A stretch of DNA of 64,000 nucleotides from Candidatus Ozemibacter sibiricus (GTDB lineage Bacteria > Muiribacteriota > Ozemobacteria > Ozemobacterales > Ozemobacteraceae). The stretch spans positions 310,001 through 374,000 of the forward strand of contig QOQW01000001.1 in NCBI GenBank assembly GCA_003327425.1. Reading direction: 5' to 3'. Numbering within the stretch: the first letter of the stretch is position 1; the number at the start of each line of letters is the position of its first letter. The notes below the pieces were generated by a model. The model worked only from the letters and a program-made list of their open reading frames with translations. It searched no databases and had not been told where the DNA came from. Position numbers and translations under genes: made by a program. Below, one piece after another: positions 1-64,000 of this stretch.

Positions 1-401
1 TCGATCTTCTCCTGCAGCACCCCCATCCGTTCCATGGCTTTGTCCATGGCCTCGGGGTCCATGTCGGCCATGGCATTCGACAGTTCTTCATATTCGGCGA
101 CCAGGGCGAGGGTCTCGGCGAACGCCCCCTCCAGGATCTGCTTGACCGTCTTGCCCGATTCCAGCTTCGGCTCCTGCGGGACCATCCCGACCCGGATGCC
201 TTTGGCCGGTTCGGCGGTACCGATGAAATCCTTGTCGAGGCCGGCCATGATGCGCAAAAGCGTCGATTTGCCGGCGCCGTTCTCCCCGACGATGCCGATC
301 TTGGCGCCGGGAAAGAAGCAGAGATTGATATCTTTCAGAATATGCCGCTGGCCGTAATACTTGTTCAGGCCCAGCATGGTGAAGATGTACTGTTCTGCCA
401 T
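1..401 (-). CDS. ettA: Energy-dependent translational throttle protein EttA, N-terminal part (ABC-F)
   Basis: This is the N-terminal 133 residues of an ABC-F ATPase; the rest lies beyond the left edge. The protein opens MAEQYIFTMLGLNKYYGQ and carries an intact Walker A (GENGAGKST) about 40 residues in, followed by MVPQEPKL and the start of the helical 'arm' insertion (GAFAETLALVAEYEEL). This matches EttA rather than Uup or other ABC-F proteins. EttA binds the ribosomal E site and tunes the first peptide-bond step to the ATP/ADP ratio; that role is family knowledge. The start ATG ends at 401 and is preceded by AGAGGAG at good spacing. A sigma-70-type promoter lies about 50 bases upstream. Confidence 0.93.
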   Translation of the reverse strand, partial: MAEQYIFTMLGLNKYYGQRHILKDINLCFFPGAKIGIVGENGAGKSTLLRIMAGLDKDFIGTAEPAKGIRVGMVPQEPKLESGKTVKQILEGAFAETLALVAEYEELSNAMADMDPEAMDKAMERMGVLQEKI

Positions 402-451
402 GGCGATCTCCTCTGAGGGCGGGCTTGGCCCGGCTACCCGCGGGCGGGGTC

Positions 452-480
452 ATGATACCCCATTCGTCGGCGGGCGACAA
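452..480 (-). promoter_or_regulatory. Sigma-70-type promoter of ettA
   Basis: On the minus strand TTGTCG (480-475) and TATCAT (457-452) are separated by exactly 17 bases. This is about 50 bases upstream of the ettA start. Confidence 0.6.
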
Positions 481-527
481 CCGCCGGGCGCGGCGCGGCG
501 ATCAGCCCGTCTCGGCCGGGTGGCCGG

Positions 528-1448
528 TCACCATTGCTGGAGCAGATACCGCTCGGCCGACAGGGCGGCGGTGGCGCCGGCCCCGCAAGCCACGACCAGC
601 TGGCGGAAGGAGCCGTCGACCACGTCCCCCGCGGCGAACACCCCGGGCAGATCGGTCCGCCCCGCGGCGTCGGCCCGGATGAACCCGCCGGCGGTCAGGT
701 CGAGACTGCCCTGGAGGAATCCGGTGTTGGGACGCTGGCCGAGGGTGATGAACAGGCCGTCTACCTCCAGGGTGGTGATTTCCTGGTCTTGGCGTAGAGT
801 GAGCGCGCGCAGGGCGGTGTCACCCATGACGGCCTCGACCTTGACCCCGGGCCAGATCCGGACATTGCTCGCCCGCTTCACCTCGTCGCGCAGGCTGCCG
901 AAGGCGGTGCCGATCCGTTTGGGCAGCAGGAGATGGGCTTCGGCCGCCAGCCGCGCCAGGATGGTGACCGAGGTGAAGGCGGTGTTACCGCCCCCATAGA
1001 CGGCCACTCGACGGCCGCGGAAGAGTTGTCCGTCGCACCAGGCGCAGAACGAGATGCCCTTGCCCCAGTACCGATCGAGGCCCGGGATGTCCGGTGGCAA
1101 CGGCGACGTGCCGACGGCGATCACCACGGCGGGGGCGGTCCAGCTGGTACCAGTATCATCTTCGATGATTTTGTACCGGTTCTCGACGGTGAACCGGCGG
1201 GCGGTGCGCGCCGCCAGTTCCACCCCCGCGTCCTGGCACTGGCGGGCCAGGGTGGCGAGGAAGTCATGCCCGGCCAGCCGGGGCAGACCGGGATAGTTGT
1301 CGATCTCGGCAGCGCCGGCGATCAGGCTGCCGCCGGCCGGCCCGGTCAGCAGAGCGACCCGCCGCCCGATGCGGGCGGCGAACAAGGCGGCCGTGCCGCC
1401 GGCCGGCCCGGCCCCGAGGACGAGAAGGTCGGGGCGGTCCGGTTTCAT
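528..1448 (-). CDS. Thioredoxin-reductase-like flavoprotein
   Basis: This 306-residue protein has the two-dinucleotide-domain layout of low-molecular-weight thioredoxin reductases. The FAD-binding GAGPAGGTAAL is at residues 12-22, the redox pair is C135-A-W-C138 (followed by DG), a second glycine motif GGGNTA is near 152, and the C-terminal FAD motif is VFAAGDV. Canonical TrxB has CATC and, after the second glycine motif, a basic HRR that binds the NADPH phosphate. Here that stretch reads LLLPKRIG with no HRR, so the electron donor may not be NADPH. Some clostridial relatives use ferredoxin instead. No convincing ribosome binding site precedes the ATG at 1448. A large hairpin separates it from recA. 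Confidence 0.8.
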   Translation of the reverse strand: MKPDRPDLLVLGAGPAGGTAALFAARIGRRVALLTGPAGGSLIAGAAEIDNYPGLPRLAGHDFLATLARQCQDAGVELAARTARRFTVENRYKIIEDDTGTSWTAPAVVIAVGTSPLPPDIPGLDRYWGKGISFCAWCDGQLFRGRRVAVYGGGNTAFTSVTILARLAAEAHLLLPKRIGTAFGSLRDEVKRASNVRIWPGVKVEAVMGDTALRALTLRQDQEITTLEVDGLFITLGQRPNTGFLQGSLDLTAGGFIRADAAGRTDLPGVFAAGDVVDGSFRQLVVACGAGATAALSAERYLLQQW

Positions 1449-1496
1449 GGCAGGGAACGCGGCATCAGGCTGAGCGGGGCGGCAAGCCCCCCGGCC

Positions 1497-1532
1497 GCCC
1501 GGAGGCCGTGCCGGCAGCGACGGCCTCCGGGC
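1497..1532 (-). terminator. Strong intergenic hairpin downstream of recA
   Basis: A perfect 13-bp inverted repeat (GCCCGGAGGCCGT at 1497-1509 and its complement at 1520-1532) encloses a 10-base loop. It lies just past the recA stop. No T-run follows on the minus strand, so it is at best a non-classical terminator or an mRNA-stabilising stem. Confidence 0.45.
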
Positions 1533-1541
1533 CGGCCCGGG

Positions 1542-2651
1542 CTAGCGGGCCTTGCCGGCGGCCTTCTCTTTCTCGGCCGGAGCGGCTTTGGCGGGCGGTG
1601 GCTCGTCGGGCTTGATCAGCCCCATCGCTTTCTTGATCTTCAAGACGATCTCGGAGGTGATATCGGGGTTCTTGGCCAGGAAATCCTTGGTGTTCTCGCG
1701 GCCCTGTCCCATGCGGACATCGCCGTAGGAGTACCAGGCGCCGGATTTCTGAATGATCTTGTACTGCTCGGCCAGATCGATGATTTCGCCCTCGCGGGAG
1801 ATGCCTTTGCCGAACATGATGTCGAAGCTGGCGGTGCGGAACGGGGGCGCCACCTTGTTCTTGACCACCTTGACCTGGGTGACATAGCCGATGGGGTTTT
1901 CGCCGTCTTTGATCTGCTCTTTGCGGCGGATGTCGAGACGGATGGAGGCGAAGAACTTGAGCGCTCGCCCGCCGGGGGTGGTTTCGGGGTTGCCGAACAT
2001 CACGCCGATCTTCTCGCGGATCTGGTTGATGAAGATGCAGATGCAGCGCGAGCGGCTGACGACAGGCGTCAGTTTGCGCATGGCCTGCGACATCAGGCGG
2101 GCCTGCAGACCGACCGTGGCATCGCCCATCTCGCCGTCGATCTCGGCCTTGCTGGTCAGGGCGGCCACCGAGTCGATGACGATGGCGTCGATGGCATTGC
2201 TGCGCACCAGCATCTCGGCGATCTCCAGGGCCTCTTCACCGCTGCTGGGCTGGGAGATCAGCAGGTTGTCGATGTCGACCCCCAGCAACCGCGCATAGCT
2301 GGGATCGAGGGCATGCTCGACATCGATGAAGGCGGCCGAGCCGCCGGCCCGCTGGGCCTCCGCGATGGCGACCAGGGCCAGCGTCGTCTTGCCGGAGGAT
2401 TCGGGCCCGAAGATCTCGATGATGCGGCCGCGCGGCAGACCGCCGACGCCCAGCGCGTAATCGAGCGACAGGGAGCCGGTCGGGATGACCTCGACCTGCA
2501 GGTGGCGGGAATCGCCCAGGCGCATGACGGCGCCCTTGCCGTACTGCTTCTCGATGTTGCTGATCGCGGCTTCGAGGGCTTTGAGGCGCTCGGCCTGCCG
2601 ATCTTTGGCGGATTGGGGAGGCGTGGTCGGTTGCGGTTTCGCGTCTGCCAT
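1542..2651 (-). CDS. recA: Recombinase RecA
   Basis: RecA is the recombinational repair strand-exchange ATPase and LexA coprotease. The 369-residue protein has Walker [10 protein letters not shown], the MAW-like stretch [10 protein letters not shown], Walker [15 protein letters not shown], the L1/L2 DNA-binding regions around [16 protein letters not shown], and the usual C-terminal extension ending in a lysine- and alanine-rich tail. The chosen ATG ends at 2651 ([13 protein letters not shown]), preceded by AAGGAG. A longer reading from 2714 would add about 20 unconserved residues and would include the promoter, so it was not used. No obvious LexA box is visible upstream. The divergent neighbour is anmK. 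Confidence 0.97.
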
Positions 2652-2685
2652 GGGGGGAAGTCTCCTTGCTGGTAAATTTGCCGGC

Positions 2686-2714
2686 AATCTAGCATAATTA
2701 GGCCGATCATGCAA
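2686..2714 (-). promoter_or_regulatory. recA promoter, extended -10
   Basis: On the minus strand TTGCAT (2714-2709) is 17 bases from TAGATT (2691-2686). TGC directly precedes the -10, giving an extended -10. It lies about 35 bases upstream of the recA start. Confidence 0.6.
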
Positions 2715-2805
2715 AAGCCGGGGGGCCGGAACCGGGATCGCAGGCGCCCGTTCTGGCGCTTCCCTTAAGAGTCACCGCGGCCCCCCCGGTCGGGGAAAGA
2801 ATATC

Positions 2806-4089
2806 ATGCACATTCCGTTGGCCGACGATCCGATCAACGTTCTGGGGCTCATGACCGGCACCTCGGGCGATGGGCTCGATGGCGCTCTCGTCCGGTTCGA
2901 TGGACGAGGAGGCTTCCAGTTTCTCTGGCACGAGGCCTTTCCCTTTCCCGCGGCGGTGCGAGCCAGGCTGCAGGCTCTGATGACCCGGGCCCAGGCGCGC
3001 GAGGTGCGGCGCGCCGCCGCCTACGTGGCGCACCTCTATGCCGAGGGCGTCGCCGCCTTCCGGGCGCGCCATCCCGAGCCGATCCACCTGCTGGCCGCCC
3101 ATGGACAGACCCTCGACCATGATCCGGATGGCGACCTCTGGGATGGCATCCCGGTGCGGGGGTCCCTGCAGGTGCTCGATGCCGCCCTCCTCGCCGAACG
3201 GACCGGCCTGCCCGTGACCTATGACTTCCGGAGCCGCGACCTGGCCGTCGGCGGGCAGGGCGCTCCCCTCGTCCCGTTCGGGGACCTCCGCTTCTTCGGG
3301 GCCCGGTGCCGCCGGGGCCTGGCCGTGCTCAACATCGGCGGCATCGCCAATCTGACGGTCATCCGGCCTCGCCCCACCGTCGAGCCCAGCCGGAGGGGCC
3401 AGCTCCAGAGCGGTTCGCCAGAAGAGGAGCGATCGTCGGAGCGCCTGGTGCCGACCGTCGTGGCGGCCTTCGACACCGGGCCAGGCAACATGCTGATGGA
3501 CGCCTTGGCGGCCCGCTTGTCGGGAGGGACTCGCTCCTACGATGAAGGCGGCGAGATGGCGCGGGCCGGCCAACCGCTGCCCCGCCTGCTGGCTTCCCTC
3601 CTGCGAGATCCCTATCTGGCTCGGAAGCCGCCCAAGTCGACCGGGCGCGACCTCTTCGGACGCCCGCGCGAGGCCAGGATCTGGCGAGCCTGGGGCCGGC
3701 GCGCCAGCGGGGCCGACCTGATGGCCACCTTCCTGGAATTCACCGTCGAGACGATCGTCGGGGCCCTCGAGCGGTTCGTGCTGCCCGAGGGACCGCTCGA
3801 TGAGGTGATCGTCGCCGGGGGTGGGGCTCTCAATCCGCTCCTGGTGGCCCGGTTGACTGACCGTCTGCGCGGCATCTGTCCCCTGCAGCGCTCGGATGTC
3901 TGCGGCGTGCCCGTGATGGCGCGCGAGGCCATGGCCTTCGCGGCGCTGGGCGATGCCTTCGTCCGCGGGTGGCCGGGCAACGTGCCCGCCGCGACCGGCG
4001 CCCGTCAGCCGGCCGTGCTGGGCGCCTTCGTGCCGGGCACGGCCTACTCGCCGATCTCGAGGTCCTCCACCTTCCAGGACATTCCCTGA
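2806..4089 (+). CDS. anmK: Anhydro-N-acetylmuramic acid kinase
   Basis: AnmK cleaves and phosphorylates 1,6-anhydro-N-acetylmuramic acid during cell-wall recycling, yielding MurNAc-6-phosphate. Family signatures are VLGLMTGTSGDGLDGALV at the N-terminus, AAHGQTLDH, LNIGGIANLTVI, the acidic FDTGPGNMLMD, and late VIVAGGGALNP. At 427 residues it is longer than the usual ~370. The extra length sits mainly in a charged, low-complexity insert after the LNIGGIANLTVI strand (roughly residues 186-215). The ribosome binding site (GGGGAAAG) is modest. The 3' end overlaps the convergent gene at 4044-5330 by 46 bases, so the last ~15 residues are read from DNA that also encodes that gene's C-terminus. Confidence 0.93.
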   Translation: MHIPLADDPINVLGLMTGTSGDGLDGALVRFDGRGGFQFLWHEAFPFPAAVRARLQALMTRAQAREVRRAAAYVAHLYAEGVAAFRARHPEPIHLLAAHGQTLDHDPDGDLWDGIPVRGSLQVLDAALLAERTGLPVTYDFRSRDLAVGGQGAPLVPFGDLRFFGARCRRGLAVLNIGGIANLTVIRPRPTVEPSRRGQLQSGSPEEERSSERLVPTVVAAFDTGPGNMLMDALAARLSGGTRSYDEGGEMARAGQPLPRLLASLLRDPYLARKPPKSTGRDLFGRPREARIWRAWGRRASGADLMATFLEFTVETIVGALERFVLPEGPLDEVIVAGGGALNPLLVARLTDRLRGICPLQRSDVCGVPVMAREAMAFAALGDAFVRGWPGNVPAATGARQPAVLGAFVPGTAYSPISRSSTFQDIP

Positions 4090-5330
4090 ATCCGGCGTGA
4101 CAGGAAGCCCGGCCTGGTCGCGACGTGGTAGATCTTTTCATCTTCGGCCTGCATCCAGCCGCTCTCCTGCACCGTCGTGGTGAACTGCCGCTCTCCCGTC
4201 GCGTCGGCACAGGTGATGGACAACCGAATCCGTCGCACCGGGAATTTGCTCAGGTTTCGAATGTAGACGTTGACCTGATCCAGTTCCAGGTGGGGGTCGA
4301 CTTCGATCTTCAGGATCTTCTTCACCGACCGCTCGAAAAGATCGGACCAGAGGGCCAGTTCCTGGGGGCGTTCTTGCATTCGGGGCAGGGCCTGCTTGCA
4401 GAGGGCGATGGTATCGCGGTAGAACCCCCGGTCTTCCATGACCAGGCCGACCGGCAGCAGCCAGCTGGCGCTGCCGGTGCGGAAATACTCGTTGAGACAA
4501 TCCTGGAGGACGGTGGGCGCCGCTTCTTCGTTGGTGGCCAGCCCGATGTTGGTGGCCAGGGAGAGCGGCGGCCCGGAGGGCGGGGCCGCCGTCGCCGCGG
4601 CCCCCGCTGGCGGGGGCGGCTGCAGCGTGATGGCGACGTCGGTCCAGCGGTCCAGTTTCACGGGATCGGTTTCGTCGAACATGGCGAACTCGATGTACCG
4701 CGAGCGATCGGCCGCGAAGATGCGGGCGAGATACCCGGTATTGCCGGGCGTGGGGAAGACGAAGCCGGTGTGATGGGCGTCCCAGTCGGTGCGGAAGAAA
4801 CTGCCAGCGATGCCCTGGGTCACGAAGAACTGGGCTTTGCAATACAGCCTGATCGGATGCCAGGTGGCCCACAGGATCACCTCGAGAAAATCGCGCATGT
4901 CGTCGGGAACGAACAGGCTGATGGCCCCGGAATTCTTCAGATCGAGGCGCGGGACGTGGGACGCCACGGACATGGAGATGGTTCGCGAGATCCGCCGGGG
5001 GTTGTTGCGGAAGGTCACCATCCGGGGCTGGATGATGACCGGGGTGAAGGCGCGGGGAATCTGGATGGTGACGCCGTCGAGGGTCAGGCGCATGGTGGGG
5101 GTGGGATCTCCGCTGGGGGCCATGCGCAAGGTCAGCGGCGAGGCCAGCAACACTTCCGGCGGTAGTTTCAGGGTGGTGATGAGGTGGTTGCGCGTCAGCA
5201 GGGGGAGCAGGATGAAAAGGAAGAAGGGGACGAACGCTGCCGCCGAGAGCAGCATGATCTTCTGATGGCGAGACAACCCCTCCTCGGGTGTGGCTCCCGC
5301 CCCTTTCTTGTCTGCCGAACCTTTGGCCAT
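4044..5330 (-). CDS. Membrane-anchored protein of unknown function
   Basis: I do not recognise this protein. From the ATG at 5330 (MAKGSADKK) it has 428 residues. A short charged N-terminus is followed by one strong membrane segment (IMLLSAAAFVPFFLFILLPLL) and then a large extracytoplasmic part. The C-terminal ~110 residues (VDPHLELDQVNVYIRNLSKF onward) look beta-rich and resemble an Ig-like or FxLYD-type domain, which is weak inference. A longer in-frame reading starts at 5408 but would overlap the upstream gene by 58 bases. TGAGGAG, formed by the upstream stop at 5350-5352, sits 15 bases before the chosen ATG and suggests translational coupling. It is the last gene of the minus run that also holds nrnA and the ABC importer. 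Confidence 0.7.
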   Translation of the reverse strand: MAKGSADKKGAGATPEEGLSRHQKIMLLSAAAFVPFFLFILLPLLTRNHLITTLKLPPEVLLASPLTLRMAPSGDPTPTMRLTLDGVTIQIPRAFTPVIIQPRMVTFRNNPRRISRTISMSVASHVPRLDLKNSGAISLFVPDDMRDFLEVILWATWHPIRLYCKAQFFVTQGIAGSFFRTDWDAHHTGFVFPTPGNTGYLARIFAADRSRYIEFAMFDETDPVKLDRWTDVAITLQPPPPAGAAATAAPPSGPPLSLATNIGLATNEEAAPTVLQDCLNEYFRTGSASWLLPVGLVMEDRGFYRDTIALCKQALPRMQERPQELALWSDLFERSVKKILKIEVDPHLELDQVNVYIRNLSKFPVRRIRLSITCADATGERQFTTTVQESGWMQAEDEKIYHVATRPGFLSRRIQGMSWKVEDLEIGE

Positions 5331-5349
5331 GCGGTGCGCGGCGTTCTCC

Positions 5350-6555
5350 TCACCGGTCTCCGGCCGCCGGAGCCTCGCTCTCTTCCGGGTCGCCAGCCAA
5401 TTCCTCAAGATGTTGAGCGGCTTCCTGGCGGACCGGCGAGTCAGGGAAACCGGCCAGCAGCGCCCGCAGGGTGGCCAACGCCTCTTCGGTCCGGCCGAGA
5501 GCGATCAGCGCTTCCCCCTTGAGGAGCAGGAGATGGTCGGCCAGCGGCCCCGTCGGTTGGGTGGCCAGATAGGCGTTCAACAAGGCCAGCGCTTGTTCCC
5601 ACTGTGCGCGGGAGACCAGCAGGCTGGCGTCGACATACAGGCCGAGGGCGGCGCTGGCCGTCTCCCGGAAGGCCAGCCGTTCGCTCTCGCGGCGGGCGGC
5701 TTCCGCCAGCGGGGAATCGGCGAATTCTCGCTGGAGCCGCCCATACAGACGGTCGGCGGTGGCGAAATCTTTCAGGTATTTACGGGCTTCGGCCTGGTTG
5801 AACAGAGCTTCGGCCTGGGCTTCCCGGGGCAGCTCGGCCAGCGGGATGGCTTCATACCCGCGCAGCGCCTCCAGGAACTCGCCTCGCTGGAACGCCAGGG
5901 CGGCCCGGTTCATCTTCTGATGGACATGGGTCGCCGCGCTGAGGGTTTCCCCGATCTTCTGCAACCGGTCGCCGACCAGGCGGTACAACTCGCTCTGGAA
6001 GAGATCCGGGGGGCCCAGGCGATGGAAGTCCACTCGGTTGCGAATGCACAGGGCAGTGCCTTCCTTGGCCGGCACCAAGGTGATCTCCAGGCCGACGAGC
6101 GACATCTCTTCTTCATCATCGCGTGGATAGAGACAGGCGAACTGGCGCCGTTCGCTGAAGATGAACGGAACCTGGTCCTCGCTCGAGGGGTGGCGGGCGA
6201 CCGCGACCAGCTCCGGGCTCGAATCGCCATCGAGATCTCCCCGAAGCAGATTGACGAAGGCCATCCCTTCCACCGAATGGATGACCTCGACCATCCCGCC
6301 AGGCTTCTGCCACAGCAGCCGGGAGGCATTCCCCTCGGCCTCGCCGGCAGGCGGGCAGGCCAGCACGGTGCCGACGCCTTCGATGTCCAGGCGCAGGGAG
6401 CAGGCTCCCGGATCGATCGCGTCGGCCGGCAGGAGTTCACCGGCGTGCGCGGGGGCCCGGCCGTTCAGACCGAACAGGAGGAAGACCGCCACGACAACGG
6501 CGAGCAGAGCCTGCCGCGCGCGACAAGCCCGTGGCCGCACGCTGGCCCCGGTCAA
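5350..6555 (-). CDS. Exported TPR protein with FG-GAP-like motif
   Basis: This is an exported protein of about 401 residues. A basic N-terminus and the hydrophobic core ALLAVVVAVFLLFGL form a Sec signal peptide ending near APAHA. A GDLDGDSSPELV stretch resembles the calcium-binding loop of FG-GAP/VCBS repeats. The second half is helical TPR-like repeats (FQRGEFLEALRGYEAIPLAE, KDFATADRLYGRLQREFADS, REEALATLRALLAGFPDS-type). The start is taken as TTG at 6555. It overlaps the nrnA stop (TTGA) and has GGGAGG nine bases before it. GTG at 6540 is the alternative. The function is unknown; TPR proteins of this type usually scaffold envelope complexes. Confidence 0.72.
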   Translation of the reverse strand: MTGASVRPRACRARQALLAVVVAVFLLFGLNGRAPAHAGELLPADAIDPGACSLRLDIEGVGTVLACPPAGEAEGNASRLLWQKPGGMVEVIHSVEGMAFVNLLRGDLDGDSSPELVAVARHPSSEDQVPFIFSERRQFACLYPRDDEEEMSLVGLEITLVPAKEGTALCIRNRVDFHRLGPPDLFQSELYRLVGDRLQKIGETLSAATHVHQKMNRAALAFQRGEFLEALRGYEAIPLAELPREAQAEALFNQAEARKYLKDFATADRLYGRLQREFADSPLAEAARRESERLAFRETASAALGLYVDASLLVSRAQWEQALALLNAYLATQPTGPLADHLLLLKGEALIALGRTEEALATLRALLAGFPDSPVRQEAAQHLEELAGDPEESEAPAAGDR

Positions 6556-7541
6556 TGGGGGAATCCTCCCAGGCGCTCGCGGACCCGCTGGAGGACCTCG
6601 GCGGTCACGTCGGCCAGCGGTCGGGCCAGACTGCACCCCGACGCGGCCAGGTGTCCGCCGCCCCCCAGGCCGACCGCGATCTCCTTGACGTCGAACCCGC
6701 GACGCGACCGGAACTCGCAATAGATCTTGCCGTCGGTGTGCTCGACGAAGCCGACGCCGGCGATGACGCCATCGATGCCGGTGAGCTGGCCGAACAGACC
6801 GCAGGCGAACACATCGGCCATGGTCGCCCCGTGGCGGGCCAGATCGGCGGCTGACAGGGCCACCCAGGCCAGACGACCGTCCATTTCCAGCTGCAGGGAG
6901 AGCAAGGCATGGCCCAGGATGCGGACCTCGCTCAGCTTTCGGGTCGACAGCAGCCGCCCTACGATGGCGCCGGCGTCGAGACCGGTCTCGAGCAGGCGTT
7001 GGGCGGCGTGATGGGCGGCGGGTCGCAGGTTCTCGTTCTGGAAGAACCGGCTGTCGGTGCAGAGGCCGAGGTACAGCCCCTGCGCCACCTCGGGGTCGAG
7101 GGGCAAGCGGGCCCGTTCGAGCAGGAAGACGATCATCTCGCAGGTCGAACTGGCCTCGACATCGAGCAGATTGAGGTCGCCGAACCCGGTGTTGCTCGGG
7201 TGATGGTCGATGTTGATGACCACGGTGGCCGGTCGCTCGAGCGCCTCGGCGAAGCCGGTGCGCGGCAGATCGCCGGTGTCGAGGATGATGATGGCATCGT
7301 GATCGAGCGGGCGTTCGCCGGGCTTGTGCAAGGTCTCGCCTTCGAGGAGAAAGGCGAACCGCTCGGGCGGGGGATCGACCAGGCCGAGCTCGACCGTCTT
7401 GCCAGCCTTGCGGAGGCTCCGGGCCAGCCCTGACAGGCAGCCGACCGCATCGCCGTCGGGACGCACATGGCTGATCAGAAAGAAGCGCTGCCCTTTCTGG
7501 AGGGTGGCGATGACCTGATTCAGGACATCAGTCGGAAGCAT
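6552..7541 (-). CDS. nrnA: NrnA-type DHH/DHHA1 phosphoesterase
   Basis: The family degrades oligoribonucleotides (nanoRNA) and/or 3'-phosphoadenosine 5'-phosphate. The 329-residue protein shows all expected motifs: HVRPDGDAVGC (metal-binding Asp residues), DTGDLPRTG, the signature NIDHHPSN, and the DHHA1 glycine loop GGGGHLAASG at the C-terminus. The start chosen is ATG at 7541 (MLPTDVLNQ), which has AAAGGAT eight bases upstream. A longer reading from 7568 would overlap the upstream solute-binding protein gene more deeply. It overlaps that gene by 14 bases and the following TPR gene by 4, so the run is translated as a coupled operon. Why nanoRNA decay is coupled to a sugar importer is not evident. 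Confidence 0.88.
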   Translation of the reverse strand: MLPTDVLNQVIATLQKGQRFFLISHVRPDGDAVGCLSGLARSLRKAGKTVELGLVDPPPERFAFLLEGETLHKPGERPLDHDAIIILDTGDLPRTGFAEALERPATVVINIDHHPSNTGFGDLNLLDVEASSTCEMIVFLLERARLPLDPEVAQGLYLGLCTDSRFFQNENLRPAAHHAAQRLLETGLDAGAIVGRLLSTRKLSEVRILGHALLSLQLEMDGRLAWVALSAADLARHGATMADVFACGLFGQLTGIDGVIAGVGFVEHTDGKIYCEFRSRRGFDVKEIAVGLGGGGHLAASGCSLARPLADVTAEVLQRVRERLGGFPH

Positions 7542-8859
7542 GGGCCAGGATCCTTTCCACGGCGGCATTCATCGGCACGAGATACTTCTCGGGCGGGCCT
7601 TTCTCGATCGAGGCTTCTTCCAGGAAATCGGCCATCAGATCGCGAATCTCGAACCAGACGTTGAGGCGCGGCTCGAACGAGGCATACTCGAGCTGGACAT
7701 AGGGCGGGGCCAGGTTGGGGTCGCGTTTCTGGGCTTCCAGGAAGTAGCGGCTCTGCAGCGACGACATGCGCACCGGCAGGTAGGTCGTGCGCACGCTCCA
7801 CTCGGCCCCGATCTCGGTCGAGGTGAACCATTTGACGAACTCCCACGCCCCCCGGATCTTCTCGGGATCGCCGTTATCGAAGATGTTGATGTTGGTGCCC
7901 GACAGGATCACGGCATGGGTCGCCCCGGCCGGCAGGGGTGCCACGCCGAAGTCGAATTTGATGCCCCCCTCCATGAACACCTTGCTGACGATGCTGTTCT
8001 CGATCATGGCGACGCGCTGCGCCTTGAAATCGTTCTGGTGATCGAACCCCTGGCCTTCGATGGCGATGCCTTCCTTGACCATGTCGAGGATGAAGCTCAA
8101 CGCCTGTCGCGCCGGCGGATCGGCGAAGAAGGCCTTCTTCTCGACCTCGTCGACCAGTCGGCCGCCGAACTGCAGGACCCGGCAGAGGAACATCCAGACG
8201 TTGCCCTTGCCGGTGCCGAAGCCGATGACCGTGGGTTCCCCCTTCTCGTTGCGGAAATGATTCGTCAGGTGGCGGGCATAGGAGGCCAGTTCCTCGAGGG
8301 TGCGCGGCGGCCGCTCGGGATCGAGCCCGGCCTGACGGAACAGATCTTTGTTGTAGTACAGGACCGGCACGCTCTTGTTGAAGGGGAACGACCACAGCCG
8401 CCCCCCGTAGGTGTTGTTGCGCAGCAGCACCGGCACGATGTCGGCCTTGATGTCCTCGCTCTCGCTGGCCAGCAGATCGTCGAGGCAGACGATCTTGCGG
8501 GCCTTGAGCAGTTTCTTGGTCAGGGTCTCGTAGTTCTGGCTGAGGTCAGGCGCGGAGCGGGCCACGATCGAAGCGAGGATCTTCTTGTCGAGGGTATCGT
8601 AGCTGCCCATGCCGACGCCTTTGACCAGGTACCGGTCCTGGGATTGGTTGAACCGGTTGATCAGATCGTTCATCACGTCGCCCAGCGGCCCGCCCATGGC
8701 GTGCCAGAAGATGATCTGGGTGCGGTTGCCGATGTCGACCCCGGCCAGGGCCTGCGCCTGCTTGCGCGCGTCATCATGCCGGATGGCCACGATCACGGCC
8801 AGCCAGATGGCCAGCACGACCATCAGGAACACCGTTTCGGAACGACCGCGCTGCTTCAT
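7528..8859 (-). CDS. Sugar-type ABC transporter solute-binding protein (family 1)
   Basis: This is the extracellular binding protein of a carbohydrate ABC importer. The 443 residues include IIFWHAMGGPLGDVMNDLINRF, VLYYNKDLFRQAGLDP (a hallmark of family 1 binding proteins) and GAWEFVKWFTSTEIGAEW near the end. The N-terminus is a single hydrophobic segment (VFLMVVLAIWLAVIVAI) without a lipobox cysteine or an obvious cleavage site. It may therefore be held by an uncleaved membrane anchor rather than as a lipoprotein or a free periplasmic protein. It follows the two permease genes with a 4-base gap. The substrate cannot be told from sequence alone. Confidence 0.92.
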   Translation of the reverse strand: MKQRGRSETVFLMVVLAIWLAVIVAIRHDDARKQAQALAGVDIGNRTQIIFWHAMGGPLGDVMNDLINRFNQSQDRYLVKGVGMGSYDTLDKKILASIVARSAPDLSQNYETLTKKLLKARKIVCLDDLLASESEDIKADIVPVLLRNNTYGGRLWSFPFNKSVPVLYYNKDLFRQAGLDPERPPRTLEELASYARHLTNHFRNEKGEPTVIGFGTGKGNVWMFLCRVLQFGGRLVDEVEKKAFFADPPARQALSFILDMVKEGIAIEGQGFDHQNDFKAQRVAMIENSIVSKVFMEGGIKFDFGVAPLPAGATHAVILSGTNINIFDNGDPEKIRGAWEFVKWFTSTEIGAEWSVRTTYLPVRMSSLQSRYFLEAQKRDPNLAPPYVQLEYASFEPRLNVWFEIRDLMADFLEEASIEKGPPEKYLVPMNAAVERILAHASD

Positions 8860-8863
8860 CGCC

Positions 8864-9901
8864 TCATTCCTTCATGCCGGTCGTAGCCTGCGATTCCACG
8901 AACTGGCGCTGGGCCAGGAAATACATCACCACCAGCGGGAAGATGGTCAGACAGGAGGCGGCCATCAACGGCCCCCATTGCGTCCCCGCTTCGCTGTTGA
9001 AATAGCTGAGGCCGACCTGGATGACGCGGAGCTCGGCGTCGTTGGTGACGATCAAGGGCCAGACGAAGCTGTTCCAGGTGCCCAGGAAGGTGAAGATGCC
9101 CAGCGTCACCATCGGCGGCTTGCTCAACGGCAGGACCACCTTCCAGTAGAACTGGAACCTGGTGCAGCCGTCGATGGTGGCGGCTTCGAACAGATCTTTC
9201 GGCAGTTGCAGGAAGAACTGTCGCAGGAAGAAGACCGAATAGACCGACGCTACCCACGGCACGATCAAGGCGGCGTAGGTGTTGATCCAGTTCAGTTTCG
9301 ACAGCAGGATGTAATTGGGAATCAACAAGGCCTGCTGCGGCAGCATCATGGTGCCGAGCAGGCCCATGAAGATCGCATCCTTCAGCGGGAATTTGAAGAA
9401 CGCGAAGGCGTAGGCCGCCAGAGAGGCGGTGAACAAAGAACTCAAGGTGATGGTGATCGAGACGAACATGGTGTTGAGGAAATACCGGTAGAAATCCTGC
9501 TGCCCCTTCTTGGCGCCAGGGGCGGCGGCGGGGCTCGAGGCCAGTCCCAGGAAGGACCAGAGCGATTCCCCTTCCCCCCAGACGAGTTTGTAGTTGTCGA
9601 ACGTCTCGAACGGTTTAGCGGGCTTGCGGGCGCCTTCGGGGAGGGGCTTGCCGGCCTGCAGGTCCTCCCAGAGCCGCCGCTGGGCGGCGGCGGCTTCGAT
9701 CCGGCGCGTGTCTTCCTCGGAGTTGAGGAAGGAGGGACGCCAGGCATCCGGCAGCACCACGATGCGTTTGCCGGTCTTCAGAATCTCGTCTTCGCTCTTG
9801 AACGAAGTGGTGACCATCCAGACGAAGGGGAAGAGCATGAAGATCGACCCCAGGATCAGCAGGGCGTGCACGACCAGATGGAAGGGGTGCTTCAGCCTCA
9901 T
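8864..9901 (-). CDS. Carbohydrate ABC transporter permease (MalG/UgpE type)
   Basis: This inner-membrane permease has 345 residues from ATG 9901 (MRLKHPFHLVVHALL). The EAA loop that contacts the ATPase is present: EAATIDGCTRFQFYWKVVLP. Membrane segments follow the MalG pattern, but the loop between the first and second segments carries about 80 extra residues (after TTSFKSEDEIL, including a PAAAPGAKKG stretch). Family members are normally about 275-300 residues. The start overlaps the stop of the upstream permease (ATGA at 9898-9901). A longer reading from 10408 is a shadow of that permease. No ATP-binding subunit is encoded nearby, so a shared MsmK-type ATPase elsewhere is likely. Confidence 0.92.
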   Translation of the reverse strand: MRLKHPFHLVVHALLILGSIFMLFPFVWMVTTSFKSEDEILKTGKRIVVLPDAWRPSFLNSEEDTRRIEAAAAQRRLWEDLQAGKPLPEGARKPAKPFETFDNYKLVWGEGESLWSFLGLASSPAAAPGAKKGQQDFYRYFLNTMFVSITITLSSLFTASLAAYAFAFFKFPLKDAIFMGLLGTMMLPQQALLIPNYILLSKLNWINTYAALIVPWVASVYSVFFLRQFFLQLPKDLFEAATIDGCTRFQFYWKVVLPLSKPPMVTLGIFTFLGTWNSFVWPLIVTNDAELRVIQVGLSYFNSEAGTQWGPLMAASCLTIFPLVVMYFLAQRQFVESQATTGMKE

Positions 9902-10845
9902 GAATAGTGGACCTTCTTCTCGACGTAGAGCTTGTTGAACAGGGTCAGGGCGAACACCATCAGGAACAGCACGAAGGCGATGGCCAGCGCGTAGCCGAAC
10001 TCGAATTTCACGAACGCCTTCTGGTACAGGTAGAAGACGATCACCATCGTGCTTTTCATCGGGCCGCCGCGCGGGGTCATCATGTAAATCTGCGAGAAGA
10101 CCTGGAACGAGCCGATGCAGGACATGGTGAAGACGAAGAAGGTGGTCGGCGACAGCAGGGGCCAGGTGATGTTCCGGAACTGCTGCCAGCGCGAGGCGCC
10201 ATCGATGGTCGCCGCCTCGTAGAGATGCTTGGGGATGTTCTGCAGCCCCGCCAGGAAGATGATCACATTGTACCCGAGGCCTTTCCAGACGCTCATGAGG
10301 ATGATGCTCATCATCGCCACCGACGGGCCGGCCGGCAGCCAGTCGGGCCACGGCAAGCCCAGGGTGTGGCCGACCAGGTGCATCAACGGCGTCGGATCCT
10401 GCAGCCATGGCCGGGGCGCGATGTTCACCAGCGCCAGCAGCTTGTTCAACAGGCCGTATTCAGGATGGTAGATGAAATTCCAGACGATCGACACCGCGTT
10501 GATCGAGGTGATCACCGGCAGGAAGTAGATGGTGCGGTAGATGCCGATGCCCGCGATCGGATGGTTCAGCAGCATCGCGATCAGCAGGGCCGCGCCGATC
10601 GACAGCGGCACGCTGAACAGGACATAGTACAAGGTGTTGACCAGCGATTTGTAGAACATCGGGTCGTCGACCAGCCGCCGGAAGTTCTCCAGTCCGACCC
10701 AGTTGGGGTCGCTCATCAGATCCCATTCGTAGAAGCTGATGGCCAGCGAGTAGAAGATGGGCAGGACATGGAAGCACAGGATGATGCTCACTACGGGCAA
10801 CAGGTACCCGTAGGCTCCCCAATCGAATCGTTTGCCGTGAACCAT
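9898..10845 (-). CDS. Carbohydrate ABC transporter permease (MalF/UgpA type)
   Basis: This is the first permease of the importer, 315 residues. Six membrane segments are evident, beginning YGYLLPVVSIILCFHVLPIFYSL. The EAA loop reads YEAATIDGASRWQQFRNITWP. A periplasmic loop near TPLMHLVGHTLGLPWPDWLP is typical of the MalF branch. It opens the permease-permease-binding-protein cluster and overlaps the second permease by 4 bases. About 50 bases separate it from the upstream secreted two-domain protein on the same strand. Confidence 0.92.
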   Translation of the reverse strand: MVHGKRFDWGAYGYLLPVVSIILCFHVLPIFYSLAISFYEWDLMSDPNWVGLENFRRLVDDPMFYKSLVNTLYYVLFSVPLSIGAALLIAMLLNHPIAGIGIYRTIYFLPVITSINAVSIVWNFIYHPEYGLLNKLLALVNIAPRPWLQDPTPLMHLVGHTLGLPWPDWLPAGPSVAMMSIILMSVWKGLGYNVIIFLAGLQNIPKHLYEAATIDGASRWQQFRNITWPLLSPTTFFVFTMSCIGSFQVFSQIYMMTPRGGPMKSTMVIVFYLYQKAFVKFEFGYALAIAFVLFLMVFALTLFNKLYVEKKVHYS

Positions 10846-10898
10846 CTCGATGAGCTGCGGTGGCGCGGGGAAGTCGGAAAGAGGGGTGGGGCCGGCCG

Positions 10899-12572
10899 CT
10901 ACCGGCGAGACCGCGGGGCCTCCGGTCGGGGCGGAACGGACGGCCTGGCCAGATACTGGATCAGGTTGTCATAGAATTCCCCGGTCTGGTGCACGAACGG
11001 GTTGGGGCCGGGTTGCGCCTGATTGAGATCGCTGTCGGGATACTGGTAGTCGGTGAAGTTGTTGCACCCGCCGATCACCAGAATGCCGTTGGCCAGCCGT
11101 TCGATGCCCATGATCGGGATGGCCGCGTTCGGGGGATAGAGGATGGCGTCGTTGCGTTTGTCGCCATCTTTGTTGAACGCTTCGGGGTGGCTCACCACCA
11201 GCAGCTCGATGCCGCTGTCAGCGGCGAGCGGGGTCTGCTGCCGGCTGATCAGCGAGCAGGTGCCCCAGGTGATGACGGTCTGGATGCCTTTGGTGACCGG
11301 GTGATCGGGGGTGGCGACGGTGGCCAGCACGCCCCACGGCTTGTTCGTCTTGTGAATGTTGTCCCAGATCTGGTCGCTGTTCAGTCGGACCACCGACCCG
11401 AGCTGCTCGAGCAGGGCATTCAGGGTGCGCCGGCCATCGAGCTTCGAGGAATCCCAGTCGCCGGCCATCAGCAGCCGCCCGCCCGCCATGAACCAGTCGA
11501 CGAGGGCCTTGGCTTCGCTGGCCATCAAAGGCAGCGAGGGGTTGGGCAGGATGACGAGGCTGAACCGATTCAGCATCTCCGGGGTGAGCAGGTTGAGGGT
11601 GTAGAAGACCTTGAACCCGAGCTTGCGCATGTGCCGCTCGAAGGTCTCCATCTTGTCGGAAGCGGCATTGCCGTGCGCGGCGTCGATCAGGATGTTGCGG
11701 GCCTTTTCGCTGGCCTTGGCCTGGTGGAAGAAGGGCACCCTTTTGGAAGGGATGCGCCTGGCCGGCACCCCGCCGGTCACCCACACCAGGGCATTGTAGG
11801 CCAGTTGCGGATGGGAATACATGAAGGAATCGTAGCTGTCGTGGAGCTTGTTCTGCGCGCCGCTGCCGACCCCATCATCGAAGGGCGAGCTGTCGCCGAT
11901 CGCGACCACCCGGCCCTTGCCGGCCTCGGCGGCGACGATGTAGGGCGCCTTCTTGGCGCGGCTTTCGATCAGCCCGACGGCCCTGGCTTGCGCATTCCGC
12001 TGCAGTACGAACGTCGAGCCGGCCCACGCTCCGACCGCGCGCACCCCGAACATCACGGGATGGTCTTTGTTGAGCGGCCCCGCCACCGGAGCTTCATAGA
12101 TGTAATCGCCGGCGAACGAGAACCCGAAGCGCGGGCAGAAGGCGTTGAGGGCGATCACCGCGTCGACGCCATCTCCATCGCGATCGGCGCCGCCGTGGTC
12201 CCCGATCAGGAAGGCGCCGCCGCCGTTCAGGACGAATTGGACGAGGGCCTCCGCCTCCTCTTCGCGATAGGCGTGGTTCGGTTCGGCCAGGATGACGGCC
12301 TGGTAGTTGGCCAGCAGATCGCTCGTGAACCGCCCCTGTTCCGACACCTTGCTCAGGGAATCGATGACGAACCCGTTGGCCGTGAGCGTGTCGGCCATTT
12401 CGGAATAGGCCCCGGTGATGATCCAGTCGGCGTTCCCGGCGGTCTGTCCGTGGGTGTCGTCATACAAAATCCGGGGTTGGTCGGCCGCCCGCAGGATCGG
12501 CGCGCTGAACAGCAGCAGCGCGAGAAGGAGGCACCCCAGAGGACGATGGAACGAGCGGGCGGCAGACATCAT
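10899..12572 (-). CDS. Secreted protein with two related Rossmann-like (DUF4350/GATase-like) domains
   Basis: This 557-residue exported protein has a signal peptide (LGCLLLALLLFSAPILRAA). It then has two similar halves. Each opens with ILYDDTHGQTAG / ILIDAAHGNAAS, runs through a 'what is it hiding' strand (VILAEPNHAY / LVILPNPSLP), and has a glycine turn (LNGGGAFLIGDHGG / MAGGRLLMAGDWDSS). This pattern resembles DUF4350 or ThuA-like glutamine-amidotransferase folds found in periplasmic proteins; catalytic activity is not evident. The start ATG at 12572 has AGGAGGG six bases upstream. It has its own strong promoter (12615-12643) and precedes the ABC importer, so a link to carbohydrate use is possible but unproven. 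Confidence 0.75.
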   Translation of the reverse strand: MMSAARSFHRPLGCLLLALLLFSAPILRAADQPRILYDDTHGQTAGNADWIITGAYSEMADTLTANGFVIDSLSKVSEQGRFTSDLLANYQAVILAEPNHAYREEEAEALVQFVLNGGGAFLIGDHGGADRDGDGVDAVIALNAFCPRFGFSFAGDYIYEAPVAGPLNKDHPVMFGVRAVGAWAGSTFVLQRNAQARAVGLIESRAKKAPYIVAAEAGKGRVVAIGDSSPFDDGVGSGAQNKLHDSYDSFMYSHPQLAYNALVWVTGGVPARRIPSKRVPFFHQAKASEKARNILIDAAHGNAASDKMETFERHMRKLGFKVFYTLNLLTPEMLNRFSLVILPNPSLPLMASEAKALVDWFMAGGRLLMAGDWDSSKLDGRRTLNALLEQLGSVVRLNSDQIWDNIHKTNKPWGVLATVATPDHPVTKGIQTVITWGTCSLISRQQTPLAADSGIELLVVSHPEAFNKDGDKRNDAILYPPNAAIPIMGIERLANGILVIGGCNNFTDYQYPDSDLNQAQPGPNPFVHQTGEFYDNLIQYLARPSVPPRPEAPRSRR

Positions 12573-12614
12573 GATCAACCCTCCTGGCAGGTGGTGGATT
12601 CGCGGGATTCTCAG

Positions 12615-12643
12615 AGTATACGGAATTCCTCTCTCCAGGGCAA
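12615..12643 (-). promoter_or_regulatory. Promoter of the two-domain secreted protein
   Basis: On the minus strand TTGCCC (12643-12638) and TATACT (12620-12615) are 17 bases apart. This lies 43 bases upstream of the start at 12572 and probably also serves the importer genes downstream. Confidence 0.65.
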
Positions 12644-12730
12644 GCCGCCTGCTCGGCTGGGTTGAGCAGTCAGACGGCCCCGCGGCCCAACGATGCTGGT
12701 GGCGGTTCGGGGCAGACCCGGCGGCGCGGG

Positions 12731-14893
12731 CTATGGCCGTCGGGACGTCGGACCGCTCGGCGGGAGCGGAGGCAGGGGCAGCGCCTCACCGGGCAGGAGG
12801 GCCGGGAGAGGCGATGGTGAAGGTTCTCGCGTGGCCGCGGGTCGGCCGGGCGCCCCGGCCCCAGGGAGGGGCAGCGGCTCGCCTGGCAAGGGGGGCGGGG
12901 CATCGGCCTTCCGGAAAGGATTTCCGGGTAGGGGGAGGGCATCGCCGGGCAGGGGTGGTGGCTCCCCTGGCAGGGGCAGGGCCTCGCCTGGGAGGGGCCC
13001 CTCCGATTCTTTCCCTTCGTCGGCGCGTCGGTCCGCCGGCTGGCCCGTGTCGTCGGTCACCGGCACCTCCACCCGTTCCAGGGCCGCGACCTCCCCGGCC
13101 CACAGCGTCATGGGACCGCGGGTGTTGCTCAGGAAGAAGAGGCGGCTCAGGTCGTCCGACAGTTCGAACCGCCGCAGGTTGTACCCTTTGATGGTTTCTG
13201 TCAATCCTTTGATCTGCCCGGCCGGCAGATCCTGGCAGTAGGTGACGTTGCGGTCCTGGAACGGGTACGGCGACGGCAGCAGGTTGAAGGTGGTCTGGCG
13301 CAGGGGCACTCCTTCCGGCAAACGCAGTCCCAGGAACCAGGTACAGACCTGGTCTTCGAGATAAAGCTGGTTCATATGTCCGAATCCGGAGTCATAGACG
13401 TTCTTCGATTTGCCGTCGAGATTGCGGATGACGTAGCAGTATTTCATGGGCAGATCGACGAAGCCGGTGGTGGGCCGACTGCCGGAGGCGACCTCCGGCC
13501 ACTGGGGGGTCGGGGTGAGCCGGGCCGCCAGGTCGCCGGTCAGATTCATCAGACAGGTCTGGATGCGGGGACTGCGCAGATGGCCTTCCAGGAAGAGGAT
13601 GCGGTCGAGGGTCCAGAAACTGACCAGCTTCAACGCCTCCCGTGAGGTGTAGGTCTGAGCCGGATCTTCGATGACCTCGCCGGCCGGCGTCACATGCCAT
13701 CGCCGCAAGGTCCAGCCTCGCAGATCCTTGCTGTTGAACTCGCTCTTGTCGCGGGATTTCCCCTCCATTTCGACGGTGGCGAACGAGCGACCATCAGGGG
13801 ACCAGAGGATCTCGGCGAGCGTGCGGGAGGTCTTGACCACCTCCGGCCGCAATCGCGAGGTCTCCAGGTCGAGCAGCGAGATGGCGTGCCCGTCGGTGAA
13901 AAGAACCCGCCGACTGTCGGGCGCCCAGTAAGGGTAGGGGAACTGGTAATCTCCTTGAAAACGCCCATGGCCCTGGAAGAAGGTCAGGTGCGTGCGTCGG
14001 GCGGCATCGAACAGGAAGACGTCGCGAACGGCCGTGTTCCGGTCGAGCACGATCCCGGCCAGGATCTTCCCGTCCGGCGACCAGCCCGCATCGAGCAGCA
14101 ATTTGCTGCGGTCGCCCGGATACAGAGGCACGGTCTCGCCCTTCGCCAGATCGAGGATCTTGGGCTCTCCCCCTTCGGTGAACCCCAGGTAGGCGCCTGA
14201 GGGCGCGGGCCGCAAGTGGCCGTACGGCGCCCGTCCGCTTGCCAGCAGCACCGTGCCCGTGCCGTCGAAGGGTAGCCGGACCAGCTGGTTGTGGGTTTCG
14301 GTGGGGCGCACGGCTACGGCGCTGTCGGTGCCGAGAAGGGCGAAATCGGCTTCCGGAGCGAGAGCCTCCAATCGGGAGGACAGATTGGTGAAGCGGTGGC
14401 GGGTCTCGAAGGTGACGGGCGTCCGAGGCAGCTGGTCACGGATCTGGAAGAGGGAGGCGGCGTTGTCGATCAGGTAGGGGCGGGTGCCTTCCGCCCGTCG
14501 GCGCAGATGGCGATTCACCTGGTCCAGCAGGTTGTTCCAGCCGAGGTCCATGATCATCAGGCGATCGGTGCCGTCGATGAATTCTTCGGTTCCGTCTGGG
14601 TAATAGTGCAACGTCAGGGCGATGGCTTCAGGAAGTTTCCCCAGTCGGGTGAGGTAGGTCAGATAGTTCTCGAGGTGCAGGGTGATCAGATTCAAACGAG
14701 GAATCTCGACCCACATCGGATGCGGGTCGAGAGGGCCTGTGCGCAATGGCGGATGGAAGAGGATCTTCACCCGCGTTCCCACGAAGGGGATTTCCGTCTG
14801 GGCGGCTCCGAGCACTCCGGGCAGGGCCAGCAGAAGGACGAGCAGAAAGCCAGGCCGGCGAAGCGCCTGGTGCGTCATGGCCTGTCGTTGCAT
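12731..14893 (-). CDS. Exported TolB-like beta-propeller protein with proline-rich repeat tail
   Basis: This exported protein has about 720 residues. The signal peptide (PGFLLVLLLALPGVLGAA) is followed by a mixed N-terminal region. Then come repeated WD40-like/TolB-like blades recognisable as WSPDGKILAG, YWAPDSRRVLFTDG and WSPDGRSFATVEM. The last ~110 residues are a proline-rich tail of heptad-like LPG(E/D)xxP units. ATG at 14893 is chosen because AGAGGA precedes it by six bases; the ATG at 14899 lies too close to that site. The function is unknown. Propellers of this kind often form protein-binding platforms in the periplasm. Confidence 0.75.
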   Translation of the reverse strand: MQRQAMTHQALRRPGFLLVLLLALPGVLGAAQTEIPFVGTRVKILFHPPLRTGPLDPHPMWVEIPRLNLITLHLENYLTYLTRLGKLPEAIALTLHYYPDGTEEFIDGTDRLMIMDLGWNNLLDQVNRHLRRRAEGTRPYLIDNAASLFQIRDQLPRTPVTFETRHRFTNLSSRLEALAPEADFALLGTDSAVAVRPTETHNQLVRLPFDGTGTVLLASGRAPYGHLRPAPSGAYLGFTEGGEPKILDLAKGETVPLYPGDRSKLLLDAGWSPDGKILAGIVLDRNTAVRDVFLFDAARRTHLTFFQGHGRFQGDYQFPYPYWAPDSRRVLFTDGHAISLLDLETSRLRPEVVKTSRTLAEILWSPDGRSFATVEMEGKSRDKSEFNSKDLRGWTLRRWHVTPAGEVIEDPAQTYTSREALKLVSFWTLDRILFLEGHLRSPRIQTCLMNLTGDLAARLTPTPQWPEVASGSRPTTGFVDLPMKYCYVIRNLDGKSKNVYDSGFGHMNQLYLEDQVCTWFLGLRLPEGVPLRQTTFNLLPSPYPFQDRNVTYCQDLPAGQIKGLTETIKGYNLRRFELSDDLSRLFFLSNTRGPMTLWAGEVAALERVEVPVTDDTGQPADRRADEGKESEGPLPGEALPLPGEPPPLPGDALPLPGNPFRKADAPPPLPGEPLPLPGAGAPGRPAATREPSPSPLPALLPGEALPLPPLPPSGPTSRRP
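12855..13003 (-). repeat. Coding repeat of LPG(E/D)xxP units
   Basis: In the 3' part of the propeller gene, about six 21-base units encode LPGEALP, LPGEPPP, LPGDALP, LPGNPFR, then after a short break LPGEPLP and LPGAGAP. The copies have diverged at third positions, so this is an established protein repeat rather than a recent slippage event. Confidence 0.7.
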
Positions 14894-14957
14894 GTGCATT
14901 CCTCTCCGAGTCGGGCGTGATCTCGCGATCCCTCGGCTCTCATAGGCCAGGGGAAAG

Positions 14958-16133
14958 CTACGTGGCCGATCCTCCGGCGCGGGGCGTGCCTGGAGGCGCC
15001 TGGGGCGGAGCGTCCTTGCCGGGGCCGGGTTCGCCGGCCGCCAGGAATTCCCTGATCTCGGCCAGCAGGCCGTCGACCAGTTGCGCCGCCGGCAGCGTCC
15101 GCACCACCTGGCCCTTGCGAAAGATCAACCCTGCCTCCTTGCCGCCGGCGATGCCGAAGTCGGCCTGTCTGGCTTCGCCGGGTCCGTTCACGGCGCACCC
15201 CATGACGGCGATCTGGAGCGGCTGCTCCAGGTCGCGGGTGCGCTGCTCCACTTCCCGGGCGATGGCGGCCAGGGGGATCTGGCAGCGGCCGCAGGTCGGG
15301 CACGACACGATGATCGGCCCTCGCCGGCGCAAGCCGACGCAGCGCAGAATGCGCTGCCCCACGATCACTTCCTCGACCGCATCTCCGGTCAGGGAGACCC
15401 TGATCGTATCACCCAATCCCTCCAAAAGCAAGGCGCCGATGCCGATCGCCGACCGCACCATGCCTTCTTCGGGAAGCCCGGCCTCGGTCACGCCGAGATG
15501 CAGCGGGTACGGACAGCGGGCGGCCACCAGCCGCGTGGCCGCCATCATCACCGCCAGGTCGAACGCCTTGACGGCGATCTTGATGTCCTGGAAGCCTTCG
15601 GCCTCGAGCAGGGCGACTTCGGCCAGCGCCGATTCCGCCAGCGCTTCCGGTGTCACCCCGCCGTAGCGCGCCGCCATGGCGGGATCCAACGACCCGGCGT
15701 TGACCCCGACCCGGATGGGCACGCCACGGTCGGCGGCGGCCCGCGCCACCTCCCGGATGTGCTGGCGGGTTCGGATGTTGCCGGGGTTCAGCCGCAGGCC
15801 GTCCACCCCTCCGGCCAGCGCCAGCAGCGCCAACCGGTGGTCGAAATGGATGTCGGCGATCACGGGGATGGGCGAGGCCGGGGCGATCTTCCCGAGCGCC
15901 CGAGCCGCTTCTTCATCGGGCACGGCCAGGCGGATGATCTCGCAGCCCGCCGCGGCCAGCCGCCGGATCTCGGTCAGGGTGGCGGCGGCATCGCGCGTGT
16001 CGGTCTTGGTCATGCTCTGCACGGTGATCGGGGCCCCGCCGCCGACCACCACATCGCGCAGGCGGAGCGGGCGCGAGGCCCGTCGTGGGGTCGGGCGGGA
16101 ACTGGGTGAGGGGGAGGGCGGAGGAAGGCTCAT
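14958..16133 (-). CDS. ispG: 4-hydroxy-3-methylbut-2-enyl diphosphate synthase (IspG/GcpE)
   Basis: IspG converts 2-C-methyl-erythritol 2,4-cyclodiphosphate to HMBPP, the penultimate step of the MEP isoprenoid pathway. The 391-residue protein has the N-terminal TIM-barrel signatures ITVQSMTKTDTRDA, VPVIADIHFDHRLAL-type and GLRLNPGNI. It also has the C-terminal 4Fe-4S domain with VSCPTCGRCQ and VMGCAVNGPGEA, where the three cluster cysteines and the catalytic glutamate are expected. It is the compact bacterial form without the plant/chlamydial insert. AGGAG precedes the ATG at 16133. It follows the SpoIIE-type gene by 21 bases. The N-terminal ~20 residues are proline/serine-rich and atypical. 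Confidence 0.95.
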   Translation of the reverse strand: MSLPPPSPSPSSRPTPRRASRPLRLRDVVVGGGAPITVQSMTKTDTRDAAATLTEIRRLAAAGCEIIRLAVPDEEAARALGKIAPASPIPVIADIHFDHRLALLALAGGVDGLRLNPGNIRTRQHIREVARAAADRGVPIRVGVNAGSLDPAMAARYGGVTPEALAESALAEVALLEAEGFQDIKIAVKAFDLAVMMAATRLVAARCPYPLHLGVTEAGLPEEGMVRSAIGIGALLLEGLGDTIRVSLTGDAVEEVIVGQRILRCVGLRRRGPIIVSCPTCGRCQIPLAAIAREVEQRTRDLEQPLQIAVMGCAVNGPGEARQADFGIAGGKEAGLIFRKGQVVRTLPAAQLVDGLLAEIREFLAAGEPGPGKDAPPQAPPGTPRAGGSAT

Positions 16134-16154
16134 GGCAGAACTCCTGAGAGGTGG

Positions 16155-18224
16155 TCAAGGGGCGGCGGGCCGCAAGAAGACGTAGGTGATGTCGTCGGGA
16201 AACTCCGCGCGGTCGGGAAGGGAGGCCAGGGCCGTCTGCAGCGCCTGGTGCGCTCCCGGCATGCCCCCGTCGCCATGCTCGCGCAGGAACCGCCGCAAGC
16301 CGTCGCCCGTGTCATCGCCGAACGCTTTGGCCAGCCCGTTGGTGGCGCACAGGAGGAACGATCCGGCGGGGATGACCACCTCGGCCTGCGACAGGTCGGG
16401 ACCGCCTGCCAGGCCCAACGGCCGGCCCAGGCCCGTGACCGGCCGGCTGTCCCCCCGGGCATCGAACAGGAGTGGCGGCGGGTTGCCGGCGTTGATCACC
16501 GTGAGGCGGTCCTCGCCGAGCCCGAGGTAGGTCACTGCTGACCGCAAGGGCGGGTCAGTGAACGGCGCGAGCACGGCGTGGGCCCGTGCCAGCCGCTCCC
16601 CCGCCGGGGCGCAGCGCAGCGCGCTGTACAGCAGATGCAGGGTCAAGGCGGCCAGCAGACCGTGATGGAAGGCATCATGCACCGCGATGAAACGATCGCC
16701 GGGCACATCGTGCACGTCGATCAGATCGCCTTTCAATTCCCTGGCCAGGCTCGAGAACAGCAGCACTTCGAAGCCGCCGACCCGGCTACGGGCAGGATCG
16801 GCCTGGATTCGATCATACAGGCGGCGGGCCCAATCGATCTCCTGCGTCGCCCGGTCGCGGGCGACCAGCCGCGAGAGCAGGGCCAGGTTGTCCAGGATCG
16901 GGATGACCTCTGCCACGGCGCTCGTCACCAGGGTCTTTTCCTGGGTCGAGTAGGGCAGGCGGCCCTGCTTGGGGCCGAGGAACAAGCCGCCTTCGACCGT
17001 CTCGCCCCGCCGCAACGGGAACGCCAGGCGGAACCCGGCTTGTCGCCAGGCTCGGAACCCGGTGGCATCGAACTCCGGCGTGGTCGGCGCCGCCTCCAGG
17101 ATGGCATCGATCTCGTCGAAGGGCAGCCATTGTTCGGGCAGCGGCGGCAGCTCCTCCGGGGCCGTTCCGGCTTTGGCCGTCACTCCCGTCCGCAGGCGGA
17201 TCACCACCATCGAGGCATCGATGACGGGCGCGATCTCGCGGACCAGCGCCGCCAGCACCTCTTCCGGACTGCTGCCCTGGCGCATGGCCTGCAGCAGGTG
17301 GCGCAGCACGGCCGCGGCATCGAACGACCGTTTGCCGAAGAAGCGGTCGACCACGCCGACGATCAGGTCTTTCAACGGCGAGAAGACGGCGGCGATGACC
17401 AGGGTCGACAGAATGGTCGACCACGTTTCCGACACGTTGAGGATGTTCTGGAGGGTATTCTCCATCAATTCGAGGAAGCCGGCGAGCAGGGCCGACAGCA
17501 AGGTGTAGACGAGACCGATCGAGAAGATCAGATCGATCTCCATGAGTTGGTAGCGCAAAATGGCGTAGGCCAGGAGGCAGGACATCGCCAGGCCCAGCGT
17601 GGGGAACAGGCCGAACGTATAGGCGGTGTAGCCGGCCAGATACCAGCGGCCCAGGGCGATGAAGACGGGGCCCGCCGTGCCGGGCAGGGCCAGGGCGGCG
17701 AAGGTATACCGCAGGCGGCGCATCTGGAACTCGGAGTCGACCTGGTGCCAGACGCTGGAGAGAGCGTGCAGGGCGAGCAGCAGGTAGCCCACCACCACGC
17801 CCTTGGCCAGGAATTCGAACCGCCCGAACGACAGCAGCAGCCCGTTCGCAATGGGTTCGCAGGTGGCGACCAGCCGGTCGGTCCACAGCAGGACGAGCAG
17901 CAGGACGGTCGGGGCGAAGAGCAGGAGGCCGGTCAGGCCCCCTTTCAGAATGGGGGCTTCCGACCACCGCTGGGGAAAGATGGCGGTGAACCACGCGAAC
18001 ACGTAGGGGAGCAGAATGATCGGCGTGAACAGCAGGCGCGCCAGCCAGGGGGCGAAGGGCCGCCAGATGAGCAGGAATTCGGCGGCAGACCACAGGAAGA
18101 ACAGGAACAGCAGCAGGCCGAACACCTGGTTGACGCGCTGGCGCGGCGCACGGGCCACGACCAGCAGGCCCAGCAGCGCCTGGGTGCCCATCGACAGGGC
18201 GCACAGCAGCAGGGGCAGCCCCAT
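16155..18224 (-). CDS. Seven-transmembrane sensor with GAF-like and divergent SpoIIE phosphatase domains
   Basis: This 689-residue signalling protein has about seven or eight membrane segments in its first ~280 residues (from MGLPLLLCALSMGTQALLGL to STILSTLVIAAVFSPL). A GAF-like region follows, then a C-terminal PP2C/SpoIIE-type domain. The phosphatase motifs are altered. GDLIDV stands for GGDYYD, VHDAFHHGLLAALT for GDVSGHGxxAAL, and FPDDITYVFL keeps the terminal aspartates. The aspartates that ligand metal are largely present while the surrounding glycines are not, so activity is uncertain. It starts 4 bases after the pseudopilin operon's second gene, suggesting co-expression with the secretion/pilus components. 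A role as anti-anti-sigma or pilus regulator would be inference. Confidence 0.8.
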   Translation of the reverse strand: MGLPLLLCALSMGTQALLGLLVVARAPRQRVNQVFGLLLFLFFLWSAAEFLLIWRPFAPWLARLLFTPIILLPYVFAWFTAIFPQRWSEAPILKGGLTGLLLFAPTVLLLVLLWTDRLVATCEPIANGLLLSFGRFEFLAKGVVVGYLLLALHALSSVWHQVDSEFQMRRLRYTFAALALPGTAGPVFIALGRWYLAGYTAYTFGLFPTLGLAMSCLLAYAILRYQLMEIDLIFSIGLVYTLLSALLAGFLELMENTLQNILNVSETWSTILSTLVIAAVFSPLKDLIVGVVDRFFGKRSFDAAAVLRHLLQAMRQGSSPEEVLAALVREIAPVIDASMVVIRLRTGVTAKAGTAPEELPPLPEQWLPFDEIDAILEAAPTTPEFDATGFRAWRQAGFRLAFPLRRGETVEGGLFLGPKQGRLPYSTQEKTLVTSAVAEVIPILDNLALLSRLVARDRATQEIDWARRLYDRIQADPARSRVGGFEVLLFSSLARELKGDLIDVHDVPGDRFIAVHDAFHHGLLAALTLHLLYSALRCAPAGERLARAHAVLAPFTDPPLRSAVTYLGLGEDRLTVINAGNPPPLLFDARGDSRPVTGLGRPLGLAGGPDLSQAEVVIPAGSFLLCATNGLAKAFGDDTGDGLRRFLREHGDGGMPGAHQALQTALASLPDRAEFPDDITYVFLRPAAP

Positions 18225-18228
18225 GGGG

Positions 18229-18834
18229 TCAGCGGAAATGCCAGGCCGGCTGCAGGAGACGGGAATGGGCGGTGCGCAGCGTCACCGCGGTGGTCAAGGT
18301 GATGCTTTCCCGACCCTGCCGCAGGCGCAGCTGGATGCGCAGGAAGGTGATCCGGCGTCGCTGTCCGGAGTCGTTGACATGCATGTCGAACGGCGTGAAT
18401 TGCGGCCCGCCGTCGGGGGTCTGGTCCATGAAGAACGGTCGGAAGATTTCCTCGCCGATGTGGTCGGCCGACAGGATCTCGACCGGCGGTTCGCCCCGTT
18501 CGGTCCGGATCAGGACGGCCCTCTTCTCCGATCGTTCCACCTGGTAAGTGACCACGACGGGGGTGGGAATCTCTTCGTCGTCCAGGGTGCGGTCAGGAAA
18601 ACGGCTGATTTTCAGGTAATCGGGCCGGATCTCCAGGATCTCCTTGGCGGCGCGCAGGTCGGTGACCAGTCGTTCCATCTTGCGGCGCAGCTCGGATTGC
18701 AGGGTCAGGCGGGTGGTGCCCTTGGCGACGGTGCTCAAGCCTTGGGTTTGCAGCAGATACATTACCCCGCCCACCAGGATGGTGAGCGACATGGCGAGCA
18801 GGAGTTCGACCAGTGTGAACGCCCGGCGCGTCAT
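18229..18834 (-). CDS. Pseudopilin, GspJ-like
   Basis: This 201-residue protein has an N-terminal type III signal: MTRRA followed by FTLVELLLAMSLTILVGGVM. The cleavage site would be A|F rather than the usual G|F, with the conserved Glu at position +5. The hydrophobic helix is followed by a beta-rich domain with paired strands (FPDRTLDDEEIPTPVVVTYQV, ITFLRIQLRLRQG). This is the pattern of minor pseudopilins of the GspJ/PulJ class in type II secretion or type IV pili. It overlaps the preceding gene by 4 bases (ATGA) and is followed after 4 bases by the 7TM SpoIIE-type gene. Confidence 0.85.
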   Translation of the reverse strand: MTRRAFTLVELLLAMSLTILVGGVMYLLQTQGLSTVAKGTTRLTLQSELRRKMERLVTDLRAAKEILEIRPDYLKISRFPDRTLDDEEIPTPVVVTYQVERSEKRAVLIRTERGEPPVEILSADHIGEEIFRPFFMDQTPDGGPQFTPFDMHVNDSGQRRRITFLRIQLRLRQGRESITLTTAVTLRTAHSRLLQPAWHFR

Positions 18835-19415
18835 TTGTGGCGGCTCACCAGGGTGACGACCTCGGCCTGTTTGTGCCCTTGGCGGTCGTAGACACGCACG
18901 GTGACTTTCTTCATCCGCGAGGGAATGGCGTTGTCATACCGTTCGTCCACCTCCAGGACTCGGCGGAAGCCGCGAACATCGTCGGGGTACAGGTCGAAGG
19001 GGCGGCGGTAGGCGGACGCGTACAGCTCGCGCAACCGTTCGTAGGTTTCCTTGCCCTCGCCCTCTTTCACCATGTCGGCGGTCAGGACATCGGTGAAGGT
19101 CTTTTCGAAATCGGCCCGGTTTTCGAACGCTTTTTCGAAATCAGGGCGGTCGCGGTAGATATTCCGGAAGTTTTCGAAGTCGTCCTTGACCAGCTCGAAG
19201 GGCAGGGTGCGGATCTCCTCCAGTTTTTCCCGGGCGAGGTTGTGGGCCAGGATCTGGTCGGCGTTTTCATGACTGCCCTGGACCCCGAAGAGGAACATGC
19301 GGGTGAAGGGCAGGGCGACCAGCCCCATCAAGGTGAGGACGATCAGGATTTCGACGAAGGTGAACCCCGGCGGGCGGGCCCGAACAGCCGGGCGGATCTG
19401 GGCGGTGCCGATCAT
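18831..19415 (-). CDS. Pseudopilin, GspI-like
   Basis: This 194-residue protein carries a prepilin-type signal with an arginine/proline-rich leader ending G|FTFVEILIVLTLMGLVALPF (Glu at +5). The helix is followed by a glutamate-rich helical extension (NADQILAHNLAREKLEEIRT), which is typical of GspI/PilV-type minor pseudopilins. No ribosome binding site precedes the ATG. A TGATAAGAT extended -10 element ends only six bases before it, so the mRNA may be leaderless. It heads a short operon with the GspJ-like gene and the 7TM SpoIIE-type gene, and lies 95 bases downstream of the GGDEF gene. Confidence 0.85.
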   Translation of the reverse strand: MIGTAQIRPAVRARPPGFTFVEILIVLTLMGLVALPFTRMFLFGVQGSHENADQILAHNLAREKLEEIRTLPFELVKDDFENFRNIYRDRPDFEKAFENRADFEKTFTDVLTADMVKEGEGKETYERLRELYASAYRRPFDLYPDDVRGFRRVLEVDERYDNAIPSRMKKVTVRVYDRQGHKQAEVVTLVSRHK

Positions 19416-19421
19416 GCCAGC

Positions 19422-19430
19422 ATCTTATCA
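19422..19430 (-). promoter_or_regulatory. Extended -10 promoter of pseudopilin operon
   Basis: On the minus strand TGA-TAAGAT ends six bases before the ATG at 19415. No convincing -35 is seen. Transcription would be expected to begin at or next to the start codon. Confidence 0.4.
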
Positions 19431-19510
19431 TGAAAGTGGTTCCCCTGCCAGAGACTCCGACCTTCTGAGCTGAGAGGACCATCGAGAAGGCGAGGGGCTC
19501 GCAGGGAATC

Positions 19511-22500
19511 TCAGGCAGGGGGTTTGCGCGGTGGCGTGGGGGGCGGCGCCAGGAGCTTGCCATCGGGGGTGTAGGCTTCGGCGGGGGAGGCCGGGCCGGG
19601 AGTGGCGGTCGGGGCGCTGACCGACAGGCCTTCCGCCATGACCACCCGATTCCGCCCCTCGGCCTTGGCTCGATAGAGGGCTTTGTCGACCTCTTCGACG
19701 AAGGCTTCGACCGTGGGATGGCGCCCGCAGACCGAGGTGACCCCGATCGAGACGGTGACCGACAGCCTCAGGTCGTTGTGGGTGTAGGCGGCGCTTTCGA
19801 CGCAGGCCCGGATCCGTTCGGCCACCAACAGCCCATCCTGGAGGGAGGTCTGGGGCAGGATGACCGCCATTTCCTCGCCGCCATACCGGCCGGGATAATC
19901 GACGGCGCGGATGCATTCGATGATCCGCTGCGCGGTTTCGCGCAGCACCAGGTCGCCGACCTGATGCCCATAGGTGTCGTTGAATTTCTTGAAATGATCG
20001 ATATCCAGCAGCAAAAGGCAGAGTTCGGTCTTGTACCGGCGAGCCCGCGCCAGCTCCTTCTCGAGGGTGGCCAGGAAGAACCGGCGCACATACAAGCGGG
20101 TCAGGCCGTCGGTGATCGCCTGCTCGAACAGGCGCTGCTTCTCGATGATCAGGGAGAGGTGGTGCCGGAGCGTTTCGATGAAGCTGCGTTCGTCAGGGGT
20201 CAGGTTCAGCTGAGGGCCTTTGCTCAAGGATTGTCGGAATAGGAGGTAGATGCCCCCGAACTCCTTTTCCTCGAAGAACAGGGGAATGCCCAGGACCCCC
20301 CCCGGATCTTTGGTGGGGAATGGCCCGAAATGGAGATGGCGCTTTTTGATGGCTTCGTAGACCGTCTTGCGGATGGTGCCGGCCAGCATCGCCTCGCGGT
20401 TCTCGGCCAGGTAGAGGTTCTCCTTCCCCTCACCTTCGTTGATCCAGGCGGTGCCGCAGTCGAAGGCCCCGAGATGATCTTTCAAATGGCGGGCGGCGAG
20501 ATCGAATACTTCGCGCTGGTTGTGCGAGGTCGAGGCCTTCTGGGTCAAATGGTACAAAACCGTCAATTCGGTCAGGCGGTTGCGCAAGCGGGTGGTCATG
20601 TTGTTGAACGCCTGCGAGAGCTCGCCCAGCTCATCCTTTTCCTCCACCGGGAGGGTCTTGGTCAGGTCGCCGCTGGCGATGGCACGGGTGCCAAATGAAA
20701 GGGTGGAGATGGGATGGATGAAGTTGCGCCCCAGGATGGCCACCAGGGTCAACGATCCGAGGATGCTCAGGATCAGGGCGATCCCGATGAAGGAATACAT
20801 GCGGTCGATCGATTCCATGACCTGGTTGTAGTCGAGATGGGCTCCCAGCAGGTAGTCCTCGATCAGCCGGCCCTGGCTCAAGGCCACCAGCAATGAGCGG
20901 TCTTCGTCCGGAACTCTCTCGGCTTCGGAAAAATCACGGATCTGGACAGTCGAGATGAGCGGCAGCAGGTTGGCCTTGAACACCGCGCGCAACTCTGGAA
21001 TGGTGTCGGTGAGATCGTCGCGGTTCAGGGCCAGGAAGTGGAGGTCAGGATCGCGTCGCACCTGATTGCGGATGGCTTCGGCCAGGTATTCCCGGTCGAG
21101 GGCCGTTTTATCCATGGTCACGATCAGGGCTCGCTGGTTTTTCGTGGGACGCCCGTCAGGTCCGTCGACATGCACGAGGTCGACGAACAGGTAGACTTTG
21201 GTCGTCGTGCCGGGCCAGATGGCCTGCTGAAGCTGGCCGCGCTGGCCGGCCAGCCGGTTGGCGAACCCGCGGGTGAGCACATCTTTGGCATTCAGATCGA
21301 TCCCGCTGCGCCGCCCCAGGCCGGCCAGCTCGAGGGCCCGTCGGCCCAGCTCTCCGGCAAACGCTTTGCGGCTGGGATCGCCGAACAGGTGATCCTGATC
21401 GAACAGCACCGTGCCGGAGGCGTCCACGATATAGAGCCGCTCGAGCAGTTTCTTCTCGCGCAGGGCTTTCCCCGTGGCGCTGAGCTGGCCGCGATCCAAC
21501 GCTTTGACCTCGGGCAGGTCCTTCAGGCCTTGCCATTGAATCGTGCGGAGGCGATGGAACTCGACGATGTTGTCATCGAGCCGCTTCAATTCGCGCGCCA
21601 GGCGCTGGCCGGCTTCGCTCGTCAAGATCTTGGTCCGATCGAGGGAGTAATGCAGCCCCAGCAGGACGAGGAGAGACAGTGGCAGCATCATCGACAGGAG
21701 GAACAACCCGGCCAGTTTGATTTTGATCGACAACCCGGTGGAATGGGCACGCTGATAGGCCTGCCAGAACAGCATGCCGCCGCCCGCCAGCAGGAAAAGG
21801 GTGAGCAGGAGGCCATGCCAGGTGCTGGTTTCGAGATCGAGCCGGAACCGACGGATCGAGAAGATCGAGAACAGCCGGACGGTCGATGATTCCGAGAAGG
21901 GGATCACGACGAAGACCCAGTCTTTGTCGATGATCGGCGATTCGAGGGTCAGGCGATACTGATTGAAAAACCGCTTGGCGAGAGGTTCGAGCCCCGGAAA
22001 CGCCGCTTGGAAAAGGGTCGGATCCTCCATGCTGGCGAAGCCGTTGGAAAACTCCGGGTTGGCGGCTTGATCGCTGGGGAGGACGTAGGCGAGGCCGAAC
22101 GTCTCCGGGATGGAGCGCCCGGGGAGCACGGCCAGAAAGCCGCCCAAGGGGGTCCCCTGGTCTTTCAACAGATCCCAATAGAGGACGCAAGGGTTGGCGG
22201 GGTCATCACCCATGATCAGGGTGCCAGGAGCCAGAACCAGGGCTTGCAGCGGAAAATCCTTGCCCAGGATGGGCTCCAGGCTCTTCACGATCGGGGCAGC
22301 TTCCTTGGCGAAGGCCTCTCCAGCTTCCGACGTCTGGAGGTTGTTCCCTTCGGCATAGCGCGCATGCCCCTTGCGCAGAAGATTGATCAAAGCTTCCCCG
22401 CCGGGAAAGGGGGCGCCTTCGATCTTGATGGTGCCGGAGGCGTCCCAGAGGATCAGGGTGCTGGTGGCGGGCAATTCCTTGAGGGTGTTGGCGATGAGGC

Positions 22501-22939
22501 TGGGGAGTTTGCCGGGTTTCGTGTAGGATCGTACGTAGGAATCTCGGAAGGAGTGGAACATCTGCCGGAGGACCCGGTCATTGGAGACGTGATTCCGGAG
22601 GGACGTCAGCTCGCGAGTATAGTATTGGATCAGCCGGTCCTGGGCGTCGGCTGATTGGCTGGTGGAGTAGATCCGGTAGCCTTCGTAGAGAATGCCGAGG
22701 GGGACCGCGAAAAACAGGATGAACACCGTCAGCCACCCCAGCCAGGTGCGGCGGGACGGCGCGGCTGGAGCCAGGGAGGGAGATTCGCCGCCCGCGGCGG
22801 GGGCCGAGGCCGAGGTTGAGGGCTGCGAACCCTCGGAAAAGGGAGCCGGCGGCGACACGCTGCCCGCGGTCTCCGGCGGGGAGGAGTTTGGGGAGGCGGG
22901 GGGCGGAGAATTTACTGGAGGATTGGTGGGATTTCCCAT
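19511..22939 (-). CDS. Membrane diguanylate cyclase (double sensor, HAMP, GAF, GGDEF)
   Basis: This large (about 1142-residue) c-di-GMP synthase has these parts in order. A proline/serine-rich cytoplasmic leader comes first, then a membrane segment (WLGWLTVFILFFAVPLGILY) and an extracytoplasmic domain of ~280 residues. A membrane hairpin (GLLLTLFLLAGGGMLFW; LAGLFLLSMMLPLSLLVLLG) is followed by a second extracytoplasmic sensor. A third membrane segment with HAMP follows (FIHPISTLSFGTRAIASGDL), then a GAF domain and GGDEF. The active-site loop is GGEEM near 1020-1024. An RAVD five residues before it fits the RxxD product-inhibition site, so the enzyme should be active and feedback-inhibited. 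The C-terminal tail is proline-rich. The start is taken at ATG 22939, although its ribosome site is poor; GTG two codons upstream is possible. Confidence 0.9.
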   Translation of the reverse strand: MGNPTNPPVNSPPPASPNSSPPETAGSVSPPAPFSEGSQPSTSASAPAAGGESPSLAPAAPSRRTWLGWLTVFILFFAVPLGILYEGYRIYSTSQSADAQDRLIQYYTRELTSLRNHVSNDRVLRQMFHSFRDSYVRSYTKPGKLPSLIANTLKELPATSTLILWDASGTIKIEGAPFPGGEALINLLRKGHARYAEGNNLQTSEAGEAFAKEAAPIVKSLEPILGKDFPLQALVLAPGTLIMGDDPANPCVLYWDLLKDQGTPLGGFLAVLPGRSIPETFGLAYVLPSDQAANPEFSNGFASMEDPTLFQAAFPGLEPLAKRFFNQYRLTLESPIIDKDWVFVVIPFSESSTVRLFSIFSIRRFRLDLETSTWHGLLLTLFLLAGGGMLFWQAYQRAHSTGLSIKIKLAGLFLLSMMLPLSLLVLLGLHYSLDRTKILTSEAGQRLARELKRLDDNIVEFHRLRTIQWQGLKDLPEVKALDRGQLSATGKALREKKLLERLYIVDASGTVLFDQDHLFGDPSRKAFAGELGRRALELAGLGRRSGIDLNAKDVLTRGFANRLAGQRGQLQQAIWPGTTTKVYLFVDLVHVDGPDGRPTKNQRALIVTMDKTALDREYLAEAIRNQVRRDPDLHFLALNRDDLTDTIPELRAVFKANLLPLISTVQIRDFSEAERVPDEDRSLLVALSQGRLIEDYLLGAHLDYNQVMESIDRMYSFIGIALILSILGSLTLVAILGRNFIHPISTLSFGTRAIASGDLTKTLPVEEKDELGELSQAFNNMTTRLRNRLTELTVLYHLTQKASTSHNQREVFDLAARHLKDHLGAFDCGTAWINEGEGKENLYLAENREAMLAGTIRKTVYEAIKKRHLHFGPFPTKDPGGVLGIPLFFEEKEFGGIYLLFRQSLSKGPQLNLTPDERSFIETLRHHLSLIIEKQRLFEQAITDGLTRLYVRRFFLATLEKELARARRYKTELCLLLLDIDHFKKFNDTYGHQVGDLVLRETAQRIIECIRAVDYPGRYGGEEMAVILPQTSLQDGLLVAERIRACVESAAYTHNDLRLSVTVSIGVTSVCGRHPTVEAFVEEVDKALYRAKAEGRNRVVMAEGLSVSAPTATPGPASPAEAYTPDGKLLAPPPTPPRKPPA

Positions 22940-22944
22940 ATAAT
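22939..22944 (+). promoter_or_regulatory. Candidate -10 of the TPR gene
   Basis: A perfect TATAAT lies 40 bases before the TPR start at 22984. No good -35 is found at 16-18 bases. The hexamer overlaps the start codon of the divergent cyclase gene. Confidence 0.35.
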
Positions 22945-22960
22945 CCACTGACAATTGGAT

Positions 22961-22990
22961 TTTATACCATCAGGAGGTCGAGCATGTCTA
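22961..22990 (-). promoter_or_regulatory. Promoter of the diguanylate cyclase gene
   Basis: On the minus strand TAGACA (22990-22985) and TATAAA (22966-22961) are 18 bases apart, with TGG before the -10. The -35 lies inside the first codons of the divergent TPR gene. Confidence 0.5.
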
Positions 22991-23676
22991 ATCGCATTTT
23001 CCTGGCGGCGTGGGTGCTGGTCATCGTGCTGGCGGGGTCGTCATTCGCCGTCTCCATCCGGGTCCTGCCGGGGGGCATCCCGGTCGGATCAGCCGAACAG
23101 CTGATGCGGGAAGGGATCCGGCTGGGGTCGAGCCAGATGCTCCGACAAGCCTGGGATTCCTATGAAAAAGCCGTCGCGCTCAATCCTGAGTATCTGGAAG
23201 GGTACCTGCAATTGGGCCGGATCTTCTTCCACCTTTCTCTGCTCGGTACCGCCACGGCCGAGGAGTCTCGCAAAGCCCAGCATTTTGCCGACGTCCTTCT
23301 GGAAAAGGCCCCTGAGATCGCCGATGCTCATCGCTTGATGGGCATGGTGCTGTCAGGGAAGGGGGCCTACCTCGATGCCTTGCAGGAACTGCAGCTCGCG
23401 CTCCACCTCAATCCGGGCAATGAGTTCGTGATCTGCGACCTGGCCTCCATTCATCTGGCCCTCAAACAGCCTGAACAGACCATCGGTCTGCTCGAAGGTC
23501 GCTCGCTGCGGGATGGCTGGTCCTATTACATCCTCGGCATGGCCTGGCTGCAGAAGGGCGAACGCGGTCGGGCCATGCTCAACTTCAAGAAGGCGCGGGC
23601 GCTGGGGTTCTCGGGATACTGGCTCGACCTGGCTTTCCAGCGCCTGGGAGAAGAACTTTCCCTGCCTTTGCGCTGA
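22984..23676 (+). CDS. Exported TPR protein
   Basis: This 230-residue protein starts at ATG 22984 after a strong AGGAGG. A signal peptide (NRIFLAAWVLVIVLAGSSFA) is followed by about four tetratricopeptide repeats: QAWDSYEKAVALNPEYLEGY, HFADVLLEKAPEIADAHRLM, DALQELQLALHLNPGNEFV, and GRAMLNFKKARALGF. Such proteins act as periplasmic scaffolds, often for pilus or secretion assembly. The divergent neighbour is the GGDEF gene, and their promoter elements overlap. The upstream reading that starts before 22984 is not supported. Confidence 0.82.
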   Translation: MSNRIFLAAWVLVIVLAGSSFAVSIRVLPGGIPVGSAEQLMREGIRLGSSQMLRQAWDSYEKAVALNPEYLEGYLQLGRIFFHLSLLGTATAEESRKAQHFADVLLEKAPEIADAHRLMGMVLSGKGAYLDALQELQLALHLNPGNEFVICDLASIHLALKQPEQTIGLLEGRSLRDGWSYYILGMAWLQKGERGRAMLNFKKARALGFSGYWLDLAFQRLGEELSLPLR

Positions 23677-23768
23677 CGCTCTTCTTCTGCGCTGACGCTT
23701 TTTCCTCGGGGGCCTTCCGGTCTGGCTGGCGGGCCCCCTTCCCCTCTCTTCGGGCTTCCACTTCTTTT

Positions 23769-23810
23769 CGGCTCGCGGGTTGCTGTCTGCCTGCGAGCCG
23801 GCCGTCTTTT
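23769..23810 (+). terminator. Terminator of the TPR gene
   Basis: CGGCTCGC and its complement GCGAGCCG form the stem, extended by GGG/CCT pairs, with a 10-base loop. The sequence GCCGTCTTTT follows. It lies between the convergent TPR and pilin-like genes. Confidence 0.55.
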
Positions 23811-23816
23811 CCTGGG

Positions 23817-24437
23817 TCAGGGCGCGAAGATGTTGCGGTAGACGAACCAGACGAACATCAGTCCGAACCCGACGATAACCATGGTCGTGAAGGGGTTGCG
23901 GGCGTACTGGTACTTGATATCTTCCATCAGCGTCGGAACGTAGCCGCACCAGCGCAGCAGATTCTCATCGTGGGTCTTGTACTTGCTGATGGTGAGGTAT
24001 TTCGTATTGACCTGCGCGGTGAACTGGTACTCATGGTAACGGAACGTGTACCGCTTGTCCCCGCCGATCACCCCATGGATATTGCAATACCAATCGAAAT
24101 TGTCCAGGTTTTTGCAGACGAAGAAATACTCGCAATCAGGGGTCGGGGGGATGGGTTTCTTGGGAACATATTTGGTGCCCAGGCACATGGTGAACATGTT
24201 ATCGAATTTGTCCCAGGTCGGCAGTTGGGTGTTGCCGTCCTTGACGTATTTGGCGGTCGCTTCGTTCAGCATGGTCAGATTGGCTCGGCAGGCCTTGGTG
24301 ATCTCGAACCCGGGTTCCACCGCCCACCCTGGGCCAGTCAGGGCGAGACCCACCATCAAGACCACCATCCTGCGCGCGACCCGAACGGCAACCCTGGGGA
24401 AAGCGTGGTGTGAAACAAACGAACTGGCTCGACCCAT
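23817..24437 (-). CDS. Tail-anchored pilin-like protein of unknown function
   Basis: This 206-residue protein has an N-terminal signal sequence (MVVLMVGLALTGPGWA) rather than a prepilin leader. The mature start, KACRANLTMLNEATAKYVKD, closely follows the C-x-x-N-L...A...Y pattern found just after the helix of GspG-type major pseudopilins. Several cysteines follow (MCLGTK, DCEYFFVCKN, WYCNIHG, RWCGYV), compatible with disulfides. The protein ends in a membrane segment (TTMVIVGFGLMFVWFVYRNI). The overall design is therefore a pilin-like globular module hung from a C-terminal anchor. GAGGTGA precedes the ATG. The assignment is by motif only; no function is claimed. Confidence 0.7.
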   Translation of the reverse strand: MGRASSFVSHHAFPRVAVRVARRMVVLMVGLALTGPGWAVEPGFEITKACRANLTMLNEATAKYVKDGNTQLPTWDKFDNMFTMCLGTKYVPKKPIPPTPDCEYFFVCKNLDNFDWYCNIHGVIGGDKRYTFRYHEYQFTAQVNTKYLTISKYKTHDENLLRWCGYVPTLMEDIKYQYARNPFTTMVIVGFGLMFVWFVYRNIFAP

Positions 24438-24644
24438 GGCAAATCACCTCGATTCCTGGTAGCTGAGGGATATCATACATGATTTCCCCATAGTCGGACC
24501 ACTGTGTCGGGGTGTTCCCCCGGAACCGTAGAGAGCCCTGGTCGCGGTGACCTGGGGGGAGCGAACGGTTCCCCTCGTGGCGTCTTGAGGATCGCCCTTG
24601 CTTCATCCCCGGCTTTCCAATCAAAAGATTTGGGGTTGGGTGGC

Positions 24645-24673
24645 TTGCCATTTCCAGCCTGTAGATGTACCAT
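24645..24673 (+). promoter_or_regulatory. Promoter of tRNA-Arg
   Basis: TTGCCA and TACCAT are separated by 17 bases. The -10 ends 12 bases before the tRNA 5' end. Confidence 0.55.
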
Positions 24674-24685
24674 TCCTCCAGCTCC

Positions 24686-24759
24686 GCGCCTATAGCTCAG
24701 GTGGATAGAGCACAGGATTCCTAATCCTGGGGCCGCAGGTTCGAGTCCTGCTAGGCGCA
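24686..24759 (+). tRNA. tRNA-Arg (anticodon CCT)
   Basis: A 74-base cloverleaf. The acceptor stem GCGCCTA pairs with TAGGCGC, the D-arm contains TAGCTCAGGTGGATAGAGC, the anticodon stem is CAGGA/TCCTG with loop TTCCTAA, and the T-arm holds GGTTCGAGTCC. The anticodon CCT reads AGG. The 3' CCA is not encoded. Confidence 0.97.
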
Positions 24760-24905
24760 TTCTTCGTTTTCGCGATTCCCCGAGGAACCGGCGGGGCGCG
24801 AGAGGCACCCGATCCGGCAGAAAAGACCTTGCCGTCGACTCTTCTTCTTTCCTGGTTCAGATCTGGGGGCAATCGTGTGGATCCCCGGCAGAGGAGGCGC
24901 CAACC

Positions 24906-24934
24906 TTGACGCCCTCCTCCTTCATCCGTACAAT
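24906..24934 (+). promoter_or_regulatory. Promoter of the secreted-protein pair
   Basis: TTGACG and TACAAT are exactly 17 bases apart, ending 33 bases before the ATG at 24968. This is one of the closest matches to the sigma-70 consensus in the window. Confidence 0.7.
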
Positions 24935-24967
24935 GGAAATACCATTGCCTCATCCGAGGAGGATGTC

Positions 24968-25819
24968 ATGTCACATCCCGTCCGTCGAATCGTCGTCACC
25001 TTCTGGTGTATCGGGTTGCTGGCCGTCGTTTCGTTGGGAACGCCCGCCCGGGCTCAGGATCAGTCCGTTCCCGCGGTTGAGCCGAACGAACCGCGAGGCG
25101 GGTTCATCCCCTCCTGGAAAGTTGGCGACAGCTGGATCCTCGAAGCGACCTATCGCGACCTGCGCAGCCCCGGCGAGGTCTGGTTGCCCCCCATCCGCTG
25201 GATGTTCAAAGTCCGGGCTCTCAAGAACTATCAGCGGCAGAAATGCTATGTGATCCACGTCTTCCCGCGTAACCGGCACCTGAAGGTGCAGGCCATTCTG
25301 TACCTCTCGACGATCGATCTGCGCCCCTTGCGGGTCATCGACATCTTCCCGACCAAGGAAGGGGTCAAATATCAAGAGCGCGTGATCGATCCGTTCCATC
25401 CCCAGCCGTTGTTCGCCGAAGCTTCGCTGGTGCCCTATGACCTCCCCTTGTTCCCGCTGGTGCGGCCATCCATCCAGCAGGCTGACGGGTTCGGCGCCTA
25501 TCGGGAAGCGAGGCGGTCGCGCAAGATCGACAAGATCACCACCGTGGGGGGATTGCGCTTCAAGAAATCCCTGAATCAAGAAGAAAAGAAGCCGACCCGG
25601 CAGTATGCCGACGTGTTCAGCTCTTACCGTCTGGCCGGGGAATCCTTCCAGGTCGAGCTGGGCGATGAACAGGGCAAGGAAACCCTCGTCCAGATCTGGC
25701 AGGAAGGAGCCCCCTGGGCCCTGTCCTCCGAAAGCCCGTCGCGGAAGGTCCGCCTGTTGCCGCCGACCGCCGCTCCTGTCCCCGCTCCTGCCCCGATCAC
25801 ACCCCAGGAGGGCAACTGA
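24968..25819 (+). CDS. Secreted protein of unknown function, partner of the transglutaminase-like gene
   Basis: This 283-residue protein starts at ATG 24968 with GAGGAGG five bases upstream. The signal peptide (WCIGLLAVVSLGTPARA) is followed by a soluble, beta-rich region beginning WKVGDSWILEATYRD, with WMFKVRALKNY and FKVQAILYLSTIDLRPL-like strands, and then a proline/alanine-rich tail. I do not recognise the family. It is separated by one base from the following gene and shares its promoter and terminator, so the two proteins are probably exported together, possibly as substrate-binding or chaperone partner of the enzyme. Confidence 0.75.
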   Translation: MSHPVRRIVVTFWCIGLLAVVSLGTPARAQDQSVPAVEPNEPRGGFIPSWKVGDSWILEATYRDLRSPGEVWLPPIRWMFKVRALKNYQRQKCYVIHVFPRNRHLKVQAILYLSTIDLRPLRVIDIFPTKEGVKYQERVIDPFHPQPLFAEASLVPYDLPLFPLVRPSIQQADGFGAYREARRSRKIDKITTVGGLRFKKSLNQEEKKPTRQYADVFSSYRLAGESFQVELGDEQGKETLVQIWQEGAPWALSSESPSRKVRLLPPTAAPVPAPAPITPQEGN

Positions 25820-25820
25820 T

Positions 25821-26816
25821 ATGCGTCGCGCTTCGAGCTGCCTCCTCGTCGTTCTGCTGCTGTCTCTCACTGGCCCCGGAGCCTGGGCCGATGACTGGAG
25901 CGCCTCCGGCGAAATCACCCCCCCGCCCTGGTCCGGCGACTGGTGGTCGCGCAAGAAAGGGTTCCTGGTGCTGGGGTGGCCAGGCCATTCGCCATCGCCG
26001 TTCGAAAAATACGATGCCTACGTCGAGTCGCGCACCGGCAGGAATCCTGGGGCCCACGCCTGGGAAAAAGATGTGCGGAACACCCATTACAATCCCAAAG
26101 CCGAAGACTGGGAAGGCCACTGCAATGGCTGGGCGGCCGCCTCGATTCTGGTTCCCGAGCCTCGGCAGGCCAAGGTCCGCAATGGCATCACCTTCTTGAC
26201 GGCCGATCAGAAGGGCATTCTCTCCGAACAATACATGAACACCTACTGCATGTTTTACGGCCGACGCAATTGGGGCAATCCGGGCGATGATCCAGATGAC
26301 ATCTATCCCGACGAATTCCACAAGCTTCTTCTCGAATACATCGGCAACAAAAAAAGCGCCATCATCTGCGATACCTCCTATGACCGCCAGGTCTGGAATT
26401 TCCCGCTCTTCAAATTCGAATCGTCCTGGTCGACCGGCTGGTTCGACAAAAGCAAACTGAAAGTGCGCACCACGGTCTATTATGTCGACGACGGGGTGCG
26501 CCCCGACTACATCGGTACCAAATGGTTTTCCACCACGTATACCTACAACCTCTTCCTCGACAGCCAGGGGAACATCACCGGCGGCGAATGGACCGGCAGC
26601 TCACGGACCAACCACCCCGATTTCGTCTGGGTGCCCACGGCCGATGCCCCCAATCCGCCGGGCACCGTCCAGGAGAACCCGCGGATCGATCCTCGGTATG
26701 TCAAAGAGATCGTCGAGGGCCCCGAAGTCCTCGATTACCGCCAGGGCGACAATGCCTTCAGCGGGCCCGATGCGGTGGTCATGGAAGCCGGCCTCAACCC
26801 TGCCGAGCATTTCTGA
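25821..26816 (+). CDS. Secreted transglutaminase-elicitor-like protein
   Basis: This 331-residue protein has a signal peptide (CLLVVLLLSLTGPGAWA). The core motif EDWEGHCNGWAAASI places a cysteine at residue 101 in a G-H-C-x-G-W-A-x-A context. That is the signature of the transglutaminase-elicitor group (first known from Phytophthora GP42), where the cysteine is the catalytic nucleophile forming glutamyl-lysine crosslinks. A later TNHPDFVWVPTADAP supplies a candidate catalytic histidine and aspartate. The remainder is aromatic-rich and consistent with a secreted papain-like fold. CAGGAGGG lies eight bases before the ATG. A strong hairpin follows the stop, and pseudopilin genes begin 136 bases downstream. 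Peptidase activity is an alternative. Confidence 0.72.
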   Translation: MRRASSCLLVVLLLSLTGPGAWADDWSASGEITPPPWSGDWWSRKKGFLVLGWPGHSPSPFEKYDAYVESRTGRNPGAHAWEKDVRNTHYNPKAEDWEGHCNGWAAASILVPEPRQAKVRNGITFLTADQKGILSEQYMNTYCMFYGRRNWGNPGDDPDDIYPDEFHKLLLEYIGNKKSAIICDTSYDRQVWNFPLFKFESSWSTGWFDKSKLKVRTTVYYVDDGVRPDYIGTKWFSTTYTYNLFLDSQGNITGGEWTGSSRTNHPDFVWVPTADAPNPPGTVQENPRIDPRYVKEIVEGPEVLDYRQGDNAFSGPDAVVMEAGLNPAEHF

Positions 26817-26830
26817 CCCGAGCACCAACC

Positions 26831-26865
26831 CACTGGCGGGGGCGGTACGACCGGCCCCGCCAGTG
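26831..26865 (+). terminator. Hairpin terminator of the secreted-protein operon
   Basis: An 11-bp perfect stem (CACTGGCGGGG and its complement), with a further CGGT/ACCG pairing in the loop, starts 15 bases after the stop. Only a short CTTT follows. Confidence 0.55.
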
Positions 26866-26895
26866 CTGCTTTCCGAAGGACAGGCGGGGCATTGA

Positions 26896-26925
26896 TTGGA
26901 TCGGGACAGGCCCTCGTGCTATCAT
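26896..26925 (+). promoter_or_regulatory. Promoter of the GspI/J/K-like operon
   Basis: TTGGAT and TATCAT are 18 bases apart. TGC precedes the -10 (extended -10). The ATG at 26953 is 28 bases downstream. Confidence 0.55.
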
Positions 26926-26952
26926 GGCTCGGCCCCTCTCCATGCAGGAAAC

Positions 26953-27474
26953 ATGTTGAACTGCCTGATGTCCATAGCCGTACGGGGTCCGGTCCTTGGT
27001 TCCGGTCGAAGCGCGGGCCGCGGTCTGACCTTCGTCGAAATCCTCGTGGCGACGCTTTTGCTGGCCATGGTCTTCGCCATCGGCTGGACCATCTCCAGCG
27101 CCTTCCTGGGGGTTCGGAAGGTCCGCGACTACGAGGTGGCGGTGGCCTTGGCCACTCAAGCCATCGAGGCGGTGCGGGCGGCCCGCCATCGCGAACTCGG
27201 TTCCGACAAGGATGGGCGCAAAGATACGCTGCTGGCCGATTTTTCCAGCGCGGGCCAGCCGTTCGACGATGAAGCGGGCGAGGGGTTCGTGCCGGTGGTC
27301 AAGGTGGGAGCGGTCGAATTCAAGCGCGAGATCTTCATTTCGGACGCACCCAGCCTGCTCGAGCCCCTGCCGTCGGGGCTCAAGGTGATCAGGGTCGTGA
27401 TCAGCTGGAAAGCCGTGGAGGATGGGGCGCCGGTGGTGTTCGAAGCCGTGACCACCCATGCGGACCTGTGGTAG
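26953..27474 (+). CDS. Pseudopilin, GspI-like
   Basis: This 173-residue protein has a type III signal: a 23-residue leader ending RG, then LTFVEILVATLLLAMVFAIGW with Glu at +5. The helix continues as DYEVAVALATQAIEAVRAAR, a typical minor pseudopilin stalk, followed by a beta-rich domain (VKVGAVEFKREIFISD, VIRVVISWKAVEDGAPVV). It starts an operon of three overlapping pseudopilin genes. The second such set in this window (18.2-19.4 kb) suggests two different pseudopilus tips or two secretion systems. Confidence 0.85.
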   Translation: MLNCLMSIAVRGPVLGSGRSAGRGLTFVEILVATLLLAMVFAIGWTISSAFLGVRKVRDYEVAVALATQAIEAVRAARHRELGSDKDGRKDTLLADFSSAGQPFDDEAGEGFVPVVKVGAVEFKREIFISDAPSLLEPLPSGLKVIRVVISWKAVEDGAPVVFEAVTTHADLW

Positions 27475-28205
27475 GCCTTCGCTGCTGCTCGCCAGCGCCC
27501 CGCCGCGGGGTGACCCTGGTCGAGATCATGATCGGGCTCGCCCTGTTGGGATTGCTGCTGATGGCGGCCTACCGGCTCTTCTTCTCCGAGGTGCGAGCCA
27601 TCCGGGTGGCGCTCGAGCACATCGGGGTCAACGAGAACGCCCGCGCGTTCCTGACCCAGTTCGGCCATGATGTGCGCACGGCCTCGAAGGTCACGTTCCC
27701 CTGGCCCATCCGGCGCGAGGATGTCCGCACCCTGACCCCGGCCGGCGAAGGGATCGTCTGCTCCTTGGAAAAACAGATGTTCGATTTCGCCGTCAAACCC
27801 CCTGATCCCAAGTTCCTGCGTCGGGTCAAGATCGACTGGCGGTTGAAAAAGAACGGCGATGGCACCTTCGATCTCTATCGCGACATCGTGTCCGAGATCC
27901 CGCCCCGGCCTGGCCTGCCCACCCCCTTCAAGGGCACCCGGCAGGTCTGCGGGGGGGTGAAGGAGCTGACCGTGTTCAGCACCCTGCGCAAACCGCCCAA
28001 GCTGAGTTCGTTCGGGGGGCTGCCGTTCAAGAACTTCCTCGAATTCGAGCCCTATCACCTCGATGGGACCGGCGCGTTCCTCGTCCATGTCCGGGCGATC
28101 TTCGTCCGGGAAGGGACGCGGGCCGCCGCCATCAAAGACCAGTCCGCCCAGATCATCCGGACCTGCTTCGCGTTGCGGGGCCGCCCGAACGGAGTCAACC
28201 CATGA
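27468..28205 (+). CDS. Pseudopilin, GspJ-like
   Basis: This 245-residue protein has the leader PAPRRG followed by VTLVEIMIGLALLGLLLMAAY (Glu at +5). The globular part shows the paired-strand pattern of GspJ (VKIDWRLKKNGDGTFDLYRD, ELTVFSTL). The start is taken as GTG 27468, which overlaps the stop of the upstream gene by 7 bases; no good ribosome site is visible, so translation is likely coupled. The stop overlaps the next ATG by 4 bases. Confidence 0.83.
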   Translation: MVGLRCCSPAPRRGVTLVEIMIGLALLGLLLMAAYRLFFSEVRAIRVALEHIGVNENARAFLTQFGHDVRTASKVTFPWPIRREDVRTLTPAGEGIVCSLEKQMFDFAVKPPDPKFLRRVKIDWRLKKNGDGTFDLYRDIVSEIPPRPGLPTPFKGTRQVCGGVKELTVFSTLRKPPKLSSFGGLPFKNFLEFEPYHLDGTGAFLVHVRAIFVREGTRAAAIKDQSAQIIRTCFALRGRPNGVNP

Positions 28206-30433
28206 CGATCGGGGAATTTCGCGGCGGGCGGTCAGGGAATGCGCTGATCGTCGTGGTGATGATCTGCCTCGTGCTCGGGATTCTGGCCGGGGCGATGATC
28301 AATTTCCAGCGCGGACAGGTGCATCTGCTGTCGCGCTCGGCCAAGGATTTCCTGGCCATGTGCGTGGCCGAGGCCGGCTTGCATTGCGTGCTGGCCGAAA
28401 TGAAAGCCGACTACCAGTTCGTGACCCACGGCAACCACTACGTTCCGCAAGCCGGCTGGACCAGCCCGGCCAAGCATCGTCCCTTCCTGGTCGGCGAGGT
28501 CGAAGGGCTCGAACTCGATCACAATCAGCGCGGCACCTATACCGGGCGGGTGATCATGAAGCGCACACGGCTGGTCGGCGAGTTCAAGGTGCGGGTCAAG
28601 CTCATCAATGCCAAGAACAGCCTCGACACCAAGACGATCGACGAATCGCACCGGTTCTTCCAGCTCGAGGCGATCGGGCGGGTCGAGGAGACCTATCGCA
28701 AAATCACCGCCGTCATCGAAAAGATCCTGCCCAGCGCCTATCTGGCCTACGATGGACAGGTGCTCGATCTCGGCGGCTTCGGGCCGTACCGGCTCGTCCC
28801 CGGCATTCTGCGCCAGGGCCGCCTCTACGGCCACGAGATGCTCCAGGTCAGCAAGCGCGGGCCCTTCGATGCCGGCCTCGAACTGGAGGAGATGGAAAAG
28901 ATCTCCACGCCAGGCTGGTTCAAGATCACGGCCAGCACGCATGTCGGCTTCCGGGACGGCCAGAAGGGGCGGTTCCGCCCGGGCCAGGATTCCGCCAAGC
29001 CCGGCGAGTTCGAGACCTTCCCCGAGAAGGCGGGCGGCGAAGTGATCGGGCATTTCGTGCTCGATGGCACCCACGGGGGCAAGTCGGAGCGCTTCCCTCC
29101 CTTGAATGCCCGCTACTGGCGAGAAGCCACTGATCCGCGCCCCATCATCCTGCGTCCCGGCTGCGGCTTCGAGGGCTTCGCCGAAGCCCGATGGCGGAAC
29201 CCGGCCAAGCCCGGCGAGGTGGTCTACAACCTCGATTTCGGCTGGAAGTACCAGGCCAGGGAAGACAAGGTCCTCTTGTATTCGACGGTTCCGTTGCGCA
29301 TCTGGGGCTGCCCCCCGTGGAAAGCGCTGACCATCTTCTGCGAAAAAGATGTCTACATCGCCGGCGACTTCAATCAGAACCCCGACAACCCCCAGTATTA
29401 CGATCTGGGTTGGCGCGACTACCAGGAGAAACCCGAGAACGGAACCGACAAGAACGGGGTGGCCATCATCTCGCTGGGCCGGATCTGGTTCGATTATTCC
29501 AATCCTACGTTGTTTCTTCGCCATGAAATGAAGACCGTCATGGACTATGACATCGCCATGGCCCTCGGCGGGAAGGATGTCAACCCCGTCGCCCTGGCCG
29601 CGATCGTCTATCCGCCGCGGTTCAATACCGGCTCTCCCGATCGGCGCCTGCCGATGACCGCCCTGCAGTTCAAAGCGATCAGCGCGCTGTTCGCCCTGCC
29701 CAAGGAACCGCCGCAGGTCATCCCGGTGACGCTGGCGGGGCTCTTCGTCCATTCGGCGCTCAAGCCCTTCAAAGAGTATTTCGAGCCGACCACCGATCCC
29801 GAACAGGTCAAGCAACGGTTCATCATCAAAAGTTTCTTGAAACGGAAAGAACTGGTGGGCAAGCTGGGCACGGCCTGCTACATGACAGGTCTGTTGACCA
29901 AGGGCGAGCGCGACCACATCATCGAAGCGGCCATCGACCAGGCCGCCAAGGAGATCGAGGAAGAGGAGCCCGACCCGACGCTGGGCCCCTGGAACATCGC
30001 CGATCGCATCTTCAAGATGGCGGTCACCCATCCCAAGACGCTGTTCCGGTTCCCCGAGATGACGGTCAACGCCTTGCTCATCGACTCGGCCGAGCTGAAC
30101 GCCCGCTGGGATCCCGGCGATGGCCCCACCAAGGTGCGCAACGAGCTGGGCAACATCCAGAGCCGCGAAATGCGCAGCTTCCCCTTCATCGGCAACGATT
30201 CACGGTTCCTCCTCCGGCACCTGGGCGGCATGCTCCACCTGCGCACGCATCCGGTCACGCCCTTCTTGATCGGCAACCAGCGCAACGATTTCTCGGTGGT
30301 CCGTCGCAACGTTTGGGATTCGACGTACGTGCGGGGCGGCGGCCCCTACTTCCCCCCTTATCCGCCGGCGGCCTTCCACCTGGCCACCTGGGATGAAGCG
30401 GCCTCCGATGCCCATGAATTCGCCTCGTTCTGA
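28202..30433 (+). CDS. Oversized GspK/PilX-like minor pseudopilin
   Basis: This 743-residue protein has a prepilin-like N-terminus: RSG followed by NALIVVVMICLVLGILAGAM. The conserved Glu at +5 is absent, as in GspK, the tip subunit. After the helix comes a helical stalk (SAKDFLAMCVAEAGLHCVLAE). A very large extracellular region of ~680 residues follows, about twice the size of ordinary GspK. Stretches such as VYIAGDFNQNPDNPQYYDLG and ALGGKDVNPVALAAIVYPP have no family I can name. The ATG overlaps the GspJ-like stop (ATGA). The expected role is as the large tip of a pseudopilus, possibly with a cargo-recognition or adhesive head. Confidence 0.8.
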   Translation: MTIGEFRGGRSGNALIVVVMICLVLGILAGAMINFQRGQVHLLSRSAKDFLAMCVAEAGLHCVLAEMKADYQFVTHGNHYVPQAGWTSPAKHRPFLVGEVEGLELDHNQRGTYTGRVIMKRTRLVGEFKVRVKLINAKNSLDTKTIDESHRFFQLEAIGRVEETYRKITAVIEKILPSAYLAYDGQVLDLGGFGPYRLVPGILRQGRLYGHEMLQVSKRGPFDAGLELEEMEKISTPGWFKITASTHVGFRDGQKGRFRPGQDSAKPGEFETFPEKAGGEVIGHFVLDGTHGGKSERFPPLNARYWREATDPRPIILRPGCGFEGFAEARWRNPAKPGEVVYNLDFGWKYQAREDKVLLYSTVPLRIWGCPPWKALTIFCEKDVYIAGDFNQNPDNPQYYDLGWRDYQEKPENGTDKNGVAIISLGRIWFDYSNPTLFLRHEMKTVMDYDIAMALGGKDVNPVALAAIVYPPRFNTGSPDRRLPMTALQFKAISALFALPKEPPQVIPVTLAGLFVHSALKPFKEYFEPTTDPEQVKQRFIIKSFLKRKELVGKLGTACYMTGLLTKGERDHIIEAAIDQAAKEIEEEEPDPTLGPWNIADRIFKMAVTHPKTLFRFPEMTVNALLIDSAELNARWDPGDGPTKVRNELGNIQSREMRSFPFIGNDSRFLLRHLGGMLHLRTHPVTPFLIGNQRNDFSVVRRNVWDSTYVRGGGPYFPPYPPAAFHLATWDEAASDAHEFASF

Positions 30434-30464
30434 GCGGCTATCGCGGTCCGGGGGAGCCTGAGCC

Positions 30465-31940
30465 ATGCGCTGGTTCGGCCTGTCGCAGCGGATCTTCGTG
30501 GGGTTCCTGGCCCTGGCCGTATCGGTGCTGGTCGTCATGGGGCTGTCGTTGCGGCAGTTCCGGGAAGCGCTCGATTCGACCGAGCAGCTGGCCGATGCCG
30601 ATGATTTCCTGCACGCCGGCAATGAACTCCAGGATGATCTGCTGAAGCTCATCCAGGCGCAGGAGGTCTTCGACCAGTATCTCGACGAACAGACCTGGCG
30701 GAACTATTTCGAATTCAGCCGCCGCCTGGAGGTCCTGCTGGACAAAGCGCGCAAGACGCCGACCTTCCGGCGGAGCGGTCGCGAACTCGAGGATCTCGAC
30801 CGCTCCCGCCTGGAGATGGCCGGATTGCTGGCCAACGCGACGTTCACGATCCACCCCGATTTCACGATCGGTGCGGTCTCGCCGGCCACGCTGCAGAAGA
30901 TCAAGGCCGCGCGCTCGCAGATCCATCAACAGATCCGCGCCGTGCTGATGCGAGAACGGGATTCACGTCAGGAAGACGAAGCACTGTTGCGGGCTCAGTT
31001 GAGCGAACTGTGGCAACGACTCTGGCTGGTGTTCGCGCTGATGCTGTTCGGGGGCGGGCTGTTCGCCTGGTACCTGCATCGGGCGGCCATGGCCCCTCTT
31101 CGTCATCTCATCGAGGTGATCCGGCACCCCGAAGAAACGGGTATCCCCGGGGTGGCCACCGCATCCGGGGCGCGCGAAATGCGCGACCTGATCGAATCGT
31201 TCAATCAGCTCACCCTGGCCTTGCGCCACCATCAGAAGCGGCTGTCGTCGATGCTGACCTGGGCGGTCAGCGTGGCGCATGAGGTTCGCAACCCGCTGGC
31301 CGCCATCGGCACGGCCATCCAGGTGCTCGAGGGCGGCTTTCCCGCCGATCATCCCGACAAGCCGATCTTCCGGGAGATCCTCAAGGAGGTCGAGCGGGTC
31401 AACCGGATCATCTCCGATCTGCTGATCTTCTCGCGGCCCCGGCCGCTGGCCATCGAGCCCCTCCGCTGGGATGACCTCTTCGAGGAACTCCGGATCCTGC
31501 TGGCTTCGGCTCTGACAGAACGCCAGATCACCCTGGAGGTGACCATCGACCCCGCGGTCGGCACCACCCAGGGCGATCGCGATCAGTTGCACCGCGCCCT
31601 GTTGAATCTTCTGAACAACGCGCTCGAGGCGATCGGGCAGGGGGGCCGGATCGTCGTCCGGGTGACGGCGCCCGACCCGTCGGCCGTGGTGATCACGGTG
31701 GCCGATTCGGGGCCGGGCATCCCCGAGGCCGACCGCGAGCGGGTGTTCGACCCGTTCTTCTCGCGCAAAACGAAAGGGACCGGCTTGGGTCTGGCCATCG
31801 TCGCTGATATCATCGAACGCCATGGGGGCTCGGTGCGGGTGGTCAGGGACGCCACCCTGCCCGGCGCCTGTTTCGAGATCCACCTCCCCCGGGAGCGGGC
31901 CTCCGCGACCGAACCTCCTGCGAAGGAATTCCAGCCATGA
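30465..31940 (+). CDS. Membrane sensor histidine kinase
   Basis: This 491-residue kinase has two membrane segments (RIFVGFLALAVSVLVVMG and LWLVFALMLFGGGLFAWYL) enclosing a mostly helical extracytoplasmic sensor of ~155 residues. A HAMP-like linker, DHp helix and ATPase domain follow. The phospho-acceptor is H272 in VSVAHEVRNPLAAIG. The ATP-binding boxes are NLLNNALEAI (N box), DSGPGIPEADRERVFDPFFS (G1/F) and KGTGLGLAIV (G2), i.e. the NtrB-like subfamily. It overlaps the response-regulator gene by 4 bases. GGGGAG lies eight bases before the ATG at 30465. The extracytoplasmic ligand is unknown. Confidence 0.93.
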   Translation: MRWFGLSQRIFVGFLALAVSVLVVMGLSLRQFREALDSTEQLADADDFLHAGNELQDDLLKLIQAQEVFDQYLDEQTWRNYFEFSRRLEVLLDKARKTPTFRRSGRELEDLDRSRLEMAGLLANATFTIHPDFTIGAVSPATLQKIKAARSQIHQQIRAVLMRERDSRQEDEALLRAQLSELWQRLWLVFALMLFGGGLFAWYLHRAAMAPLRHLIEVIRHPEETGIPGVATASGAREMRDLIESFNQLTLALRHHQKRLSSMLTWAVSVAHEVRNPLAAIGTAIQVLEGGFPADHPDKPIFREILKEVERVNRIISDLLIFSRPRPLAIEPLRWDDLFEELRILLASALTERQITLEVTIDPAVGTTQGDRDQLHRALLNLLNNALEAIGQGGRIVVRVTAPDPSAVVITVADSGPGIPEADRERVFDPFFSRKTKGTGLGLAIVADIIERHGGSVRVVRDATLPGACFEIHLPRERASATEPPAKEFQP

Positions 31941-33376
31941 CCGACATCCTGCTGGTCGATGACGAAAAACTGATTCTGTGGGGCCTGAAAAAAGACCTGG
32001 AGAAAGCCGGCTACCGCGTGACCGCCTGCGCCTCGGCGGAGGAGGCCCTGACGCGGCTCGAAGACGGGCACTTCCAGGCGGCCCTGCTCGATGTCCGGCT
32101 GCCCGGCATGGGCGGGCTCGACCTGCTCGAGCGGGTCAAGGCGGCCAACGAAGATACCCAGGTCATCATGATGACCGCCTTCGCCGACGTAGAGGGCGCG
32201 GTCAGCGCCATCCGGCGGGGGGCCTTCGATTTCGTGCTGAAGCCCTTTTCCCTGGAAAAGATCCATCTGACCATCCAGAATGCGCTGCAAGCCGGTCGGC
32301 TGCAGAAAGAGGTGGTCTCGCTGCGGACCGAGCGCGCCCAGTTGCGGCCGCGGGCGGTCGTCACCGGCCGGTCGCCGCGGATGGTGGCGGTGCTCGAAGC
32401 CATCGACCGCATCGGCCGCGCCGGCGCAGGGGTGGTGCTGATCCATGGCGAGAGCGGCACCGGCAAGGGGCTGGTCGCCAACGAACTGCATCGCCTGGGC
32501 CCACGCGCGGCGGCTCCATTCATCGAGATCAACTGCGGCGCCATTCCGGAAAGCCTGTTCGAGTCGGAATTGTTCGGGCATGAAAAGGGGGCCTTCACGG
32601 GGGCGACCGAGCGCAAGCTGGGGCTGATGGAGGTCGCCGATGGCGGCACGCTCTTCCTCGACGAAGTCGGGGAGATGCCGCTGACCATCCAGACCAAATT
32701 CCTCAAAGCCCTTGAAGAGCAGAAGATCTGGCGGGTCGGGGGCCGACGGCCGGTGCAGATCGACGTCAACATTGTCGCCGCCACCAACAAGGACCTCGCC
32801 CAGGCCGTGCAACGAGGAGAGTTCCGCGAAGATCTGTTCTACCGTCTGAACGTCGTTCCCATCGCCTTGCCTCCGCTTCGCGAGAGAGGGGAAGACATCC
32901 TGCTACTGGCCGCCCATTTCCTGGAGGTCTCGCAAGCCCGCTATCGTCGATCTTTCAAGGGGTTGACCGAAGGCGCCAAACATCGTCTGCTGACCTACGA
33001 CTGGCCGGGGAACATTCGAGAATTGCGCAACTGCGTCGAGCGCGCCGTCATCCTCGAAACGGGGCCGTACATCACCGAAGCCAGCCTCGGCTTGGCGGGC
33101 GAGCCTGCCCCGGCCAGGACTTCGCTGCCGGTCCCCCTTCCTGGGGTCGATTCTCCAGAAGCACCCATCCCCGATTCGGGTTTCGACCTGGAGAGCCTCT
33201 TGAACACCATCGAATGCGGATATCTGAAGAAGGCCTTGCAGCAGTGCGATGGCAACCAGAGCCAGGCGGCCCGCCTGTTGGGCATGACCCGCGACAATTT
33301 CCGGTACCGTCTGAAAAAGTATGGGCTCGGAGAGGCCGTCTCCGAGCCGGTAGCCACTGGTGGTCCAAAAGGGTGA
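31937..33376 (+). CDS. NtrC-family response regulator, sigma-54 activator
   Basis: This 479-residue regulator has a receiver domain with acidic pocket VDDE and phospho-acceptor D52 (LLDVRLPGMGG). An AAA+ domain follows with Walker A GESGTGKG (171-178), the sigma-54-contacting loop GAFTGA (218-223), Walker B GGTLFLDEVGEM, and a Fis-type helix-turn-helix at the C-terminus (NQSQAARLLGMTRDNFRYRLKKYG). It is the partner of the adjacent kinase. Immediately downstream lie three related palindromes and a -24/-12 promoter, almost certainly its target. The AAA+ loop and DNA-binding domain are both intact, so it should be a working activator. Confidence 0.95.
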   Translation: MTDILLVDDEKLILWGLKKDLEKAGYRVTACASAEEALTRLEDGHFQAALLDVRLPGMGGLDLLERVKAANEDTQVIMMTAFADVEGAVSAIRRGAFDFVLKPFSLEKIHLTIQNALQAGRLQKEVVSLRTERAQLRPRAVVTGRSPRMVAVLEAIDRIGRAGAGVVLIHGESGTGKGLVANELHRLGPRAAAPFIEINCGAIPESLFESELFGHEKGAFTGATERKLGLMEVADGGTLFLDEVGEMPLTIQTKFLKALEEQKIWRVGGRRPVQIDVNIVAATNKDLAQAVQRGEFREDLFYRLNVVPIALPPLRERGEDILLLAAHFLEVSQARYRRSFKGLTEGAKHRLLTYDWPGNIRELRNCVERAVILETGPYITEASLGLAGEPAPARTSLPVPLPGVDSPEAPIPDSGFDLESLLNTIECGYLKKALQQCDGNQSQAARLLGMTRDNFRYRLKKYGLGEAVSEPVATGGPKG

Positions 33377-33422
33377 GACGGACAGGGGAGATGGTCGCTC
33401 CATCCTGGCACTCCGATCGGCC

Positions 33423-33490
33423 TGCGGAAATTTCCCCGTACCCCCCGGATTGGGGGATTTTCCTCAGGCGGGGGTGAGGAAAATTCCTCA
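33423..33490 (+). promoter_or_regulatory. Three palindromic activator sites (candidate UAS)
   Basis: Three related 16-mers lie at 33423-33438 (TGCGGAAATTTCCCCG), 33451-33466 (TGGGGGATTTTCCTCA) and 33475-33490 (TGAGGAAAATTCCTCA). The first and third are near-perfect palindromes of TGmGGAAAwTTCCyCr. They lie about 70-130 bases upstream of the predicted sigma-54 start, the normal range for enhancer sites of NtrC-type activators. Confidence 0.7.
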
Positions 33491-33531
33491 GGCTGGCTGG
33501 CAGATCCCGTTCTCAAGGCGATTTCGTGGGG

Positions 33532-33548
33532 TTGGCATGGTACATGCA
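33532..33548 (+). promoter_or_regulatory. Sigma-54 (-24/-12) promoter
   Basis: TTGGCATGGTACATGCA contains GG at 33534-33535 and GC at 33546-33547, i.e. GG-N10-GC, close to TGGCAC-N5-TTGCA. Predicted transcription start is near 33559, 44 bases before the next ATG. Confidence 0.78.
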
Positions 33549-33602
33549 CTAAGGGGCGACGGGTTGACACCCAAACATTCTTTCCAATCAAGGAGAACAC
33601 AC

Positions 33603-33983
33603 ATGAAAAAGCTGTTGATCGTCGCTCTCGTCGCTCTCATGGCTCTGCCCGCTTTTGCTGCCGACAAGCCCGCGGCCGCTCCCGCTGCCGATGCGGCCAA
33701 GGCTCCCGAGCTGGTCAAGCTCGAAGGCAAAGTGATCGTCACCAAGACTGAAGGCCAGCCCGATGTCGTCACCTTCAAGACCGCCGATGCCGAATACACC
33801 CTGCTCCCCTGCGACAAGCTGAACGAGCTCCTCAAGGTCGCCGATCTCGCCAACAAGACCTTCGAGATCGAGGGTGAGAAGGTTCCGGCCAAAGACGGCA
33901 AGACCGAAGGCTTCATGCTGAAGAACTTCGTCGAGAAGGTTGCGGCTCCGGCCGAGCCCGCCCCCGCCCCCGCTGGCAAGTAA
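33603..33983 (+). CDS. Small exported protein under sigma-54 control
   Basis: This 126-residue protein has a classic signal peptide (MKKLLIVALVALMALPAFAA). An alanine/proline-rich spacer follows, then a compact domain starting LVKLEGKVIVTKTEGQPDVV and continuing VTFKTADAEYTLLPCDKL and TFEIEGEKVPA. This strand pattern suggests a small beta-barrel (OB-like), which is inference. It has one cysteine. The tail is alanine/proline-rich. AAGGAG precedes the ATG. The gene is bracketed by a sigma-54 promoter and a rho-independent terminator, so it is expressed as a single transcript. Codon use is strongly biased to GC-ending codons, suggesting high expression. No function can be assigned. Confidence 0.85.
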   Translation: MKKLLIVALVALMALPAFAADKPAAAPAADAAKAPELVKLEGKVIVTKTEGQPDVVTFKTADAEYTLLPCDKLNELLKVADLANKTFEIEGEKVPAKDGKTEGFMLKNFVEKVAAPAEPAPAPAGK

Positions 33984-34005
33984 GACCCAACCCAAGGTTC
34001 TGACG

Positions 34006-34035
34006 ACCCGGGCCACGTCGCTGGTCCGGGTTTTT
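34006..34035 (+). terminator. Rho-independent terminator
   Basis: A 10-bp stem (ACCCGGGCCA pairing with TGGTCCGGGT, one G-T pair) with a six-base loop is followed directly by TTTTT. It lies 22 bases after the stop of the small exported protein. Confidence 0.85.
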
Positions 34036-34048
34036 CTCTTCGGGCAAT

Positions 34049-35254
34049 CTATTCCCAGACGCCGGGAATGGCATGCCCGCAGAAGGCGCAGGCTCCTCGC
34101 GAAATGTGGCGCTCGGTCAGCTGGTACCCGACGCGGCCGATCAGCAGCTTGTGGCAACCCGGGCAGTAGGTGCTTTCGGCGGGATGGCCGGGAACGTTGC
34201 CCAGATAGACGTACCGCAGCCCCGTGGCCAGCGCGAGGTCGCGCAGCCGCTCGAGGGTCGCCACCGGCGTCGGCGGCAGGTTGCGCAATTGGAAGGTAGG
34301 ATAGAACCTCGATAGAAAGAGGCTGACATCCGGACCGAGATGTTGATGGATCCAGGTGAACATGGCGGTCATCGTCGGTTCGTCATCGTTCAACGTCGGC
34401 ACCACCAGCGTGACGATATCGATCAACACCTTGGTGCGGGCCAGGCCCTGCAGGGTGGCCAGAACGGGAGCCAGGGTGCCGCCGCAGACAGTGCGGTAGA
34501 ACCGCTCGGTGAACCCTTTCAGATCGACTTTCATGACGTCGAGGAACGGCGCCAGGTGCGCCAGGGGCTCGGGATTGAGATACCCGCAACTGACCACGAC
34601 GTTGCCGATGCCGCGCGCTTTGGCCAGGCGGGCCGTGTCGAACATGTACTCGTAGAAGATGGTCGGCTCGGTGTAGGTGTAGGCGATCGTCCGGCACCCC
34701 TGGGCGGCGGCGGTCTCGACGACCTGGGCGGGGGCGAGGTCATAGGCCTCGAGGCTCTCGGGATCGGCCTGGGAGATCTGCCAGTTCTGGCAGTACCGGC
34801 AGGAGAGCAGACACCCGGCGGTGGCCAGCGAAAAGGACGTGGACCCGGGCAGGTAGTGGAAGACCGGCTTTTTTTCGATGGGATCGATGGCCACGGAGCA
34901 GGGGCGGCCGTAGACGACCGTGACCAGGCGGTTCTCGAGGCCGAAGCGGACCCGGCAGTTGCCCCGTTCGTAGGGCCGGAGGGTGCAGAACTTGGGGCAG
35001 AGCAGGCACCGGACCCGGCCATCCGAGGTTTTTTCCCAGAACATGGCCTCGCGCGGATGGAACCCGAGGCGTTCGAGTTCGGCCAGGCGGGCTCGCCCGG
35101 TGGCGGGGTCGAACCGCTCGGCCGCGGCCGGCGGGGCGGGCGAGCCAGCCGGGGTGGGGGAGGGGCCAGGCGCGCCGGATGGCCACATGAGCCCGGCGAT
35201 GCCGGCCCCGCCCAGCACCAGACAGAGATCAGCGAGGAACTGACGGCGGTTCAT
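34049..35254 (-). CDS. AmmeMemoRadiSam-type radical SAM enzyme with Tat signal
   Basis: This 401-residue protein from ATG 35254 has GGGAGG six bases upstream. The N-terminus NRRQFLADLCLVLGGAGIAGL is a twin-arginine signal. The radical SAM cluster motif is C148-x3-C152-x2-C155 (GCLLSCRYCQNW). It is preceded by a cysteine set (C83, C86, C90, C100) in CLLCPKFCTLRPYERGNC, as in the AmmeMemoRadiSam system. A C-terminal zinc-ribbon follows (CPGC...CAFCGH). The family reaction is not established. The companion Memo and AmmeI proteins are not in this window. Export by Tat would put a SAM-dependent enzyme outside the cytoplasm, which is unusual; a retained anchor is also possible. It overlaps the NosR-like gene by 26 bases. 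Confidence 0.88.
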   Translation of the reverse strand: MNRRQFLADLCLVLGGAGIAGLMWPSGAPGPSPTPAGSPAPPAAAERFDPATGRARLAELERLGFHPREAMFWEKTSDGRVRCLLCPKFCTLRPYERGNCRVRFGLENRLVTVVYGRPCSVAIDPIEKKPVFHYLPGSTSFSLATAGCLLSCRYCQNWQISQADPESLEAYDLAPAQVVETAAAQGCRTIAYTYTEPTIFYEYMFDTARLAKARGIGNVVVSCGYLNPEPLAHLAPFLDVMKVDLKGFTERFYRTVCGGTLAPVLATLQGLARTKVLIDIVTLVVPTLNDDEPTMTAMFTWIHQHLGPDVSLFLSRFYPTFQLRNLPPTPVATLERLRDLALATGLRYVYLGNVPGHPAESTYCPGCHKLLIGRVGYQLTERHISRGACAFCGHAIPGVWE

Positions 35255-36722
35255 GCGGTTCCTCCCTTCGGGTGAGCAGGCGACGGGCCGTTTCGAGATC
35301 TTCGAAGAGCGGGTTGAGCGGACACAGGCCGCGGCAGTAGAACCGCGGGGCGAGCGCGGCCCCGGCCAGAGCGGCGACGACGAGCAGGAGGCCGGCGACT
35401 CCGCCGCGCCGCAGGAACAACGGCGTGAAGATTTCAAGGTTTTCGAGCGGCGGGGCCAGGCCGGCGGCGAGGGCGGCCAGGGCGCCCCACGCCAGCCACC
35501 GGCCCAGGGGCCGCACGCGACAGGGGGAGCTGGTTTCCAGATCGGGGGCGGGTTGTGGCCCGGGGGCGGGCGGGGCAGTCGTAGACGAGGGCGCAGGAGC
35601 CGGTCTGAAGGTATGGGCTGGCACCCCCTGTGGGGCGCTGGAGCCGTTCTCGGCGCTGGGGGCGCCGGCGAGACCGACCGGGGCAGCGCCGACCAGGGCA
35701 GCGCCGGCCGAAGCCGCCGGCGGGGTGAAGGGCTGGTGATCGGTCAGACGGGCTCCGGTGGCGATCAGATCTTGCAGGCGGCCCATCGGGCAGAGGAACC
35801 GGCAGTAGCCGCGGGCGGTCGCTAATGCGATCATGGCGGCGATGACCAGATACGTCAGCAACATGGGGGGAGGGAGCGCTCCTTGGCGCCGCCAGGCGAA
35901 CACGATGGGCAGGTGGCTCAATGACAGGAACTGCTGGGTGAGCACGCCCAATAACAAGATGACCAGCAGGTCGCTCACCGGGCGGGGCAGGCGGTGTCCG
36001 GCCGCGATCGCTCCCAGAGCTATCGCCAGGCACCAGCCTGACAAGGGGATCGCGGCCAGGGTTTCTCCCAGGGTCCAGGCCGTTCTGGCCGGGGCGGCCG
36101 TCGCCGCCCGCGGTGCCGTCCGCGCGACACGAGGCAGGAGGCTGGCGCTGGTCGATCGCAGGATTTCGCGCAGGTCCGCGGCCACGGCCTCGATGGTGAC
36201 CGTCGCGTGGGTGATTCCGTCGAAATCGACGCCCGGTTCGAGCGGGTCGGCCGCGGTTTTTCCCACGAACTGGTCGAGGAACCACGGTTCTTCGAGGCCG
36301 CTGACAAAGGTCGGGGTTTCCCGATGCCCGAGCACCCGCACGCCGGTGATTCTCCCTTCGAGCGACAGGCCCACCAGAAGATCGATCGGGCCGGCATAAC
36401 CGGGGGTCTGACGCGGCAGCAGACGGGTCGTGGCGGCCCACCAGGCGATGGCCCCGGAAGAAGCCACCCCCACGAACACGCCAGGGGCCTCGCTGGCGGT
36501 CGCCGCCCGCAATTCCAGGCCGGGGGGCAGAAGAGCGCGGGCGGCGGGCTCGGCCATGGCTTGGGCGTCCTCAAACAAGGATGGCGAGGAGGAGGGGGGG
36601 GCAGGCACGCGCTGACCGGCGGGCAGGACAAAGGCCAGCACCAGACCGACCACCGTGCCGACCAGTGTGGCTCTGGCGAGTCGTTCTCGACGACAACCCT
36701 CTGATGCCCCGGCGCCGTTCAT
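35229..36722 (-). CDS. NosR/RnfG-like membrane flavo-iron-sulfur protein
   Basis: This 497-residue protein combines three parts. After an N-terminal membrane segment (ATLVGTVVGLVLAFVLP) there is an extracytoplasmic FMN-binding domain, in which DGITHATVT (ATVT at 173-176) matches the threonine flavinylation motif. Several membrane segments follow, then cytoplasmic iron-sulfur segments with YCRFLCPMGRLQDL and FYCRGLCPLNPLFEDL. This is the design of NosR/PceC-type quinol-to-periplasm electron carriers. A proline/alanine-rich linker lies between the last parts. GAGGG precedes ATG 36722. It is co-transcribed with the Tat-signal radical SAM gene and could supply its reducing electrons, which is inference. 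Confidence 0.85.
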   Translation of the reverse strand: MNGAGASEGCRRERLARATLVGTVVGLVLAFVLPAGQRVPAPPSSSPSLFEDAQAMAEPAARALLPPGLELRAATASEAPGVFVGVASSGAIAWWAATTRLLPRQTPGYAGPIDLLVGLSLEGRITGVRVLGHRETPTFVSGLEEPWFLDQFVGKTAADPLEPGVDFDGITHATVTIEAVAADLREILRSTSASLLPRVARTAPRAATAAPARTAWTLGETLAAIPLSGWCLAIALGAIAAGHRLPRPVSDLLVILLLGVLTQQFLSLSHLPIVFAWRRQGALPPPMLLTYLVIAAMIALATARGYCRFLCPMGRLQDLIATGARLTDHQPFTPPAASAGAALVGAAPVGLAGAPSAENGSSAPQGVPAHTFRPAPAPSSTTAPPAPGPQPAPDLETSSPCRVRPLGRWLAWGALAALAAGLAPPLENLEIFTPLFLRRGGVAGLLLVVAALAGAALAPRFYCRGLCPLNPLFEDLETARRLLTRREEPHEPPSVPR

Positions 36723-36740
36723 CGCATGTCCCTCATCACC

Positions 36741-36770
36741 ACTGTAACCCTGAATGGGGAGCTGTGCCAA
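36741..36770 (-). promoter_or_regulatory. Promoter of the NosR-like/radical SAM operon
   Basis: On the minus strand TTGGCA (36770-36765) and TACAGT (36746-36741) are 18 bases apart, about 20 bases before the ATG. Confidence 0.5.
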
Positions 36771-36827
36771 GAGCCTGCCGGGGAGAAGGATGACGCGGGC
36801 CATCGCCCTGCGAAGGGGAGAGAGCCG

Positions 36828-36836
36828 TGGTATACT
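36828..36836 (+). promoter_or_regulatory. Extended -10 of the exported TPR gene
   Basis: TGG-TATACT lies 10 bases before the ATG at 36847. The -35 is weak, so an almost leaderless transcript is possible. Confidence 0.35.
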
Positions 36837-36846
36837 CGGCATCGCC

Positions 36847-37662
36847 ATGAGCAAATATCACCTGGGTGCCGAGGCGGGGCATTTCCTCGAAGGATGGGGA
36901 CGCCTCGTGCTGCTGGGCGTGTTGCTGGTGGGGCGGTTCATGCCGGCTGTCGCGACCAGCGAGGGGGCGCTTGCGTCGGCGGCCCTGCCCGCCGCCGCGT
37001 CGTCCGACAGCCTGGCGACAGGGGCCCCCCAGGTATCGCCGGCCGAGCAACAGCGCCTGGCCGCCGCTTTGTGGCAGGCGGTACAGGAAACGGGTGGCAC
37101 TTTGGGCCTGGAAGGGCTCGAGCAGTCCTACCAGCGGATCCTGCGCGAGTGTCCGCAGTCCGACATCGCTCCTGAAGCGGCATTTCGTCTGGCCACGCTG
37201 TATTTCGAAGGGTGGGATCCGCCCCGGATCGCCCAGTGTCTGGCCGCCTTCAAAGTTCTGCATGAACGCTATCCGCATTCGATCTGGGCCAGGCGTTCGA
37301 TTCACCGACTTCTGATGGTGGCCCGTCAGGCTGGTGACTGGGAGTATCTGGCGGAATATTATCCGCGCATCCTGGAGCGCGAGAGTCGACAATGCCCTGA
37401 TCGTCTTTCGCATATGATCGAATATGCGGAAGTGCTGGAGCGGCGAGGGCAGTCGCAGGAGGCGCGGCGGTGGCTGCGCAGCGTTCTGGAAGAGGCCCCC
37501 GAGGGGCCGATGGCCGATCTGGCCAGAACGCTGCTGGAGCATGCGGAGGCGGGCGATGCCATCTTCCCTGCCGTCGATCCTGCCGAAGGGCAGGCGACGT
37601 TGGAGAGCACGGCCAGCCAGTCCCACCCGGCCAGCGGGAGCGCGGATGGCCTGCCTCATTGA
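36847..37662 (+). CDS. Exported TPR-like protein
   Basis: This 271-residue protein from ATG 36847 has a hydrophobic N-terminal segment (LVLLGVLLVGRFMPAVATS) that serves as signal or anchor. Helical repeats follow: LEQSYQRILRECPQSDIAPEA, CLAAFKVLHERYPHSIWARR, and EVLERRGQSQEARRWL. The pattern PxSxxAxxA at repeat ends is like that of outer-membrane assembly TPR proteins (YbgF/BamD-like), but no family is assigned. An earlier ATG at 36790 has a GGAG-type site and cannot be excluded. It is followed after 40 bases by the HEAT/TPR gene. Confidence 0.72.
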   Translation: MSKYHLGAEAGHFLEGWGRLVLLGVLLVGRFMPAVATSEGALASAALPAAASSDSLATGAPQVSPAEQQRLAAALWQAVQETGGTLGLEGLEQSYQRILRECPQSDIAPEAAFRLATLYFEGWDPPRIAQCLAAFKVLHERYPHSIWARRSIHRLLMVARQAGDWEYLAEYYPRILERESRQCPDRLSHMIEYAEVLERRGQSQEARRWLRSVLEEAPEGPMADLARTLLEHAEAGDAIFPAVDPAEGQATLESTASQSHPASGSADGLPH

Positions 37663-37702
37663 TCGCGGCAGGGCAGCATGAAAGAGTGGAGGTCTTTCCC
37701 CC

Positions 37703-39886
37703 ATGGATAGCCTGAACCGGATCTTCCCCGCCATTCTGGAACTGCTGGTCGGACCGGATTACGACCTGCGCCGGCGCAGTCTGATGTCCCTGAGCCGCCT
37801 GCGGGGCGACATGGCGGCCGACCTCATCTTCGAGCGGTACCAGAGCGACAATCTCGAAGATTATCTGGCGCTGGCCGTCTCCCGCATGGATCCGCGCAAA
37901 GCCACGCCCATTCTCATCGCGGCGCTCAACGATGTCCACCTGGAGGCCCGCCTGGCGGCGGCGGAGGCCCTGGTCAAACAGCGATCCGAGGAATCGGTGG
38001 CGGCGTTGCTCGCCACCGTCGAAGCCTATCTCAAGCCGCCCGATATCGGGGGCCGCAAAGAGCATCTGCTCTCCGAGGAGGCGGTGCAGGGGCTGGCGCG
38101 GGCCCTGGGCGAGATCGGCACCCCGATGTGTCTGGGCCTGCTGCGCAAGCTCATTCTGCAGGAGAAGAACGAGCGGATCCGGGCGACGGTGGTGGCGGTC
38201 CTCGGGGCCCATCTGAATGACTCGATGGTCCCGATGTTCCAGGGGTTGTTGAAGGATCCCGACCCGCGGGTGCGCTCGAATGCCATCGAAGCGCTGGGGA
38301 ATCTGAAGAAAAACACGATCATCGGCTTGCTCCAGCCGTACCTCTTCGATAGCCATCCCCGGGTCAAGGCCAACGCCGCCAAGGCCATCTGGAAGTTCGG
38401 CGACTATGACGTCAGCAACACCCTCAAGGAGATGTTGGCCAGCTCTGACAAGAAGCTGCGGGTATCGGCGATCTACGCCGTGGGTGAGATCCAGGCCGAG
38501 ATGTTCTTCAAGACCGTCGCCGAGGCGCTCAAGGACAGCGACCCTGACCTTCGACGCAATGCGGTGATGGCGTTGCGCAAGTTCCCGAAACGGGAAGGCG
38601 CGGCGTTCCTCCTGCCCTTGCTCGACGATCCGGTGGTCGAAGTCCGGCAGCAGGCGGTGATCAGTCTGGGCGAACTGCTGCAAGCCGACGCCGTTCCTCA
38701 TCTGCTACAACGGCTGGCGGTCGAGCCGGCCCCCACCATCCGCAGCCATCTCGCCACGGTGATCGGCAAATTCGGCCGGACGGAGCATTTCTCCGCCCTC
38801 CTTCCTTTCCTCAAAGATCCTGATGATCGCGTGGTTGGCAACGTCATCGAAGCCCTCCAGAAACTCAAGTCGCCGACTCCCCATCCGGGGGCGGTGACCG
38901 CCTTGCGCGAGTTCCTCGCTTCGCCCACCAACCGGGTGCGGGCCAATGCCATCCGCTTCCTGTGGGAATGGGGGTTCAGCGATGTCCTCGACGCGCTGCA
39001 TGGCCTGATCACCTCGAAGCAGCCGGAAAAGGTCGTCAGCGGCCTCTATTGCCTTGGGGAAGTCTTCGCCTCCGTCTCCGCGCGGGGAGGGAAGATGCTC
39101 GAAACCTTCGACCGGCGGCTGCGCGAGGCCGTCGAGGCGTGGCGACGACAGCAGGCCGGCGTGGGAGGAGCCATGGTCGACCCCCAGATCCGCACGCTCT
39201 GGACGACCGCCCAGGACCACCTCAAGGCCAATCGGCTGGCCGAGGCCCGGCGGGCCCTCGAAACGATGCTGCAGACGGCCTCTCAGTTGCCCCAGGCCAT
39301 GGTCGCTCTCGGAGAGATCCTGTTGCGCGAAGGGGCCCTCGAGGCGGCCGAAGGGCAGTTCCTGCGGGCCCTGGCGATCAGTCCCCATCTGCTGAAGGCG
39401 CACTATGCCCTGGGCCAGATCTACCACCGCCAACGGGCCTGGCCCAAGGCCATCCACTCTTTGCAGACGACCCTCCGGCTGTATCCGAAGCTGCCGCAGG
39501 CCTACCTCCTGCTCGCCGATGCCCTGGAGGCCGAGAACCGCTGGAAGGAAGCCGGCGAGACGCTCAAACGCCTGTCTGCCCTCGTCCCCAAGAACCCGGC
39601 GGTCATTCAGCGCATGGCACGTTCCCTGTTCCTGGGCGGCGTCGTCGGCGAGGCGATTCCGCTGGCGCGGGCCGCCGCCGCCCTGGGCCCGGTCGATCCC
39701 TTCACCACGCTCATTCTGGCGGTGGGTGAGCACTTTGCGGGCAGGCCCGACCGGGCTCTGTCGACCACCCTCAGCGCCCTCGGCGTCCTCACCGAAAAAC
39801 CTGACCCCCGCCTCCTGGGGGAAGCCAACCGGCTGATCAAGGTGTTCCAGGGCTTGCTGGCCCGCAAGGACCCACCTCCCCGCTGA
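37703..39886 (+). CDS. HEAT-repeat / TPR scaffold protein
   Basis: This 727-residue cytoplasmic-looking protein starts at ATG 37703, with GGAGGT nine bases upstream. The first ~470 residues are HEAT repeats of the PBS-lyase type, for example DPDPRVRSNAIEALGNLKKN, DSHPRVKANAAKAIWKFGD, DSDPDLRRNAVMALRKFP and DPVVEVRQQAVISLGEL. The C-terminal ~240 residues are TPRs (AEARRALETMLQTASQLPQAM, AEGQFLRALAISPHLLKAHY, AIHSLQTTLRLYPKLPQAYL, AGETLKRLSALVPKNP). No enzymatic motif is seen, so a binding scaffold is likely. It has no signal peptide. Its 3' end faces the SpoIIE pair across a short gap. Confidence 0.85.
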   Translation: MDSLNRIFPAILELLVGPDYDLRRRSLMSLSRLRGDMAADLIFERYQSDNLEDYLALAVSRMDPRKATPILIAALNDVHLEARLAAAEALVKQRSEESVAALLATVEAYLKPPDIGGRKEHLLSEEAVQGLARALGEIGTPMCLGLLRKLILQEKNERIRATVVAVLGAHLNDSMVPMFQGLLKDPDPRVRSNAIEALGNLKKNTIIGLLQPYLFDSHPRVKANAAKAIWKFGDYDVSNTLKEMLASSDKKLRVSAIYAVGEIQAEMFFKTVAEALKDSDPDLRRNAVMALRKFPKREGAAFLLPLLDDPVVEVRQQAVISLGELLQADAVPHLLQRLAVEPAPTIRSHLATVIGKFGRTEHFSALLPFLKDPDDRVVGNVIEALQKLKSPTPHPGAVTALREFLASPTNRVRANAIRFLWEWGFSDVLDALHGLITSKQPEKVVSGLYCLGEVFASVSARGGKMLETFDRRLREAVEAWRRQQAGVGGAMVDPQIRTLWTTAQDHLKANRLAEARRALETMLQTASQLPQAMVALGEILLREGALEAAEGQFLRALAISPHLLKAHYALGQIYHRQRAWPKAIHSLQTTLRLYPKLPQAYLLLADALEAENRWKEAGETLKRLSALVPKNPAVIQRMARSLFLGGVVGEAIPLARAAAALGPVDPFTTLILAVGEHFAGRPDRALSTTLSALGVLTEKPDPRLLGEANRLIKVFQGLLARKDPPPR

Positions 39887-39959
39887 ACGGTCGTTTTCCG
39901 GCCCTGGTGCGGGATCGGTGCGCGCGCCTGCACCAGCTCGGGGGGCCTCGGGGGGCGGC

Positions 39960-42734
39960 TTACGTCTGTCTGGCCAGCAGCAGGAAGGTGACGTCGTCGG
40001 TGGGGGTACCTTGCGCGGTGAACGCATCCAGCGCTGTCGTCAAGGCCGCAGCCACGCGGTCGGGGCAGGTGGCCTGGTCGGCCGGCAGGCTGGCGATCAG
40101 TTGTTCCAACCGGTGGTAACCGAACAGCTCGCCTCTGGGGTTCTGCGCCTCGACGACCCCGTCCGAATAGAACATCACCAGGTCGCCCGGGTGGATCGCC
40201 TGCATCTGCATCTTGTTCACCAGCGTTTTCCTGGCCCCGAGGGGATAGGCGACCATCGATAGCGAGGCCACGTGACCATCGGCCCGTCGCACGATCGGGA
40301 AGGGATGACCGACGCAGGTCCATTCGAGGGTATGGGCGCGCGGGTCGAGCAGGGCCACGACCATGGTCATCATCTTCTTGCGCTGGAAGACCTGGAACAA
40401 GAGCCGATTCAGACTTTCCAGGAGGCGAGGAATGGGCCACCCTTCGCGAGCGGCCAGGACGCCCGTGGTCTTGGCCATGGTGGCCACCAGGGCAGAGCTG
40501 ATGCCATGCCCGGTGACGTCGCCGGTGATCAGCAAGACCCGGCCGTCGGCCGTCATCAAGGTGTCGCAATAGTCGCCTCCCAGGTCGGTGGCGCTGCGGT
40601 TGTAGACGAGCATGGCATACCCTGGCAGGGTCGGGGGGCGGGCGGGCAGCAGGTTGCGTTGGACCTCGCGGGCGAAGTCGAGATCTCCGAAATCTTCGAT
40701 CAGGTGGTTGAAGGCGCGGGCCAGGGTGCCGAACTCGTCGGCTCCGCGCACGGGCAAGCGATGGGTGAAATCGCGTCGCTCCAAGGCGGCGACCGCGTCG
40801 GCCAGTCCCTTGACGGGAGTGATCAGCGCCTCGGCCAGGAACGAGGCATAGGTCACGGCCAAAAGCACCAACAACGCCAGGCTGGCGGCCAGCAGCCGGC
40901 GCAACTGGCGTTCCCCGCGGACCAGACTCGACAGATCGGCGATCGTGGTGAACACGTAGCCGCCCATCTGGCTGCTGGGGTAGGCGATGGCCAGCCCGGA
41001 ACGGCCGTCCGGCAAGCGGATGACCCGGCGGGCGGTGCGGCGCCCGTACAGGCTTTCCGCCGCCAGCACCGCGAAGATGGGGTGCGGGGGTTTCCCGGGG
41101 AACCATCGACGATACCGATCCTGGAACGCATACATCGACTTCCCCAGGGCCGTTTTCAGGAAGGCTTCGTGCAGGCTGTAGGTCTGATGGATGATGAGCA
41201 TGTAGGCCAACGGCCGGTCGGGCGTCGGCGAGCGGACATCATAGTACCAGGTGGTGTTCTGGCGGTCGAAATCAAAGGCCAGCAGCGTGTCGGGCTGGTC
41301 GAAGATGCCGGCGAAGCCGATGAGGGCGCTTTGCAGCACCTGCTGGGAAAAGGCTCTGGTGGCTTCGTTTTCATAGGGAATCACCGAACCCAGGAAGCGT
41401 CGCAGCACCTCCTTGGCGAACATGGAGGTGAGATACTGGGTCGTCGTCTCGGTCGTCTGCATGCAGCCGATGAGTTCCCCTTGCACATTCCGGGATTCGA
41501 ACCGGCTGGCGAAGCCGCGGGCACGAAAACGGTTGGCCAGGCGGGTCACCCGGGGGCTGTCAGGCCCGGCGATCACCGGGTGATCGCGGATGCGGCGATC
41601 GAACGCCAACAGCCGCTCGCGGAACCGTTCGAAGCCATGATCCAGAGTGCGAAGGCGCGCCACCCCTTCGTCGAAGGCCTGGCGTTCGAGCGTCAAGGCC
41701 TGCTCGCGGAAGGACGCCACGCCCATGCCCAGCAGGAGCGAGGCGGGCATCAGCACGGTCATGCCGAACAGCAGGATCGTGCGCGGTACGATCGACACGC
41801 GTTCGAGGGGCAGCCGCGAGGTGCGGTACCAGGCCTGGAAGACCAGGGGAAGAAGCACCAGAGCCAGCCCCCACAACCCCTGTCGGAGCGGTCGGTGATC
41901 GGCGGCCTTCCACGGCAGGGCGCGAACCATCCAGAATCCTTCGGGATGCCGTTGCAGGCGAAACATATGGGTGGGCCCGAGGAAGGATTCCATGTGCCGG
42001 AGGATGGCCTGCTTCACCCCGAGCCGCCAACCCGGGGGCGGAAGTCCGCGCTGAACGACCCGCCGACGGGCAGGATCGAAGGCGGCCCAGAACCCTTCCC
42101 GGGATAGATTGGGCAGGGCCTGGGGGACCAGATCGAAGGCCGGAGGACGGGTTGGAAAAAAGCTCAGCAGGCCGCCCTGCTCGCGGAACCTGCGCCAGAG
42201 CAGGTAGCCTTCTCCTTTGCCGGTGCCGATATCGAAGGGGAATCCATGGCAGGCGGTGGCATCCCAGATCAGGAACCGGGGCCCCAGCAGGGCGCGATAC
42301 ATCTTGTCGTGCCTGGGGGCGGACGTCGCGGTGGGCAGGTCCTGCCACAGTCGGCCGACGACGAACCGGGTGACGGGCTGACTCCAGGGCAGCGGGTGCC
42401 CCTGCCCGTTCGGCGTGAAGGCGATGGTCTGGGCCTTCAGCCGGCGGGCGATCAGCGCTGGCGCAGCGCGGACCGCGTCGGGGGCGAAATCGGCGCGGGC
42501 CAGCCGTCGGAACAGCCGCGTGAAACCGCGCAAGAAGACTTCGCGGGGCTCCACCTCGAGTCGGAACAAGGAAAGATCCTGCTGCAGACGCTGGTCGAGC
42601 TGGCTGAGCTGTTCGTCCTGCCGAGATGCCAGAAACCGTTCCAACGTGATCAGGGGAACCAGGATCGGCAGGGCCCCGAGAACGAGCCAGCTGGCGAACC
42701 GGAGGAACCGTTCGCGCGGGGTGGGGGCGCTCAT
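39960..42734 (-). CDS. Membrane HAMP-SpoIIE (PP2C) phosphatase, canonical motifs
   Basis: This 924-residue phosphatase has an N-terminal membrane segment (WLVLGALPILVPLITLE). A large periplasmic sensor, two further membrane segments, a HAMP region (LITPVKGLADAVAALERRDF) and a C-terminal PP2C/SpoIIE domain follow. All metal and catalytic motifs are intact: GGDYCD (719-724), GDVTGHG (738-744), YSDG (near 857-860) and TDDVT (near 912). Such enzymes remove phosphate from anti-anti-sigma (STAS) proteins. It overlaps the upstream, motif-altered paralogue by 4 bases, so the two are made together. No STAS or anti-sigma gene is nearby. Confidence 0.93.
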   Translation of the reverse strand: MSAPTPRERFLRFASWLVLGALPILVPLITLERFLASRQDEQLSQLDQRLQQDLSLFRLEVEPREVFLRGFTRLFRRLARADFAPDAVRAAPALIARRLKAQTIAFTPNGQGHPLPWSQPVTRFVVGRLWQDLPTATSAPRHDKMYRALLGPRFLIWDATACHGFPFDIGTGKGEGYLLWRRFREQGGLLSFFPTRPPAFDLVPQALPNLSREGFWAAFDPARRRVVQRGLPPPGWRLGVKQAILRHMESFLGPTHMFRLQRHPEGFWMVRALPWKAADHRPLRQGLWGLALVLLPLVFQAWYRTSRLPLERVSIVPRTILLFGMTVLMPASLLLGMGVASFREQALTLERQAFDEGVARLRTLDHGFERFRERLLAFDRRIRDHPVIAGPDSPRVTRLANRFRARGFASRFESRNVQGELIGCMQTTETTTQYLTSMFAKEVLRRFLGSVIPYENEATRAFSQQVLQSALIGFAGIFDQPDTLLAFDFDRQNTTWYYDVRSPTPDRPLAYMLIIHQTYSLHEAFLKTALGKSMYAFQDRYRRWFPGKPPHPIFAVLAAESLYGRRTARRVIRLPDGRSGLAIAYPSSQMGGYVFTTIADLSSLVRGERQLRRLLAASLALLVLLAVTYASFLAEALITPVKGLADAVAALERRDFTHRLPVRGADEFGTLARAFNHLIEDFGDLDFAREVQRNLLPARPPTLPGYAMLVYNRSATDLGGDYCDTLMTADGRVLLITGDVTGHGISSALVATMAKTTGVLAAREGWPIPRLLESLNRLLFQVFQRKKMMTMVVALLDPRAHTLEWTCVGHPFPIVRRADGHVASLSMVAYPLGARKTLVNKMQMQAIHPGDLVMFYSDGVVEAQNPRGELFGYHRLEQLIASLPADQATCPDRVAAALTTALDAFTAQGTPTDDVTFLLLARQT

Positions 42735-45598
42735 CCGGACTCCTCCTGACGCTGCAAGGCGAAGATGACCCAGTTGTCCCGGTCGCGACGTTCAGGGGGG
42801 ATGCGGGCGACAGCGTCGGCCAGACTCTGGACCACCGCGGTAGGGCCGTGGGGCGCGGCGGCGGCCAGCCGCTCCTCGAGCGACGGGCGCTCGGCTTCCA
42901 AACCGTGGAAGACCTCATCCGAATAGAGCAGGAGCAGATCGCCAGGACCCAGCTCCTGGGGCGGGGTGTGGCCGATGCGGATCTTGCGGAAGCCGAGGGG
43001 ATGGCTGGGGTGCCGGTGGACCTCGATCGTTACGGTGGCTTTTCGCCAGAGCAGCGGCGGGGCATGGCCCGCCGACCAGGCCTGGAACGTGTGGTGGACC
43101 GGATCGAGGCAGACCAGGCACATCGACATCATCCGGCGCGTGGGAATGAGTTCCATGAAGGTGTGCCCCATGCGGGGGAGGAGGGCTTCCGGCTCGCCCT
43201 GGGCGGCGAAATGGTGGAAGGTCAGCGCCTTGGCCATGGCCATCACCAGGCCGGCGCCCACGCCGACCCCGGCCACGTCTCCGGTCAGCAGCATCTCCCG
43301 GCCATCCGGCAGGACCAGGTGGTCGAAATAGGTGCCGCCGATCGAGACGACCTTGGCCAGTCGCAGGTCGCTGCGGTAGCCGGGTGGCGGGGGAAAGGCC
43401 GTCGGGATCAGGCAGTCCTGGACCACCTTGGCCAGGTCGATCTCGCCGATGGTCTCCAGCATGTGGTTGAAGGCCTCGGCCAGATGCCCCATCTCATCAT
43501 CGGCGCGAACGGGAATGCGATGCTCGGAATCGCGGCGGCTCAAGGCCTGCACGCCCTGGCCGATGTTCTCCAGGGGTACCAGCAGGGAATCGGCCAACAG
43601 CAGGGCGCAGAGGACGCCGGCCAACAGCGCCAGCCCCATGCCGGCGGCAATGGCTTCCTTGAGACGCCGGGGCTCGCGCAGGATGGCGTCTTCCGGGGTC
43701 AAGGCGACCAGATCGAAGCGAGCCAGACGATGACCGGGCATGGCAAACGCGAGGTAGGGGCGGCCTCTGATGGGCAGGCGGGCCACCTGATCTTCGCCGG
43801 TGCGGGCCACTCCGGTCACCAGCGCGGTCAGCCCTTCCGTCGATCGGATGGCCGGCAGCCAGCGGCCGGTCTGGCGGTCCCAGGCGACCAGCCGGAACTC
43901 CCGGTTGCGGACGAGATGCCGCTCGAGATATCGGCGGGCGGCCTGGCGATGGCTGCGGGTGAGGTTCAGGAAGGCCCAGGGACTGGTCGGATCGCGGCGG
44001 AGGGTCCAGAACCAGTAGAACAGGCTGGGCCCGAAGCGGAACAACTGCAATTTCTCAGGCTTGCGCGTGATTTCGACGAACCCCAGCTCCGGGGTCTCGA
44101 GGACGGCATTGGCCATGATATGGACCATCGATTCGTGGGCGAATCTCGTGCGCCCCGGCCCGACAAAGGCCTGGATGGCGTTGCGGCACATCATCTCGGT
44201 GAAGATGGCGAACCCGGGATCGGGGCGCCCTCGCTCCAGGCTGAGCAAGGGCGTCGTTTCCCAGGATCGGAGTTCGGCCCGATCGATCCAGCCTTCGTCG
44301 AGCAGGCCACGCAGATGGGAGGCCACTTCTGGCAGATGGCCGGCGGCCAGCGCCGGGAGGTGCAGCACCCGACGGAACCGGAGCGCCGTTTCGGCTTCCT
44401 CCAGGCGAAAGGCCTCGTCGAACGCCAGCAACGCCTCACGGGCGGCCAGGAAGGTCGCCTGGATCCGGGTTGCCTGGCGTTCGGCCAGCATACCCTGCGC
44501 CAGGACGGCCACGCCCAGCAGGGGCAGCCCCACCGCATAGCCGAAGATCCCCAGGAATTTGGTGCGGAGGGCGGCGCTGCTCCAGGCCTGGCTCAAATAC
44601 CTCCAGGCGAGGGAGAGCGCCAGGGCGAGCATGGTCAGCCCGCTCCACAGGCCGGCTTTGAATGTCGACGGCGGCCAGCCCGGCAGCGGGGCGGCGAGGA
44701 AAAGGGTCACCTGGTCGCCGGCCTCCTCGAGATAGGTGATGACCGTTTCCTCCGTTTCCTCGGGAGACGGTTCGAGCGGCAAGGTGGCGGTCGCGGGTGG
44801 TTGGGGGGGCGCCAGAGCACGGCCGGCTTGCCCCACCATTCCCCTGGAATGTTCAGGCCTGGGCTCGTAGGAGGCGAACCCGAGGGCAAATGGCGCGGGC
44901 GCTGCGCGGTTGAGATGCAGCTCGCGACGGGCGCGGCGCAAGGAGGCCAGAACCAGCTTCGGATCAGGTTGATATCGCGACAGCCAGCGACGAGTGCGGC
45001 GATCGATCACGGCGGCGGCCCACCCGGGAGGAAGCTGCGCGGTCCGGACGACCTGGCCCACCCGCCAGAACGCGGCGGGCGCCTGATACAACGCGATTCT
45101 CAGGGAGGACGTGGCTGGCCGAGCGGGAAGGGGAGGGGAGGGCGGTTCCCAGATCAGCCAGGCGGGATTCCGACCCCAGCGCACCGGCAGAGGATGGTTC
45201 GGATGCTCGCGCAGGCTATCCAGATCGGTTTCCCAGCCCAGCAGGTGCCGAAGGGCTTCGCGGGTCGGTCCTTCCGGGGGCTGGCCGCCCGCGAAAAAGG
45301 TCAGGAGCGGCCGCAGCGGCGCGGTCTCCGAGCTGGGCGCGGCCCCAGAGAGTTCCATGATGAGCGAGGCGGGCCAGGTTCCAGGAAAAGCTCGACGGGA
45401 GAAGTGCGCCTGGATCAGGGCCGGAGGGTCGGCACGTGCCAGGAGACGTTTGGCCTCCTGGCGGAGCTGAAACCGCAGCTCCTGCAGGGCCGCCCGTCGT
45501 CGCCACTCGTACCCTTTGGCCAGACTCAGGCCGATGATCGCCAACGGGACGATCAGAAACAATAGCCAGGCGGCCAGGGCGCCACGTGGTTGTTCCAT
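42731..45598 (-). CDS. Membrane HAMP-SpoIIE paralogue with altered catalytic motifs
   Basis: This 955-residue protein from ATG 45598 (GAGGAG ten bases upstream) has the same architecture as the downstream phosphatase. It has an N-terminal membrane segment (LAAWLLFLIVPLAIIGLSL), a long periplasmic sensor and later membrane segments. A HAMP-like linker and a PP2C/SpoIIE domain close the protein. The motifs differ: GGTYFD replaces GGDYCD, GDVAGVG replaces GDVTGHG, YSDEV replaces YSDG, and the C-terminal TDD is RDNW. Two of the metal-binding aspartates are kept, but the first GGD and the terminal DD are not. It may be weakly active or a pseudophosphatase that binds or gates its partner. The reading from 45682 is too long. 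Confidence 0.88.
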   Translation of the reverse strand: MEQPRGALAAWLLFLIVPLAIIGLSLAKGYEWRRRAALQELRFQLRQEAKRLLARADPPALIQAHFSRRAFPGTWPASLIMELSGAAPSSETAPLRPLLTFFAGGQPPEGPTREALRHLLGWETDLDSLREHPNHPLPVRWGRNPAWLIWEPPSPPLPARPATSSLRIALYQAPAAFWRVGQVVRTAQLPPGWAAAVIDRRTRRWLSRYQPDPKLVLASLRRARRELHLNRAAPAPFALGFASYEPRPEHSRGMVGQAGRALAPPQPPATATLPLEPSPEETEETVITYLEEAGDQVTLFLAAPLPGWPPSTFKAGLWSGLTMLALALSLAWRYLSQAWSSAALRTKFLGIFGYAVGLPLLGVAVLAQGMLAERQATRIQATFLAAREALLAFDEAFRLEEAETALRFRRVLHLPALAAGHLPEVASHLRGLLDEGWIDRAELRSWETTPLLSLERGRPDPGFAIFTEMMCRNAIQAFVGPGRTRFAHESMVHIMANAVLETPELGFVEITRKPEKLQLFRFGPSLFYWFWTLRRDPTSPWAFLNLTRSHRQAARRYLERHLVRNREFRLVAWDRQTGRWLPAIRSTEGLTALVTGVARTGEDQVARLPIRGRPYLAFAMPGHRLARFDLVALTPEDAILREPRRLKEAIAAGMGLALLAGVLCALLLADSLLVPLENIGQGVQALSRRDSEHRIPVRADDEMGHLAEAFNHMLETIGEIDLAKVVQDCLIPTAFPPPPGYRSDLRLAKVVSIGGTYFDHLVLPDGREMLLTGDVAGVGVGAGLVMAMAKALTFHHFAAQGEPEALLPRMGHTFMELIPTRRMMSMCLVCLDPVHHTFQAWSAGHAPPLLWRKATVTIEVHRHPSHPLGFRKIRIGHTPPQELGPGDLLLLYSDEVFHGLEAERPSLEERLAAAAPHGPTAVVQSLADAVARIPPERRDRDNWVIFALQRQEESG

Positions 45599-45780
45599 GC
45601 GATGGGCGCTCCTCAGCGGGAGGGATAGCCTCCTGCCCTCACTTGACGTTCGAGGGTGATCGGCCACCACTGTACCATTCATGGCGCGCAGGTGTCCAGC
45701 CGAAACCAGGGGTTTCCCGTTCCTCCTGGGAGTCGAAGGAACAGGGTGGATGGCGTGATCGAGCCCAGGCCGGCCGATGG

Positions 45781-45809
45781 TTGAGATCGGGCGAAGCTTG
45801 TGCTATGTT
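45781..45809 (+). promoter_or_regulatory. Promoter of the PEGA/SUMF1-like gene
   Basis: TTGAGA and TATGTT are exactly 17 bases apart, with TGC before the -10. The ATG at 45851 is 41 bases downstream. Confidence 0.65.
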
Positions 45810-45850
45810 GCCCCAAGCCCGCCTTGACGCGGGTCGAATGAGGAGGGGGG

Positions 45851-47188
45851 ATGCCGGTGACCATTCGCTGGAGCCTGGGGATCGTGATCCTGTGGGGGAT
45901 GCTCCTTCCTGCGTTCGCTTTGAAGGAATGTCCCGCCTGTCGCAAATCGTTCGACGATGGGGTGAATTTCTGCCCCTTCGATGGCAAGACCCTGCAACCC
46001 AAAGCCTCCCAGGCCCAGGGGCCTGTCGAGATCGTGATCAATCCGGCCACCGCGTCCATCGCCATCGACGGATTGCCGCGCGGCGGCGGTCCGCGCCTCA
46101 CGCTCGACCTCCCGGTCGGAGAACATCGTCTGGAAGCGGCCGCCCCTGGCTATGCCCCGTTCCGGCTGTCCTTTTCTGTGGTAGCCGGGCAGCCCCTCCG
46201 ACTCAGCGTCGAACTGGTGCCCCTTCCTGCGTCGGCTGCCGGGCCCACCGCGCCATCGGTGCCGGCCAGTCCGGAGCCGAATCCCACGGCCGCCTTGGCG
46301 GCTCGTCTCGATCAGGCCATGGTGCAGATTCCCGCCGGCACCTACCTGCTGGGCAGCGACCGTGGGAACCCCGACGAGCGTCCGCTGCGGCGGGTCAAGA
46401 CCGCCGGTTTCTGGATCGACGTCCATGAAGTGACCTGCGCCCAATATCAACGATTCCTCGACGACATCCGCAAGATGGGGCATCGGCACTGCCATCCGGC
46501 CGAGCCGCCGAACAAAGATCATACCCCGTTCCACACCTACGCCTGGGCTCTGCGCTTCAGCTGGCTCGGCGGCCGCCCGCCCGCCAAGATGGAGGACCAT
46601 CCCGTCGTCCTGGTCGACTGGTTCGACGCGGCGGCGTATGCCGCCTGGGCCGGCAAACGCCTTCCCACCGAAGACGAATGGGAGATCGCAGCCGGCGGCG
46701 GTCGGGGCCTGGATTACCCCTGGGGCAACAACTTCAGCCCCGATCTGTGCAACGTCGGCGACTACCCGGTGCGGGTCGGGGCCTTCCCCGGGGGAGCTTC
46801 GCCCTGGGGAGTCCTGGACATGGCCGGCAACGTCGCCGAATGGACCGCGACCGCCTACGAACCCGATGCCCGCGATGGGAAGCTGTTCGGCGGTCGCTAT
46901 GGGCAGCCCATCATCCGTGGCGGCTCCTGGGATGACGAGTCGCGCGGCTGCCGGGTCAGCGCCCGGGATGTCCACCGGTCGCCGTTCTATCGCAGCACGA
47001 CGGTCGGGTTCCGGTGCGTGAGCGATGTTCCGCCCTCCTCCTTGCCGTCCGGCCTCCCATCTGATCTCCAGAATGCTCCAGCCGTGGAGAACGGCGCCCC
47101 TGGCGCGGCCGCATCGTCCTCGCCGGCCATCGCTCCCGCTCCAGCCACCACCCCCGGCGCTTCGGGGAAGCCTGCCCGGGCGCCCTGA
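45851..47188 (+). CDS. Exported zinc-ribbon / PEGA / SUMF1-like protein
   Basis: This 445-residue protein has a signal peptide (SLGIVILWGMLLPAFA) followed directly by a small zinc ribbon (CPAC...FCPFDGKT). A PEGA domain comes next (IVINPATASIAIDGLPRGGG). The C-terminal formylglycine-generating-enzyme-like domain has PAGTYLLGS, WIDVHEVTCAQYQRFL, LPTEDEWEIAAGGG, WGVLDMAGNVAEW and IIRGGSWDDESRGC. Where true FGE has a cysteine pair after RGGS, here only one cysteine (SRGC) is found in a shifted position. Sulfatase activation is therefore unlikely; ligand binding or another SUMF1-type role is more plausible. AGGAGGGGGG precedes the ATG. nfo lies just downstream. Confidence 0.85.
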   Translation: MPVTIRWSLGIVILWGMLLPAFALKECPACRKSFDDGVNFCPFDGKTLQPKASQAQGPVEIVINPATASIAIDGLPRGGGPRLTLDLPVGEHRLEAAAPGYAPFRLSFSVVAGQPLRLSVELVPLPASAAGPTAPSVPASPEPNPTAALAARLDQAMVQIPAGTYLLGSDRGNPDERPLRRVKTAGFWIDVHEVTCAQYQRFLDDIRKMGHRHCHPAEPPNKDHTPFHTYAWALRFSWLGGRPPAKMEDHPVVLVDWFDAAAYAAWAGKRLPTEDEWEIAAGGGRGLDYPWGNNFSPDLCNVGDYPVRVGAFPGGASPWGVLDMAGNVAEWTATAYEPDARDGKLFGGRYGQPIIRGGSWDDESRGCRVSARDVHRSPFYRSTTVGFRCVSDVPPSSLPSGLPSDLQNAPAVENGAPGAAASSSPAIAPAPATTPGASGKPARAP

Positions 47189-47359
47189 CGCCACCCCGTG
47201 CCGGCTCGGACGACTACGCGGCGACCCTGTTCTCCGCCCCCCAGAAAGGCGACGCCGTCGCGCCCGGCGGCTTCGGCCACCGCCAAGGCTGGCCCCGCAA
47301 CCTCGGCCCGCCCGGCGACGAGCGGGCCGACCACCGCGAACGATGCCCGCCCCACGCCG

Positions 47360-48298
47360 GTGGCCTGGCCCAACGATCTGCGGGTCGGCTTCCATCTTTC
47401 GATGGCGGGGGGGCCGGCGCGGTTGTTCCGTCGCTACGATGACCGCGGGTGCACGGCCTTCCAGATGTTCCTGGGCAGTCCGCGGTCATGGGACGTGGCC
47501 GAATGGTCTGACGATTGGCTCGCCGCCTTCCGCGAAGAACTGTGCCGTCGTGGTTCCCCGCCGGTGGTCGCCCACACTCGGTATCTGCTCAATCTGGCGT
47601 CGCGTCACGACGCCGTCCGGGCACGGTCGATCGCGACCCTGCGCGCCGAGTACCGGGCCGCGTCCCGCCTGGGCGCCGATTTCCTGGTGCTGCACATGGG
47701 CAGCCACCCCGAGCGCGAGCGCGGCCTCGCTCTGATGCGGGAAGGTCTCCTCGCCGCCCTGGCCGAGGTGGCGGGGCCCCATCCCTTGCTGCTGCTCGAG
47801 AACACGGCCGGCGAAGCCCACGATCTCGGCACCGCCCCCGCCGATCTGGCGGCCATTCGGACCCAGCTTCCCTTTCCGACCGGCATCTGCTGGGATACCT
47901 GCCATGCCTTCCAGGCCGGCTTCGATCTCACGACCGCCGAGGGCCGCCGCATGCTCGAACAAGCCTTGGTGCGAGCTTTCGGCGCCGATGGGGTCGCGGT
48001 CGTCCACCTCAATGACGCCCTGTTCCCGCGAGGGCGGGGCCGTGACCGCCACGCCGCCCTCGATCAAGGCCATATCGGAGCGCTCGCGCTGGCGTCCTTC
48101 CTTCGATCGCCCCTGCTGCGCGGGGCCACGGTCATTTTCGAGACGCCCCAGCCGGATGGGCCCGATGACCCCGCTGCCGATCTCGCCAACCGCGAGCGCC
48201 TGCGCCGCGCCTTCCTGGAAGAACCTTCTTCCCAAACCGAGGGAACCCCTTCCATCCTCCGAGGGCGGGGGGCGGCTCGCCGGACGGTTCCCCCGTGA
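47360..48298 (+). CDS. nfo: Endonuclease IV (AP endonuclease, Nfo)
   Basis: Nfo cleaves DNA 5' of abasic sites in base-excision repair, using three zinc ions. All expected ligand motifs are seen: VAHTRYLLNLA (His), LHMGSHPE (His), LLLENTAG (Glu), CWDTCHAFQAG (Asp and His), VVHLND (His), the DRHA segment (Asp-x-His) and VIFETP (Glu). The start is uncertain. A GTG at 47360 (VAWPNDLRVGFHLS) begins just before the conserved barrel and gives 312 residues; an earlier GTG at 47198 would add ~54 threonine/proline/alanine-rich residues without homology. Neither has a clear ribosome site. The C-terminus is also low-complexity. Confidence 0.9.
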   Translation: MAWPNDLRVGFHLSMAGGPARLFRRYDDRGCTAFQMFLGSPRSWDVAEWSDDWLAAFREELCRRGSPPVVAHTRYLLNLASRHDAVRARSIATLRAEYRAASRLGADFLVLHMGSHPERERGLALMREGLLAALAEVAGPHPLLLLENTAGEAHDLGTAPADLAAIRTQLPFPTGICWDTCHAFQAGFDLTTAEGRRMLEQALVRAFGADGVAVVHLNDALFPRGRGRDRHAALDQGHIGALALASFLRSPLLRGATVIFETPQPDGPDDPAADLANRERLRRAFLEEPSSQTEGTPSILRGRGAARRTVPP

Positions 48299-48343
48299 AG
48301 GTCAGCGGTTTCGATCTCTGGGAACGTCCGACGGAATAAGCAT

Positions 48344-48368
48344 GAGGGCCGGCCTCGCGCCGGCCCTC
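48344..48368. terminator. Hairpin between convergent nfo and ackA
   Basis: A perfect 10-bp stem (GAGGGCCGGC and its complement) with a 5-base loop lies between the two stops. No T-run follows on either strand, so it may act as a weak bidirectional terminator. Confidence 0.45.
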
Positions 48369-48389
48369 GGAAGTCGCTCAGCAGTCAGT

Positions 48390-49610
48390 TCATTTCTTTC
48401 GGACGATGGCGTACGTATCTTCGGCGATGACCAGTTCTTCGTTGGTGGGAACGACCAGCGTGCGGACCCGGGCGTCGGCCGTCGAGATGTCCCCTTCCGC
48501 GCCGCGCCAGGTTTTCTTGTTCTTTTCGGGATCGAGCTTGACGCCGAGGAAGTCCATGTCGCGACAGACGAGGTCGCGGATGATCGGGCTGTTCTCGCCG
48601 ACGCCGGCGGTGAAGACGAGCGCATCGCAGCCGTTCAGCACGGCCATGTAGGCCCCGATGTACTTGCGGACCCGGTAGGCGAAGATCTCCAGCGCCAGGT
48701 TGGCCAGGGGTTTGTTGTTCTTGAGGTTCTGTTCGGGGTAGCCGTCTTCGAGATCGCGCTGGTCGCTCGACCACTGGCTGATGCCCAGGATCCCGGCCTT
48801 CTTGTTGAGGAGGGTGTCCATCTCGTCGATGGTCAGGTTCTCTTTCTTCATGATGTGCAGAACGAGAGCCGGATCGATGTCGCCGCAGCGGGTGCCCATG
48901 ACGAGCCCTTCGAGCGGGGTGTGGCCCATCGAGGTATCGACCGACTTGCCATGCTTGATCGCGGCGACCGAGGCCCCGTTGCCGAGGTGGCAGGTGATGA
49001 TCTTCAGCTTCTCATACGGTTTCTGAAGCAACTGGGCGGCCCGATGCGAGACGAAGCGGTGGCTGGTGCCATGGAAGCCATACCGCCGGATCCGGTCCTG
49101 TTCGTAGTATTTGTAGGGAAGGCCATAGATGTAGGCCACGGGGGGCATCGTCTGGTGGAAGGAGGTGTCGAACACGGCGACCTGCGGCACGTTCGGCAGG
49201 ATGGCGGCGATGGCCTCGATGCCCTTGAGATTCGGGGGATTGTGGAGAGGAGCGAACTTGACGCATTCCCGCACGGCCTCCAGGACTTCGTGGGTGATCA
49301 GCACGCTGTCGGCGAACTTTTCCCCGCCATGGACGACCCGATGCCCGACGGCTTTGATTTCGTCGAGGTTTTTGAAGACCCCCTGGTCGGCATCGGTGAG
49401 GATCTCGAGAACGTGCTGGATGCCCTCTTTGTGATCTTTGGCTTCGATGTCGCGGGTGATCTTGGGCTGATCGCCCCGCTGATGCTTGATGAAGGTCCCG
49501 TTGATGCCGACGCGCTCGACCAGCCCCTTGGCCAGCAGGGCCTCGTAGTCCATGTCGAACACCTGATACTTGATCGACGACGAGCCGCAATTGAGGACGA
49601 GGATCTTCAC
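48390..49610 (-). CDS. ackA: Acetate kinase
   Basis: AckA interconverts acetyl phosphate + ADP and acetate + ATP. The 406-residue protein begins MKILVLNCGSSSIKYQVFD (PROSITE-type N-terminal signature NxGSSS), has GHRVVHGG, the FHQTMP region, RRYGFHGTSHRFV, and CHLGNGAS with DTSMGHTPLEG. It ends with FTAGVGENSPIIR. The start codon is GTG (49610), with GGGAGA six bases upstream. Together with the ptb gene at the right end of the window it points to fermentative acyl-phosphate energy conservation. The partner phosphate acetyltransferase is not next to it. Confidence 0.96.
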   Translation of the reverse strand: MKILVLNCGSSSIKYQVFDMDYEALLAKGLVERVGINGTFIKHQRGDQPKITRDIEAKDHKEGIQHVLEILTDADQGVFKNLDEIKAVGHRVVHGGEKFADSVLITHEVLEAVRECVKFAPLHNPPNLKGIEAIAAILPNVPQVAVFDTSFHQTMPPVAYIYGLPYKYYEQDRIRRYGFHGTSHRFVSHRAAQLLQKPYEKLKIITCHLGNGASVAAIKHGKSVDTSMGHTPLEGLVMGTRCGDIDPALVLHIMKKENLTIDEMDTLLNKKAGILGISQWSSDQRDLEDGYPEQNLKNNKPLANLALEIFAYRVRKYIGAYMAVLNGCDALVFTAGVGENSPIIRDLVCRDMDFLGVKLDPEKNKKTWRGAEGDISTADARVRTLVVPTNEELVIAEDTYAIVRKK

Positions 49611-49724
49611 ATCATTTCTCCCGTTGTACGAAATTGTCGGGCCATCGGTCCGGTGTCGGCCAGGGGCGCTGCTACAGCGTTTTGGCGTAGAGCAAGGGCC
49701 CGGCCGACCGGCCTGGGAGTAGGT

Positions 49725-49753
49725 ACGCTAACAGGCTCCGAAGGGAAAGTCAA
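49725..49753 (-). promoter_or_regulatory. Promoter of ackA
   Basis: On the minus strand TTGACT (49753-49748) is 17 bases from TAGCGT (49730-49725). The -35 is strong and the -10 weak. The ackA start lies about 115 bases downstream. Confidence 0.45.
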
Positions 49754-49787
49754 GAACCTGCCGGCATTCCATCGGCCTGAAGATGGT

Positions 49788-49822
49788 ACACCCCCTCCAG
49801 CCCTGGCGGGAGGAGGGGGTGT
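49788..49822 (-). terminator. Hairpin downstream of the deiminase gene
   Basis: An 11-bp perfect stem (ACACCCCCTCC and its complement) with a 13-base loop lies 28 bases past the deiminase stop. The minus-strand sequence after it has no T-run. Confidence 0.45.
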
Positions 49823-49849
49823 GAAGAGCGGGAGAGGTGGAGGGGAAGG

Positions 49850-51187
49850 TTATTGTTCGTGCAAGACGCGGAACTGGGCTTTGATGCGCTGCACCTTCTC
49901 GACCTGCTTGGGTGTGACCACCAGCTTGTTCAGGTCGCGCAGCACGTTGGTCCCGCAGTGGATCTCGCCCATGGCGGTGTGATAGGGGGTGTCATCGATG
50001 AAATGGACGATATTGCCCTGGGCGCGGAAGCGGGCCTCGATGAGCTTGTCGAAGGGTTTGAAATAGGTGGCTGGCACCAGCAGGTGGTTGCGCAGCACGG
50101 TCAGATTGACCACCCCGGGGAGGTAGGCATGGCAGCTCGATGGCCGGGCTCCGTTGTACCCTTCATAGACGCAGGGCCACGCCACTTCGGCGAAATCGCG
50201 GTCGGGGTCGTTGGTCACCTTGCGGATGAACTCTTTCAGCTGGCCGACATTCTGTTCGATGATCTCGGCGATCTTGTAGTTCAACTCGATGAAATCGCCT
50301 TCGGCGGTGCCACGGCCCGCATTGGGATCGGTGTACTGCTGGTTGAGCACGGCCTTCACCCGCAACAGGAAACTGCGGTCGCTGCTGTTGAGAGTGGCAA
50401 ACTCGCTGTCGGGCGCTTTGGCGATCAGATCGAGCGCCAGCTGCGGATCGGCGCGGACGATGCTGTAGCCGCCTGGAGCATGAGCGGTCGGGATGAACAT
50501 CAGATATTCATCGATGTGGCCGACGCTGAGCCAGCGGGTGTCGGGGTTGAACATGCGGCCGGCGTAGCCCCATTTCTCGAGGTAGGCCTTGCACTGGCTG
50601 GTAATTGTGTTGCCGGCCACCAGCACGTCGTCGAAAGGAGTCACTTCGAGGTTGCCGCCGTAGTCGCCATGGGCCTGGGCCGTGGCAGGGTTCTTGAAAT
50701 AGACCAGATCCCAGAGTTTGGCGAGCGCGGGCGGCAGGCCGCCCAGGCCGCGGCCACGCACGGAGTCGAAAACGGCGGGCACATACTCGTTGGTGCCCTT
50801 TTTGCGGGCCGAGCACAGCTCCATGCAATCCTGGACCCATTGGTCGGAGCTCTGGAAGACCGGGTTGACTTCGACATACTTGGCCGCGTCAGCCGCGGAA
50901 ATGCCCAGCTGGGAAATCGGATTGCCGCCGGAGGAGATGATGTGGAGCTTGATGCGATCAGCTTCCGACAGATTCTCGACCTCGTTGATCTCTTTGATCA
51001 CGTTGAACAGGTCTTTGACAAACCGTGCGGTCGAGTAGCTGTGGACGACGAGCACCTTCTGGGGGGCGTTGTTGTAGCTGACGAACTTGATGCGGTCGAT
51101 CGCCTCGAGGCTTTCGGCTGCCCACACGGCCGTGCAACAGGACCACAGTACCACCAAAACCAGGGCCAGGATCTGTCTTCCGCTCAT
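49850..51187 (-). CDS. Secreted protein-arginine deiminase (animal/cyanobacterial PAD type)
   Basis: This 445-residue protein has a signal peptide (ILALVLVVLWSCCTAVWA) and then a PAD catalytic core. All four catalytic residues of human PADs can be matched. D120 is in QWVQDCMEL (human WMQDEME), H224 and D226 are in WLSVGHIDEYLMFIP (human WLSVGHVDEFLSFVP), and C411 is in GEIHCGTNV (human GEVHCGTNV). Further matches are VFDSVRGRGL and GNLEVTPFD. The family converts peptidyl-arginine to citrulline, usually with calcium. It lacks the first immunoglobulin-like domain of animal PADs, as bacterial members do. It is distinct from the Porphyromonas PPAD fold. AAGGAG is six bases before the ATG. It lies downstream of the Cys-module sigma gene with its own promoter. 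Confidence 0.9.
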   Translation of the reverse strand: MSGRQILALVLVVLWSCCTAVWAAESLEAIDRIKFVSYNNAPQKVLVVHSYSTARFVKDLFNVIKEINEVENLSEADRIKLHIISSGGNPISQLGISAADAAKYVEVNPVFQSSDQWVQDCMELCSARKKGTNEYVPAVFDSVRGRGLGGLPPALAKLWDLVYFKNPATAQAHGDYGGNLEVTPFDDVLVAGNTITSQCKAYLEKWGYAGRMFNPDTRWLSVGHIDEYLMFIPTAHAPGGYSIVRADPQLALDLIAKAPDSEFATLNSSDRSFLLRVKAVLNQQYTDPNAGRGTAEGDFIELNYKIAEIIEQNVGQLKEFIRKVTNDPDRDFAEVAWPCVYEGYNGARPSSCHAYLPGVVNLTVLRNHLLVPATYFKPFDKLIEARFRAQGNIVHFIDDTPYHTAMGEIHCGTNVLRDLNKLVVTPKQVEKVQRIKAQFRVLHEQ

Positions 51188-51239
51188 AACCGCTCCTTGT
51201 TACTCCTTATACTACCTTCTTGCGAACGGACTTGTAGCA

Positions 51240-51248
51240 ATTCTAGCA
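51240..51248 (-). promoter_or_regulatory. Extended -10 promoter of the deiminase gene
   Basis: On the minus strand TGC-TAGAAT (51248-51240) lies 52 bases before the ATG. The -35 is poor. Confidence 0.45.
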
Positions 51249-51380
51249 CAAAATCGGAAAAGCCGATAGGGTACGCTCTACAAAATACGGAGATGTTCTG
51301 GGTTTGGTTGGCGCTCAGAGTATCGATTCAGTCAGCCGTCTGGCGGTGGGCCGGCCCGTCGCGACGACTCCACCCGTGGG

Positions 51381-53018
51381 TCAGAGGAAATCCTTCATGT
51401 TCGCGACGAATTCGTGGGTTTTCAGTTCTTCGAGGGCCTGGGCCAGCAGTTGCCGGGCCCGTTCGCGACTGATGCCCATCCGGCGTCCGATTTCGGCGAG
51501 GCTGAGCTGTTCCTCCCGGAACCCGTAGAACCATTCGGCGACTTCCTTCAGGCGGGGTGGCAGCAGATCGAGAGCCTTGCGACAGGCTTCGACCTTGGCT
51601 TTCTCCAAAGCTTCTTCCTCGGGGGAAAGGGCGGTTCTGTCGGCAATGTAGTATTCCGCACCAGCCTCTTCGTCGTCGTCGTTCCGCTTGGCTTCGATGG
51701 AGATGGGGGTTTCGGTGACCCGCAGCACTTCGAGGATTTTTTCTTCCTCGAGGCCGAGAACCTTCGAGAGTTCGGTCAGGGTCGGGGGGCGCTGCAGGTC
51801 GCCCTGCAGGTCGTTGATCGCCCGGCGGATCTTGTGGGCGATGGCCAGCAAATGATGGGGGACGCGGATCACACGCGCCTGGTCGCTGATCGCTTGTTGC
51901 ATGTAGTGCCGTATCCAGTAGGCGGCGTAGGTGGAGAACCGGTAGCCAAGGGTCCAGTCGAATTTGGAAATGGCCTTGATCAAGCCGATGTTCCCCTCCT
52001 GGATGAGGTCCATCAAACTGAGGCCCCGATTGGTGAAGGAACTGGCCACTCGCACCACCAATTTGAGATTGGCCATCAGGAACAGCTCGGCCGCATCCTT
52101 GTCGCCGGCGATCTTCTTGGCCAGGGCGAGTTCATCTTCGCGCGACAGCGGCTTGCGGGACAGTTCGTTCAGATAGAGTTCGACCAGCCCTTGTCGTCTG
52201 ATCCGCTCCTCGCGCTGCCGTTTGATCCGTTTTCGCTCGAGGATGTCCTCGAACAGCCCTTCATGGAGAATGCCCAGCTCCCAGCCTCGCTGGTAATGGC
52301 AACTGTGGCAGAGGCGGTCGCCGCAGGTGATCTCCAGTTTCTTCTGATCGCCTTTGGGTTCGAAGTATTTGAAGCATCGGATGATCTGGCGTTCTCTGAC
52401 CGGGCACCGCGGATTGGGGCAGGGAAGGACCTCCCAGCAGAAGCGCAATCCCGCGCTGGGAGGGGTCTCGCCATGGGGCCAGGCCGCCTCATCGGCGGGG
52501 CGAACGGTGGCGCCAGGAGCGGTCGGCCGGAGACTGACGACGGCTGTTCCGGGTTCGGAGGCGCTGGTGGGCGCGAGCGCGTCCGGAGCGGCGGCGGTGG
52601 GCGGTGGGCCGGCCGCCGGGTGGGTTGAGGGAGTGGATTCGCCAGGATACGGGGCGGATCTGGAAGGGATTTGGGGCTGGGGGGCGGCCATCGAGCTGGG
52701 AGCGCCTTCCCCCGCGGTCGAGGGCGGCCCCGATTGGAATTCCGGGAGGTCGTTCAGGTCAGGCGTGGCAGGTTCGGTATCGGGAAGAGGCAGTAACGTC
52801 TCGGGCGGCAGGTCCGGTTCATCTTCGAACAAGCTGTCGCCAAGCAGGCCGATTTCCCACCCGAGGCGATAGTGGCATCGTGAACACGGGGCGTAGGGGC
52901 ATTGCTCGATGGTCGGTTCCCCGCCTTGTTCTTCGAACCAGGTCCAGCAGCGGCGAATCCGGGAACGGCGAACCGGACAGTCGTGCCTCTCACAGCGGAA
53001 ACTCTCGAAACAGTACAT
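51381..53018 (-). CDS. Sigma-70-family factor with two N-terminal seven-cysteine modules
   Basis: This 545-residue protein has two parts. The C-terminal ~270 residues form a primary-like sigma factor: YLNELSRKPLSREDELALAK (region 1.2), NLKLVVRVASSF and LIQEGNIGLIKAISKFDW (2.1-2.2), YRFSTYAAYWIRHYMQQAI (2.3-2.4), region 3, and LSLAEIGRRMGISRERARQL (4.2). The N-terminal part holds two copies of a Cys module, joined by a proline/alanine-rich linker. Module 1 has C3, C9, C14, C24, C40, C45 and C48; module 2 has C194, C200, C205, C215, C232, C237 and C240. Spacings are 6-5-10-16/17-5-3, and both share CPVR, RC and C-HYxRGWExG. The modules may bind zinc or an iron-sulfur cluster or sense redox (inference). 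Confidence 0.9.
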   Translation of the reverse strand: MYCFESFRCERHDCPVRRSRIRRCWTWFEEQGGEPTIEQCPYAPCSRCHYRLGWEIGLLGDSLFEDEPDLPPETLLPLPDTEPATPDLNDLPEFQSGPPSTAGEGAPSSMAAPQPQIPSRSAPYPGESTPSTHPAAGPPPTAAAPDALAPTSASEPGTAVVSLRPTAPGATVRPADEAAWPHGETPPSAGLRFCWEVLPCPNPRCPVRERQIIRCFKYFEPKGDQKKLEITCGDRLCHSCHYQRGWELGILHEGLFEDILERKRIKRQREERIRRQGLVELYLNELSRKPLSREDELALAKKIAGDKDAAELFLMANLKLVVRVASSFTNRGLSLMDLIQEGNIGLIKAISKFDWTLGYRFSTYAAYWIRHYMQQAISDQARVIRVPHHLLAIAHKIRRAINDLQGDLQRPPTLTELSKVLGLEEEKILEVLRVTETPISIEAKRNDDDEEAGAEYYIADRTALSPEEEALEKAKVEACRKALDLLPPRLKEVAEWFYGFREEQLSLAEIGRRMGISRERARQLLAQALEELKTHEFVANMKDFL

Positions 53019-53084
53019 GCGTCCTCGCGGCTCAATGAACCCGGCCAGTCGAGGGGTCCGATGGCCGGGGGGAGGACGCTCCCC

Positions 53085-53864
53085 TCATGCGGCTGGACTG
53101 GTCACCGCCGGCGGAGGCAGGTCTTCTTCCTCGGTGAGTTTGAGGAAGATGGACTCGAGGTCGGAGCCGGGAGACCGGGCTTGCTCACGAAGAGCATCGA
53201 TGGTGCCGAGCGCGACCAGGGTGCCGTGATGGATGATGCCGATCCGGTCGCAGAGATCCTCGGCGACGGACAGGGTGTGGGTGGTCAGGAAGATGGTCTT
53301 GCCGCGGCGGACCAGATCTTTGAAGAAGTCGCGCACGATCTTGACGCTGCGCGGGTCGAGGCCCACCGTCGGTTCGTCGACGACCAGGATGTCGGGGTCG
53401 TGCAGCAGGGCCGCCGACATGGCGACCTTCTGCTTCATGCCGTGCGAGAAGCTTTCGATGAGTTCATCCCGCCATTCCCAGAGGGTGAACCGATGGAGCA
53501 TCTCCTCGCCGCGCTGGCGGGCCTGCCCTTCCGGCAAGGCATAGAGGCCGGCCACGAAATCGAAATACTCGAGGGGCGTCAGTTTCTCGTAGAGGTAGGG
53601 TCGGTCGGGAACATAGCCGATGCGGGATTTGGCGATCTCCGGTTGGGTCAGCAGATCGGCTCCGCCAATGGTCACCGTGCCGGTCGTGGGTTTGAGGATG
53701 CCGGTCAGGATCCTGATCAGGGTCGTCTTGCCGGCCCCGTTGGGGCCCAGGAAGCCGAACAATTCGCCGGCGGGGATGGTCAGGTCGATGCCTTTGAGGG
53801 CCTCGAAAGTGCCATAGCGTTTGCGGATGTCCTTCAGGACGATGACGGGGTCACTCGGGTTCAT
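53085..53864 (-). CDS. ABC-2 type exporter ATP-binding protein
   Basis: This 259-residue ATPase has Walker A GPNGAGKTT, Q-loop replaced by a DRPYLYEKLT segment, signature FSHGMKQKVAMSAALLHDP, Walker B ILVVDEPTVGLDP and H-loop TTHTLSVAEDL. This is the typical layout of ABC-2 exporter ATPases. It overlaps the permease gene by 14 bases, so the two form a transporter. The cargo is unknown. It lies just upstream of the sigma-factor gene, on the same strand. Confidence 0.93.
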   Translation of the reverse strand: MNPSDPVIVLKDIRKRYGTFEALKGIDLTIPAGELFGFLGPNGAGKTTLIRILTGILKPTTGTVTIGGADLLTQPEIAKSRIGYVPDRPYLYEKLTPLEYFDFVAGLYALPEGQARQRGEEMLHRFTLWEWRDELIESFSHGMKQKVAMSAALLHDPDILVVDEPTVGLDPRSVKIVRDFFKDLVRRGKTIFLTTHTLSVAEDLCDRIGIIHHGTLVALGTIDALREQARSPGSDLESIFLKLTEEEDLPPPAVTSPAA

Positions 53865-55566
53865 ACCGCTCGATGGCTTCCTGTCCCTGGCGCAAGGGAA
53901 TGTAGACCCAGGCGATGGTGCAGATCAGCAGCAGAAAGAACGAAAGACCGATGAAGACTTTCGCCGCGGGCTGGGTGAGAGGGTAGAACCGGATGAAATA
54001 CAGGCGGAACAAGGGATAGGCCTGGAGGAGGAGCAGGTTGACGACATAGACGGCGCTGAGGATCATGAAGACGAATCCGCCGAACGAACCGGCGATCTTG
54101 AGAGGATTGTCGGAATCGAAGCGGGCATAGAGCGCCCCCAGGCCAATGGCCAGGGCGGTGATGACAATGGCCATCAACGATACATTCAAATAACTGAGCC
54201 AGAATAGCAGGGGGTGGGTGACCTTGAACAGCATATTGGAAATATAACAGAGAATCAGGCCAAGCCCCAAGATCGGCCCCAGGTAGAAGAAAAATTTCAC
54301 CCACATCAGTCGGGAGGGCTGCAGCGGGGAGGCTTTGACCGCCCAGAAGGCCCGCCCTTCCAGGCTGATCGACGGAAAGACGAAGCGCATCGAAATGGCC
54401 GCCAGGATGAACCCGATGAACGGCCCGTTGAAATAGACCATCGAATCGTTGATTTCCCCAGAATACAGCGACGGAAGGTCTTTCAGAGGGAGGATGGCCA
54501 GATTGTACCCATAGACGAACACGATGGCGGCCATCATGAAGATCTGGCTGAAAATGGCGGGGTCGCGCAGGAAGATGGTGATTTCCTTTTCCACGACGAC
54601 CCGATGCTCGGGGCGCAATGTACGGAATGGCAGGATCAACGCGCGGCGGACCCATTCGAGGCTGAGCACCTGATTTTCGACGGCTTCCAGCGAGGCCTGC
54701 CAGCTGGTCAGGTAGAATCGTTGCGCGGCGACGTGCAGGAGCACCAGGCCGGCCAGCAGGGTCGCCGCCAGGGGCCAGGCCGTGGTCAGGCTTCCGATCA
54801 GGTTGCCATCGAACAAGGTCAGCGAGGCTTGTTGGATCCAGGCGGAGGGGAAATACTCCATGGTCGGAGCCCGGAGATTCAGAATGTAGCTCGAAATCGA
54901 GGAAAAATACCGAGGGTTGAGGAGTTTCTCGGGTTCGAGAAACCGGAAGAAGATGATCATCATCGCCAGCACCAGGGCCGACAGGAACTGGAACACCTTG
55001 CGCATCTGCCGGATGGGAAAGAAGATCGACAGGATCAACGCCAGCAGAGCGCCCAGGATGTTGGGCAGCAGGAGATACATGCCGAGGTAGCACAGAAAGA
55101 CCAGATACCCCCACCACGGCGATTTGAGGGCGCTGGCGAAGGCGAAGAACATGGGGGTGAAAAAGGCCAGCACCATCCACGAACTTTCCGCCAGCATCAG
55201 TATGAAGCGCGACCAGAAGATGTGGGTGATGCGAATGGGGGAAGCGATCAGCAGGCGGATTTCGTCATCCAGATAGAAGGCGGAAAATGCGGCGATGATG
55301 CTCGAAAACACCACCATGAAAAACAAGGCCAGGAAGATCATCTCCAGGAAGCGCGCCACCAGCAGGTTGCCGATCATGGGGCCGACGATCGGGCCCAGCA
55401 TCGGGGCCCGGGCGACGTGGGCCAGGAAGCGGTACAGGCCGTAGTACAAGGCCAGGGCGACCAGCAGGCCGCCCACCACCAGGGCGATCAACACCTTCGG
55501 GTGTCGCTTGCGCAGCTGGCGCCGCAGGCCCTGGACAGCCGGGATCAGCAGGAAGGACGCCGTCAT
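53851..55566 (-). CDS. ABC-2 type permease
   Basis: This 571-residue integral membrane protein from ATG 55566 (MTASFLLIPAVQGLRRQL) has about 12-14 hydrophobic segments in two halves. It corresponds to the large 'putative ABC exporter' permease type, which is a fused two-half permease rather than the usual ~250-residue form. Segments such as IFLALFFMVVFSSIIAAFSA and VFMILSAVYVVNLLLL are typical. The ribosome site is weak; a longer reading from 55926 overlaps the Nudix gene in another frame and is rejected. It overlaps the ATPase gene by 14 bases. Confidence 0.87.
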   Translation of the reverse strand: MTASFLLIPAVQGLRRQLRKRHPKVLIALVVGGLLVALALYYGLYRFLAHVARAPMLGPIVGPMIGNLLVARFLEMIFLALFFMVVFSSIIAAFSAFYLDDEIRLLIASPIRITHIFWSRFILMLAESSWMVLAFFTPMFFAFASALKSPWWGYLVFLCYLGMYLLLPNILGALLALILSIFFPIRQMRKVFQFLSALVLAMMIIFFRFLEPEKLLNPRYFSSISSYILNLRAPTMEYFPSAWIQQASLTLFDGNLIGSLTTAWPLAATLLAGLVLLHVAAQRFYLTSWQASLEAVENQVLSLEWVRRALILPFRTLRPEHRVVVEKEITIFLRDPAIFSQIFMMAAIVFVYGYNLAILPLKDLPSLYSGEINDSMVYFNGPFIGFILAAISMRFVFPSISLEGRAFWAVKASPLQPSRLMWVKFFFYLGPILGLGLILCYISNMLFKVTHPLLFWLSYLNVSLMAIVITALAIGLGALYARFDSDNPLKIAGSFGGFVFMILSAVYVVNLLLLQAYPLFRLYFIRFYPLTQPAAKVFIGLSFFLLLICTIAWVYIPLRQGQEAIERYEPE

Positions 55567-55579
55567 GGTCTGCGGCCGG

Positions 55580-56245
55580 CTACCACACCAGGGGGTGCCA
55601 GTCAGGTAGCGGGGCAGGTCGGGGACGGAAGCGGTAGCGCTGGCCTGGCGGAACCGGCTCGAGCAGGCCCAGCCGCATGCCGCGTTCGATGGGATCGTCG
55701 GCGGCCTGTCCCAGGATCGAGCGATGCAGGGCGACCAGCGCGCCCGGCTCGAACCCTTCCGGCCAGAGGCGCCGCCCCACGATGGCCGTGGCCGCCTGCC
55801 AGCGCAGATGCTCGGCGATCTCATGGATGAGATCGGCATGGTCGAATGCCATGGCGGGTGGCGCGGTGAGCGGATACCACCCGGCATGGCTGGCGTCGTC
55901 CCCGCCGCGGGGGTGGAGGTCGTCACCCTTGACCAGGGCGCCGAAGATCAGGGTGATGCAGCGGGCGCGGGGATCGCGACCCACCTTGCCCGCCGCCATC
56001 AGCGGCGCGAGGTCGAGGCCAGAGATGCCGGTTTCCTCGCCCAGTTCACGGGCCGCCCCGGCCACCGGTTCTTCGTCCATGTCGAGGAACCCGCCCGGCA
56101 GCGCGAACCGCCCGGCGAACGGTTCATGGCCGCGCTGGATCAGCAGGATCTCGATGCCAGCGGCGGCTGGTCGCAGGACGGCGGCATCGACCGTGACCGC
56201 CGGACGGGGATAGGGGTAGGTGTACCCCTGCGATTCACCGGACAT
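55580..56245 (-). CDS. Nudix hydrolase
   Basis: This 221-residue protein has a complete Nudix box: GGFLDMDEEPVAGAARELGEETGI, split here as GGFLDMDEEPVAGAAREL and GEETGI, matching Gx5Ex7REUxEExGU. The N-terminal region (VTVDAAVLRPAAAGIEILLIQRG) is typical of ADP-ribose pyrophosphatase-like or NrtR-type members. The C-terminal ~80 residues contain GRRLWPEGFEPGALVALHRS, as in the winged-helix-like tail of NrtR-related proteins, but a DNA-binding role is not certain. It overlaps the DsbA-like gene by 11 bases and precedes the ABC-2 genes by 13 bases, so all four may be one transcript. Confidence 0.88.
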   Translation of the reverse strand: MSGESQGYTYPYPRPAVTVDAAVLRPAAAGIEILLIQRGHEPFAGRFALPGGFLDMDEEPVAGAARELGEETGISGLDLAPLMAAGKVGRDPRARCITLIFGALVKGDDLHPRGGDDASHAGWYPLTAPPAMAFDHADLIHEIAEHLRWQAATAIVGRRLWPEGFEPGALVALHRSILGQAADDPIERGMRLGLLEPVPPGQRYRFRPRPAPLPDWHPLVW

Positions 56246-56825
56246 GCAGGTTCAAGAAATTCTGCACGCCCCGGCGGTCGAGGACCCCGGCCAGTCGATC
56301 CTGCCCGCAAACCAGCGCAGGGATGACTCTGATGTGCTCGGTGTCCCAGAGCTGGAGGCGTTCCTTGGCTTGCGACAAGGTGGCCGGAGAGGCCAGGGCT
56401 TTGGTCAGGGGCAGGGTGTCGATCCCTTCGGATTGCAGATGGTTCAACAACGTCTGGGAATGGCCGAAATCGAGGCCCAGCTCGAAGATGCCTTTGAAGA
56501 CCCCGGACAGATATTCCTGACGACCGATGCCTTCGTAGAAGAGCATACCCTGGTGCGGAATCAGAGAAAACGCCTCCGCGGCCACCGGGCGGATGGTCAG
56601 GCCGAGGGCTTTGCCCTTCTCGGCCAGGGCCTGCCACCGAACGTCGCTCCACAGCTTCCGCCCCAGAAGGTCGGGTTGGCTGGGAGGGTTGGGGCCAACG
56701 GCCAGAACCTCGAGCGGAAATTCCTTCTCGTGGAATTCCTTCTGGAGGATCTCCCAGGCGAGGTAGCTGTACGGGCAATAGAAATCAAAATAGAAACGGA
56801 CTGCTGACTCCGCTGCTTCCGCCAT
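56235..56825 (-). CDS. DsbA-family protein (FrnE/HCCA-isomerase-like)
   Basis: This 196-residue thioredoxin-fold protein has FYFDFYCPYSYLAWEIL at the N-terminus. The active-site motif is CPYS, with only the first cysteine, as in FrnE and 2-hydroxychromene-2-carboxylate isomerase relatives rather than redox-active DsbA (CxxC). The C-terminal HIRVIPALVCGQDRLAGVLD contains the cis-proline loop. There is no signal peptide, so the protein is cytoplasmic. The substrate is unknown. It begins 39 bases after the tRNA-Val 3' end on the same strand. Confidence 0.82.
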   Translation of the reverse strand: MAEAAESAVRFYFDFYCPYSYLAWEILQKEFHEKEFPLEVLAVGPNPPSQPDLLGRKLWSDVRWQALAEKGKALGLTIRPVAAEAFSLIPHQGMLFYEGIGRQEYLSGVFKGIFELGLDFGHSQTLLNHLQSEGIDTLPLTKALASPATLSQAKERLQLWDTEHIRVIPALVCGQDRLAGVLDRRGVQNFLNLHVR

Positions 56826-56864
56826 CGATCACCTTGCAACCTGAAATCGAACCGAAAAAGAAAA

Positions 56865-56936
56865 TGGGCACTACAGGATTTGAACCTGTGACCCCCGCCG
56901 TGTGAAGGCGATGCTCTTCCACTGAGCCAAGTGCCC
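56865..56936 (-). tRNA. tRNA-Val (anticodon CAC)
   Basis: A 72-base cloverleaf on the minus strand. The acceptor stem is GGGCACT/AGTGCCC, the D-arm GCTCAGTGGAAGAGC, the anticodon stem TCGCC/GGCGG with loop TTCACAC, and the T-arm ACAGGTTCAAATCCTGT. The anticodon CAC reads GTG. CCA is not encoded. Confidence 0.97.
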
Positions 56937-56944
56937 GTACGTTC

Positions 56945-56973
56945 ATCTTACCATGGAGCGATAAAAATTTCAA
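56945..56973 (-). promoter_or_regulatory. Promoter of tRNA-Val
   Basis: On the minus strand TTGAAA (56973-56968) is 17 bases from TAAGAT (56950-56945), preceded by TGG. The -10 ends 8 bases before the tRNA. Confidence 0.65.
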
Positions 56974-56990
56974 CCCCGGTTCGCTCCCGT

Positions 56991-57050
56991 CGCCCCGGTT
57001 TGCCCCGGTTTGCCCCGGTTTGCCCCCGTTCGCCTCGATTCGCCCTGGCT
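56991..57050. repeat. Decaying 10-bp tandem repeat
   Basis: Six consecutive 10-base units derive from TGCCCCGGTT. Two copies are exact, one has a single change, and the others have two to four changes. It lies between the tRNA-Val promoter and the M16 peptidase gene in an otherwise empty 265-base gap. Confidence 0.75.
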
Positions 57051-57201
57051 TGTCCGGTGGCGATCGGCTGCCCCTGTGGTGATTGCGGCAATCAGGACCA
57101 AAGCCACGAAGCCGCGCGGGGCCTTCGGAGGTTCGATCCTGCCTGCCAGAAGCCTGAGGGCGCCAGACCTTGCCGCTGGTCGGGCCGCCAGGACCCGGTG
57201 G

Positions 57202-60060
57202 TCAGGTCGATGAGCCCCTGGGCGTGGCCTGATCGGGTCCGGTCACGGCCAGCACGGCCCGTTCGGGGGTAAGCCAGGTCCGGGCGGCTCGTTGCAGGTC
57301 GGCGGTCGTCACGGCACGCAGCAGGTCGGGATACAGCCGATCATAGCCGAAGCCGACGCCGAGCCACTCGAACCAGGCCAGGAAATGGGCCTGGCGCAAG
57401 CTGGCGGCATGATCGAGGGCGAACTGCCCGCCGAGATAGGCCACCGCTCGCTCCCGCTCTTCCTCGGTCGGGCCAGAGCTGGTCAAATCATCGATCTCAG
57501 CTAGGACCAGGTCGCAGACCCGTCCTACCGCCCCCGGATCCGTCCCGATGATGGCGCAGAATGGACCGCCCGCCAGCCGGGTCGGGAAGACCGCCTGGGC
57601 CATGTAGGCCAGGCCCGCTTGATTGCGGACCTTCTGGAACAGGCGCGCGCCCATGCCGCCCCCGCAGATCGCGCTGAGCACCTTCATCGGCACGTAGTCG
57701 GGGTGCCCGATGCCCGGCCCCAGCCACCCCAGACAGACCATGGCCTGGGCCTTCCACCGGCGATCGTGCGCCCGCCGGCAGGCCGCCGGCGGGGTGGGGG
57801 CAGGGAAGGAGTGGGCAGCGGGGCCGCGCGCCGCCGCCGGCGGTCGATGGCCACCGAACTGCCGCTCGATCTCGGCGAGCGCGGTGTCTGGATTGAGGTC
57901 GCCGACCAGCGCCAGCACCATGCGGGCGGGATCGAACCCCTCGGCGTGGAAAGCGGCCAGATCGGCGGGCGTCAGACGCTCGACGTCGGCGACGCGGCCC
58001 AGGGCATGATTGCCATAGGGATGCGATCCGTACAAGGTTTCATGGAAGAGCCGCCAGGTGTTCTCGAACATGTTGTCAGGCAGCGCGCGGAGCCGCGCCA
58101 GCACCTGCCGGCGTTCGATCTCGAAGGCAGCGGCGGGGAAGGTGGGGCCGAAGGTCACGTCGGCCAGGATCTCCAGCGCCTCCGCCGCCCGCCGCGCCGG
58201 CGCGCTCAGGCCCAGGCGCAGCAGATCGGGTTCGGCGGCGTGGCCGATCTCGGCCCCGATCGATTCGAGATCCCACAGGGTGTGGAGCCCCTCGCGCCGT
58301 GCGGTACCCTTCAGCAGCATCTCGCCGGTCAGATTGCTGAGGCCGGTCCGGTCGGGGGGATCCCGGCGGCTGCCGGCATCGATGGCCAGGCAGGCGCCGA
58401 CCAGGCCGGTACCTGGCACTTGGGCCAGGATGACCCGCAGGCCATTGGCGAGTCGCGCAGTTCGGATCTCCGGTCGAAAAGGGGAGCCTGCCGCCGGTCC
58501 CTGAACCGGGGCCTCGGCCTGGGCCGGCCCAGCCGCTGGCTGTCCAGACGCCGAGGCGGCCACCGGAAACGACGCCTCGAGGCGTGACCTCGCAGCCGGC
58601 CCAGCCGCGGTGGCCGGGGCATGAGCGGCGGTGGCGTCGGCCGCGTCGGCAGCCTGGGCAGAGGCCCGAGCCGAGTCCTGCCCAGAGGCGGGGGCGCCGA
58701 CACCAGCTCCGGTGGGAGGAGAGGCTGCCCCGGTGGGGGCAGAGGCCGCCCCGGAGGTGGGAGCGCCACCGTGGCTGGCCCGCCCGGCAGGGCCGAGGAT
58801 CGCCAGGGCGTGGCCTTCCCCGCTCAGGAACCGTTGGGCCAGTTCCTGCACCCGCTCGGCCGGATAGGTTCGAATCAGCTCCAGGACACGCTTTTCTTCG
58901 TCGAGCGCGGCCCGCACCGCGGCATTGCCGAGGACCTCGCTCTTGCCTTCGGCCGTCTCCACGCTGCGCAGGTAGAGCGTTTCCAGATAATCCCGGGCTT
59001 TCTCCAGCTCCGCCGCCGGGATCGGCTCGTCCCGCAGTCGCGCCAGCTCGGCCTGGATGGCCGCGATCACCCGCTCCTCCTCGCCGGGGTCGAATTCCGC
59101 CCGCACCAGGAACAGCCCGTCATCGACCAGGGTCAGTTGTCCGGCGCTGATCTGCGAGACCAGCGCCGTCTTCTCCTTCAAGGCGACCGACAGCCGGCTG
59201 GTCCGGCCGGTCCCCGCCACCACTCCCACCAGGTCGAGGCCGATCGCCTCTTCGAAGCGGGCATGGGGTACCGTCTTCCAGGCGAGCTGCAGATACCCGC
59301 GGTCGACCGGCATCTCCCGACGAACCACCCGTCGGGTCGAAGGGGGAGGCGCCGCCGTCAGCGCCACGGCCGGGGGCAGGCGGGCGGGCAGGTCGTCATA
59401 CAACGCTCGCACCTGGTCAACGATCTCGGCCGGCCGAACATCGCCGACCACCACGATCACCATGTTCCCAGGCACATACCAGGTCGAGAAGAACTCCCGC
59501 ATGGCCGCCGGGGTGATCGTGTCGCGCACCGTTTCCGGACGGCCGAGCGTCGGCCGGTCATAGGGATGCCCGGCGAAGACGGCCGCGCCGAGCGTATCCC
59601 ACAGCACCCTGGTCGGCGTGTCCTGGGCGCGTTTGATCTCTTCGAGAATCACGCTCCGCTCGGCCTCGATGGCCTCGGGGGCCAGGGTGGAATGCCGGAA
59701 GACGTCGGCATGGATGTCGAGCGCCTTGCCGATCTGCCGGCTTTCGCAGGCGATGTAGTAGTGCGTGTAGTCGACCGAGGTGCCGGCGTTGGTCCGCCCG
59801 CCGAAGGCCTCGATCTCGGCGGCGATCCGCCCGGGGCCGCGCGTCGCGGTACCCTTGAATAGCACGTGCTCGAGGAAATGGGCCATGCCGCTCTGGGTCT
59901 CGCTCTCCTGCCGGCTGCCCACGCCGAACCAGACGTCGGTGACGGCCAGCGGCGCCGTGTGATCTTCCTTGATGACGACGGTCAGGCCGTTGGCCAGACG
60001 TTCGACCACCAGCGGGTCCCAGGTATGGCCGGCCGCAGACCGACCGACGATGCGCGACAT
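57202..60060 (-). CDS. M16 (pitrilysin-type) zinc peptidase, two-domain
   Basis: This 952-residue protein has two M16 domains. The N-terminal domain is catalytic: the inverted zinc motif HFLEH (HxxEH) sits near residue 60, with a downstream glutamate in SVILEEIKRAQD, and FGGRTNAGTSVDYTHYY follows. The C-terminal domain (from IRTARLANGLRVILAQVPG) has the fold but lacks the zinc motif, as in mitochondrial-processing-peptidase alpha-like halves. An Ala/Pro/Gly-rich linker of ~110 residues joins them (roughly 58.5-58.8 kb). No signal peptide is seen. GGGAGG precedes the ATG by ten bases. It closes the ptb run, 60 bases after the amidohydrolase gene. Confidence 0.92.
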   Translation of the reverse strand: MSRIVGRSAAGHTWDPLVVERLANGLTVVIKEDHTAPLAVTDVWFGVGSRQESETQSGMAHFLEHVLFKGTATRGPGRIAAEIEAFGGRTNAGTSVDYTHYYIACESRQIGKALDIHADVFRHSTLAPEAIEAERSVILEEIKRAQDTPTRVLWDTLGAAVFAGHPYDRPTLGRPETVRDTITPAAMREFFSTWYVPGNMVIVVVGDVRPAEIVDQVRALYDDLPARLPPAVALTAAPPPSTRRVVRREMPVDRGYLQLAWKTVPHARFEEAIGLDLVGVVAGTGRTSRLSVALKEKTALVSQISAGQLTLVDDGLFLVRAEFDPGEEERVIAAIQAELARLRDEPIPAAELEKARDYLETLYLRSVETAEGKSEVLGNAAVRAALDEEKRVLELIRTYPAERVQELAQRFLSGEGHALAILGPAGRASHGGAPTSGAASAPTGAASPPTGAGVGAPASGQDSARASAQAADAADATAAHAPATAAGPAARSRLEASFPVAASASGQPAAGPAQAEAPVQGPAAGSPFRPEIRTARLANGLRVILAQVPGTGLVGACLAIDAGSRRDPPDRTGLSNLTGEMLLKGTARREGLHTLWDLESIGAEIGHAAEPDLLRLGLSAPARRAAEALEILADVTFGPTFPAAAFEIERRQVLARLRALPDNMFENTWRLFHETLYGSHPYGNHALGRVADVERLTPADLAAFHAEGFDPARMVLALVGDLNPDTALAEIERQFGGHRPPAAARGPAAHSFPAPTPPAACRRAHDRRWKAQAMVCLGWLGPGIGHPDYVPMKVLSAICGGGMGARLFQKVRNQAGLAYMAQAVFPTRLAGGPFCAIIGTDPGAVGRVCDLVLAEIDDLTSSGPTEEERERAVAYLGGQFALDHAASLRQAHFLAWFEWLGVGFGYDRLYPDLLRAVTTADLQRAARTWLTPERAVLAVTGPDQATPRGSST

Positions 60061-60120
60061 GATCGACGTGCCTCCCTGAGTGGAAATGGCCAGGGGCAGG
60101 GTCTGCCCCGGAGCGTTCCG

Positions 60121-61359
60121 CTACTTGCCCGGAAACAGCGGCAGGAACGGGAACCGGACGGTTTCCTCGAGCTTGTTCTCGATGCGCTCGAGCAGATGGA
60201 AGGGGCGGCCCAGCAGGATCTTCGGCTGGTCCTCGACCAGGCATTCGGAATACTGCCCGACATCGAGCGCCGAAGCGGTGCGCAGCGCCTCGTCTCCGAA
60301 GACCATGCCGCCGCGCTGGATCACCATGCTTACGCGCCCGGGCGTCAGGGCGAAGAACGCTTCGAACGGCGAACCTTCGCCGGCCGGGAAGACCAGCAGA
60401 TTGGCGGTCTGGCCCGGGGCGATGCTGCCGAAGCCTTTGCCGACTCCCAGGATCTCGGCCGCCCCGCTGGTCACCATGCGGATCAGATCGGCGTCCGAGA
60501 AGACGCCCCCCAGGAGTTCCTGGTTGAGGCGCCGGGCCAGCCGCAGATCGTCGAACAGAAGCCCCGGATGGGACAACGCCCGGTCGGTGCCCAGGGCGAT
60601 CCGGATCCCGGCCTGGTGGGCGGCCTGCAGCGGCGGATGCGCCCCGAAGACGTTCTGACAGGAGCAGGGGCACCAGACCAGCGACGCGCGTCGGGCGGCC
60701 ACCACCTCGAGCTGGGCCTGCTGCAGACCGATGGGGTTGACCAGGACGGTGTTCTCGGCCAGGGCTCCCAGGCGATTGAGGCTCTCGCATTCTTCCTGCA
60801 GGTCCTGGGTGGTGCCTTCCCCGACATGCAGAATGAAGGGAAGGATGCCACGGGCCTGGGCGAATTCCTCCTGGATCCCCTGGCCCCATTCCAGGCGGTG
60901 GGCCGACACCGAATGGGCCAGGAAGAAGTGCTCGAGCAACGCGACCAGCGGGTTGCCTTGAAAGGTCGCCCGTACCTCACGGGGGAAATGGTCGACCACC
61001 AGGGTGACGCCTGACAGCGCGTTCCGATACAGGCCCAGCGTATAGAGGTCGGCGGCCGACAACCGCTGCAGATGGCGGAAGGCTGGCGAGGTCTTGCAAT
61101 GCGCCTCCCATTCGTGCCAGGCCGCGAAGGGGCGTGTGGGGGCCGGCCCCGGGAAGGCCTCGATCAAATGATCATGGGCATTGATCAAGCCGGGGAAGAT
61201 GAGGTAGCCCTCGAGGTTCAGATCGACATCGGGCGGGCGGGCGGGGCTTTCGCCTCGGGTCAGGATCTGCGCGATCAGGTCGCCGTCGAGCAGGAGATCG
61301 CCCTCGGCGATCGACAGATCGGGGGCGAGGTAGCGGGCGTTGCGCAGCAGCTTACGCAT
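60121..61359 (-). CDS. Amidohydrolase (SsnA/TRZ-ATZ-like) with altered metal site
   Basis: This 412-residue amidohydrolase has a composite beta-sandwich/TIM-barrel. Metal-site motifs are FPGLINAHDHL (HxH), FILHVGEG (His) and IALGTDRAL (Asp). The second barrel histidine normally found in a 'VHC'-type strand is replaced by asparagine in VLVNPIGLQQ, and the following usual CPRSN is CPCSCQNV. The substrate is not predictable; the family deaminates or dechlorinates heterocycles. No clear ribosome site precedes ATG 61359. It follows the PocR gene by 27 bases. Confidence 0.8.
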   Translation of the reverse strand: MRKLLRNARYLAPDLSIAEGDLLLDGDLIAQILTRGESPARPPDVDLNLEGYLIFPGLINAHDHLIEAFPGPAPTRPFAAWHEWEAHCKTSPAFRHLQRLSAADLYTLGLYRNALSGVTLVVDHFPREVRATFQGNPLVALLEHFFLAHSVSAHRLEWGQGIQEEFAQARGILPFILHVGEGTTQDLQEECESLNRLGALAENTVLVNPIGLQQAQLEVVAARRASLVWCPCSCQNVFGAHPPLQAAHQAGIRIALGTDRALSHPGLLFDDLRLARRLNQELLGGVFSDADLIRMVTSGAAEILGVGKGFGSIAPGQTANLLVFPAGEGSPFEAFFALTPGRVSMVIQRGGMVFGDEALRTASALDVGQYSECLVEDQPKILLGRPFHLLERIENKLEETVRFPFLPLFPGK

Positions 61360-61386
61360 CGGCAGCGAACCACATGGCGAGCTTGT

Positions 61387-62010
61387 TCAGATGTTCCGGA
61401 AGGTCCGGAACTCGCGCTGCATCTCGCGGAAGAATTCGGGCCAGCTCTTCCCTGCGAAGGCCATGCGCGAAAAGTTTTCTCCGAGCGTTTCCAGGAAGGA
61501 CATGAACGAGACCCGCTCGAAATCGGGGTTCAGATACCGGACCTTGTCGAACGTCTGGTAGAACGCTTCGCGGTCCTTGATCCCGACGGCATTGATGATG
61601 TGATCGAAGAAGACTTCGCGCTCGAAGCGCGTCTGGAGATTCTGCGGCAGGATCTGGGACCCCAGGAGCGTGCCGACCATCTCGCCCCGGAACTCGATGG
61701 GCGCGGCGAACACCAGGAACCCGGCATAGCAGACGTTGACGAACGGCACCTTGCGGCGCAGCAGCCGCTCCTCGATGTTCTTGTAGGTGCGCCGGCACCG
61801 CAGCCGTCCCCGCTCGGTGCCACGGATCACGCTGCATGGGCCGAAGAAATAGTCGGTCTTCACCACGACATCCCCGCTGGTCGAGCGCAGGGAAAGGGCG
61901 ATGCCGGTCAAGGCCTCGATTTTCTTCAACAGGTCAGGGACCTGACCGTGGGCGAAGGTCACCATCGTATTGACGTTGGGGTTCGAGGTGGCGGGGGTGG
62001 CCGCGGTCAT
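61387..62010 (-). CDS. Stand-alone PocR-type sensory protein
   Basis: This protein of about 207 residues consists almost wholly of a PocR domain. Typical features are FFGPCSVIRGTERGRLRC, VNVCYAGFLVFAAPIEFRG and LLGSQILPQNL, with spaced cysteines in the ligand pocket. PocR domains bind small ligands (first described for propanediol regulation) and are normally linked to kinases, cyclases or DNA-binding domains. No such output domain is present, so it may act through a partner. ATG at 62010 is chosen (AGAGGA nine bases upstream); ATG 62016 is possible. The long reading from 62259 overlaps the dehydrogenase and is rejected. Confidence 0.82.
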   Translation of the reverse strand: MTAATPATSNPNVNTMVTFAHGQVPDLLKKIEALTGIALSLRSTSGDVVVKTDYFFGPCSVIRGTERGRLRCRRTYKNIEERLLRRKVPFVNVCYAGFLVFAAPIEFRGEMVGTLLGSQILPQNLQTRFEREVFFDHIINAVGIKDREAFYQTFDKVRYLNPDFERVSFMSFLETLGENFSRMAFAGKSWPEFFREMQREFRTFRNI

Positions 62011-62041
62011 GCCCATGCTTCCTCTCGTGGCGCGACGGCGC

Positions 62042-63118
62042 TCAATGCTCGGCCGGCAGGAAATTGCGGCGGATGTCGCGGATGGTCCGGATCCGTTCCA
62101 GGGCGAGCTCGTTGGCCGCCACATGGGTGGGGATCCCTTTCTGGCGCGACAGCCGCAGGATGGTCTGAATGGTGTGGAACAAGTTGTTGATCTTGTGGTT
62201 GGCCGTGGTTTCGTCGTAGCCCCCCAGCTCTTCGGCCGCGTTGATGAGGCCGCCGGCATTGATCACGAAATCGGGAGCGTAGATGATGCCGCGGGCGTGC
62301 AGGCGGTCGCCGGCCTGATCGCTTTCGAGCTGGTTGTTGGCCGCTCCGGCCACGATCTTCGCCTTGAGGCTGTCGATCGCAGCGGGGGTCAGGATGCCGC
62401 CCAGGGCGCAGGGAGCGAACACATCGCACTCGACCGCGAAGATCTTGTCGGGGGCGACCACCTCGGCTTGCAGGTGGGTGCGCAGTTTCTCGATGCGGCG
62501 GGAATCCGGGTCGGCCACGATCAGCGCCGCCCCTTCCTCGCCGAGCAGGCGGGCCAGTTCGAGCCCGACCGCCCCCACTCCCTGGATCGCCACCCGCCGA
62601 TTGCGCAGGGCGCTGTCGCCGTAGACCTCCTGCAGACAGGCCTGGATGCCTCGGAACACGCCCATGGCGGCCTTCTGGGCCGGATCGCCGCTGCCGCCGC
62701 GGCGCTTGTTCAGACCGACCACGAAGCGGGTCTCCTGGGCGATCACCTCCATGTCGTCGACCGTCGTGCCGACGTCTTCGGCGATGAAGAACCGGCCGCC
62801 GAGGCCTTCCACTTGCCGCCCGAAGGCCCGCAACAACGCTTCCGACTTGCCCCGGTGCGCATCGCAGATCAGCACGGCGCAGCCGCCGCCCAGGTTCAGG
62901 CCGGCGGCGGCGGCCTTCATCGTCATGGCCTGGCTGAGCCGGAGCGCATCCTGCAGGGCGGCGTCCTCCGATTCGTACGGCTGGATGCGCAGCCCGCCCA
63001 TGGCCGGGCCCAGGGTGGTGTCATGGATGGCGACGATGCCGCGCAGGCCGGCGATCTCGTCGTGGCAGAACAGCACTTGCTCCACATCGAGGCAGGTCAT
63101 CGTATCGAGCAGGTTCAT
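62042..63118 (-). CDS. Leucine-dehydrogenase-like protein lacking the catalytic lysine
   Basis: This 358-residue member of the Glu/Leu/Phe/Val dehydrogenase family starts at ATG 63118. Family signatures are GPAMGGLRIQPY, the lysine K68 in MTMKAAAAGLNL, EDVGTTVDDME, and a Rossmann motif VAIQGVGAVGLELAR with NNQLES and INAGGLIN near the end. In leucine dehydrogenases, GLNLGGGK contains the catalytic Lys80; here position 80 is cysteine (GGGC). The protein should bind NAD and perhaps substrate, but normal deamination chemistry may be lost. It overlaps the upstream ptb by 4 bases and precedes the PocR gene, as in a branched-chain acyl operon. Confidence 0.85.
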   Translation of the reverse strand: MNLLDTMTCLDVEQVLFCHDEIAGLRGIVAIHDTTLGPAMGGLRIQPYESEDAALQDALRLSQAMTMKAAAAGLNLGGGCAVLICDAHRGKSEALLRAFGRQVEGLGGRFFIAEDVGTTVDDMEVIAQETRFVVGLNKRRGGSGDPAQKAAMGVFRGIQACLQEVYGDSALRNRRVAIQGVGAVGLELARLLGEEGAALIVADPDSRRIEKLRTHLQAEVVAPDKIFAVECDVFAPCALGGILTPAAIDSLKAKIVAGAANNQLESDQAGDRLHARGIIYAPDFVINAGGLINAAEELGGYDETTANHKINNLFHTIQTILRLSRQKGIPTHVAANELALERIRTIRDIRRNFLPAEH

Positions 63119-64000
63119 CGGGCGACCTCCGAAGCCGACGGGGCCGGTTGCGGGTTCTGATGGCCGCGCTGCCAGAGGACGACGCCCAGCAGCAGCGAAT
63201 GGAACTTGGTGTCGTTGGCGTCGGCCCGCGAGGTCAGCACCACCGGGCACTGCGCCCCGTACACCAGTCCGCCCATGGCCGCCTCGGCGAAGTAATGGAG
63301 CGACTTGTACAGCACGTTGCCGGTCTCGATGCGCGGCACGATCAGAATGTCGGCGTTGCCCTGGATCCGGCCGCCGTATTTCTTGATCGCTGCCGACTCT
63401 GGGGAGATGGCCAGGTCGAGCGAGATCGGCCCTTCCACGATCACATCCGAGCGCCCGGCGTAGCGGGCGCTGACCTCCTTGGCCAGCAGGGTCGAGGGCA
63501 CCTTCTCGGAAACCTTCTCATTGGCCGACAGCAGCGCCACCCGCGGCGGTCGCGCCTCGAACCGGGCGAACGCTTCGACCGCGTTGTCGACGATCCGGCC
63601 CAGCGCCTCCGTATCGGGAGCGATGTTGATGGCGGCATCCGACATCAGGCGCAGGCCGGGCTGACGGCTGGTCTCGAAGAACAGCAGGTGCGACAGCAGG
63701 GGGTTCTTCTTCAACCCGTCCTTGGAGTTCAGCACCGCTTTGAGCAACGTCGAGGTCGGCACCAGCCCCTTCATCAGCAGATCGGCCTGCCCTTCCCGCA
63801 CCAGACGTACGGCCGTCTGGCAGGCCCGCGTCGGGTCGGCCTCCTCCAGGATGGTGACCCGTTCGTGGCGCGCCGTGTCGCCGTACATCTCTCGGATCTT
63901 GCCGGGATCGCCGATCAAGGTGGCCGACAGGATTCCCAGGTTGACCGCATGGATGACCGCATAGGCGCAGGCTTCATCCTGGGCCAGGGGAATGGCCACC
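63115..64000 (-). CDS. ptb: Phosphate butyryltransferase-like protein, 5'-truncated by window end
   Basis: This protein has 294 visible residues; the start lies beyond the right edge (about 15-20 residues missing by comparison with Ptb). The family converts butyryl- or branched-chain acyl-CoA to acyl phosphate. Matches to Ptb include LLMKGLVPTSTLLKAVL, RLMSDAAINIAP, VEGPISLDLA, GNADILIVPRIETGNVLYKSL and VVLTSRAD. The GTG at 63999 is probably an internal valine. It overlaps the leucine-dehydrogenase-like gene (ATGA), as ptb and bcd genes do in the branched-chain keto-acid operons of Bacillus. The acyl kinase partner, if any, is outside the window; ackA lies elsewhere. Confidence 0.9.
   Translation of the reverse strand, partial: VAIPLAQDEACAYAVIHAVNLGILSATLIGDPGKIREMYGDTARHERVTILEEADPTRACQTAVRLVREGQADLLMKGLVPTSTLLKAVLNSKDGLKKNPLLSHLLFFETSRQPGLRLMSDAAINIAPDTEALGRIVDNAVEAFARFEARPPRVALLSANEKVSEKVPSTLLAKEVSARYAGRSDVIVEGPISLDLAISPESAAIKKYGGRIQGNADILIVPRIETGNVLYKSLHYFAEAAMGGLVYGAQCPVVLTSRADANDTKFHSLLLGVVLWQRGHQNPQPAPSASEVAR

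Follow-up and report, generated by a model that had tools for sequence, protein, structure and literature searches.

A sigma-70-type factor with two N-terminal CW-type cysteine modules in a Riflebacteria family

What is a sigma-70-type factor doing with two cysteine-rich modules at its N-terminus, and could such modules let it respond to a signal by itself? The question is raised by one gene of the window, that is, the whole stretch of 64,000 nucleotides that was analysed. The original prediction saw two seven-cysteine modules of almost identical spacing (6-5-10-16/17-5-3) in place of region 1.1, proposed redox, zinc or Fe-S sensing with no separate anti-sigma factor, and knew of no described sigma factor with this duplicated module.

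The gene and its sigma core

The gene is an open reading frame with an ATG start that encodes 545 aa, and its layout is as follows (all on the minus strand).

51381..53018, minus strand: whole gene, 545 aa, sigma-70-type factor with two N-terminal CW-type cysteine modules
52821..53015, minus strand: module 1, residues 2-66, with invariant Cys 3, 9, 14, 24, 45 and 48 and variable Cys 40
52443..52820, minus strand: variable Pro/Ala-rich linker, residues 67-192
52245..52442, minus strand: module 2, residues 193-258, with invariant Cys 194, 200, 205, 215, 237 and 240 and variable Cys 232
52107..52184, minus strand: sigma-70 region 1.2, residues 279-304, weak, with a Pfam score under the cut-off
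51873..52076, minus strand: sigma-70 region 2, residues 315-382, in which region 2.4 reads YWIRHYMQQAI (WWIRQAITRAI in the RpoD of the same genome)
51615..51833, minus strand: sigma-70 region 3, residues 396-468
51420..51575, minus strand: sigma-70 region 4, residues 482-533, retaining RERARQ, the -35 recognition motif

The Pfam models Sigma70_r2, r3 and r4 match at the residues given with 65.5, 43.0 and 45.8 bits, respectively, all above their cut-offs, which places the protein in the sigma-70 family. Region 1.1 was absent in the same search and neither cysteine module was matched, so the modules do stand ahead of a sigma-70 core (regions 2-4) from which region 1.1 is missing, as had been predicted. 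The score against TIGR02393, the RpoD model, is 208 bits for a cut-off of 354 and thus below the level of a primary sigma factor; MzaA, the anti-phage sigma of NF041931, is matched with 193.8 bits for a cut-off of 800. In a tree, the sigma cores of the family form a single clade on a long stem (support 1.0), apart from RpoD, whose gene adjoins dnaG in this genome, and apart from a second sigma factor encoded elsewhere in the genome.

The DNA-recognition elements of the core give some indication of the promoters it may read. All members carry YW-[IV]-[RK]-[HYN]-YMQ in region 2.4 in place of the WWIRQAIT of the genome's own RpoD, changes that presumably correspond to W433Y, Q437H/Y/N and T440Q in E. 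coli numbering. In E. coli sigma70, Q437 and T440 contact position -12. Region 4.2 retains RERxRQ. The changed contacts in region 2.4 together with the retained motif in region 4.2 suggest, at the level of sequence, that the double-module sigma factor reads a modified -10 element together with the usual -35 element.

Among named records, the closest relatives are from Candidatus Riflebacteria / Ozemobacteraceae. Both modules are found in 20 of the 24 genomes of the family; the gene is cut at a contig edge in one more (G022) and absent from the remaining three (G006, G013, G019). Neither the 16 genomes that represent other families of the phylum nor 17 more distant ones carry the modules, and the double-module sigma factor is so far confined to one Riflebacteria family. 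An apparent horizontal transfer to "Methylomirabilis" was rejected since the copy is that of G009, a genome of the same family; the record concerned (DYKG01000002.1, locus L015) is titled Candidatus Methylomirabilis, a title that is probably wrong.

A duplicated module and its relatives

The seven cysteines of the modules lie at residues 3, 9, 14, 24, 40, 45 and 48 and at residues 194, 200, 205, 215, 232, 237 and 240, with spacings of 6-5-10-16-5-3 and 6-5-10-17-5-3, respectively, and the sigma part of the protein holds one further cysteine, Cys479. Aligned end to end, the two modules share 28 of 66 residues (42%; BLAST E 9e-18), which establishes true internal homology and bears out the two-copy arrangement first proposed. 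Since the sigma gene is full length and conserved, the cysteine pattern is not a product of chance.

An alignment of orthologues refined the count of cysteines. Both modules are conserved, and six cysteines of each are invariant (17 of 17 rows for module 1 and 20 of 20 for module 2), but the fifth is not: C40 is replaced by lysine in three of the 17 rows, and C232 is absent or shifted in six of the 20, by one position in two of these. The seven cysteines originally described are thus six invariant ones and one variable one. The linker varies freely, with a Cys-to-Cys distance between modules of 48 to 147 aa. In a tree of the modules, all copies of module 1 form one group and all copies of module 2 another (support 0.62 and 0.84, and 0.91 for both modules together), and the duplication is therefore older than the spread of the family.

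Searching with the module alone for other fusions, as the original prediction had proposed, proved productive. Single sigma modules matched no Pfam or NCBIfam model, and with NF045718, the two_CW_domain (cut-off 35 bits), none of 24 sigma modules gave a match at E <= 10. A profile built from these 24 modules and run against 247 genomes sampled around G060, a genome labelled Desulfofervidaceae, did match signalling proteins, with E of 3.4e-7 to 4e-3, namely HAMP/PAS histidine kinases, one chemoreceptor, GGDEF cyclases, and one PAS protein. A second sampling around G059 returned identical best matches, as the genomes of both sets are largely shared. The receptor modules carry the same six invariant cysteines as the sigma modules, and the search also works in reverse: with an HMM of receptor modules only, almost every sigma module in the fetched loci is found again and there is no other match below E 0.2, and a receptor profile free of sigma sequences, run through all of genome G000, has the two sigma modules as its sole matches (E 5e-5 and 8e-4).

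Profile-profile comparison with hhalign connects the sigma modules to the receptor modules (probability 96.7, E 3.7e-10) and the receptor modules to the NF045718 sequences (probability 98.8, E 5e-17), and NF045718 is matched at some level by all 14 receptor modules. The direct comparison of sigma modules with two-CW sequences was not significant, so that the relation between them runs via the receptor modules. Given significant profile similarity and six invariant cysteines in common order, the sigma modules fall within a superfamily made up of receptor CW and two-CW domains, and we regard them, on this sequence evidence, as divergent relatives of a widespread CW-type domain related to NF045718, an NCBIfam entry with no stated function. 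That the N-terminus serves as a passive linker or stands in for region 1.1 and binds no ligand, its CW likeness being convergence of cysteine-rich sequences, would agree with the missing Pfam and NCBIfam matches of individual modules and with the non-significant direct comparison, yet is hardly credible in view of significant reciprocal profile matches that span the common cysteine order and of cysteines kept strictly while the linker varies.

Fusions of CW-type modules to DNA-binding domains of the XRE and MerR types occur as well. Two such proteins are short one-component regulators in which the CW module is joined to a MerR-HTH (locus L248) or to an XRE-HTH (L231), and L164 encodes an XRE-HTH with a cut two-CW domain. 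One genome from the window's own family encodes a chemoreceptor-like protein in which a two-CW domain lies at the C-terminus (L155). No relatives of the module were found in viral contigs and plasmids, and 296 genomes around a Spirochaeta-labelled centre gave zero module matches. A DNA pattern scan for W-E-x3-C-...-C-P gave mostly chance matches, along with a DinG/XPD-like helicase (L180, L187, L194). The WEKxCCDKDSCP segment of this helicase has a superficial likeness to the module and was rejected as unrelated; its cysteines are probably the Fe-S site of the helicase.

The module is thus not unique to this sigma factor. The CW-type module belongs to a known, uncharacterised family, and its fusion to a sigma factor appears to be new.

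What the modules may do

AlphaFold2 modelled the module from a 19-row alignment as a compact all-helical domain with a mean pLDDT of 92.3; the whole protein, modelled from its single sequence, gave a pLDDT of 46. When the secondary structure of the module model is set against the sequence, most of the invariant cysteines are placed in a loop or at the start of a helix, where metal ligands often sit. Foldseek with the module model returned no PDB or BFVD match, and a sequence search of PDB gave no relatives; the candidate ORF904 (E 0.04) covers half of the module only and was rejected as partial. The literature searched holds no solved structure and no stated function or ligand for any CW domain, and papers dealing with CW domains, or with sigma factors of the Fe-S type, offered nothing useful.

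The reading we prefer, and to which we would give about an even chance, is that the protein is an alternative sigma-70 factor, distinct from the housekeeping one, in which the two CW modules hold a metal centre (Fe-S or Zn) and control the activity of the protein. In RpoD, region 1.1 packs on sigma regions 2/4 or on RNA polymerase. Here, two CW-type six-cysteine modules with a flexible linker between them would take its place, each holding through its invariant cysteines a metal centre, Fe-S and Zn being indistinguishable here. The redox or occupancy state of that centre may alter the packing of the N-terminus against those same sigma regions or the polymerase, and the sigma factor would then be its own sensor, turning on promoters with a -10 element other than the one that RpoD reads. 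We infer Fe-S/Zn binding and sensing from the cysteine pattern and its relatives; a sensory role fits since like modules occur in one-component regulators and, in sensor proteins, on the cytoplasmic side. That a sigma factor with regions 2, 3, and 4 directly senses redox, oxygen or metal by way of two N-terminal metal-binding CW modules, a layout that we did not find described, is put forward more tentatively.

CW domains could also be structural or protein-interaction modules, and this leads to the main rival, in which the sigma modules are structural domains with permanently bound zinc or other metal that dock the factor on a partner or RNA polymerase and sense nothing. The invariant cysteines could hold a structural metal, the module fold is compact and confident, and two copies on a variable linker resemble an interaction platform. 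Against this, the CW relatives are placed next to an HTH or in the stretch that joins HAMP to the output domain, the usual sites of signal input, even if docking is possible there too, and on the whole we think the structural role less likely than gating.

The genes around the sigma gene bear on a further possibility. Its immediate neighbours in the window are:

53085..53864, minus strand: ABC transporter ATPase, directly upstream of the sigma gene with a gap of 66 bp
49850..51187, minus strand: PF03068-type protein-arginine deiminase, downstream of the sigma gene

Upstream, the ABC ATPase is accompanied by its membrane subunit, and NUDIX and DSBA-like genes are present in most loci. The membrane-protein ORF as listed (53851-55926, minus strand) starts inside the NUDIX-like ORF (55580-56245) and in reality probably begins further downstream. 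The deiminase has an apparent signal peptide; its gene follows the sigma gene in the window and adjoins it in several relatives as well (L009, L011, L013, L015). The DSBA-family-like protein (56235-56825, minus strand) has CPYS in place of CxxC. No anti-sigma domain or gene was recognisable among the neighbours tested, in line with the absence of a separate anti-sigma factor that had been suggested.

The modules might also respond by thiol-disulfide switching of free cysteines with no metal involved, given that they are rich in cysteine and that a DSBA-family thioredoxin-fold gene belongs to the same conserved cluster. We consider this quite improbable: the cysteine pattern is more suggestive of a metal site than of disulfide pairs, CPYS stands in place of CxxC in the DSBA-like protein, and the family is probably mainly anaerobic, judging from sample types.

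If the modules of this sigma factor are true sensors, a metal or redox centre within the sigma factor itself would decide which promoters RNA polymerase uses. CW-type domains recur across many signalling proteins, and with in vitro transcription as its readout a sigma factor is a simple system in which to identify both ligand and signal.

Comparison with known systems

With RpoD and group 2 sigma-70 factors, the double-module sigma factor has regions 2, 3, and 4 and a weak region 1.2 in common; it differs in having no region 1.1, in forming its own long-branched clade, and in its region 2.4 substitutions. The zinc anti-sigma (ZAS) motif H-x3-C-x2-C does not occur in the modules, which have Pro41 and Gly233 where the histidine is required. 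A sigma factor with a built-in cysteine-rich domain that responds to metal redox state is known from Myxococcus xanthus, CorE / CorE2 (ECF238; PMC3107203, reviewed in PMC8999054). CorE, however, is an ECF factor composed of sigma2 and sigma4 only, with a C-terminal domain, copper as the metal and another cysteine pattern, and the present protein falls outside the CorE-like ECF group by its region 3 and its N-terminal cysteine modules.

The closest likeness of the modules themselves is to the NF045718 two-CW and short CW domains of HAMP kinases, MCPs, and GGDEF proteins, with which they share an aromatic residue and E after the first cysteine, C-x5-C, CP at the third cysteine, (R)C-W/F at the fourth, C-x2-C-x-Y/F near the end, and six invariant cysteines with a variable fifth position. 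The sigma modules are divergent from these, do not have the GT(L/F)C...QG segment, stay below the NF045718 cut-off, and end in GWE-x-G...F, which is absent from the receptor modules; the host protein, too, is different, being a sigma factor. The MerR-CW and XRE-CW regulators resemble it in that a CW-type module is joined directly to a promoter-selecting DNA-binding domain, and differ in carrying an HTH regulator rather than sigma-70 and one module rather than two.
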